37,498 nt of DNA. It comes from Methanosphaera stadtmanae. Lineage in GTDB: Archaea; Methanobacteriota; Methanobacteria; Methanobacteriales; Methanobacteriaceae. This document shows positions 1-37,498 of the stretch, piece by piece (positions within the stretch are counted from its first letter, which is position 1; the number at the start of each line of letters is the position of its first letter). Where the stretch lies: NCBI GenBank assembly GCA_015062805.1, contig SUTQ01000021.1, positions 1 to 37,498 on the forward strand, written 5' to 3'. The notes beneath the pieces are model-generated. The model searched no databases. It was given only the letters and a program-made list of their open reading frames with translations, and was not told where the DNA came from. Both the position numbers and the translations under genes were made by a program.

Positions 1-243
1 ATTATTAATCCATTTTTTTTCTTTTTTTAAAATGTAAAAATATGTTATTAAATAACTATTTATGATAATTATAATTTTATTTAATTATTTACCTTAAATT
101 TTAATCCAGATATAACTATAAAATCGTGTAAATATTATTTTTCTTGTTTAAAAATATAATTATTTTCAAAAAATTATTTAATCAAATTATTAAATCCATT
201 TCGAATTTTTAATCCATCACAACGCTTTTTGTATTAATTATTT

Positions 244-262
244 TAAAGTAACCTTTATATAT
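244..262 (+). promoter_or_regulatory. Candidate archaeal promoter for the 73-aa gene
   Basis: A TATA-like stretch (TTTATATA at 254-261) follows AAAGTAACC. It lies about 65-70 bases before the ATG at 325, which would put a transcription start near 285. This is seen by eye in an AT-rich background, so the box could be chance. Confidence 0.35.
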
Positions 263-324
263 TAAAAGATTTATATTAAATTTGGCAAAGATAAATAAAT
301 AAAAATTCAATCATAGGAGTGATT

Positions 325-546
325 ATGATGGTAATCAATGCAAAAAAAATTCTTTCATTAGGTTTAGGAAAAAAATTTGGATTTTTATTAACAATCCAGA
401 ACATAAAATTGGCAATGGTAATGTTTGACAAATTAACTAGACATTTAGATGATTTGGAAGAAAAAGGACATATCGGATCATGGAATTCCGGTAAGAAATT
501 TAAATTGATTAAAAAAATAAATTCAAAAATAATTTCATTTATATAA
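325..546 (+). CDS. Small basic protein of unknown function (73 aa)
   Basis: I do not recognise this protein. AGGAG at 315-319 sits 5 bases before ATG 325 and 8 bases before a second ATG at 328. The GTG at 319 overlaps the ribosome binding site and is therefore not the start. The product is lysine-rich, with a moderately hydrophobic N-terminal half, a short acidic stretch (DDLEEKG) in the middle and a basic tail. There is no clear signal peptide or metal motif. It reads in the same direction as the secreted protein that starts 25 bases downstream and may be co-transcribed with it. It could be a real small gene or the remnant of a longer one; the good ribosome binding site favours a real gene. 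Confidence 0.5.
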   Translation: MMVINAKKILSLGLGKKFGFLLTIQNIKLAMVMFDKLTRHLDDLEEKGHIGSWNSGKKFKLIKKINSKIISFI

Positions 547-571
547 GATTAACATAATATGATGAGATAAA

Positions 572-1057
572 ATGTATGTTAAAAGAATGAATATTCTTAT
601 AGTATTTGCCTTATCTACAATTATTTTAACTGGATTTGTAAGTGCACTTAATATTAATCAGAGTTGTGGTGCAGATTTAGAAAGGGGAATTGTAATTGAA
701 GATATAGAATTTAATATTCCTGATGGATATGAAAAAAATAATTCAAAAAGCATTGTAAATCAAACAAACACTACTGGTAATATGAGTTTTGTATTAAATC
801 AGGAAACATTTACCAACCCTGATAATAGTGAAATAACAATATCAATAGTTGATTATAATGATTTTGATGTAGATGCAGAATCTCTTAAAAAAATATGTGA
901 GGATGCTGATAATAAAACGTTAATGGGATATCCTGGTTACATAAGCAATAAAGACAGTTACTCCCAGTTTACTTATGCATTTAACAATAAGGCAGTTTCT
1001 ATCAGAGCCCCAAATGAAGATTTAATTAATCAAATATTAGTAGTGGAAGATGCATAA
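572..1057 (+). CDS. Secreted small protein, FNIPDGY family (161 aa)
   Basis: An N-terminal signal peptide spans about residues 1-25: a basic start, a hydrophobic core and FVSA before the likely cleavage point. The mature part is acidic and Asn-rich, so it probably acts outside the membrane. It carries EFNIPDGY soon after the signal and a C-terminal SIRAPNEDLINQI. The gene at 7002 has the same layout, with FNIPDGY and VYISAPDEDTLSQVI, so the two are paralogues. Small exported proteins of this form recur in Methanobacteriaceae, but I know of no assigned function. The ribosome binding site is weak (GATGAG at 561-566); ATG 587 is an alternative start that would still leave a signal peptide. A T-run at 1062-1071 follows the stop and probably ends transcription before the convergent SMR gene. 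Confidence 0.7.
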   Translation: MYVKRMNILIVFALSTIILTGFVSALNINQSCGADLERGIVIEDIEFNIPDGYEKNNSKSIVNQTNTTGNMSFVLNQETFTNPDNSEITISIVDYNDFDVDAESLKKICEDADNKTLMGYPGYISNKDSYSQFTYAFNNKAVSIRAPNEDLINQILVVEDA

Positions 1058-1061
1058 CCAC

Positions 1062-1071
1062 TCTTTTTTTT
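1062..1071 (+). terminator. T-run terminator after the secreted protein gene
   Basis: CTCTTTTTTTTTATAA lies within 15 bases of the TAA at 1055-1057, and further T-rich sequence runs to about 1100. Archaeal transcription commonly ends at oligo-T tracts. The site lies between convergent genes. Confidence 0.45.
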
Positions 1072-1112
1072 ATAATTATTTTTATTTTTAATTTATTCTA
1101 CTGTTTATAAAA

Positions 1113-1445
1113 TTACTGAACTCCCATTTTTGAAAATACATTTAGTACTACTACACCACTAATTATAAGTAAAAATCCTATTATTGCTGCCCAATCCGGT
1201 GTTTGTTTAAATGCAAAAATACCAATTAATGTTACAAGCACTATACCTAATGCGGACCATATAGCATATGCAATACCAACAGGTACTGTTTTAAGACAGA
1301 CACTCAAACAATAAATTGATGCCAAGTATAATACAAGCGATCCTATAGCTGGTAAAATCTTATTAAAACCATCAGAAAGATTTAATAAGGAGGTTGCTAA
1401 AGTTTCAAATATAATTGCCAATAAAAGATAAATTAAATTATTCAA
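1113..1445 (-). CDS. Small multidrug resistance (SMR/EmrE-type) efflux protein
   Basis: A 110-residue, four-helix membrane protein of the EmrE/QacC type, which exports lipophilic cations or guanidinium-like substrates in exchange for protons as a dimer. The length matches EmrE and the key residues fall at EmrE positions: the proton/substrate glutamate E14 (IIFETLATSLL), Y40, and Y60 and W63 within the family motif GIAYAIWSALGIV. The start is TTG at 1443-1445, with AGGTG (1454-1458) 8 bases upstream; there is no better ATG. Substrate cannot be told from sequence: the drug-exporter and guanidinium-exporter (Gdx) subfamilies are both possible, although the Y60/W63 context looks EmrE-like. It stands alone, convergent with the upstream secreted protein. 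A palindrome between its TATA region and its start suggests repressor control. Confidence 0.93.
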   Translation of the reverse strand: MNNLIYLLLAIIFETLATSLLNLSDGFNKILPAIGSLVLYLASIYCLSVCLKTVPVGIAYAIWSALGIVLVTLIGIFAFKQTPDWAAIIGFLLIISGVVVLNVFSKMGVQ

Positions 1446-1484
1446 TTATAACACACCTTTTTTATTATTTAAATTTTTCATGTA

Positions 1485-1499
1485 TATTCAATTTGAATA
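1485..1499 (-). promoter_or_regulatory. 15-bp palindrome, candidate operator of the SMR gene
   Basis: TATTCAATTTGAATA is a perfect 7-bp inverted repeat around one central base. On the minus strand it abuts a TATA-like stretch (AGTATATTTTA, about 1499-1509) and lies 40 bases upstream of the TTG start, where a bound repressor would block transcription initiation. The protein that binds it is unknown. Confidence 0.4.
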
Positions 1500-1509
1500 A
1501 AATATACTC

Positions 1510-2015
1510 TATTTAACTTTTTAATTTTTTTTAAATTTGTATTTGCTGATTTAATACTATTCTGTTTCAAAGCTTAACCTAATAATAGTAATATTTTATT
1601 ATCAATATATTCTTAGTTTAAAGTAAAAATATTTATATTTTTAATAAAAATAAGCAAATAATCTCTTTAATAAAAAAATAACAGAGTATTTACAATTAAT
1701 CTAACGTTATTTATTAATAACTACCATATTGTTTTGATTTATAAATTTGAACACTAACAACTAATGAAACAGAAAAATTAATTAACTATCATTAGATTCC
1801 TTATAAAAAGGGCATTGATACAAGTAACAAAGACACATATGCTGATGTAAATCAGAAAAAACTAGTAAGTTTAATATGAATTGGATATATTGAGTATAAT
1901 GATTTTAGTCTTAGGTTATGATATCTGGAAATTCAATAGTTTTTCAATCATGGTTTAACTACAAACATTCTTTTTCTTTTTTTATAATTTTTTGAAGAAT
2001 ATTTAATCTCGAATT
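1510..2015. other. Gene-free AT-rich stretch
   Basis: No gene can be supported here. A short open stretch on the plus strand near 1810-1880 is less AT-rich and could be debris of a coding sequence, but it has stops soon after and matches no family I recognise. The rest is A/T tracts and the T-rich tail downstream of the DUF2085 gene. Confidence 0.5.
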
Positions 2016-2354
2016 TTAAAGGATATAATATATAATAATCAACTTCAAAAATTTGACAATTATCATTAATCCAATACCACCTAATATACCTGTGATGAAT
2101 CTTAGAATATTATTGCTTTCTCTAAGTTCAAAAAATTGGGTCAATCCATCCAGAAAAGCAGGAACACATAACAATACACCAAATAATACATATTCTGGAG
2201 TATAAACTATTGGAACAAAATAAGCATAAACTGTATATAAGATTATTGTTGTATAAAAACCTGTACATCTTGCACAAACTGGAAATTGATGTCCCTTAAT
2301 GAAAAATGAACGTTCCGGTTTTCTATGGCATAACAGATTTAAAAGATTCATCAT
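2016..2354 (-). CDS. DUF2085 family membrane protein
   Basis: The N-terminus carries the DUF2085 signature: CHRKPERSF, then GHQFPVCARCTGFY, whose three cysteines and histidines look like a metal or redox site next to the membrane. About three hydrophobic segments follow, with FLDGLTQFF and SNNILRFITG between them, also typical of the family. The 112 aa length is normal. Function is not established; family members are short integral membrane proteins common in archaea and Firmicutes. Two adjacent ATGs (2352-2354 and 2349-2351) follow AAGGGAT, and the first is taken. It lies downstream of, and in the same direction as, the zinc-ribbon protein at 2446, with a 91-base gap. Confidence 0.85.
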   Translation of the reverse strand: MMNLLNLLCHRKPERSFFIKGHQFPVCARCTGFYTTIILYTVYAYFVPIVYTPEYVLFGVLLCVPAFLDGLTQFFELRESNNILRFITGILGGIGLMIIVKFLKLIIIYYIL

Positions 2355-2445
2355 AATCCCTTTTAATATTAATCTTAAAAATAACTCATTTTACTCAAAT
2401 TTTCTAGAAATGTAAAAAAAATAAGAAAAAAATAATTGTTAAGAG

Positions 2446-3324
2446 CTATTGTAAAATAGCCCCATACATTGAAGGAACTGTATAAGTACCGCCGCTTGTA
2501 GTTTTATATGTGTAACTACCAGCACAAACACCATATACGGTTACCCAATCATCTTCAACGAATTTTGTATTATTATAATATTCTACATATGCAAGTTGAT
2601 TATAATCGTCATTTACATACATTAACATATAATTTCCATTAGGATTTCCTTCAGAAATTTGCATAATTCTACCCTGAAGTTTTATATTATCCCCATAATA
2701 CCTGTCAGGATTCTTATTTAATTCCTTATAACTGATTTCCTTACAATCCGATTTACTGAATGAATCGAATACATTTCCATATGAATTAGTATTATAACTG
2801 TTATCTGAAGGTAATGAACCTTTATCTCCAATACCACCCATAAGGGAACTTATTACCAATATACCAATACAACATATGACAATAAAACCGATAATTTTTA
2901 TTGGTAATGATAAACCGGATATCTTATCAAAAATTGATCCGTTTGAGTTATTGTTATTGTAATTGGTATTTTGCTGTTGATTATTAGTTTGAGGTATGTT
3001 ATTTACACGTTGTTGATTATTAACTTGTGGCTGGTTATTCACACGTGGATTTTTATAAACATGTTCCCGTTCATCAATACGGCGAGGATCATTACTTCCT
3101 CTTGATTGATTAGTTGGTCTTTGATTATTTACTTGTGGCTGATTGCTGACATGTTGAGTTTCATCAATACGACGAGGGTCGTTATTAACTCGAGAATCAT
3201 TATTTTGTTGCTGGCTTTTGCCTAGTTGAAAATCATAAATGGAACCACTTAATGACTTTCCACAATCTGAACAAAATTTGCTCTTATCATCATTCATGCA
3301 TCCACAGTTTGGACATTGAATCAT
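2446..3324 (-). CDS. Zinc-ribbon membrane protein with C-terminal OB-like domain (292 aa)
   Basis: Order of parts: a short N-terminal zinc ribbon (C4, C7, C18, C21); a long Gln/Asn-rich low-complexity linker (about 35-130); one transmembrane helix (about 142-164); and an external domain from about residue 195. The linker contains internal repeats (NDPRRIDE at 48-55 and 78-85; QPQVNN twice). The last part begins ISYKELNKNPDRYYGDNIKL followed by GRIMQI, the usual opening of the OB-fold tRNA_anti-like domain in exported proteins, and continues with VTVYGVC. The likely topology is ribbon inside and OB-fold outside. Function is unknown; a role at the cell surface is an inference. GGTGA at 3329-3333 lies 4 bases before the ATG. 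Two other proteins in the window (7681, 8318) have the same ribbon-plus-helix start but different outer domains. Confidence 0.8.
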   Translation of the reverse strand: MIQCPNCGCMNDDKSKFCSDCGKSLSGSIYDFQLGKSQQQNNDSRVNNDPRRIDETQHVSNQPQVNNQRPTNQSRGSNDPRRIDEREHVYKNPRVNNQPQVNNQQRVNNIPQTNNQQQNTNYNNNNSNGSIFDKISGLSLPIKIIGFIVICCIGILVISSLMGGIGDKGSLPSDNSYNTNSYGNVFDSFSKSDCKEISYKELNKNPDRYYGDNIKLQGRIMQISEGNPNGNYMLMYVNDDYNQLAYVEYYNNTKFVEDDWVTVYGVCAGSYTYKTTSGGTYTVPSMYGAILQ

Positions 3325-3747
3325 ATTTTCACCAAATCCTCATATTAATATGATAATTTAATTTAATCGATTAATTGTTTATTAAACATAAAATTAACAG
3401 CAATTTAATATTTTCAAGTAATATTAACTAGAACTATTAAATTTATACTAATAATTATATTTTTCTTATTTATATTATAAAAAATATTGTTTTAATTAAT
3501 GATGTTGAAAAATTTTGTACCAATTATTAGAATTTGAATATTTTCAGATGATAAACTTTTTGACATTTTATTTCAACTGCACTTTTTTATTATCTTACTG
3601 AAACTGATATACCAGAAGTTTATAAATTAACTTTAACATTTAAATCAACAATCTTATTTTTTTTTGGAATATTTTTTTTATTAATATTACTAATTTTTAC
3701 TATAAATGGATAAATTTATTGATAAAAATATATAAACTGGAATATTT
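3325..3747. other. Intergenic region between divergent genes
   Basis: AT-rich and without a supportable gene. It must hold promoters for the zinc-ribbon gene (minus) and the TPR gene (plus). No strong inverted repeat was seen. Confidence 0.5.
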
Positions 3748-3768
3748 TTAAATATATTTAAATATAAT
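3748..3768 (+). promoter_or_regulatory. Candidate TATA region for the TPR gene
   Basis: TTTAAATATATTTAAATAT lies about 55-70 bases upstream of ATG 3819, giving a start of transcription near 3785-3790. A second TATA-like site (TTTATATG, 3781-3788) is closer. The background is AT-rich, so confidence is limited. Confidence 0.35.
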
Positions 3769-3818
3769 AAAATCCAAAAATTTATATGTAGACTAATAAA
3801 ACAAAAAAAGTGATTTTT

Positions 3819-6104
3819 ATGAAACAGATTAATCAATTAATTAAAGAAACAAAAAAATATTTAACAAAATACGATTATGATAAAGTTATAGAATTATGTG
3901 ATAAAATATTGGCAATTGATAATACATCCTATTTTGGGCTGCGATTTAAAGGTATATCCTATTATCAAACAGGTAAATACAAGGTTGCACTGGAATACTA
4001 TGAAAAATTATATGAATTATCTCATGATAATGATCTGATAAATTCAATGGTCTTTCTAAATGAAAAAATAGGAAACTATGATGAAGCTTTGAAATTGTAT
4101 GAAAAATTTCCTAAAATAGATTATACATTCAATAAAATCAAACGCTTATTAACAAAAATGAAAAATTTCCAATTAATTATTGATGAATATAACAATAAAA
4201 TAAATGAATTAAATGTCTTGGAAAAGACTCCTGGAAATACCAAACGAAAAATTGTTTTACTTGAAGAAAAAGGAGTATTCCAGTACAGAAATGGAGAATA
4301 TAATTCCGCATATGAAAGTATTAAAGAAGCATCAGTTTTATACAATGCTATTGATTATAAAAATAGTTATCATCATGAAAAACTTATCGAATGGTATGAT
4401 ATGGTAAGTGAATACTTAGAAAAATATCAGAATCCTGAGGATTTTTTCAATGAACTTTTTAATTTAGAAGCAAATAGTGAACTATGGTATGCTAAGATAA
4501 ATTATAGGTTTTCACAGTATGAAGATTCATTAGTATTTTGTGACCTGTTATTAGAATTATATTCAGATAATATTGATTTGCTTCGTGTATGTGCTCTTAA
4601 ATCAAAACAAATTGATGATGATTATTCCTTAAATTGCTGGAATATGATTTTAGAAATTGACCCTGAAAATGTTGAAGCCATTAGAGAAATTCTGGACATA
4701 TATTCATATCAGTTCAGTAAGGACAAGTCATTAAATCTGATTAATCAAAAGTTATACATTGATGAAATTAAAATGGAATTGTTAGAACGTAAAATAAGAC
4801 TATTGGAAAGTATGACTTTGTTTGACGAAGCAATAACTGTTTATGATGAATATTTATCAATTGAAAATGAAGATGACGGTTATGTTAATCAATTAAGCAT
4901 ATATGATAAAATGAGGTGTATGGAACAAAAATCTTTGGAATTATACCTGGATAATAATCTTGTAGTATCATACAATGTTTTAAAGGAAGTTTATAACATA
5001 TATGAAAAGACAAGAGATTCTGATAATCATAGTAACATGAATTCATATATGGATGACTGGTATAATATCATTCTAAAGAAATCAATAGATAAATCAAATG
5101 ATGATCAATATATTTTCTTTAAAGAATTTTACGAAGTCAACAATAAAACACTTGAATTATGGATAGAAAAAATAAAGTTTTTAATTCATTGGAAACATTT
5201 CGGAAATCCTATTACTTACTGTAATATCTTATTAAATAAAAATGAAAACAACGTTCAATTGCTGGATACAAAAGCGTATGTCTATTATAGAACAGGTAGG
5301 CTAAACAAGGCATTGGATATATACAATAAGGTATTAAAGTTGGACGTTGAAAATGATGAAGCTAAAAACTATAAATTTAACATATTGGTACAAAAACACA
5401 GGTATATGAAATCCTACAGATTATTAAAAAGCATGAATGTAGATTACTCCATAGTTAACCATAACTTATTAACTTTGGCAAATGCACTACTAAAATATAG
5501 AAAATATGAGGAAGCATTATATGTTTATGAATGTATATTTTCATTAATCGGACGTATAGATACTATTGATAAAATCAAGTTCCTTCAAAATAAAACCGGA
5601 CAGACTGAAAAACTTCATAATTCCCCATATTATATGAATTGGATAGAATTGATCAATTATAAATATGAATCTGATAACACTTGTCCGAAGTGTGGAAATA
5701 AATTAACAAAAATCATATATGGATACCCTACTCCAGAAACAATGAAAAGCGCCGATAAAGGTGAAATAATGTTGGGTGGATGCTGTGTAAGTGATGATAG
5801 TCCTACACATTACTGTAAAAAATGCAATAGTTATGTTCATATGGGTACATACAACATTGACATTAGCAAAAACGATAAAGAACTATCATATTATACAAGA
5901 AGAAATATACATTGGATTACACGAATGATAATGAATAATCCTAAAAATAATATTAAACAAATTGAAAAAGCAGGATTAAAAAGGGGAATTGATCATCAGG
6001 AAATAGTTAAGTTTATTGAAAAACTTGTAGATATAAATCATATTAAACAAGATGAAAATCATCTTCATTTGGTGAATTATAAAAAAAATAATAGCTGGAT
6101 GTGA
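3819..6104 (+). CDS. TPR protein with C-terminal zinc ribbon and winged-helix-like end (761 aa)
   Basis: The start is ATG 3819, preceded by AAAGTGAT (3806-3813); the GTG at 3810 is part of that binding site. Most of the protein is tetratricopeptide-like helical repeats, clearest at about residues 18-75 (YDKVIELCDKIL, then YYQTGKYKVALEYYEKLY) and 477-525 (AYVYYRTGRLNKALDIY). Next comes a zinc ribbon with C622/C625 and C666/C669, split by a loop with a GGCC pair. The last ~50 residues (IEKAGLKRGIDHQEIVKFIE, then HLHLV) look like the winged helix seen at the end of archaeal MCM and similar proteins; this is an inference. There is no signal peptide or membrane segment, so it is cytoplasmic. Its stop lies 4 bases before the next gene, implying one transcript. 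Its C-terminal half is paralogous to the broken gene at 17380-18747. Confidence 0.8.
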   Translation: MKQINQLIKETKKYLTKYDYDKVIELCDKILAIDNTSYFGLRFKGISYYQTGKYKVALEYYEKLYELSHDNDLINSMVFLNEKIGNYDEALKLYEKFPKIDYTFNKIKRLLTKMKNFQLIIDEYNNKINELNVLEKTPGNTKRKIVLLEEKGVFQYRNGEYNSAYESIKEASVLYNAIDYKNSYHHEKLIEWYDMVSEYLEKYQNPEDFFNELFNLEANSELWYAKINYRFSQYEDSLVFCDLLLELYSDNIDLLRVCALKSKQIDDDYSLNCWNMILEIDPENVEAIREILDIYSYQFSKDKSLNLINQKLYIDEIKMELLERKIRLLESMTLFDEAITVYDEYLSIENEDDGYVNQLSIYDKMRCMEQKSLELYLDNNLVVSYNVLKEVYNIYEKTRDSDNHSNMNSYMDDWYNIILKKSIDKSNDDQYIFFKEFYEVNNKTLELWIEKIKFLIHWKHFGNPITYCNILLNKNENNVQLLDTKAYVYYRTGRLNKALDIYNKVLKLDVENDEAKNYKFNILVQKHRYMKSYRLLKSMNVDYSIVNHNLLTLANALLKYRKYEEALYVYECIFSLIGRIDTIDKIKFLQNKTGQTEKLHNSPYYMNWIELINYKYESDNTCPKCGNKLTKIIYGYPTPETMKSADKGEIMLGGCCVSDDSPTHYCKKCNSYVHMGTYNIDISKNDKELSYYTRRNIHWITRMIMNNPKNNIKQIEKAGLKRGIDHQEIVKFIEKLVDINHIKQDENHLHLVNYKKNNSWM

Positions 6105-6108
6105 AAAT

Positions 6109-6726
6109 ATGAAAGGTGATATTTATAGTGGAAATGCATGTTTTCTGGTTAATTTTGAAGATGATAAAGAAATTAAGAATAATTTTATCAGTTACCTAGA
6201 AGATGAAGGATTTAGAAAAACCATTAGCACATATAATACAGGCCATTCCCATTGGCTATTTATAAACGTTAACAGTATGGTTTTTGGTGGTGGATACTGG
6301 AAACCTGTCAAACTTACTAGAACAATTATTGGTGAAAATCCGGATAATGCTTTTACAATTGAAGAATTTAAACATATCTGGAGCATATTAAAAAAATATC
6401 AGGATTATGATAAAGTTCAAAAAATAGATGTTTCAATGGTTAGTTGTGGTAATTCTTCTTTTTTAATCTATGCAGATGATCTTAAGGATAATGAAAAGGA
6501 TTTCTGGAATTACTTAAGAATAAACAAGTTTGAACCAATCGATAAATCCCCTAATTATTGGGGTTATATCTTAGTCAATGTAGACAGTATGCTTTTTACA
6601 ACTCGTCCTAATATCATATCATCTTACATGGGAAACCTTCCGGATACTGCATTGGACATTAAAGAATTTAAAGTTATTTGGGATATAATATCAAAACACA
6701 AAGAGACTTTCTGGAATAATCTATGA
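6109..6726 (+). CDS. Unknown protein made of two copies of one ~85-residue domain (205 aa)
   Basis: I do not recognise the family. The protein is an internal duplication. Residues 10-97 and 115-197 align, with WLFINVNSMVF (49-59) matching YILVNVDSMLF (153-163), and GENPDNAFTIEEFKHIW (75-91) matching GNLPDTALDIKEFKVIW (175-191). Each copy starts with a short hydrophobic strand (CFLVNF, SFLIYA) followed by an acidic helix. There is no signal peptide, membrane segment or cysteine cluster, so it is probably cytoplasmic. ATG 6109 starts 4 bases after the stop of the TPR gene, so translation is likely coupled and the two products may work together. AAAGGTGAT falls just inside the reading frame (6111-6119), but no in-frame ATG follows it at a useful distance. 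Confidence 0.75.
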   Translation: MKGDIYSGNACFLVNFEDDKEIKNNFISYLEDEGFRKTISTYNTGHSHWLFINVNSMVFGGGYWKPVKLTRTIIGENPDNAFTIEEFKHIWSILKKYQDYDKVQKIDVSMVSCGNSSFLIYADDLKDNEKDFWNYLRINKFEPIDKSPNYWGYILVNVDSMLFTTRPNIISSYMGNLPDTALDIKEFKVIWDIISKHKETFWNNL

Positions 6727-6945
6727 TTATTGATTAATTCCAAACATTTATATTTTAAAGTATTATGAAAGATATAAATGAAAAAACTATCATCTCCTTT
6801 TTATTTTTTAAGTATTATTTAATTTTTTATTCTCATTTCTTTTTACATTTTATTTAATTAACGATAATCATTTTTCATAAAAAGCATTATTTAAAAAAGT
6901 TTCTTTTAATAATATCAAATATTTTTTGAATACTGTTAATAAAAG

Positions 6946-6960
6946 TATTTAATATAATAC
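6946..6960 (+). promoter_or_regulatory. Candidate TATA region for the gene at 7002
   Basis: TATTTAATATAATAC lies about 45-55 bases upstream of ATG 7002, leaving room for a short leader that includes AGGTGA (6990-6995). Confidence 0.35.
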
Positions 6961-7001
6961 AAATAAATATAATATTACCTATGCAAGGTAGGTGAAGGAA
7001 A

Positions 7002-7457
7002 ATGAATAATAAAATAATAGCTATTTGCTTAATCTTGACAATGACCAGTCTTTCTTTAACAGCAATAGCTGCTAGTGATAGTTTAATAGAAACAGATAGT
7101 ACTTTAACTCTAAACGGTATAAATTTCAACATTCCTGATGGATATACCGTGGATAAAGCACAAACAAAATTGGATTATACTGTTGATAAATACAATAAGG
7201 CTTCAACATGTATTCTTAAAAATGGTGACAAAATGATAAACATTACCGTTGGTTACATAACAAACGGTGCTCAAATTACTGGATACGATAACATATATGG
7301 AACAAACAAAACCATATCAGGAGTTAATGGCTCTCTACTAACAGACAATACAAAAATCGAAAATAACGAAGTTGCTTTCTTACATCCATTAAGAGGTAAA
7401 AGTGTTTATATTTCAGCACCAGATGAAGATACATTAAGTCAAGTTATAGAAGAATAG
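7002..7457 (+). CDS. Secreted small protein, FNIPDGY family (151 aa)
   Basis: A strong signal peptide covers residues 1 to about 24 (basic start, hydrophobic core, AIAAS). The mature protein opens with TLTLNGINFNIPDGY and ends VYISAPDEDTLSQVIEE, both matching the protein at 572, so this is its paralogue. The middle region is Thr/Asn/Lys-rich with alternating hydrophobic residues, suggesting beta structure. It is probably exported and free or loosely attached, since there is no second membrane segment. AGGTGA at 6990-6995 lies 6 bases before the ATG, a textbook spacing. The gene stands alone, followed by a T-rich tract (about 7498-7512) that may act as terminator. Function is unknown. Confidence 0.75.
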   Translation: MNNKIIAICLILTMTSLSLTAIAASDSLIETDSTLTLNGINFNIPDGYTVDKAQTKLDYTVDKYNKASTCILKNGDKMINITVGYITNGAQITGYDNIYGTNKTISGVNGSLLTDNTKIENNEVAFLHPLRGKSVYISAPDEDTLSQVIEE

Positions 7458-7680
7458 TTTTAATCAATTAATCTCCCATTTATTAAAAAATCATTTTAAT
7501 TTTTTTTCCTTTTTAAAAAAAATGTTTATATAAACCATTCAATAGCATATATCAATTTTATAGTCAAAATGTTAAAAATTTTATTATAAATATCTATAAA
7601 ACATTGACAATTTAATTCTTATTATCCAAAGATATAAATAAAGAAATTAATATACTCTTTTTTAATGACAAGGTGTTTAA

Positions 7681-8273
7681 ATGATTTGTAATAATTGTGG
7701 TTTTGATAATATGGAAAATTCTAAATTTTGTCAAAAATGTGGAAATCCTTTAAATTATCAAAATATAAATAAGAATTCTATGTACTCACCTGGCAAGGAT
7801 AATCATTCATCCAACAATACTGTACTAATCATTTGTGCAACGTTAATTATCATTGTAGCTATAATTGCTGGAACATTTTTATTTTTAAATAATAATGGAA
7901 ATGCAGATTTAACTAATGAGAATCAAATTACGAACAGCGCTTTATTGAAGGTAAACACTGCATCGTTTTATTTGGATGGAAATCCTAATTCAGGTATTCC
8001 TGCAACGGTTAATGTTGGAAAAGAGTATTCTGGACAAAGTATGGAAATAATGACAACATATTCCCGTGAGGTTCTAATCTTAATAATCCTTCATCTTATG
8101 AAAATCATATAGTTGATGATGAGGGGAATATTCAAATAACAGAGTTTGCACCGATACCAAGATATCCTAATTACTGTCTTATAGAAATCAGATATAATAA
8201 TCAGACATATAAATTTGGATGTAACATGGAAAAACGTAAAGGTTCACAAACAAGTGTTCCTACACCTCTATGA
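7681..8273 (+). pseudogene. Frameshifted zinc-ribbon membrane protein
   Basis: The 5' part encodes a zinc ribbon (C3, C6, C17, C20), a transmembrane helix (about 48-70) and the start of an outer domain (SFYLDGNPNSG, then ATVNVGKEYSGQSMEI). The original frame ends at 8112, but from 8070 the -1 frame continues naturally (GSNLNNPSSYENHIVDDEGN and on to SVPTPL) with a stop at 8271-8273. The rebuilt protein aligns with its neighbour at 8318 along its whole length; for example TTYSR(D)GSNL matches VFYSNGGTRL. The lesion is a missing base between CGTGA and GGTTCT at about 8068-8071. No homopolymer or slippery heptamer is there, so decay or an assembly error is more likely than programmed shifting. 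AAGGTG (7670-7675) precedes ATG 7681. It is the tandem duplicate of the next gene, 44 bases away. Confidence 0.8.
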
Positions 8274-8317
8274 TTTTCTGTATTAACTTCTTATAATAGA
8301 ATTTTTTAGGTGATAAA

Positions 8318-8968
8318 ATGTATTGTAAAAAATGTGGTTTTGAAAATGATGATTCATCGAAGTTTTGTAAAAACTGTGGTGAAGCTTTAAATATTCATTC
8401 CAGCTTTAAAAAGTATAACTCAGCAACACAAAAAGATAATAGTAATGATTCTTCAAAAAATATACTTATAATCTGTTTAACTCTAATTATTATCTTCCTT
8501 CTGATTGCAGGAGCAGTATTTTATACTTCAAACAATAATGCTGATCAAAATAATGTTCCTTCATCAAATGATGTTAAAAGTTCACCTGCTCCAGAAAATA
8601 CAGATAATAATGAAGCCAAGAATACGGAAGTTACTTCAGCACAATATCCTTTGAAAATTGTCAGTGGAAGTTTTAGAACGGATAGTCCCCTACCTTCAAA
8701 AACGTACATTACTGTATATGTAGGTGCAGAACATGCCGGTGAAAATGTTAAAATCAGAGTATTTTATAGTAATGGAGGTACCAGATTAAACGCTGGAAAT
8801 ATAGTGCCAAAAACCGTTGACAGTTCAGGTTATTTTACTATGAGAACAGCAAATGAACTTAATGTTTATCCGGATCATGCTTCAATAACACTATATGACG
8901 GTAATGGAAATATTGTTGATACACAGGAAGTTAATATGAATCCTATCGGTGGTACTCAAACGTTTTAA
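8318..8968 (+). CDS. Zinc-ribbon membrane protein (216 aa)
   Basis: An N-terminal zinc ribbon (MYCKKCG, then FCKNCG: C3, C6, C17, C20) is followed by a short polar linker, one transmembrane helix (about 48-70), an Asn/Ser/Pro-rich spacer and an outer domain from about residue 105. That domain (YPLKIVSGSFRTDSPLPSKT, then YVGAEHAGENVKIRVFYSNG) looks like a beta-sandwich, with DSSGYF and a closing SITLYDGNGNIV. The predicted topology is ribbon in the cytoplasm and beta domain outside. AGGTGAT at 8308-8314 lies just before the ATG. It is the intact paralogue of the frameshifted gene immediately upstream, and the pair is probably one transcription unit. Function is unknown. Confidence 0.8.
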   Translation: MYCKKCGFENDDSSKFCKNCGEALNIHSSFKKYNSATQKDNSNDSSKNILIICLTLIIIFLLIAGAVFYTSNNNADQNNVPSSNDVKSSPAPENTDNNEAKNTEVTSAQYPLKIVSGSFRTDSPLPSKTYITVYVGAEHAGENVKIRVFYSNGGTRLNAGNIVPKTVDSSGYFTMRTANELNVYPDHASITLYDGNGNIVDTQEVNMNPIGGTQTF

Positions 8969-9037
8969 TGATGAATTTATTTAAAATTTTTTTATTCTTT
9001 TTTTGTCCAAATATTAATTAATTCTTAAATATATACT

Positions 9038-10222
9038 ATGTTTATGAATAATAAACATGAAAGTGAGAGAATCTTTACTAAATCTTTTTTTCTGATTTTT
9101 GGAGCATTACTGTTTACATCACTTGTAATGTATGCATTGATGTCAACTGTAACTGAGTATGCTACAGCCCTTGGTTCATCAGCAAGTATTGCAGGTTTAG
9201 TGTCAGGTATTTATGTTTTTGGAGGTTTATGTTCCAGAGTATACTCGGGAAATGCCCTGGAGAAGAAAGGATGGAAGAAAATTGCTTTAATATTCATGTC
9301 GATACATTTTTTAGCTTGTTTATTCTATTTTATGGTAAATGACATTAACTTACTTTTAATTGTACGCTTTATACATGGTATAGGTTTCGGTGCATCAGCC
9401 AATGCAATTGTGACAATAGCAACTGAAATTCTTCCCAAAAAACGTTTCGGTGAAGCATTTGGTTATTTCATGATTGGAACTACAATTGCAGTAGGACTGG
9501 GACCATATATTGGAGGATTTCTCTATGATTATGTTGGTTCAAACGGATGTTTTTTTGCAGCAAGCCTTTTTGCTCTAATAGCACTATTATGTATTATCAT
9601 ATTGAATGTTGATAGATTTGAACCTAAAAAGAAATATACTGATATTGAAAGTGTTTCAGTTAATGGTCTTGAAAAAATATTTGAATATAGTGCAATGCCT
9701 GTATCACTTTTTACGGCACTAACCAGTCTTGGTTATGTTTCGATTTTATCATTTTATAGATTATATGCTGTTGAAGTAAATTTAACAAGTATTTTCTCAT
9801 GGTTTTTTATCATATATTCCCTTAGTCTTGTATTAAGTCGACCTATAGCAGGTAAAATTCAGGATAATAATGGTGATAAAATTGTGTGCATTACTGGTAT
9901 ATTAGCCCAGACTCTTGGACTGTTTTTAATTGCATGGATTCCTTCAAATGTGACCGTTGTTATTTGTGCAATATGTGCTGCACTGGGTTTTGGAACTTTA
10001 AGTTCTGCTTGTACAACAATCATTACAAGAAAAGCATCTATAAATCGAAGATCTTATGCTTTGTCAACATTCTTTATTTTCTGTGATGCAACAATGGGTT
10101 TTGGACCTGCTCTGCTTGGTAGTTTTGTAAATGCAGGTTCAGGTTATGCACCCCTGTATTACATATCATCAGTGATTACATTATTGGCCTTGCCAGTTTG
10201 TTTATATGCATTAAGGAATTAA
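9038..10222 (+). CDS. Major facilitator superfamily (MFS) transporter (394 aa)
   Basis: A 12-helix MFS protein of the drug-efflux-like, prokaryotic antiporter type. After helix 2 it has a motif-A-like loop (residues about 62-81, ending NALEKKGWKK). Helix 4 has RFIHGIGFGASANAIVTIAT (motif B-like). Helix 5 has a glycine-rich GLGPYIGGFLYDYVG (motif C, typical of antiporters). A second motif-A-like loop follows helix 8 (SRPIAGKIQDNNGDK). The length is normal and the frame intact. It probably exports a drug-like or metabolic compound with proton coupling; the substrate cannot be predicted. The start is uncertain: ATG 9038 and ATG 9044 both lack a clear ribosome binding site, and a TATA-like stretch sits directly upstream (9025-9036), so a nearly leaderless message is possible. 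Confidence 0.9.
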   Translation: MFMNNKHESERIFTKSFFLIFGALLFTSLVMYALMSTVTEYATALGSSASIAGLVSGIYVFGGLCSRVYSGNALEKKGWKKIALIFMSIHFLACLFYFMVNDINLLLIVRFIHGIGFGASANAIVTIATEILPKKRFGEAFGYFMIGTTIAVGLGPYIGGFLYDYVGSNGCFFAASLFALIALLCIIILNVDRFEPKKKYTDIESVSVNGLEKIFEYSAMPVSLFTALTSLGYVSILSFYRLYAVEVNLTSIFSWFFIIYSLSLVLSRPIAGKIQDNNGDKIVCITGILAQTLGLFLIAWIPSNVTVVICAICAALGFGTLSSACTTIITRKASINRRSYALSTFFIFCDATMGFGPALLGSFVNAGSGYAPLYYISSVITLLALPVCLYALRN

Positions 10223-10685
10223 GATTAATTTATATTTCATCTGACATAAAAAATTAAGTATATTCATGTGTTTAATACCTTTTTCCGAATTATAATTAGT
10301 AAAGTTTTGTCTATACATAAAACTTTTGGAAAAAATAGAAAAATTTTTAGATATCAGTAAAAAATTTAATGCTAAAATCTATTACCATCATAATATATTT
10401 AAATATTATATAAAAAATTAGATAAAATTATATTTTTTATTGCACGATAATAATTGTTAACTCTATATAAAGTTAAAATTTATTAAAGATAACATGTTAA
10501 TATTAGGATATTTTATGTAAACTATAAATAGTAAAAGATATGTAATATCATGTGTGTTATAATTTTATTATTATTATGCGCATTTAAAATATTGTGTAGA
10601 AATATTTGTATTTCATTTGTAAAGTAAAAAATCATTTTTATCATTATTTTTTTATTGATAATATAGATCTAATCTATATAAGGGA
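10223..10685. other. Gene-free AT-rich stretch
   Basis: No coding region can be supported. Near its end lies a 6-bp inverted repeat, ATAGAT-CTA-ATCTAT (about 10663-10677), and a TATA-like TCTATATAA, just ahead of the hairpin at 10686. Confidence 0.5.
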
Positions 10686-10737
10686 AAGAGAAATAGATTG
10701 AAAGAGACACCTATTTTTCAATTTTACTATTTCTCTT
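10686..10737 (+). ncRNA. Orphan long hairpin followed by a T-run; candidate small RNA or terminator
   Basis: The outer arms AAGAGAAATAG (10686-10696) and CTATTTCTCTT (10727-10737) are perfectly complementary over 11 bp. Directly inside them ATTGAAA (10697-10703) pairs with TTTCAAT (10716-10722), with a TTTA bulge on one side only and a 12-base loop. A T-rich tract (TTATTTTTTTT) follows on the plus strand. The upstream MFS gene ends 460 bases away and the next gene starts 158 bases later, so it is not an ordinary gene-end terminator. A short independent transcript ending here, or a long 3' UTR, are both possible. Confidence 0.4.
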
Positions 10738-10895
10738 ATTTTTTTTAAAAAATTCTTAAAACTTATTTTATATTTAACTAATTTAAATTTATTCAATACC
10801 ATTCATTAATGAATTATTTAGTAATTTGATCTAAAAACCGTTGATTTATAAACTGACATATATTATTAAATACAAAAATATTTCTAGTGATACAT

Positions 10896-11492
10896 ATGGA
10901 AAAGAATAAAAAATGGTTATTGATAATTTTATTAATTATTATTATAATTCCTCTGACATATTTTGGAATTTCATTTTTACAGGAACAAACTTTCTATAAT
11001 GGAATTAAGGAAATTAGTGATATTGAAAATATAACCGATGCTGATGGTGATAAGTTAAGAAATCAAACTACACCTTCCAATAATGATATTATAGAATATC
11101 ATATCAAATCAATCAATACTACTTCAACCGAAATTTTAATGTTACAGGATTTAAAATCTAAAGTTCTCAATGATGAATATACTGAATTTATTGATATTCA
11201 GATTAATCGTTTAAATAGTGAAAATAGAACATATACTGCAATGTTAGATAATTCAAATATATATGAACAATTTAAAAATGGTCAAATAGGATCATCAAAA
11301 GCATTATCCTTAATTAATGATAATAATAAAGAAATTAGTACTTATTCAAATAAAACCAGTGAATATAAAGCAGAAGCTGATTCATTTTTAAGTGTTCATA
11401 CAGATATGAAAAATAAATTTAATGAATTAGGTATTGATGAAGATTTCCTCTACGATCAAATTGAAGAAGTGAAAACTGAAAGAATAGTTTAA
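10896..11492 (+). CDS. Membrane-anchored extracytoplasmic protein of unknown function (199 aa or slightly fewer)
   Basis: The start is ATG 10896; the GTG at 10887 belongs to the ribosome binding sequence (AGTGAT). A basic start (EKNKKW) is followed by one very hydrophobic helix (about residues 6-28). The remainder is polar, acidic and mostly helical, rich in Asn, Ser, Lys and Ile (SINTTSTEILMLQDLKSKVL, then QINRLNSENRTY). It may form an antiparallel coiled bundle outside the membrane. I recognise no family. It stands alone; a hairpin and T-rich tract (11527-11557 and on) probably end its transcript. Confidence 0.65.
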   Translation: MEKNKKWLLIILLIIIIIPLTYFGISFLQEQTFYNGIKEISDIENITDADGDKLRNQTTPSNNDIIEYHIKSINTTSTEILMLQDLKSKVLNDEYTEFIDIQINRLNSENRTYTAMLDNSNIYEQFKNGQIGSSKALSLINDNNKEISTYSNKTSEYKAEADSFLSVHTDMKNKFNELGIDEDFLYDQIEEVKTERIV

Positions 11493-11526
11493 AAAAATAT
11501 TTGACACATATTTTTTTACAAGACAG

Positions 11527-11557
11527 GTTTTAATTATATTTTATTAGTAATTAAAAC
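11527..11557 (+). terminator. Stem-loop plus T-rich tract after the gene at 10896
   Basis: GTTTTAATTA (11527-11536) and TAATTAAAAC (11548-11557) form a perfect 10-bp stem with an 11-base loop. It lies 35 bases after the stop and is followed by CTTTTTTTATTTTA. The form and position fit a terminator, although the stem is AT-rich. Confidence 0.45.
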
Positions 11558-11780
11558 TCATTACTACTTTTTTTATTTTAGTTAATTATATTCATATAAT
11601 TAGTAAAACAATAATGATATTGTTACTATATTCTTTTTATCAAATTATAATATTAATACTCCCTAAACATTAATTTTTTCTTAAAATTATTTATAATTAT
11701 ACAAATATATTATACAGTGTAATAGATTAATTATGAATTAATTATTATTGTTCAAATAAAAATAAAGGTAGGAATTGTCT

Positions 11781-14132
11781 ATGATAAATAAGAACATCAA
11801 AAGAATGTTATTATTTATTACATTATGCTTTTTACTTATAGGAATTGTAAGTGCAACAGATAATGTATCTGACGATACATCTGGCTCAACACAAACAATT
11901 ACTGAAAAATCAGCAGCAGAAGTAGAAACTGTAGCCGAAGTAGAAGATAATGTAATTGATGATAATAAAGAAGATTTTAAGAAAGACAGTAAAACAGATC
12001 AGATTAAAACTGCGACAAGTGCTAAACAGACAAAAATAACAATAGATCCTATACCAAAGGTATCTGTAGATGATAGCGTATTCATTAGTGGAACTTTTAC
12101 TGATATAAATAATAATCCTTTAAGATACACACACTTAAAAGTAGTTGTAAATGGTGAAGCTTACTACAGTCAAACCAATGACTATGGAGACTACTTTGGA
12201 GAATACTATGCCGAAACACCAGGTACTAAAACAGTTACTGTTTCATGGGCAGGAAATACAGGATATGCACCAACCACAGCAAAAACAACATTCACTGTAG
12301 ATGGACAATATCCAACATACATAAACCTAAACAATATAAAAGATGTAAACCTTGGAGATTCAGTAAGTATCAGTGGATACTACCGTTATGATCAGGCAAA
12401 ACCACTAAGACAAACAGCAATGACAATAAACATAAACGGAGCAAAATACTACGCAAGAACAAACGACAACGGATACTTTAATTATAATTATAAAACGACC
12501 AAAACTGGAACCAACACAGTAACAGTATCATACCCGGGAAACACAAGATTCAAATCAGCAACAGAAACACAAACATTCAACGTTAAATCAGCAGGACCAA
12601 TGGATACATATATTACATTAAACAATATTAACGATGTAAAAAATGGAGAATACGTAACAATTAGTGGATACTACCGTTATGATCAGGCAAAACCACTAAG
12701 ACAAACAGCAATGACAATAAACATAAACGGAGCAAAATACTACGCAAGAACAAACGACAACGGATACTTCACTTATAGCTACAAAGCTACCAAAGCCGGA
12801 ACCAACACAGTAACAGTATCATACTCAGGAAACACAAGATTCAAATCAGCATCCGTTACTAAAACATTCAATGTAAAATCTACAGGACCACAGGATACAT
12901 ACATCCTTTTAAACAATATAAATGATGTTAATAATGGACAATATGTTACAATTAGTGGATATTACTATTATGGGGATTCAAAACCATTAAGACAAACAGC
13001 AATGACAATAAACATAAACGGAGCAAAATACTACGCAAGAACAAACGACAACGGATACTTCACTTATAGCTACAAAACTACCAAAGATGGTTCAAATTCT
13101 GTTACAGTATCATATCCTGGAAACAACAACTTCAAAGCAACAAATTCCACAAAAACATTTAACGTCAAAAGTATTGGTCCTAAAACAACATATATAAAAT
13201 TAAATAATATATATGACTTCTCTTATGATGATTACACCTACATCACGGGATATTATTACTATGGAAACGACATACCCTTAATTTATACACCAATGACAAT
13301 CAATATAAATGATAAAAAATACACTACAAAAACAGATAGTGATGGATTTTTCAGTTTATATTATTCACCTGAAAAAGTTGGAAAGAATACTGTGAATGTA
13401 TCATATCCTGGAAACAATAACTTTAAGGGTGCATCAGCAACAAAAACATTCAACGTAATAATTACAAGTCCTATAGAAACAACGATAGATATGTTTATAA
13501 TGGGTGAATATGAACTTGGAAAATATATGGATATTCATGGATATTATTATTATGGTGATGGCATACCTTTAACACAAACTACTATGACTATAGATGTTGA
13601 AGGTCAAATATATCATGCTAAAACAGATAACAATGGATATTTCAGCTACAAATATAAACCAACCAAATCAGGTCCTAATATAGTTACAGTAACATTTGAT
13701 GGAAACAAAAATTTCAGAAGAGCCTCCTGTGTAAATACTATCATAGTATTGGATCTTACTCCAAAAGTAGTTACATTAAAAAGTTATTCTACCAATTATA
13801 TAGCTGATAGTACTATTGTAGGTTCAGATAACTTTTATAGTTATTATGAAACTAAAACAAATGCTCAAAGTTCTCAAGGAGTATGGGTAGAAAACAGAAA
13901 TGTGGATGCTCAAGTACTTGATGATCTCGCACCAACCAAGAGAATTTTAAGTGCTAAATTCTATTTCCGTAATAGCAATAACCAAATAAAAACAAAAACA
14001 GTTAATGCTCAATATATAGATTTTGTTAAAACATCTTTAATTAGTGGTTATACACCATTTAAAGTTGATGTAACTTATCGTGATATGACAGAACAGGATA
14101 CTGCTGAATGGTATGGACAATTTGAATATTAA
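11781..14132 (+). CDS. Secreted adhesin-like protein with six Ig-like repeats and a unique C-terminal domain
   Basis: The start is ATG 11781 after AGGTAGG (11766-11772); the TTG at 11775 is not needed. A signal peptide spans about residues 1-26 (ending GIVSA), followed by an acidic, Thr-rich linker. Six tandem ~95-residue beta-sandwich repeats then run to about residue 658. Each has the pattern T-x-I-x-L-x-N-I, V-x-I-(S/T)-G-(Y/T), PLRxTxMTININGxKYY, TNDNGYF, TVTVSYPGN and KTFNV, as in archaeal and bacterial Ig-like adhesin repeats. The last ~125 residues are different (GSDNFYSYYE, then GVWVENR, KFYFRNSNN and SGYTPFKVDVTYRD) and recur at the end of the broken gene at 19477. There is no C-terminal membrane helix or sortase motif, so attachment to the wall is unexplained. 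Repeats 2-4 are nearly identical in DNA, a sign of recent duplication or gene conversion. Confidence 0.88.
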   Translation: MINKNIKRMLLFITLCFLLIGIVSATDNVSDDTSGSTQTITEKSAAEVETVAEVEDNVIDDNKEDFKKDSKTDQIKTATSAKQTKITIDPIPKVSVDDSVFISGTFTDINNNPLRYTHLKVVVNGEAYYSQTNDYGDYFGEYYAETPGTKTVTVSWAGNTGYAPTTAKTTFTVDGQYPTYINLNNIKDVNLGDSVSISGYYRYDQAKPLRQTAMTININGAKYYARTNDNGYFNYNYKTTKTGTNTVTVSYPGNTRFKSATETQTFNVKSAGPMDTYITLNNINDVKNGEYVTISGYYRYDQAKPLRQTAMTININGAKYYARTNDNGYFTYSYKATKAGTNTVTVSYSGNTRFKSASVTKTFNVKSTGPQDTYILLNNINDVNNGQYVTISGYYYYGDSKPLRQTAMTININGAKYYARTNDNGYFTYSYKTTKDGSNSVTVSYPGNNNFKATNSTKTFNVKSIGPKTTYIKLNNIYDFSYDDYTYITGYYYYGNDIPLIYTPMTININDKKYTTKTDSDGFFSLYYSPEKVGKNTVNVSYPGNNNFKGASATKTFNVIITSPIETTIDMFIMGEYELGKYMDIHGYYYYGDGIPLTQTTMTIDVEGQIYHAKTDNNGYFSYKYKPTKSGPNIVTVTFDGNKNFRRASCVNTIIVLDLTPKVVTLKSYSTNYIADSTIVGSDNFYSYYETKTNAQSSQGVWVENRNVDAQVLDDLAPTKRILSAKFYFRNSNNQIKTKTVNAQYIDFVKTSLISGYTPFKVDVTYRDMTEQDTAEWYGQFEY
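12372..12769 (+). repeat. Perfect 107-bp direct repeats inside the adhesin gene
   Basis: The 107 bases at 12372-12478 recur without change at 12663-12769, 291 bases (97 codons) away. About 85 bases of the same sequence (from about 12989 to 13074) appear again in the fourth repeat. The flanking parts of each Ig-like repeat differ, so identity is confined to the segment from SGYYRYD to DNGYF. Confidence 0.85.
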
Positions 14133-14637
14133 CTTCTTTTTTTCATTTTTTTTATATTCATACTAAATTTTCTTTTGTAATTGAAATTTCTACAAAACTA
14201 ATGATGAATTAATATAATGTTCAAGATTCAATATATTCCAATATTAATTTTCTTTCATATTCCTTCATATCATCTCATAAGCAGATAATATTTATTAAAA
14301 AGGTGTTTTAGGGTCAGAAAAATAGTATATTTTTACTATATAAATGCTTTTTTTTATTACTATACATTAAATTAACTTGTTAAAAATAATAATTTGATTT
14401 TTACTTGGATTTTGATTAAAGATTTTTATTATCGAAATATTAAAAAAAAAACTTTAATAAACATATTTTAGTGATATTATAACCATTAATCATCACAAAA
14501 CTAATTTCAACATAAAAAGACTAAACAACTCATTAACTTGCCACTAGAATATTTCAGACAAAAAAAGATAAAGAAAATAAAAGTAAAATCATAAAATTAA
14601 CAAACTCATTTTGTAAAAATATAAAAAAAGAAAACAA
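14133..14637. other. Gene-free stretch after the adhesin
   Basis: T-rich sequence immediately after the stop (TTCTTTTTTTCATTTTTTTTA) is the likely terminator. The rest has no supportable reading frame. The last ~130 bases could be more of the decayed transposase that becomes readable from 14638, but no frame is convincing. Confidence 0.45.
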
Positions 14638-14837
14638 ATAACACATATACAAAGCCATATCGAAGATTTTTTCAAATTCCTAAAAGAATGACTGAATTTT
14701 AAACATTTTCATAAATATACAACAGAATCGACGAGAAAAACAACATATTTACTGTATTATTAGCATCTTTAATCATTAATCAAGGATACACTAGAAGAAC
14801 AGACTTACAAATGCTTTCTGAAGGACAAATAATCTAG
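14638..14837 (+). pseudogene. Remnant of an IS4-like transposase C-terminus
   Basis: Reading on the plus strand gives HIEDFFKFLKE, an in-frame TGA, then LNFKHFHKYTTESTRK. After a frameshift near 14740 it gives NIFTVLLASLIINQGY and DLQMLSEGQII, ending in TAG (14835-14837). An acidic residue followed by FFK.LK, a K-H pair and then a hydrophobic helix is the usual C-terminal pattern of DDE transposases of the IS4/IS1182 type. The remnant therefore has at least one stop and one frameshift and no detectable N-terminal part. A similar FKFLKE..GFKH pattern occurs at 36242-36481 on the other strand. The family assignment is an inference from motif only. Confidence 0.45.
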
Positions 14838-14882
14838 ACCCTTAAATGTATTATAATACTTTTTTTCCATCTTTTTTAGTAG

Positions 14883-14906
14883 TTCGTTATAGCCTGATAT
14901 AACGAA
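14883..14906. repeat. 9-bp perfect inverted repeat
   Basis: TTCGTTATA, loop GCCTGA, TATAACGAA. This is far more regular and less A/T-only than its surroundings, and it lies about 45 bases after the transposase remnant. It could be part of an IS end, a protein-binding site, or a transcript hairpin. Confidence 0.45.
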
Positions 14907-15256
14907 GTAAATTTTCATAATTTTGTATCTGAATAAAAATTTTTATCAAAAAACTATTTTTAGAAAAAAATTTCATCTTTACGAACAAAATCATTATAAA
15001 AGTATGAAAATTAAGTATGACATATACATGTAAGATTGTATATTTGGTATAATAGAAGAAAAAAAATATAAGATAAAAATATAAAATAAATATTTCGAAT
15101 TTTAATTAGACTATTTTTTCCAAACAAAAAATCGAAGTAATTTTTACATTATGTTCTCATATTATAAACCTAAACTTTTAAAAATAGGAAAACATTATTA
15201 AAAAAATCAAAATTAAAAAAAGAAGATAGATATTAAATATCCACTTTTTATTAAAG
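14907..15256. other. Gene-free stretch
   Basis: No reading frame or structured element can be supported; A-rich tracts dominate. The last ~70 bases serve as the region downstream of the minus-strand gene at 15257. Confidence 0.45.
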
Positions 15257-15625
15257 TTATGACATGTCTCCGGGACTAATAGCATTTCCTTCCATATCAT
15301 ATTGTTTGATTTTACCATTAGAATATTCAACAGTTCTAACATAACTACCATCATCAACCTGATAATTATAGTCTACAGAATCACTGACTACACTAGGCTC
15401 ATCAGATTTCTTGGAACTGCTTGATTTACTTTTCTTTTTAGTTTGTGTCTGAGTCTGTGTTGTTTGATTATCTGTTGTATTATTCGTATCATTTAAAGTA
15501 ATATTTATACTATCATTAGTTGTGTTATTTGTTTTATTATCTGTTAATGTAGTAGCTCCAATTATCAGTAGCCCACACAATATTACAGCAATTATTCCCA
15601 ATAGAATAATATTATTTGTTTTCAT
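15257..15625 (-). CDS. Small exported Asn/Thr-rich protein of unknown function (122 aa)
   Basis: The best start is ATG at 15623-15625, 6 bases after GGGGA (15632-15636); an upstream TTG would add five residues but overlaps that binding site. A signal-anchor-like hydrophobic segment (about residues 6-25) is followed by an Asn/Thr-rich stretch with many N-x-T sequons, a basic Lys/Ser run (KKKSKSSSSKK) and a short C-terminal part (DYNYQVDDGSYVRTVEYSNG, then YDMEGNAISPGD). That end looks like a small beta unit with repeated YxxGxxxxY spacing. I do not recognise a family. The Asn/Thr-rich spacer is what one expects of a protein that extends through the pseudomurein wall. It stands alone among decayed genes. 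Confidence 0.6.
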   Translation of the reverse strand: MKTNNIILLGIIAVILCGLLIIGATTLTDNKTNNTTNDSINITLNDTNNTTDNQTTQTQTQTKKKSKSSSSKKSDEPSVVSDSVDYNYQVDDGSYVRTVEYSNGKIKQYDMEGNAISPGDMS

Positions 15626-15777
15626 AAACATTCCCCACAAAATAATATTTTAATGTTTTTTCTTATTCTTATGATATTTTTAATTTCAAGATTATATAAT
15701 TTATTTTTTAATAATATTTAACTATATTCATTAATAATAGAATTATGTCTAATCTCTGATTAAATACATATGTTAGT

Positions 15778-16460
15778 TTAATCAAATCGTATAGATACGC
15801 CCTTATGATCAGATAAATGTTTATCTTCATTCCATTCACTAATATGAGGAGTACTATCAGCTATAAATTTCTTTGATATAGCTATATGATCTATACAGGA
15901 TGAACAGTCATATGTTAATAACTCAATATCACAATCAGAAAATGTTTCACAAATATTTTCTCGACCTTTATTTGTGAAGTAGTAATTACTGAAAAAACTA
16001 CAATTATAATCACCACATATACATAAGTTATATCCTTCATCAGTGAACCTACGGAAGTCCTCTATCTGTTTGATTAAATCTTTTTCATAAGAAGGGTCAC
16101 GGTTTCCAAGAATTCCCATTATCGTACCATATACAAGAAGATTACCTTTTTCTGTCTCCAATTCTAGGCAGAGTGATGTGAACTTGTAAAAAGTATCGTG
16201 TTGTTGAACAATTTTATAATTTGTATATATTGATACTCTGTGTTCTGATGATTTATAAGTAATTGGGGTATAATAACCTTCTACCTTCAATGGTTCTGGT
16301 GTAGGTGTATGACACCGATGCTTATACCCCAGATTGATAGCTTCATCATTCTCAGTCAATATAAGAATATCTGCATTAATATCTTACACTTTTTAATTAT
16401 TTCATCAAGAGATTTTCGATGTTTTAAACGTTCTACATTCCATGTTGCTATTTTAATAAT
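15778..16460 (-). pseudogene. Endonuclease/exonuclease/phosphatase (EEP) family protein, frameshifted
   Basis: All EEP catalytic motifs are readable but in two frames. The 5' frame gives IKIATWNVERLKHRK (the metal-site Asn). After a one-base loss near 16380-16383 it continues as INADILILTENDE (the Mg-binding Glu), CGDYNCS (Asp/Asn) and SDHKGVSIRFD (the terminal Asp-His). Restoring one G (AAG-GAT-ATT) gives a continuous protein. The start has also been lost: AGGGGAG (16464-16470) is followed at normal spacing by ATT-ATT-AAA, where ATG would be expected. The open stretch left after the shift (15778 to about 16359) begins only with a TTG inside the domain. The family includes nucleases and phosphatases acting on nucleic acid or lipid phosphates; the substrate is unknown. 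Confidence 0.8.
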
Positions 16461-16594
16461 AGTCTCCCCTAGTTTTTATATAATTATCTTTATAATTCTC
16501 TAAGTCTAACTGAATGAATTAATATATTTAATATATCATATGATTTTTTATTTAAACATTTAATATAAGATATTCATAACTAGTTAAAAATATT

Positions 16595-16894
16595 TTACAA
16601 TTCATCTTTTTTAAATGTTCTAGTAAATATCTTGCCAAGTCTCCAACTGGTTGCTTTAACAGTTATATCATCATCCTCTAATTCATATAATACTACTGCC
16701 ATCCTATCCTCATTGAATAATAATTTTACTCTTGGATTGTCTTTATTTGTATATAAGTATAAAAATCCTTCAGAATCATGTTGTTTTACATCAGTAAATG
16801 TGTAATCACCAATATCTATGTCCATCATGTTTCTAGGAAAATCATATTCCTGGTCTATTTTTAAGTTCTCGGATATTTCTTTTAATGTAGTCAT
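16595..16894 (-). CDS. Small acidic protein of unknown function (99 aa)
   Basis: I do not recognise this protein. ATG 16892-16894 is preceded by GGAGG (16906-16910) at an 11-base spacing. The product is acidic and appears mainly beta (DYTFTDV, GFLYLYTN, RVKLLFNE, MAVVLYELEDDDITVKATSW), with a short helix at the start (TLKEISENLKI). There is no signal peptide, membrane segment or cysteine. The frame is intact although the genes on both sides are broken, which suggests it is still under selection or only recently isolated. It is probably cytoplasmic. Confidence 0.6.
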   Translation of the reverse strand: MTTLKEISENLKIDQEYDFPRNMMDIDIGDYTFTDVKQHDSEGFLYLYTNKDNPRVKLLFNEDRMAVVLYELEDDDITVKATSWRLGKIFTRTFKKDEL

Positions 16895-16961
16895 ATATCA
16901 TCATTCCTCCATATATTAAGATAATCCTGTTTATTTTTTTTATGAAATAAATATAAAAATA

Positions 16962-17339
16962 CTATTTTTTATTACTTCTTTGAATTTTTCATATATTTTT
17001 ACCAATGCATATGTGTCCAGTTTGCAGTATTCAAATAATCCCTGTCTGATTTCTTCCTTTTTCGGGTGATTTATCTTTCAGACTAAGGAATGCTTCGGAT
17101 GTTTATCAACCATCATGTACGGATGATAAGTTATTATAATTTAATTAAGGATATCAGGATATAATGAGATAATACAGCTTTTAATGAATAGGAGCCCTGC
17201 ATCTCTTTTGTGTAATACTGTTTACTTCTAAAAGGTACCATGAAATCAACATATTGTCATTGATTCTTAGAATTTCTTCTTCAAGATAAGGATACATTCT
17301 TGCAAGTTCCTTATTTACAAAGATTCATTCAAATGTTTG
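16962..17339 (-). pseudogene. Shattered C-terminal fragment of a DUF2779 family protein
   Basis: Translating the minus strand in shifting frames recovers, in order: NKELARMYPYLEEEILRIND; VPFRSKQYYTKEMQGSYSLK then AVLSHY; LSSVHDG, two stops, TSEAFLSLKDKSP; and EEIRQGLFEYCKLDTYALVK, then IYEKFKEVIKN and TAG at 16962-16964. The motifs KELA..(F/Y)P.L, MQGSYS.K.VL, and E.IR..L.EYCKLDT.A.V are the core of DUF2779 (PF11074), the exonuclease-like C-terminal domain of large predicted nucleases. At least three frameshifts and three stop codons are present and the N-terminal part is absent, so this is dead. The end of the TPR/zinc-ribbon fragment lies 40 bases away. Confidence 0.8.
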
Positions 17340-17379
17340 TTTATGTTATTTTAAAATATTAAATTATATTTCAGCTTTA

Positions 17380-18747
17380 TTAAAATCCTACAAAATTATA
17401 ATCCCAATATATTTCATTAGCTACATCATAAGCATTGGATTTACCTATGAAACCTCCCTGTAAATCATCCCTTTCTCCTTTTAATAAATCAGTTGCCTTT
17501 TCATAACTATATCTTTCAAATGTTGTTAAACATAACTTTATATCTTCAATATATTCTTCAAAATTATCATAATTCTTGAATTCTTTACATGTTTCAATAT
17601 AATTCTTGAATTCATTCTTATTCCTGAAGATATGGGATTTTCCATTGTATTTTTGTTTAATAGTATTTTTGAAATTAGAGTAATCATCACATAACATTAG
17701 TTGATTTTTTTCTTTAACCAAAAATTTGATTTCAACCATTTTGTCTATGTATGCCTGAAATTCTATATTATTTAATGCAAATTCTTTATAAGCACATTTC
17801 TGCATACTGTCTATAGAACTTACATGATTTTCTTCAAGATACTCTACAGTCCATACTATGATATCTTTAGTGTAATCGGCAAGTTTGAAATTATCCTCTT
17901 TAAGATCTATGCCACATAAACCCATATATATTTCCTTTTTACATTCAGGACAGTAATCTGTAGGCCTATATTTTAAAATATTAATCTTTTCAGATGCATA
18001 ACATTGATTACTACTGAAATCCGAATCTTTTGTCGCTATAATTAACCCATATTTAATAGGCATTAATTTTCCATGACATTCAGGACAGATACATTTTTCA
18101 TGCTTGAAATTTATGAGACTAATCCAGTCCATATAATATGAACTATCGTTTTGAGTTTCAATATCATCAGATTTATCCCATAGCATTTTAAGTTTTTTTA
18201 ATTCTTTTCTTGTCCATCTTTCAATCAACAGCCTGTTTAAACAGTATTTTGCTTTGTTATATTCTCCATTGTTTATTAAATGGTCAACAAATTTATCTAA
18301 GTTATAATAGATAACAGGATAGTCTATTTCAATATCTTTTAATAATTCATATGCTTCATCATATTGTTTTGAAATTATTAACATTTTGAATTTCTGATTT
18401 AATATTTCCTGATTGTATGGGTTTATTTCCAATATCTGATTAAATATTGGTAGAGCCTCATAAGGCTTCATAACTCCAGTATAGTATTTGCGTGCCTTAT
18501 CCAATAAGAGCAAATAATTTGTAGGATTTTCACCAAATAATATATTAAGATATGTCTTATATCCCATACTTTTTAATGGAGTATCTTTATATCCCATAGA
18601 ATTTATTTTTCTTATCCAAGATTCTGTCTGTTTCCTGTCAGGATCATAGAATAGTTTAAAAAATATCTCCGAATTATCATTTGATATAGAGTATTTGGGA
18701 TATGATTTTGTTAACAGAACTAACATCCATGAATTAGAAAACTTCAA
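17380..18747 (-). pseudogene. 5'-truncated TPR/zinc-ribbon/winged-helix protein
   Basis: From about residue 20 this open frame aligns with the C-terminal half of the 761-aa protein at 3819. SNDNSEIFFKLFYDPDRK then SWIRKI matches SNDDQYIFFKEFYEVNNK then LWIEKI; SSYYMDWISLINFKHEK matches SPYYMNWIELINYKYES. The zinc ribbon (CPEC, then CPEC) and a winged-helix-like segment follow. The homologue's first ~400 residues are missing. An extra ~90-residue C-terminal region (EFKNYDNFEEYIEDIKLC and on) is not in the 3819 protein but recurs in the plus-strand fragment at 18695. The only starts are a TTG at 18747 or internal codons without a ribosome binding site, and the first codons overlap the opposite-strand fragment. 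It therefore looks cut off by a rearrangement at about 18690-18720, but a shortened product cannot be excluded. Confidence 0.7.
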
Positions 18748-19205
18748 ATGGTATGATGAAGTATTGTCAAAATGTTTTGAAGAATTTAATGGTAACTATG
18801 ACGAATTCTTTGAGAAGATTTATGAAATATCTGAAGATACAATTGATGCGTGTCTGGACAAAGCAAAACTTTACTCAAAAGTTTATGGTAAGGATATGGC
18901 AGAAAAATACGTTGAAAAACTTGTTAAAATTTGTCCTTCCAACCCTGATGTTAAAGAATTCCATGACAGGATACTTTATATCAATAACGTGTATAATATT
19001 ACGGAAGGCTGTGATGAATTCAAGGATTACAATAGTATTGAGGAATACATTGAAGATGTTATAGTCTGCATTGTAGCAAGCTTTCCATATTATGATGAAA
19101 AAAAAAGCAAGAACAATCGTGAAAAAATCAGAAGACTTTATTAAAGAATCTTATGAAAAGCAATGGCCTGCAGGTGAAGTATCATGGGAATTTGCTATTT
19201 GGTAA
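18695..19205 (+). pseudogene. Fragment of a related TPR protein with a poly-A frameshift
   Basis: The plus-strand frame gives helical TPR-like sequence (FEEFNGNYDEFFEKIYEISE, then LYSKVYGKDMAEKYVEKLVK). It continues with CDEFKDYNSIEEYIEDVIVC, which matches the C-terminal region of the minus-strand gene that ends at 17380. The initial frame stops at 19142-19144. Removing one A from the nine-A run at 19098-19106 gives DEKKARTIVKKSEDFIKESY then EVSWEFAIW and TAA at 19203-19205, which again matches the other copy (SYEKATDLL, then ANEIYWDYNF). No ATG or ribosome binding site begins the frame; it opens from about 18650, inside the opposite-strand gene. It is a C-terminal fragment, head to head with its paralogue. 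Slippage on the A-run could restore the frame in a share of transcripts. Confidence 0.65.
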
Positions 19206-19476
19206 TTGAAAATTTGAAACTAATGATATTAAAAATAATTAAACTAACAAATTATTAAACTATATATGTAAATAAAGTCTTAAAAAAATTGACTAACTGT
19301 TATTTAAAAAGGATTATTAAGAATAGTCGGAAAGAGGATATAATTTATATTCAAAACTAGTGAAAAAATTTGAGTTAATTATATCTTTTAAATATTAATC
19401 CAACTATTCTCATATTAATTTTGTTTTCAATATTATTTCATATGAACAAAAATATTTTCTTCTAGATAATACAATA

Positions 19477-22098
19477 TTAATTATTGAATTCATATATTTC
19501 TGTTGGTGTTTTTTGTTGGAATGATATTATTGCTTTAAAAGGTATGTATCCATCTATAAAATCACTTTTAAATATATTTTCCATATACAGATATTGATAA
19601 CCCATCCTTTTAATTATATCACCCTTATCATTTTTAAAATAAAATATTACTTCTGTTATAGTATTTGCAGGAGTATCTCTTAGCAATATCCTATTTTGAA
19701 CTATGTATACTCCCGGAGTCAATCTTAATCCTTCTAAATATTTAGAAAAACCATATATATTATCCGAACCTAAATTAACCGTATCTGAAATATCAAGATC
19801 CTCATAATGTTCTTTATATAATGTGAACTCGTCATCTTCATAATGCTCTTTAAAATGTGGTGTAAGTATCTCCACAATATTTTCTTTAGTTTTTGCTATG
19901 AAACATATTTGTGTTTGTGTTTTATCATATTTAGTATTACCAGCATAAATTGCTGTTAAAGTGTGTGTGATATTAGGATTTCCATCATAATAACATGTGA
20001 ATAATCCATTTTTGTCTGTTTTTGTAGTATATTTTTTTCCATCAATCATTAATGTTAATGGAGTGTATCTTAGCATATTTCCCTTATAATCATAAAATTG
20101 TCCTTTAATTGTAATAAAAGGAGTATTTACTTCTTTAACAGTATTTGAAATTGTAATATGTGTTTCTATTCTATCTGCTATAATTCTAATTGATTTAGTT
20201 GATGGTGCATATATATAGTTTCCATTATATTTTAGTGTTACATTATTTACTCCCATTTTATTTATTAGATAATCTAACTTAAAATATCCTTTATCATCAA
20301 TATTTGTATTATAATTTTCTCCATTAACTATAATGGTAATAGGTATGTTAGTTAATCTATTTTCAAACTCATCGTTAACTCTTCCAGTAATGGAAACATT
20401 ATCCCCTACTCTTGCAAAAATATTATCATCAACAAATATTTCAGTATTAATTTTACTGTAAGATTTTTTAACTGATGTCCCAATATATCTGGCATTTCCA
20501 GAATAAGAAACTGTTATTACATTTTCATTTTTTAAATTTGATATAAATGAATGATTAAATTTTCCATAGAAATCTGTTTGTGTTTTATATTTATTTCCAT
20601 CAACATCAATTTCTAATGTTGTATACCTAAGAGGATTTCCATTATAATCTGTAAAATTTCCATCTAGTTTAATAATATAAGAATCTCTATCAGAAGAGTA
20701 TGATTCGTAACCTGGATTAAATTTTAAAATTGTATCTTTAGGTATTACTGTAAAAGTAGATGAGATATTTTGGGCATTATATCTATTGTTTCCTGAATAA
20801 GATACTGTAATATTATTTACACCAATTGTATTTGTTCTGTAATTATAAGAATATTAGCCATCATTATCTGTTTTTATATAATATTTTTTTCCATTAATAT
20901 TGAGATTTAATGTAGTATATCTAAGTGGATTTCCGTCATTATCCGTGAAAATTCCCCATATTTCATTGTAATCTGTGTATTGAACAAAATCATTATATAC
21001 ATTCAACTTTAACAATGTTGCTTTACTTATTACGTTAAATGTAGATTCTGTAGTAGCTGCTTTATATCTAATATTACCTGGATAACTTACAATTATTTTA
21101 TTTTCACCAACAGTTCTTGTTTGGTAATTTAATGTAAATTCTCCATTAGCATCTGTTTTAGTTGTGTATTTGATTCCATTTATATTTAGAGTTAATGTTG
21201 TGTATCGTAATTTATTTCCACTATTATCTTCATATTTTCCAGTTATTCTGAGAATACTTACAATGCTCTTTGTTTCTATTGGATTTATTGTTATTTTTGT
21301 ATCTTTATTTGTTACATAAAAAGTTGTTGTAAAAGTTGTACCACTATATCGAGTATTTCCAGGATAAGATGAGGTTACAACATTGGATCCTACATTGTTT
21401 GTTTTATAATTAAATGTATAATCTCCATAATTATTTGTTGTTGTAGTATATTTGATTCCATTTATGTTAAGTGTAATCGGTGTGTATCTTAAGTTGACTC
21501 CATTTTTATCAGTATACTTACCAGAAATTACTACATAATCTGTGTATTGTGTAGTTTCTATTGGATTAATAGTTATATTTGTTTTTTGTTTAGTTACTAA
21601 AAATGTTTCTGTAGTAGTTGTTCCTGAAAATTTTGTATTTCCTGAGTAACTTATTGTTACAATGTTAGTTCCGACCGCATTTGTTCTAAATTTTTCTATA
21701 AAATTTCCATTGTTATCAGTTTGTATTTGATATGTGTTACTGTTAATTTTAAGAGATAAAGGTGTGTATCTTAATATTCTACCAGTTACATCTTTATAGT
21801 TTCCAGATATTGTAACATTATCTGTGTATTGTGTATTATTTATGGAATCTATTGAAATTTTTGTAGGAATGGTAGATGTTTTTGTAGGTTTATCACTTTT
21901 AAATATATTTTTATCTTTTTTTTCCACTATTGAATTAGATTGAAGTATTGTCGTATCAGAAAACATTGATTCTTCAACATTCTCTGTTGAATTTTTTACA
22001 TCAGAATCCTCTTCTATTTCTGTAGCACTGACAATTCCTACTAATATGATTAATAATGAAAAAAATATAAAAAATTTTTTGATGCTTTTAATTTTCAT
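19477..22098 (-). pseudogene. Secreted adhesin-like protein with seven Ig-like repeats, broken by one stop codon
   Basis: The start is ATG 22098 after AAAGGAATGAT. A signal peptide (to about residue 25, ending GIVSA) and an acidic linker are followed by seven ~95-residue Ig-like repeats (T-x-I-x-I-x-x-I, VxISG, LRYTxLxLNINGxKY, TxxxGxF, VSYxGNxRY). The shared C-terminal domain (LGSDNIYGFSKY, GVYIVQNR, VIFYFKNDKG, DGYIPFKAIISF) is the same as that of the protein at 11781. A single TAA at 20854-20856 falls in the fourth repeat, in GGC-TAA-TAT, where a sense codon such as TAT (Tyr) is expected. I translated 20257-20853: the frame is unbroken and contains no further stop. One substitution thus splits an otherwise intact 872-residue protein. 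The upstream part (414 aa) could still be secreted without the C-terminal domain. Confidence 0.88.
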
Positions 22099-22383
22099 AA
22101 AATCATTCCTTTAATTTTATTTAATAATTTATTAGCCATATTAATTTTTTTATCTTTGGATACTTTTTGTTAATTATTTATATTGATTTTAATGTTATAA
22201 TTATTTTTATTTTTTTAAATATTTGTTTTCTCATAACAACTAATAATAACATAATTAATTTTGAAAGTAAATTGAAACAGAATATTAAAATTAGTAAAAG
22301 GAGATTGTATAAAAATAAACTTAAAACTAAAACAAAATCATACAATGAACAAAACTAAAATAAATAAATAAATATTAATAATT
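22099..22383. other. Intergenic region upstream of the broken adhesin
   Basis: AT-rich. It contains the ribosome binding site of the broken adhesin (near 22105-22112) and presumably its promoter. The short plus-strand open frame here is lysine/asparagine-rich with no ribosome binding site and is not accepted as a gene. Confidence 0.45.
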
Positions 22384-22429
22384 AAAAAATAGTTATCGCA
22401 GAGAGTTATCGTAACCCTCCATAATAACT
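22384..22429 (-). terminator. Stem-loop and T-run after the 1170-aa adhesin
   Basis: On the minus strand, about 32 bases after the stop, AGTTAT (22429-22424) can pair with either of two ATAACT copies (22409-22404 or 22396-22391). The second copy is followed directly by ATTTTTT (22390-22384). The duplicated pairing arm gives two alternative hairpins. Confidence 0.45.
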
Positions 22430-22460
22430 AAAAATAGAGGAAAAATATCACATACTTCTC

Positions 22461-25400
22461 CTAATCACTTGCTTCAAAGCTTTTTGTTGCTTTGTCTCCC
22501 AGATAATTGCTATTTCCTTTGTAGGTTACTGTTACATTTTGTGTTCCCGCACTTGTTGGCGAGTAGGTACATGTGAACATTCCTTTTGTATCCGTTTTTA
22601 TCTGCTGTTCTACGCCGTTTACTTTAACGAATATGTTGCAGTTTTTGTAAATTGTTCCACTGTCGTCGGTTAGTTTACCGGTTATTGTTGTCGGGGTAGC
22701 GACTGTTGTATCGGGAATTTCATCTATTATGAGTTTTGTTGCATGTTTGGTTACTGTTAGTGTTTTCGTTGCGGTAAGCTGAGTTTCTGTAGTTTCATCG
22801 TTGTATGTTGCCGTTACTGTAAAGTTGCCTAATTCTAAAGCTTGTGCTTTATATGTGTATTTTCCATTTTTATCTGTAGTTAGTATGACTGTTTCACCAT
22901 TTATGTTCAATTGTACTTCTGCACCTGTTATGATGTTTCCTTCATAATCTGTCAGCTTTCCTTGGATGGTATAATTGTCCCTGTATGTTACCGGTTTTAT
23001 CGTGAACATAACCAGTTTCATGCCAGATGTTGTAAATGTTGCAGTTGCATTTGAAGCCAGATATTTTGTATTTCCTTTATATTTTACCAGAACTACTTGT
23101 TCTCCTACAGTACTTGTTGTGTATGTTGCCTTGAATATACCTGTACTATATGTTGTTATGTGTTGCTCTTCACCATTCAGGTATACGAATACGTTAACAT
23201 GGCCAAGAGGATTGCCATCAATATCGGTAATCAAACCTGTGATTGTAATGTTTTCATTGCATGTCACGCATGCAATGTCGTTAATCGTGACTTTAGATTC
23301 CCTTTTGTTCACAGTGAATGTTTGTGTTGTGTTACTTGCCTTGTATTTATCTGTTCCTGCATATATTGCAGCAATTGTTTGTTCACCTACCGTTTTAAGG
23401 GTGGTATTGTATTCAAATATACCTCCCCTAGTGGTTACGTTAACAGTTTCATCTCCAATACTTAAGGTAACTACTTGGTTGAATAATCCAACTGAATCTT
23501 CGTTAATCAACATACCACTAATGGTCACATTTGAATTATATTTGGCATCCGTAATTGGATTTAATATTATTGTCGTATCTTTGGCTCCCGTCAATTCTCT
23601 TATTTGTTCCTCAAGATCGTCAATTCTTTCTGATTGACTATTAATCGTGCTGTTTAGTTCTTCATTTTGCTCCGTTATTTCATTGATTTTGTCGTTTTGT
23701 TCATTTACCGTATTATTTAATGTGTTGATGATATCCGATTGTTCTTGAACTGTATTGTTTAATTCATTAATTGTGTTATTCAATGTATTGATTGTGCTGT
23801 TTTGTTCTTGAACAGTATTGTTTAACTCATCAATTGTGGTTGTTTGTTCTTCAACAGTATTATTCAAGTCATTGATTATGATGTTTTGATCTTGTACTAT
23901 ATTGTTTAAGTCATTGATTATGATGGTTTGTTCATTTACTGTATTGTTTAACTCATTAATTTTATTATTCAATATATCGATAATAATGGTTTGATCTTGA
24001 ACAATATTGTGTTGGAATTCTACTTCTTCTTCTAGTTCTTCTATTTTTTCATCTTTATCTATTTCCACGGTGAAATCTATTGTTACTATGGATGCCTTAT
24101 AATCCTCATTTTCTTGGTAGTTAACAGTTATTGTGTAATCACCAAGGCGTAGAGTTTTATCTGTGATTACTCCGCTAGTAGTTTCTTGACTGATGTCTCC
24201 CGTTATCTTGATTGCAGCATCAGGCAGGGGTGTCCTGTAAATATCATCCAGTACGGTTATGTTTATCTGCACATTGCCCTCAGTATTATTAAGAATATCA
24301 TAAATGATAGTGGTGTTTCTTTGTTTTATTATGTTTAAAGTGAACTCTGTTGAACTTGGAGTAACATAATAATCATTGCTAATGTATGTTACGTTTATGA
24401 CATAAGAATTATCTAAATCATTGTTGTAGAGGTTTTTCAATGCCTCATTTAGTATTTCTGTTGAGAACGTGTATCCATCCCTTACATTATGACAACTTAC
24501 AAGTTCCTGGTATTCGTCACCATCCTTTACTCGTATGTCCGCTGTTCCTTTTTCACTTCTAGTATCAGTTATATCTAGTATTATATCATTCTTGACCCCA
24601 CCATAATAATCATAAGCCGTTTTATGTGTTGATATTTCAGATGCTTCAACAATTTTTAAAGTTAATGTATTGGATTGTTGATTGCAGATGGTATAATAAA
24701 CAGAGTATGTGCCTGGTTTTAGATTGGATAACGTGTAAATGTCACTTGTTGTTGTAACGTTTTCTTCACCGTTGATGTAAAGCGTTTTGGTTATTTTTTC
24801 CAGGATATCCATATCATAGTATTCTCGATGTTCTAATTCTATGATAAAGTTTAATGTTACATCCTCACCTGTTTCGAAAGTTTCCTGATTATCATTAACA
24901 GTTAAATTAATGGTTTTAAAACTTATATCTGTAGAATCATAAATGTTCCTTTCAATAGTTTTTTCTCCAAGAATATATAGTGTTTCATTATCATCTGCAG
25001 TATTTCCCGTAAACGTGTTGTTTATTATAATGTTGGTATTACCATCATCACTGCATATAGCTCCTGCTCTACCTGCATGGTTTTCAATGAAAATCGTTTC
25101 AGTCACATTAAACTTAGCATCCACAGAAGATTCGTAGTTGAATATTGCTCCTCCATTACTTACTGCTTCATTATGCTTTAATGTGGAATTGAAAATAGTT
25201 ATATTTCCACATATATTATCTATTGCTCCTCCATCATAGGTTGCAGTGTTGTTTGCTAGTGTGGAATCTTTGATGGTTAAATTTCCAAAATAGATGTATA
25301 TTGCTCCTCCATCATTATTTGCTGTGTTGTTTGCTAGTGTGGAATTTGAAATTGTTAGTGTTTCCCAGTTGAATATTGCTCCTCCACGGTATGCTTGGTT

Positions 25401-25973
25401 GTTTGTGAGTGTGGAGTCTATGATGTTTAGTGTTCCACGGTTATCAATTGCTCCTCCAATGTCTGATTTTGCGTTTGTTATGGTGATGTTCTTTAGAATC
25501 AAAGTACTTACAGTACCTATTAAGAATACTTGTTTTTGATTACCGTTTATTGTTTTTCCGTTTCCATCAATGGTAATTGCTATGCCATTAGTAAATCCTA
25601 TTGTTTCTGTATTTATGATGTTTTCCTGAAGGGTAATTGTGGTATCCTCCGTTGCTTGTGTTATTGTTTGCTTTAGTTGTTCCCATGTTGTTACAGATGT
25701 GGCTTCTTTTGTGTTGTCCCTGTTGTTGTTTTTTTGTATGCTTTGTGTTGCAGTCACATCATTTTCCGGAATTGCGTCCCTTTCTACATATTTTTCTTCA
25801 TTATCCTGTATTGCCATATTATTCATATCTGTTGCCGTCTGTGTTTCCTGCATCGTCTCTTCTGTCATGCTGGCAGGGCCTATGACATCATCCGATACAT
25901 CAGTTGCACTTGCAACTCCCACAAGCAGTACCATTAATGCAACAAAGATTAGCAGCTGTTTTTTTACATTCAT
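22461..25973 (-). CDS. Large secreted adhesin-like protein A: beta-helix, coiled-coil stalk, Ig-like repeats (1170 aa)
   Basis: The start is taken at ATG 25971-25973 (MNVKKQLL), the position conserved in the two sister genes; an upstream TTG at 25991 is in frame. Signal peptide: residues 1 to about 24 (VGVASA). Right-handed beta-helix: about 158-328, with repeats of GGAI-N-x-x-x-L-T-I-x-x-S-T-L-x-N-N-x-A. A beta-rich spacer follows (FETGEDVTLNF and ITDTRSEKGTADIRVKDGDE). A coiled coil spans about 638-793, built from 14-residue units such as NNTVQEQNSTINTL. Four ~90-residue Ig-like domains run from about 795 to the end, closing with SNYLGDKATKSFEASD. It is probably a surface adhesin whose stalk projects the helix. 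No anchoring motif or terminal membrane helix is visible. It is the last of three tandem paralogues sharing a promoter sequence. Confidence 0.88.
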   Translation of the reverse strand: MNVKKQLLIFVALMVLLVGVASATDVSDDVIGPASMTEETMQETQTATDMNNMAIQDNEEKYVERDAIPENDVTATQSIQKNNNRDNTKEATSVTTWEQLKQTITQATEDTTITLQENIINTETIGFTNGIAITIDGNGKTINGNQKQVFLIGTVSTLILKNITITNAKSDIGGAIDNRGTLNIIDSTLTNNQAYRGGAIFNWETLTISNSTLANNTANNDGGAIYIYFGNLTIKDSTLANNTATYDGGAIDNICGNITIFNSTLKHNEAVSNGGAIFNYESSVDAKFNVTETIFIENHAGRAGAICSDDGNTNIIINNTFTGNTADDNETLYILGEKTIERNIYDSTDISFKTINLTVNDNQETFETGEDVTLNFIIELEHREYYDMDILEKITKTLYINGEENVTTTSDIYTLSNLKPGTYSVYYTICNQQSNTLTLKIVEASEISTHKTAYDYYGGVKNDIILDITDTRSEKGTADIRVKDGDEYQELVSCHNVRDGYTFSTEILNEALKNLYNNDLDNSYVINVTYISNDYYVTPSSTEFTLNIIKQRNTTIIYDILNNTEGNVQINITVLDDIYRTPLPDAAIKITGDISQETTSGVITDKTLRLGDYTITVNYQENEDYKASIVTIDFTVEIDKDEKIEELEEEVEFQHNIVQDQTIIIDILNNKINELNNTVNEQTIIINDLNNIVQDQNIIINDLNNTVEEQTTTIDELNNTVQEQNSTINTLNNTINELNNTVQEQSDIINTLNNTVNEQNDKINEITEQNEELNSTINSQSERIDDLEEQIRELTGAKDTTIILNPITDAKYNSNVTISGMLINEDSVGLFNQVVTLSIGDETVNVTTRGGIFEYNTTLKTVGEQTIAAIYAGTDKYKASNTTQTFTVNKRESKVTINDIACVTCNENITITGLITDIDGNPLGHVNVFVYLNGEEQHITTYSTGIFKATYTTSTVGEQVVLVKYKGNTKYLASNATATFTTSGMKLVMFTIKPVTYRDNYTIQGKLTDYEGNIITGAEVQLNINGETVILTTDKNGKYTYKAQALELGNFTVTATYNDETTETQLTATKTLTVTKHATKLIIDEIPDTTVATPTTITGKLTDDSGTIYKNCNIFVKVNGVEQQIKTDTKGMFTCTYSPTSAGTQNVTVTYKGNSNYLGDKATKSFEASD
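23680..24010 (-). repeat. Tandem 42-bp coding repeats of the coiled-coil stalk
   Basis: The region encodes six 14-residue units (pattern N-N-x-(V/I)-x-(E/D)-Q-x-x-x-I-(N/D)-x-(L/I)) plus one half unit (NNTINEL), equal to two heptads per unit. Copies are imperfect in DNA. The sister adhesin at 26398 goes straight from IDKDALINELLAPK to its Ig-like domains, so it has no stalk here. Confidence 0.8.
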
Positions 25974-26001
25974 ATCTAACACATCATTCAAGTTAATTTT
26001 A

Positions 26002-26040
26002 TATGATATTATATATGTGATGGAAGAATATTTAATATTT
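26002..26040 (-). promoter_or_regulatory. Conserved promoter/leader of adhesin A
   Basis: On the minus strand the sequence AATATTAAATATTC (TATA-like) is followed by CACATATATAATATCATAT. The same two blocks at the same spacing precede the adhesins at 30846 and 36174, while the surrounding bases diverge. The transcription start would lie near 26005-26010. Confidence 0.55.
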
Positions 26041-26113
26041 TTATTAATTTGTTATGGGATTGTCTATATTTTTTATTAAACAAGTGGATTTTTTAATAAA
26101 ACTATATTTCTGA

Positions 26114-26266
26114 ATTAATTTAGTATGTACCATTAAAAATATTCTACAATTAGCTCTAAGAACACACAGAATAACAAAAACAGAAAAAGATAATGAACCC
26201 CTATGTGCCATATCTGACAACATACTCAAGGAAATAACAAAATTAGACAACATACTGGAACTATAA
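26114..26266 (+). pseudogene. C-terminal remnant of a plus-strand reading frame, probably IS-derived (copy 1)
   Basis: An open stretch without a start codon gives CTIKNILQLALRTHRITKTE, then LCAISDNILKEITKLDNILE and a TAA at 26264-26266. The near-identical copy 2 lies at 31153-31296. The composition (helical, Lys/Thr/Ile-rich, cut off at its N-terminus) and the repeated placement between adhesin genes suggest the tail of a transposase, perhaps the same one as at 14638, where the bases after the TAG read TLKCIIIL. The family is not proven. Confidence 0.4.
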
Positions 26267-26442
26267 ACAATAAATAAGTATTAAAGTCAAGAAAAAAGAT
26301 ACAGTTCGTGCCAACAGTCAACCAACAAAAAAAAAATAATTAAAGAGAAGGAAAAGGGAGATAAATTATAAATTAATCATTTCTTTATCGTTATTCATCA
26401 ATTTACTGTAAAGCTTTTAGTAACTTTGTCTCCCAGATAGTT
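26156..26442. repeat. Direct repeat, copy 1 (3' flank of adhesin B)
   Basis: This segment is almost identical to 31186-31470. The differences seen are a few substitutions and a run of A that is 3 bases longer here. It covers the remnant reading frame, the downstream flank (with AAAGAGAAGGAAAAGGGAGA) and the last ~45 bases of the adhesin gene. Confidence 0.85.
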
Positions 26443-29400
26443 ACTGTTTCCTTTATACGTGACCGTTAAATTTTGTGTTCCAGCACTTGTCGGCGTGTAG
26501 GTACATGTGAATATTCCTTTGGAGTCTGTTTTAACGTGCTGTTGTACACCATTAATTTTAACATATATGTTACAGTTTTTGTATATCGTTCCATTCTCAT
26601 CTGTAAGTTTACCTGTTATTGTTGTTGGGGTACCGACAGTTGTATCAGGAATTTCATCCACAACGATCTTTGTTACATGTTTGGTTACAGTTAATGTTTT
26701 TGTTGCCGTCAGCTGAGTTCCCGTAGCTTCATCGTTGCATTTTGCCGTAACAGTGAAGTTTCCTGTTTTAAGTGCCTGTGCCTTGTATGTGTATTTTCCG
26801 TTTTTGTCCGTTGTCAATGTGATTGTTTCACCGTTGACGGTCAATTGTACTTCAGCACCTGTTACAACCTTTCCTTCATAATCAGTAAGTTTTCCCTGGA
26901 TAGTGTACGTGTCCCTGTATGTCACCGATTTAACCGTGAACATGACAAGTTTCATGCCTGACGTAGTGAATGCTGCAGTTGCATTTGAACTAAGATAGTT
27001 CTTATTACCTTTATAAATTACCAGTACCTCCTGTTCTCCAACTGTAGTGGTTGTGAACGTTGCCTTGAATATTCCAGTACGGTACGTTGTCACGTGCTGC
27101 TGTTCGCCATTCAGATATACGAAAACGTTCACATGACCAAGCGGATTGTCATCAATATCGGTAATCATACCTGTAATTGTAACGTTGTCATTACATGTCA
27201 CGCCTGCAATGTCATTGACCGTGACTTTGGATTCCCTTTTGTTCACCATGAATGTCTGTGTCGTGTTGCTTGCCATGTATTTATCTGTTCCTTCATATCT
27301 AGCGGCAATTGTCTGTTCACCTACCGTTTTTATGGTGGTGTTATATTCAAATATTCCCCCTCTGGTTGTTACTTCTGCTACTTTGTCACCTATGGTTATT
27401 GTTACGACTTGGTTGTATAATCCGATACTATCTTCATTTACAAGACTACCTGTGATTGTAACGTTTGAGTTGTATTTTGCATCATTTACTGGGTCAAGTG
27501 TTATTGTTGTCTTTTTTGGAGCCAACAACTCGTTTATCAATGCATCCTTATCTATTTCAACGGTAAAGTCAAACGTAATGTTGGATGCCTTATAATCATC
27601 ATTTTCTTCATATTTAACAGTTATTGTGTAATCATCAGGGCATAAAGTTGTGTCTGTGATTACTCCGCTGGTAGTTTCCTGTTGGATGTCTCCCGTAATC
27701 TTGATTGCAGCATCCGGTACAGGTGTCCTGTAAATATCATCCAGTACCGTTATGTTAATCTGCACATTGCCCTCCGTGTTATTGATGATATCATATAATA
27801 TACTGGTGTTTCTTTGTTTTATGATGTTTAACATGAACTCTGTTGAACTTGGAAGTGCATATTCACCAGTGTATGTTACGTTTATGGTATAGGAATCTCC
27901 TAATTCATCTGCGTAAAGGTTTTCCAGTGCTTCTTTCAGTGTTTCCGTTGAGAATGTGTATCCGTCCTTTACATTATTACAAATTATGAGTTCCTGGTAC
28001 TTGTCACCATCCTTCACTCGGATGTTTGCTGTTCCTTTTCCCTCAATAGAATCTCTAATGTTAAGGGTTACATAATTTATAACTCCACCATAATAATCAT
28101 AGGAGTCATCTGGTGTTGTTATTTCAGAGTAACCCATCATTTTAAAAGTCACATTATTTGAGTAACCATTAGTGGTATTGTAGTTTACTGTGTATTTACC
28201 AGGACTTAAGTTGGATAGTGAGTAGTTTGTATTGTTTGTTGTAACATTTTCCACGCCATTAACATATAATGTTTTGTTAATTTCCGTTTTTTCTAGGATA
28301 TCCGAGTCATAGTATATTGGATGTTCTAACTCTATGTTAAAGTATAATGTTACATCTTCACCCGTTTCGAAAGTTTCCTTATTATCATTAACTGACAATT
28401 CAATTGCCTTTAAGGAGATGTCCGTGGATATATACTGATTATCATTAAATATTCCATTCCAGTATCCGTGTAAGTCAATTGTTTCCTTGTTGTCTGCTGT
28501 GTTTTCAGAGAATGTGTTACCTGTAAGATTTGCATATCCCAATGAATATATTGCTCCACCCTCACCTGCATGATTCTTTATGAAATTAGAATTAATTACA
28601 TTAATATATTCAGGATATTCGTTGATTGTTACTACTTCTTGATATATGTTGCTTATTGCTCCTCCCTTCTCGTTTGCAGTATTATTTGCTAGTGTGATGT
28701 GTATGATATTTAGTCTTCCAAGGTTGTTGTGTATTGCTCCTCCAATGTTTGCAGTGTTGTTTGCTAGTGTGGAGTCTGTGATTGTTATTGTTCCAGAATT
28801 GTATATTGTTCCTGCATAATGTGTTGCAGTGTTGTTTATTAATGTGGAGTCTGTGATGCTAAGTGTTCCAAAGTTCCATATTGCACCTGCATGTAGTGCA
28901 TTGTTGTCTGTTAGTGTGTTGTGTGTGATACTTAGTGTTCCATGGTTGCGTATTGCTCCTCCATAAAGTGTTGCGATGTTGTTGTTTAGTGAGGAGTCTG
29001 TGATGCAAAGTGTTCCAACGTTGTATATTGCACCTGCATGTTCTGCTATGTTATTTGTTAGTGTTGAGTCTGTGATCGTTAGTGTTCCAGAATTGTATAT
29101 TGCTCCTCCAGAGTCTGACGTGTAGTTTGTTATTGTAACATTATTTAGTGTTAAGTTGTTGTCTGATGCTATTTTGATGAATTGGTATGTGTTATTTCCG
29201 TCGAGTGTTAATCCATTACCGTTTATGATTAAATTTTTAGTTTTGGATTCTTCCCAGGTGATATTTTCTGTAGCATCATAATTCCCTGGGAGCAGGTTGA
29301 TTACATAACTACTACGTTGTTCATTTTGTGCTGTTTTTATTGCTTCCACTAGTTCTGTATAATTATGTACTTCCACATTTGATTTTTTGAGTATGAACCT

Positions 29401-30846
29401 GTTATTGATTGTCTTTGAGTCTGTACCGTTTACTATTATTTCTACGCTATTGCTTTCATTTGGTATTGTATATGTTTCAGCTTCCAAATCACCTATACTG
29501 GTTCCATTGGCTTTTTCTATACCATCCACGATAATACTGTAACCAACAATAGTAATGTACCTATCAGATTTTTTTAATTCTATTTTATTTGTTGTCTCAC
29601 TTATGATGAAGTTATCCGGAGAATTTTTATAAAATGTTGTGTCTGTAATATTATAATTCTCACCCATGCTGTATATTGCTCCCCCATCAGCAGAAGCCGT
29701 CCCATAGCTTGCTGTTGCTATTGCTGTTGCTTGGTTATCCTGTAGTGTGGAGTGGGTGATGGTTAAATTTTCATAGTTGTATATTGCTCCTCCAAGAGCA
29801 TCACCATATTCTCCTGTTGCTGTTGCTTGGTTGTCTTGTAGTGTGGAGTCCATGATGATTAAATTTCCCCAACTGTATATTGCTCCCCCATAAACATAAG
29901 CCATTCTAGCATCTGTTGTTGTTGCATTTCCTTTGTTGTTGGTGAGTGTGGAGTCCGTGATGGTTAAATTTCCCCAACTATATATTGCTCCCCCCTCAGC
30001 ATAAGAAGATGCATCAAGTCCTTCTGCTGTTGCTGTTGCATGGTTGTCTTGTAGTGTGGAGTTTGTTATATATAAATTTCCAATATTGTATATTGCTCCA
30101 CCATCAGCATAAGCACCGGCATTCATTCCTGTTGCTGTTGCTGTTGCTTGGTTATCTTGTATTATAGAGTCTGTGATGGTTAAGTTTCCACTATTGTATA
30201 TTGCTCCCCCATAAGCATAAGTAGCAGATCCTGTTGCTGTTACTTGGTTATTTGTGAATGTGGAGTCCGTGATGCTTAAATTTCCACTATTGTATATTGC
30301 TCCCCCATAAACAGAAGCAACGTACCCTATTCTTGCTGCTTGGGCGTTTGTTATTGTGATATTTTTTAGAACCAAAGTAGATTCACTATTAATAATGAAT
30401 ACTTGGTTTTGGTTTCCATCTATTGTTTTTCCGTTTCCGTCAATGGTAATTGCTATGCCGTTATTAAATGTGATTGTTTCCTCATTTATCATGTTTTCCT
30501 GTAGGGTGATTATTGTGTCTTCTGTTGCATCTGCTATTGTTTGGTTAAGTTCATCCCATGTTGTTACTGCTATGGCTTCCTTAGTGTAGACTTTGTCGAT
30601 GTTTTTTCGTATGTCTTGTGATGCACTTACACCGTTTTCCGAACCTGTATCAGTTTCTACATCATTTTCTTCATTATCTTGTGTTGCTATATTATTCATA
30701 TCTGTTGCAGTCTGTGTTTCCTCTATTGTCTCTTCTGCCATGCATGTAGTGCCTGTGGTATCATCAGATACATCGGTTGCACTTGCAGCTCCAACAAGCA
30801 GCACCATTAAGGCAACAAGTAGCAGCAGCTGTTTTTTTACCTTCAT
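26398..30846 (-). CDS. Large secreted adhesin-like protein B: two beta-helix blocks and Ig-like repeats (about 1480 aa)
   Basis: The start is taken at ATG 30844-30846 (MKVKKQLL); an in-frame GTG lies at 30855. Signal peptide to about residue 24. First beta-helix block at about 160-402, with long turns rich in Ala/Thr (QATATATG, DASSYAEGGAIYSWGNLTI). A linking domain follows (VEVHNYTELVEAIKTAQNEQ, then INLLPGNYDATENITWEESK), and a second beta-helix block at about 565-768 (GGAIYNSGTLTITDSTLTNN). Then come a spacer (FETGEDVTLYF) and four Ig-like domains from about residue 1109 to the end. The first of these is TTITLDPVNDAKYNSNVTIT and the last ends SNYLGDKVTKSFTVN. There is no stalk and no anchor motif. 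It is closely related to A over the N-terminus and Ig-like cassette, and to C over the linking domain. Confidence 0.88.
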   Translation of the reverse strand: MKVKKQLLLLVALMVLLVGAASATDVSDDTTGTTCMAEETIEETQTATDMNNIATQDNEENDVETDTGSENGVSASQDIRKNIDKVYTKEAIAVTTWDELNQTIADATEDTIITLQENMINEETITFNNGIAITIDGNGKTIDGNQNQVFIINSESTLVLKNITITNAQAARIGYVASVYGGAIYNSGNLSITDSTFTNNQVTATGSATYAYGGAIYNSGNLTITDSIIQDNQATATATGMNAGAYADGGAIYNIGNLYITNSTLQDNHATATAEGLDASSYAEGGAIYSWGNLTITDSTLTNNKGNATTTDARMAYVYGGAIYSWGNLIIMDSTLQDNQATATGEYGDALGGAIYNYENLTITHSTLQDNQATAIATASYGTASADGGAIYSMGENYNITDTTFYKNSPDNFIISETTNKIELKKSDRYITIVGYSIIVDGIEKANGTSIGDLEAETYTIPNESNSVEIIVNGTDSKTINNRFILKKSNVEVHNYTELVEAIKTAQNEQRSSYVINLLPGNYDATENITWEESKTKNLIINGNGLTLDGNNTYQFIKIASDNNLTLNNVTITNYTSDSGGAIYNSGTLTITDSTLTNNIAEHAGAIYNVGTLCITDSSLNNNIATLYGGAIRNHGTLSITHNTLTDNNALHAGAIWNFGTLSITDSTLINNTATHYAGTIYNSGTITITDSTLANNTANIGGAIHNNLGRLNIIHITLANNTANEKGGAISNIYQEVVTINEYPEYINVINSNFIKNHAGEGGAIYSLGYANLTGNTFSENTADNKETIDLHGYWNGIFNDNQYISTDISLKAIELSVNDNKETFETGEDVTLYFNIELEHPIYYDSDILEKTEINKTLYVNGVENVTTNNTNYSLSNLSPGKYTVNYNTTNGYSNNVTFKMMGYSEITTPDDSYDYYGGVINYVTLNIRDSIEGKGTANIRVKDGDKYQELIICNNVKDGYTFSTETLKEALENLYADELGDSYTINVTYTGEYALPSSTEFMLNIIKQRNTSILYDIINNTEGNVQINITVLDDIYRTPVPDAAIKITGDIQQETTSGVITDTTLCPDDYTITVKYEENDDYKASNITFDFTVEIDKDALINELLAPKKTTITLDPVNDAKYNSNVTITGSLVNEDSIGLYNQVVTITIGDKVAEVTTRGGIFEYNTTIKTVGEQTIAARYEGTDKYMASNTTQTFMVNKRESKVTVNDIAGVTCNDNVTITGMITDIDDNPLGHVNVFVYLNGEQQHVTTYRTGIFKATFTTTTVGEQEVLVIYKGNKNYLSSNATAAFTTSGMKLVMFTVKSVTYRDTYTIQGKLTDYEGKVVTGAEVQLTVNGETITLTTDKNGKYTYKAQALKTGNFTVTAKCNDEATGTQLTATKTLTVTKHVTKIVVDEIPDTTVGTPTTITGKLTDENGTIYKNCNIYVKINGVQQHVKTDSKGIFTCTYTPTSAGTQNLTVTYKGNSNYLGDKVTKSFTVN

Positions 30847-30871
30847 ATTTAACACATCTCTAAAGTTAATT

Positions 30872-30913
30872 CTATATGATATTAGATATGTGTGGATGAA
30901 TATTTAATATATT
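30872..30913 (-). promoter_or_regulatory. Conserved promoter/leader of adhesin B
   Basis: The minus strand reads AATATATTAAATATTCATCC, then CACATATCTAATATCATATA, matching the blocks upstream of adhesins A and C. The leader TTTAGAGATGTGTTAAAT before the ATG is identical to that of adhesin C. Confidence 0.55.
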
Positions 30914-31152
30914 TATTAAAAATTATTGTGGAATTGTGTATATTTTTTAGTAAACAATGGGGGTATTTTAATAAAACTATTTTCTTAATCATTTTAGTAT
31001 TTTTAAGATTATATTCCAATTATATTATTTTTCCTAAAGACATCTTTTATCCTGTTTAAATCTTAATGAGTCTAAAGGATAAACCGGTTGTCATCCAATA
31101 TCCCCGTAAAAATGTTTAAAATAGTTATATATGTTTTAATTGAAGCACCATT
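30914..31152. other. Intergenic region between adhesins B and C
   Basis: No gene is supported. It separates the promoter of adhesin B from the second copy of the remnant reading frame. It has no counterpart next to copy 1, so it marks where the two duplicated neighbourhoods differ. Confidence 0.45.
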
Positions 31153-31296
31153 TGAACAATCAAAAATAATCTACAGCTATAGCATCTAAGAACACACAGA
31201 AAAACAAAAACAGAAAAAGATAATGAACCCCTATGTGCCATATCTGACAACATACTCAAGGAAATAACAAAATTAGACAACATACTGGAACTATAA
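31153..31296 (+). pseudogene. C-terminal remnant of a plus-strand reading frame, probably IS-derived (copy 2)
   Basis: This repeats copy 1: TIKNNLQL, a TAG at 31180-31182, then LRTHRKTKTEKDNEPLCAIS and DNILKEITKLDNILEL with TAA at 31294-31296. It is more decayed upstream than copy 1 (an internal stop), so it cannot be expressed as one protein. Confidence 0.4.
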
Positions 31297-31470
31297 ACAA
31301 TAAATAAGTATTAAAGTCAAGAAAAAAGATACAGTTCGTGCCAACAGTCAACCAACAAAAAAAATAATTAAAGAGAAGGAAAAGGGAGATAAATAATAAA
31401 TTAATCATTACTTTATCGTTATTCATCAATTTACTGTAAAGCTTTTAGTAACTTTGTCTCCCAGATAGTT
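31186..31470. repeat. Direct repeat, copy 2 (3' flank of adhesin C)
   Basis: Near-identical to 26156-26442. Identity continues from the flank into the stop-codon end of the adhesin gene (CAATTTACTGTAAAGC on the plus strand) and fades about 45 bases inside it. Confidence 0.85.
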
Positions 31471-34400
31471 GGTGTTTCCTTTGTATGTGACCGTTACATT
31501 TTGTGTTCCGGCACTAGTCGGCGTGTAAGTGCATGTAAATATTCCCTTGGTGTTGGTGTATATGTGTTGTTTTTCGCCATTTATTGTGACGTATATGTTG
31601 CAGTTTTTGTAGGCCGTTCCAAGGTCGTCTGTTAGTTTACCGGATATTGTTGTTGGGGTACCGACCGTTGTATCCTGAATTTCATCAATTATAAGGGTAG
31701 TTGCACGTTTGGTAACCGATAATACTTTGGATACACTTACTTGGTTGTATGGTTCTTCTCCGTTGTATGTTGCCGTTACCGTGAAGTTACCTAATGCTAA
31801 AGCTCGTGCTTTGTAAGTGTATCTTCCTTTCTTATCAGTAGTTAAGGTGACTGTTTCGCCGTTGATTGTTAATTGTACTTCTGCTCCTGTTATGATGTTA
31901 CCTTCGTGGTCAGTCAGTTTTCCCTGGATGGTATAGTTGTCTCTGTACGTTACTGGTTTAACCGTGAACATGACCAGTTTTATGCAGGATGTTGTGAATG
32001 TTGTTGTTGCGTTTGATGCAAGATATTTTGTATTACCTTTGTATTTTACAATTACCTCCTGTTCTCCTACGGTGGTGGTTATGTATGTTGCCTTGAATAT
32101 TCCCGTACGGTATGTTGTCACGTGCTGCTCCTCACCATTAAGGTAAACAAATACGTTTACATGGCCGAGTGGGTTTCCTTCAATATCCGTAATCTTACCC
32201 GTGATTGTTACGTTGTCGTTGCATGTTACGCTTGTGATGTCGTTTACTGTGACTTTGGATTCTTTCCTGTTTATGGTGACTGTTTGTGTTGTGTTGCTTA
32301 TTTCGTATTTGTCGTTTCCGTTATAATTTGCAGTCAGGTTATATTTTCCGGATTTTGAAATTGTCACGCTTGTGTTGAATTCCCCTTTTTCATTGCTTGT
32401 TGCTGTGTACATTTGATTATCAACTATTATATGCACCGTTTCTTGGATTAACGGATTATTGTTTTCATCCTCTAGTGTACCGGTTATTGTAAATGCATCT
32501 CCTACCGTGGAATTTATATTGTCTACCATTAGTTGTGTGCCAAGTTTTTGGGCCAGTATCACTGATGTTCCGGTTACGGCACTGTATTCCCCCTCTTTTC
32601 CATCGTATGATGCCGTGATTTGTGTTTCGTTGCTGTTTATTGTGTATTCTATGCTGGCTATTCCTTCGGGGTTTGTCGTTACGTTGGTTGTCTGATCTAT
32701 TGTGATGTTTTCTCCACATACTGGTGAGTCAAATTGATCTTTTAATATCAATGTTAGGGTTACTTTATCGTTTACCTTAGGGTTACTGCTATTTGTGGAT
32801 ATTGTTATGCTTGTGCTAAGTACATCGTAGAAAGTGTTGCCGGTTATTCTGACATTTTCACCATCAGTATATATTGTTGAACCGTACCTGGAGGTTTCCG
32901 CGTTTATGTTGTCCTCTATTATGGCGTTATCTAAAGATTCTATGACATTTCCCATCTCATTTCCGGTATTGGCTATGAAATTGTTTTCCGTAACGCTTAT
33001 ATTTCCAAAATTGGCTATTGCCGCTCCGTTGGATGCATCATTGTTTCCGAATGTGCTGTTGGTGACAGTCAAATTTCCATAGTTAATCAAGGCCCCTCCC
33101 TGTGATGCTTGGTTGTTTATGAGTGTGGAGTGTGTAATGTCTAGTGTTCCACGATTATCTATTGCTCCACCATTTGTTGCTTTGTAGTTTTTTAACGTGA
33201 TGTTTGTTAATGTTAAGTTTAGTTCAGTGCCTACTTTGATGAACTGGTAAAGGCCTTTTCCATCAAGCGTTAATCCGTTAGCGTTTATGATTAAGTTTTT
33301 AGTTTCTGATTCTTCCCAGGTGATACTTTTTGTAGCGTTATAGTACCCAGGGAGCAAGTTGATTATATAACTGTTATAATTATCATTTTGAGCCTTTTCC
33401 ATTGCTTCTACCAGTTCTGTGTAATTATGTACTTCAACGCTAAATCCTCTAAGCATGTAACGGTTGTTCAATGTTTTTCCATCAGTACCGTTAATCACTA
33501 TCTCCACGTTTTTATATTCATCACCTATCGAAAACTGTGTTAGATTATCTATACCCGTTCCAGTTCCTATTTCCTTACCATCAGCTATGATAATGAATTT
33601 GCCAATGGAAACGAAACTATCCTCTTCTTCTATAACATCTATTCTCTTTTCATCGTTTATGATAATGTTGGCAGGAGCATTGTTATAAAAGGACGTGCCT
33701 GTAATATTATAATTTCTCTTGTTGTTGTATATTGCTCCTCCAAGAGCATTAACATCAACAATTGCATCAAAACCTGTTGCCGTTGCCATTACTTGATTGT
33801 TCTTTAGTGTGCAGTCTGTGATTGTTAAAGTTCGAGTATTGCATATTGCTCCCCCATAAGCATAAGCCTCAACAGTTCTAAATTCTCCTGTTGATGATGC
33901 CGTTGCCGTTGCTTGGTTACTGTTTAGTGTGGTGTCTGTGATTGTTAAAGTTCCTGTATTGTATATTGCTCCTCCACGAGCATGAGCCCCTAGATTACGA
34001 TTTCCTGTTGATGTTGATGTTGCTTGGTTACTGTTTAGTGTGGTGTCTGTGATAGTTACACTTCCATACAAGTTGGATATTGCTCCTCCAAGAGCATCAA
34101 CATATGTAAATTCTCCCGTTGCTGTTGTTGTTGCTTGGTTGTTGTTGAGTGTGGAGCTTGTGATAGTTACACTTCCATACAAGGTGCGTATTGCTCCCCC
34201 ATCTTTTGCAGTATTATTGTTTAGTGTGGTGTCTGTGATGGTTAAATTTCCATAAGAGTTGTATATTGCTCCTCCACTTGTTGCTTGGTTGTTGATGAGT
34301 GTGGAGTCTATGATGGTTAAATTTCCCTCGTTGTATATTGCTCCTCCATCTTCTGCTTCGGCGTTTGTTATTGTGATATTTTTTAGAACTAAAGAAGATC

Positions 34401-36174
34401 CACTATTAATATGAAATACCTGATTTTGCATTCCGTTTATCGTTTGTCCATTACCGTCAATCGTAATGGTTATCCCCGGTTTATCCAATGTAATTGTTTC
34501 CAGTATATTGTATGGTAATCCTTCTTCTAGTTTTAGGGTCATATCCATTGTTGCATTTTCTATTGTATCAATTAAGTTCTGATATGTTACGTCTATCGTA
34601 TCTGATAGTATGTATTCATTATTGGTTATATTAGTACCGTTGACTATCAGTTTAACAAGATGATTACCATCAGAAACATCACAATAAGCTAGTGGATGGG
34701 GAATTGCTGCGATTTCATAGAGCGGACCATTATAAATGTCTTTACCATCTACTATTACGGCTATATTGCTAACGTTGATGTAAGTACCATTTTCTTCCAG
34801 TTTTATGTAGTTATCCTGGTCTATGAAGAATTTTGCCGGAGTGTTTTTATAAAAAGTTGTGTCTGTAACATTATAACTACCCTCTCTGCAGTCTATTGCT
34901 CCATCCCACCAGTATGCACTGTTGTTGTTGAATCGTGTGTTGGTAACTGTCAAAGTTTCACCACCTCTGATTGCTCCACCAAAATTGTCTGCATGGTTAT
35001 TGTTGAATTCAGAGTCCGTCACAGTTAAATTACGACTATTACTGATGGCTCCACCGTAACCACCAATCATCATCAAACCAAATAGCTCATCTTCAATATA
35101 TAGGCCATGTGCATTGTTGTTGTTAAATTGTGAGTTGGTAACAGTTAAAATACCACCACCATCGATTGCTCCACCCACCCGATCTGCGGTGTTGTTGTTG
35201 AATATACTATTCATCACGCTTGATATCCCGTCTTGATTTATAATAGAACCGGCATCACCGTTTAGATTTTTAAAACCAGGATAGTTGATTGCTCCACCAA
35301 AATTGTATGCGTGGTTGTTGTTGAATTCTGTGTTATCCACAGTGAAAATATTATATTGAGTATAGATTGCCCCACCATAGTCTGCGGTGTTGTTGTTGAA
35401 TCGTGTGTTGTTCACGATTAAAGAACCCCCATAAATTGCTCCACCTAGTCCAACATCGTTGGCGGATAGGTTATCAACATGTGCTGTGTTGTTGTTGAAT
35501 TCACTGTTATCCACAATTAAGGTATCATAATTCCAAATTGCTCCAGCAAACAGTTCTGCGCGGTTGTTGTTGAATCGTGTGTTGTTCAGGATTAAAGTAT
35601 CGCGATTTATGATTGCTCCACCACCAGTTAATTGAGAACCATCATAAAGAGAAGGGGCAGCAGTACAGTTGTTGACTGTGAGGTTGTTGATTGTAACCTC
35701 CATATATTGATCTATATCCAAGAAGAAATGTCTGTGGTCTCCATCTATAGTTTTTCCTTCCCCATTGATAGTTACATAAGCACGAACACCAAAGTTTAGA
35801 TTAGATTTAAGATGTATACTATCGTCAAGTTTTATGTTATCTTTAATATTGACTGTAATATATTCATCATTTATATTTGTTAATACCTCACGTAATTCCT
35901 GATAGGTTTCCACGTCATATGATGATGCAGTTTTGAGAGTTTTCTCTTCCCGCGTTATCTTATTGATTTTTTGTTCTGCCTTGTTTTTTTCCACATCCAT
36001 TGTGGGTGTAGTTGTTTCTTCCATCGCTACTTCTTCCTGTGCTGACGTATCCTCAGCTATACTTTCAGGCGTATCTGAGCCTATTGTATCGTTTGATACG
36101 TCGGTTGCACTTGCAGCTCCCATAAGCAGTAGCATTAATGCAACAAAAATCAGCAGCTGTTTTTTTACCTTCAT
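31426..36174 (-). CDS. Large secreted adhesin-like protein C: three beta-helix blocks and Ig-like repeats (about 1580 aa)
   Basis: The start is taken at ATG 36172-36174 (MKVKKQLL) with the conserved leader. Signal peptide to about residue 24, then an acidic linker. Three parallel beta-helix blocks follow: about 158-438 (units such as LTVTDSEFNNNHADNFGGAI), about 595-818 (LTITDTTLNSNQATATA), and about 995-1098 (GGAIDNRGTLDITHSTLINN). They are separated by small domains (IAVIVDGKDIYNG; VEVHNYTELVEAMEKAQNDN). From about 1125 an invasin-like Ig domain (NPKVNDKVTLTLILKDQFDS) is followed by four ~90-residue Ig-like domains ending TNYLGDKVTKSFTVN. It is the first of the three tandem adhesins in the direction of transcription. 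The beta-helix is the likely ligand-binding face; its target and its attachment to the cell are unknown. Confidence 0.88.
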   Translation of the reverse strand: MKVKKQLLIFVALMLLLMGAASATDVSNDTIGSDTPESIAEDTSAQEEVAMEETTTPTMDVEKNKAEQKINKITREEKTLKTASSYDVETYQELREVLTNINDEYITVNIKDNIKLDDSIHLKSNLNFGVRAYVTINGEGKTIDGDHRHFFLDIDQYMEVTINNLTVNNCTAAPSLYDGSQLTGGGAIINRDTLILNNTRFNNNRAELFAGAIWNYDTLIVDNSEFNNNTAHVDNLSANDVGLGGAIYGGSLIVNNTRFNNNTADYGGAIYTQYNIFTVDNTEFNNNHAYNFGGAINYPGFKNLNGDAGSIINQDGISSVMNSIFNNNTADRVGGAIDGGGILTVTNSQFNNNNAHGLYIEDELFGLMMIGGYGGAISNSRNLTVTDSEFNNNHADNFGGAIRGGETLTVTNTRFNNNSAYWWDGAIDCREGSYNVTDTTFYKNTPAKFFIDQDNYIKLEENGTYINVSNIAVIVDGKDIYNGPLYEIAAIPHPLAYCDVSDGNHLVKLIVNGTNITNNEYILSDTIDVTYQNLIDTIENATMDMTLKLEEGLPYNILETITLDKPGITITIDGNGQTINGMQNQVFHINSGSSLVLKNITITNAEAEDGGAIYNEGNLTIIDSTLINNQATSGGAIYNSYGNLTITDTTLNNNTAKDGGAIRTLYGSVTITSSTLNNNQATTTATGEFTYVDALGGAISNLYGSVTITDTTLNSNQATSTSTGNRNLGAHARGGAIYNTGTLTITDTTLNSNQATATASSTGEFRTVEAYAYGGAICNTRTLTITDCTLKNNQVMATATGFDAIVDVNALGGAIYNNKRNYNITGTSFYNNAPANIIINDEKRIDVIEEEDSFVSIGKFIIIADGKEIGTGTGIDNLTQFSIGDEYKNVEIVINGTDGKTLNNRYMLRGFSVEVHNYTELVEAMEKAQNDNYNSYIINLLPGYYNATKSITWEESETKNLIINANGLTLDGKGLYQFIKVGTELNLTLTNITLKNYKATNGGAIDNRGTLDITHSTLINNQASQGGALINYGNLTVTNSTFGNNDASNGAAIANFGNISVTENNFIANTGNEMGNVIESLDNAIIEDNINAETSRYGSTIYTDGENVRITGNTFYDVLSTSITISTNSSNPKVNDKVTLTLILKDQFDSPVCGENITIDQTTNVTTNPEGIASIEYTINSNETQITASYDGKEGEYSAVTGTSVILAQKLGTQLMVDNINSTVGDAFTITGTLEDENNNPLIQETVHIIVDNQMYTATSNEKGEFNTSVTISKSGKYNLTANYNGNDKYEISNTTQTVTINRKESKVTVNDITSVTCNDNVTITGKITDIEGNPLGHVNVFVYLNGEEQHVTTYRTGIFKATYITTTVGEQEVIVKYKGNTKYLASNATTTFTTSCIKLVMFTVKPVTYRDNYTIQGKLTDHEGNIITGAEVQLTINGETVTLTTDKKGRYTYKARALALGNFTVTATYNGEEPYNQVSVSKVLSVTKRATTLIIDEIQDTTVGTPTTISGKLTDDLGTAYKNCNIYVTINGEKQHIYTNTKGIFTCTYTPTSAGTQNVTVTYKGNTNYLGDKVTKSFTVN

Positions 36175-36200
36175 ATTTAACACATCTCTAAAGTAATTTT

Positions 36201-36240
36201 ATATGATATTAGATATGTGCTGGATGAATATTTAATATCT
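36201..36240 (-). promoter_or_regulatory. Conserved promoter/leader of adhesin C
   Basis: The minus strand reads AGATATTAAATATTCATCC, then CACATATCTAATATCATATA, at the same distance from the ATG as in adhesins A and B. The TATA-like block overlaps the 3' end of the adjacent transposase-like fragment. Confidence 0.55.
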
Positions 36241-36241
36241 T

Positions 36242-36481
36242 TTAGTGTTCAGGAATATTTACTTTAAGAAAGCCTTTGAAATTCTTCCTTTGCATCAACA
36301 AATAAGGTATGCTTATCCCATAAGAACAGTCAAAGAATGAAGTGGCCTTACACATTGAATCGAACGTATATCTGTTCAAATGCTTAAATCCTATACTCTC
36401 TTTCAAGAATTTAAAATTAACTTCAAATAAAATGTACTCTTTCCAAGTAGGAACAATGATATTCAAAGATTTAACTAATTG
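36242..36481 (-). pseudogene. Transposase-like C-terminal fragment
   Basis: This frame has no ATG or ribosome binding site and is bounded by a TAG at 36482-36484. It reads LVKSLNIIVPTWKEYILFEV, then NFKFLKESIGFKHLNRYTFD, SMCKAT and ISIPYLLMQ, before a TAA next to the adhesin promoter. FKFLKE..(F/G)FKH(L/F) resembles the plus-strand remnant at 14638 and the C-terminal helix of IS4-type DDE transposases. It is therefore likely IS debris rather than a 74-aa gene. The family call rests on this motif alone. Confidence 0.4.
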
Positions 36482-36697
36482 CTAAAACATCATATAATTG
36501 ATTATTAGAATATTTATAATCTAATCTATACCTATTTTAATCTTGTTTAAAGAATAAGATTCCATTACATTCAACATATCAATGAAAAAGCAATAGTATT
36601 TATATAAGAATTATTATATTTACTACTGAAATTATAATAAAATAAATAAAAAATAAACAACAATATACTGTAAATATAATCTTTTAATTGGGATAAT

Positions 36698-37498
36698 ATG
36701 ATAAAAAGAGACAATAATATCTTGACCAGTAAAGATCAGGAAATTCTGAGGTTAACGTCACCCGTACAAATCGTGGATTCAAAAGCGTTTGACGTGGAAG
36801 GTCATCCATTAACCTGTATAGAAACCTTATCGGGGCTGAAGTATATCATTGAACCAAGAAAGGGAATACTGAGTGATGATGAGATATTGAAGTATGCTCC
36901 GGACTCCATGGCCGCAGCAAAGATACGTATCAGGAATGATACAGCAACATTGGATGACTATCATCTGGCATACAGTACGCTGCCCTGGAAACTGGCTTCA
37001 TATTACGTGGTATTACTTATGCTGGCTGTACCCCTGATATCTATACTGACTAACTGGATAATCATACTCATTGTGGTACTGCTTGCTGTTCCACTCTATA
37101 ACGTCAAAAGGGTTCTTGACATCAAAACCGGAATAAGGCTAAATGGAACCGGAATAAAACGGGAAGCCTACTCAAACAATACGGATTACTCAAAATCCGA
37201 CAAGGTTCCTTTCATAGGATATGAAAGGGAAATCATGGAATTGAAGGAAGAGTTCACAGATAAAAGAATCAATGTTGAAAGCCTGATAGAAAGACGTTTT
37301 GCACCGCCGCAACTGACCTATGACAAGTTCATGTCAACTGTTGAAAATGCCGAAAGGGCATTTGACGGTGAATATAATACCGCAATAGACTTGGTAAGAT
37401 ATTCGAAGGACTATTCACAGGATATGGAAGAACAGATCAAGGCAAGAATAAGGACACTGAAAATACTTATAAATCAGTTGGATAATTTGACAAGGGAA
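36698..37498 (+). CDS. Membrane protein of unknown function, 3' end outside the window (267 aa visible)
   Basis: The reading frame is open from ATG 36698 (after GGGAT at 36691-36695, a weak ribosome binding site) to the window edge. Residues 1 to about 95 form a soluble N-terminal part (TSPVQIVDSKAFDVEGHPLT, then LKYIIEPRKGILSDDEILKY). Two hydrophobic helices follow at about 98-117 and 119-135 (YYVVLLMLAVPLISILTNW; IIILIVVLLAVPL), then a long charged, helical segment (EIMELKEEFTDKRINVESLI) and a TPR-like start (AERAFDGEYNTAIDLVRYSK). Soluble parts probably face the cytoplasm. Codons are richer in G/C than in the rest of the window (many CTG, GGC, ACC), as in a long-resident, well-expressed gene. 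I do not recognise a named family. Confidence 0.75.
   Translation, partial: MIKRDNNILTSKDQEILRLTSPVQIVDSKAFDVEGHPLTCIETLSGLKYIIEPRKGILSDDEILKYAPDSMAAAKIRIRNDTATLDDYHLAYSTLPWKLASYYVVLLMLAVPLISILTNWIIILIVVLLAVPLYNVKRVLDIKTGIRLNGTGIKREAYSNNTDYSKSDKVPFIGYEREIMELKEEFTDKRINVESLIERRFAPPQLTYDKFMSTVENAERAFDGEYNTAIDLVRYSKDYSQDMEEQIKARIRTLKILINQLDNLTRE

Follow-up and report, generated by a model that had tools for sequence, protein, structure and literature searches.

Adhesin-like proteins of Methanosphaera with a predicted coiled-coil stalk whose length varies in heptad steps

Introduction

What joins the two halves of a methanogen surface adhesin, and how can one of two sister proteins carry some 150 residues at a point where the other has a short linker? 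Adhesin-like proteins (ALPs) account for over 10% of the genomes of two gut methanogens studied (PMC11532034). The window, i.e. the whole stretch of 37,498 nucleotides analysed here, is the whole of one contig (C2) of a Methanosphaera stadtmanae genome, the source genome below, and encodes three such proteins, all on the minus strand. An earlier note on this DNA had proposed that one of them, A, carries a coiled-coil stalk of 14-residue repeats that is absent from its sister B, and that changes in the number of 42-bp units would alter the distance between beta-helix and cell. We consider it quite probable, taking the account as a whole, that the segment is a coiled-coil rod joining the halves of the adhesin, that such a rod is usual in the family, that its length changes by heptads and that it has collapsed in B.

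Results

Domain organisation of adhesin A

The features of the three proteins are as follows.

22461..25991, minus strand: adhesin-like protein A, 1176 residues (open frame, translation, Pfam Chlam_PMP and Big_3_5 above cut-off)
26398..30855, minus strand: adhesin-like protein B, 1485 residues, sister of A (translation; tree support 97/95)
31426-36183, minus strand: third adhesin-like protein
25905..25973, minus strand: N-terminal hydrophobic segment of A, MNVKKQLLIFVALMVLLVGVASA (19-residue hydropathy 2.39, the maximum of A)
24957..25634, minus strand: beta-helix region of A, with Chlamydia_PMP-type repeats (PF02415, best stretch residues 216-233); limits approximate, placed by eye
24051..24929, minus strand: pre-coil domains of A, conserved in relatives
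about 24051-24308, minus strand: last pre-coil domain of A, Ig-like, with FTVEIDKD at its end (AlphaFold2: all beta-strand)
23592..24050, minus strand: predicted coiled-coil stalk of A, residues 648-800 (period 3.5, AlphaFold2 helix, heptad-quantised length)
23787..23961, minus strand: core of the 42-bp (14-residue) tandem repeat in A (TRF, 4.2 copies, 78% matches)
23610..23627, minus strand: RIDDLE, residues 789-794 of A (fit to an R-h-x-x-h-E motif)
22464..23576, minus strand: C-terminal Ig-like array of A (PF16640 Big_3_5, best stretch residues 1000-1081)

From the N- to the C-terminus, A thus consists of a hydrophobic segment, a beta-helix, further domains, an Ig-like domain, the stalk and an Ig-like array. 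With PF02415 and PF16640 above cut-off and a hydrophobic N-terminal segment, it fits a methanogen adhesin-like protein; the Pfam search placed PF16640 in four stretches across the whole protein, and the family search gave zero matches to PF18998 in the source genome. Elsewhere in the window, the protein encoded at 11775-14132 contains about three 291-bp (97-residue) repeats with 84% matches, at 12328-13309, in an Ig-like Big_3_5 region. These are far longer than the stalk repeats of A and are also a candidate for length variation.

The stalk is predicted to be a coiled coil

The stalk of A comprises 153 residues, among which proline, glycine and cysteine are all absent. Its hydrophobic residues peak at a period of 3.5 with a power of 5.1, the highest value in 10,000 shuffles being 2.1, and in 98-residue windows the power at this period is at most 0.73 in A outside the stalk, 0.97 in B and 1.59 in the third adhesin. 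The heptad phase is continuous through 22 heptads. Position a is occupied by Ile or Val and position d by Leu or Gln, with a single Ile among the latter; the core is imperfect in that one a position is Asn and many d positions are Gln. AlphaFold2, given residues 555-905 as a single chain together with seven aligned relatives, B included, returned one unbroken 156-residue helix between two beta domains, with a pLDDT of 95-98 at model residues 101-230 and of 81-92 at the helix ends, although the program readily yields long helices for sequences of this type. The same procedure applied to B gave a 7-residue helix, with a pLDDT below 50 over most of it. The heptad core pattern and the helical fold of the monomer model together make the segment a predicted coiled coil, as had been suggested, at the level of prediction. 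A structure search with the model of A returned mostly Ig-like, FN3-like and complement macroglobulin domains among the best 50 of 1691 matches; many rows have an rmsd above 100 because the ends of the model lie far apart, so that they are uninformative on the stalk.

A low-complexity spacer rich in Asn, Thr, Gln and Glu might instead be disordered or heavily glycosylated, the heptads being a by-product of codon usage or repeats. N-X-S/T sequons are indeed frequent: the stalk of A has 8, compared with 5.3 in shuffles that preserve the register (p 0.033), and of 19 stalks, which are not independent, 11 show an excess at p<0.05 without correction. An STT3-family protein is also encoded in the source genome, at G000:C41. 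A disordered segment would nevertheless be hard to reconcile with a core pattern held through up to 51 heptads, with a helix predicted at high confidence in a sequence devoid of proline and glycine, and with lengths that stay multiples of seven across differing repeat units, and we regard this explanation as very improbable.

Stalk length changes in steps of one heptad

The pre-coil domains of A were matched in 14 of 20 genomes of the genus (E up to 1e-3), although in 5 of these no value is better than 1e-7 and the match may be to Ig domains alone. The pre-coil Ig domain together with the stalk start was matched in 13 of 138 family genomes, belonging to 3 of 17 genera (E up to 1e-8); three of the 13, G037, G073 and G074, lie outside the genus. 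The 28 places found in this way, plus C38:74k, make up 29 copies; weaker pre-coil matches and places matching upstream domains only (e.g. G008:96k and 107k) are excluded from these counts. Stalk length, taken from the Asp after EIDK or its equivalent (Asn in C28) to the last core Leu, was measured in 21 copies. The others are G007:C14 (scaffold gap), G008:330k (coil-less), G010:C66 and G019 (contig end), G016 (fragment), G037 (near copy of C28, of equal length), G073 (not resolved) and G074 (stutter, other C-terminal domain).

Each of the 21 copies measured has a stalk of precisely 7k residues, with k = 1 (B), 2, 7 (four copies), 12, 13 (two copies), 17, 18, 19, 20, 22 (A), 24 (nominal, in a frame-shifted copy), 25, 33, 36 (two copies), 37 and 51 (C28). 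When copies are classed by the linker past the last core Leu (5, 6, 7 or 9 residues), the classes hold 5, 8, 4 and 2 distinct lengths, respectively, which are congruent modulo 7 within each class. For independent and uniform lengths, such agreement would have a probability near 7 to the power minus 15. The lengths are neither: the 21 copies share ancestry, and both the linker classes and the last core Leu were picked with the lengths already in view. As a weak control, the pre-coil stretches of the tree rows measure 288, 290, 291, 293, 294 and 295 residues (one was cut to 237) and lie off any grid of 7. Steps of 14 and 21 residues were rejected: lengths modulo 14 agree within just one of the four linker classes, and the 21-residue step gives mixed lengths in all four. 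The common step is therefore the heptad (21 bp) rather than the 42-bp unit, though A itself consists of 42-bp units. Stalk length varies strongly among paralogues and species, from 1 to 51 heptads, in steps half the size of the 42-bp unit that the earlier note had in mind.

In the 19 stalks of at least 46 residues, pooled position a is Ile in 60%, Leu in 20%, Asn in 11% and Val in 8%, and position d is Leu in 63%, Ala in 15% and Gln in 12%. The heptad rule is not universal, since G008:C1:330k has the pre-coil Ig domain and no coil, and G074, from another genus, appears, by our reading, to have a stutter close to where the stalk begins. The architecture of G074 is similar to that of A, but its C-terminal domain is different and lysine-rich.

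Several copies call for a remark of their own. In the source genome, C38:74k and C38:86k are decayed A-related copies with in-frame stops, whose 7 and 2 heptads fit the 7k series. A gene of G037 (contig C51), from another genus, is 97.1% identical over 1890 bp to the C28 adhesin of the source genome, and may reflect a recent transfer or a mis-binned contig. At about 1224550 of G011:C1, in a two-contig assembly, a stalk-bearing adhesin is frame-shifted at an A run at the very start of the stalk; the run may serve as an on/off switch, or the shift may be an error of sequencing.

Repeat units and allelic variation

The 14-residue repeats described for A are real; the limits of the segment, given earlier as 23593-24060, are corrected to 23592-24050. 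The 42-bp repeat is degenerate, with a best identity of 0.88 between adjacent units, a longest exact repeat of 18 bp and 78% matches by TRF. Near-identical duplicated units differ from gene to gene (e.g. 21, 42, 105 and 126 bp). That the unit differs while the heptad step persists argues for selection acting on the coiled-coil register rather than for the influence of any one repeat; slippage of units alone could also produce multiples of 7.

Could the number of 42-bp units in A itself vary from strain to strain and so tune the distance between the beta-helix and the cell? Such tuning would extend our main reading rather than compete with it. Relatives range from 1 to 51 heptads, and tandem units are identical in G018:C129 (126 bp at 100%) and in two genes of G008 (42 bp at 100%), which suggests recent in-frame growth by duplication there. 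Two genes on one contig of G010 have stalks that differ by 42 residues (6 heptads). The divergence between adjacent units of A points the other way, and in the sole allele pair available, which belongs to another paralogue (C28 and G037:C51), 16 of 364 stalk residues differ while the length is equal. The search for another allele of A gave none in the 138 family genomes, where the best match outside the source genome is 75%, and none in one scan of viral contigs. A scan of genome contigs gave 6 loci, all in Methanosphaera MAGs and 38-55% identical in the best segment, in a collection from which records very near the source genome may be missing. N-terminal anchors, as published for methanogen ALPs (PMC11532034), would moreover place the beta-helix near the cell. 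Tuning of A between strains thus seems unlikely.

Sister B has most likely lost most of its stalk

The flanks of the stalk align between A and B, as the earlier note had stated, and the short linker that it saw in B is there. The stalk is not wholly missing from B, however, for one heptad is retained:

27511..27546, minus strand: putative stalk remnant of B, DALINELLAPKK, one heptad plus linker (sequence; AlphaFold2 7-residue helix)

By our reading of the sequences, this single heptad resembles both ends of the stalk of A. The stalk of A exceeds that of B by 147 residues, i.e. 21 heptads, or 10.5 of the 14-residue units.

The tree joins A to B as its sister (support 97/95); 7 of the 13 inner branches are open, most deep forks are not resolved, and G011:C2:10k was left out by the coverage filter. 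Of the other 14 rows, 12 have at least 7 heptads, G019 begins a coil and then reaches the contig end, and C42, from the source genome, has neither the pre-coil Ig domain nor the stalk. Loss in B is the shorter account. The stalk is most likely, from sequence comparison, the usual state in the Methanosphaera family, B having lost most of its own. A gain in A after the A-B split could appeal to the two stalkless homologues, C42 and G008:330k. It would leave unexplained why 12 other rows carry a stalk at the same point, with the start pattern (D/N)-x-K-I-x-(E/D/Q)-L as in A, and why the remnant of B fits the stalk of A at both ends; we hold a gain to be highly improbable.

Orientation of the stalk

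The N-terminal hydrophobic segment of A could be either a signal peptide or a membrane anchor, and the protein is presumably secreted. The ASA-T junction suggests a cleaved signal peptide, by a rule that we presume to apply here. Beyond residue 60, the 19-residue hydropathy of A does not exceed 1.35. A scan of eight proteins, namely seven family members and the third adhesin, gave no strongly hydrophobic window after the N-terminal region, the highest value being this 1.35 in A, so that a C-terminal membrane segment is not seen in these eight. For 39 of 42 M. stadtmanae ALPs, Gupta and Seedorf assigned one anchor only, at the N-terminus (PMC11532034). If the segment is a cleaved signal, attachment to the wall would have to fall to the C-terminal Ig array, with the beta-helix outermost, a case presupposed by the picture of a beta-helix standing off the cell. 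If it is an anchor, the beta-helix would lie nearest the cell and the stalk would project the Ig array.

Discussion

Proposed mechanism

In the reading we prefer, the stalk would be a stiff helical rod linking the N-terminal beta-helix half of the adhesin to the C-terminal Ig-like half, and it probably bundles two or three chains. Whole heptads would be gained or lost as repeats are duplicated or deleted in register, so that the spacing of the domains changes while the core stays intact, and B would represent a near-total collapse, from 22 heptads to 1. With a helix rise of 0.1485 nm per residue, the predicted rod measures about 22-23 nm in A, about 1 nm in B and about 53 nm in C28, all three in the source genome.

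A different emphasis, compatible with a coiled coil, would make oligomerisation the main function, with a near-neutral length drifting by repeat recombination. The very broad range of lengths would suit such drift, as would the recurrence of an Ile/Leu core despite different repeat units. Near the end of the stalk of A, RIDDLE matches what we take to be the R-h-x-x-h-E trimerisation motif, a match that could be due to chance. A B protein reduced to one heptad would on this reading lose its function, yet the rest of its frame is open, and coiled coils conserve their length on average (PMC5082667). We regard this emphasis as possible, though less likely than not.

Comparison with known systems

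Like A, methanogen ALPs have a hydrophobic segment at the N-terminus, followed by a beta-helix and Ig-like (archaeal big) domains, and their ABD repeats have been compared with bacterial stalk domains (PMC11532034). The main text of that paper contains no word beginning with "coil" (PMC11532034). The open-licence literature searched gave no account of a coiled-coil stalk in a methanogen ALP, and the stalk is apparently undescribed in these proteins.

The streptococcal M protein, a Gram-positive wall-anchored fibre, resembles A by description, being a coiled-coil surface protein whose size is set by repeats in its gene and reportedly varies by intragenic recombination. Single heptads do not fold alone, and adjacent 42-bp units of A are at most 0.88 identical. 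This separates A from the Periscope Proteins, in which repeat number likewise alters the length of a surface rod, but which are defined by monomeric, individually folding and highly identical repeats; a review of them explicitly leaves out multimeric coiled-coil stalks such as those of trimeric autotransporter adhesins (TAAs) (PMC8201768, PMC9704523). The TAAs YadA and BadA do have a head, a coiled-coil stalk and member-specific lengths, as here, and their defining element is a homologous C-terminal anchor (PMC2483945). The anchor family is absent among the 15 Pfam matches of A (E up to 0.1), so that A is not a TAA by that test; unlike TAAs, A is archaeal and its stalk sits between Ig-like domains.

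The stalk of A also gave a weak, low-complexity sequence match (E 3.8e-4) to 8qox chain B, which we take to be SlaB of Sulfolobus acidocaldarius, a match that may reflect convergence. SlaB is the stalk protein of an S-layer and forms a trimeric coiled coil; like A, it belongs to an archaeal cell surface and combines beta-sandwich domains with a long coiled coil, but it has three beta-sandwich domains followed by a coil inserted in the membrane at its end (PMC10903991). A differs in its beta-helix and in the Ig-like domains beyond the coil, and no C-terminal membrane insertion of the SlaB type was seen in it (hydropathy maximum 1.35 past residue 60). By analogy, the stalk of A would work like those of TAAs or SlaB, yet by the tests made A is a member of neither group.

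Significance

In the PS2 S-layer protein of Corynebacterium, a coiled-coil segment acts as a cell-surface spacer, as proposed here, but its length is highly conserved among homologues (PMC12021427), whereas the Methanosphaera stalk ranges from 1 to 51 heptads. This roughly fifty-fold range, covered in heptad steps, stands against the length conservation usual in coiled coils (PMC5082667); in the Methanosphaera adhesins, unlike PS2 (PMC12021427) and the average coiled coil, length is the variable feature. We suggest tentatively, as a rather doubtful extension, that these adhesins may be archaeal coiled-coil rods of variable length, in which repeat recombination would provide graded lengths of reach within one cell. 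Stalk length is in any case a simple, measurable trait with which display, anchoring and strain variation of these proteins can be tested.
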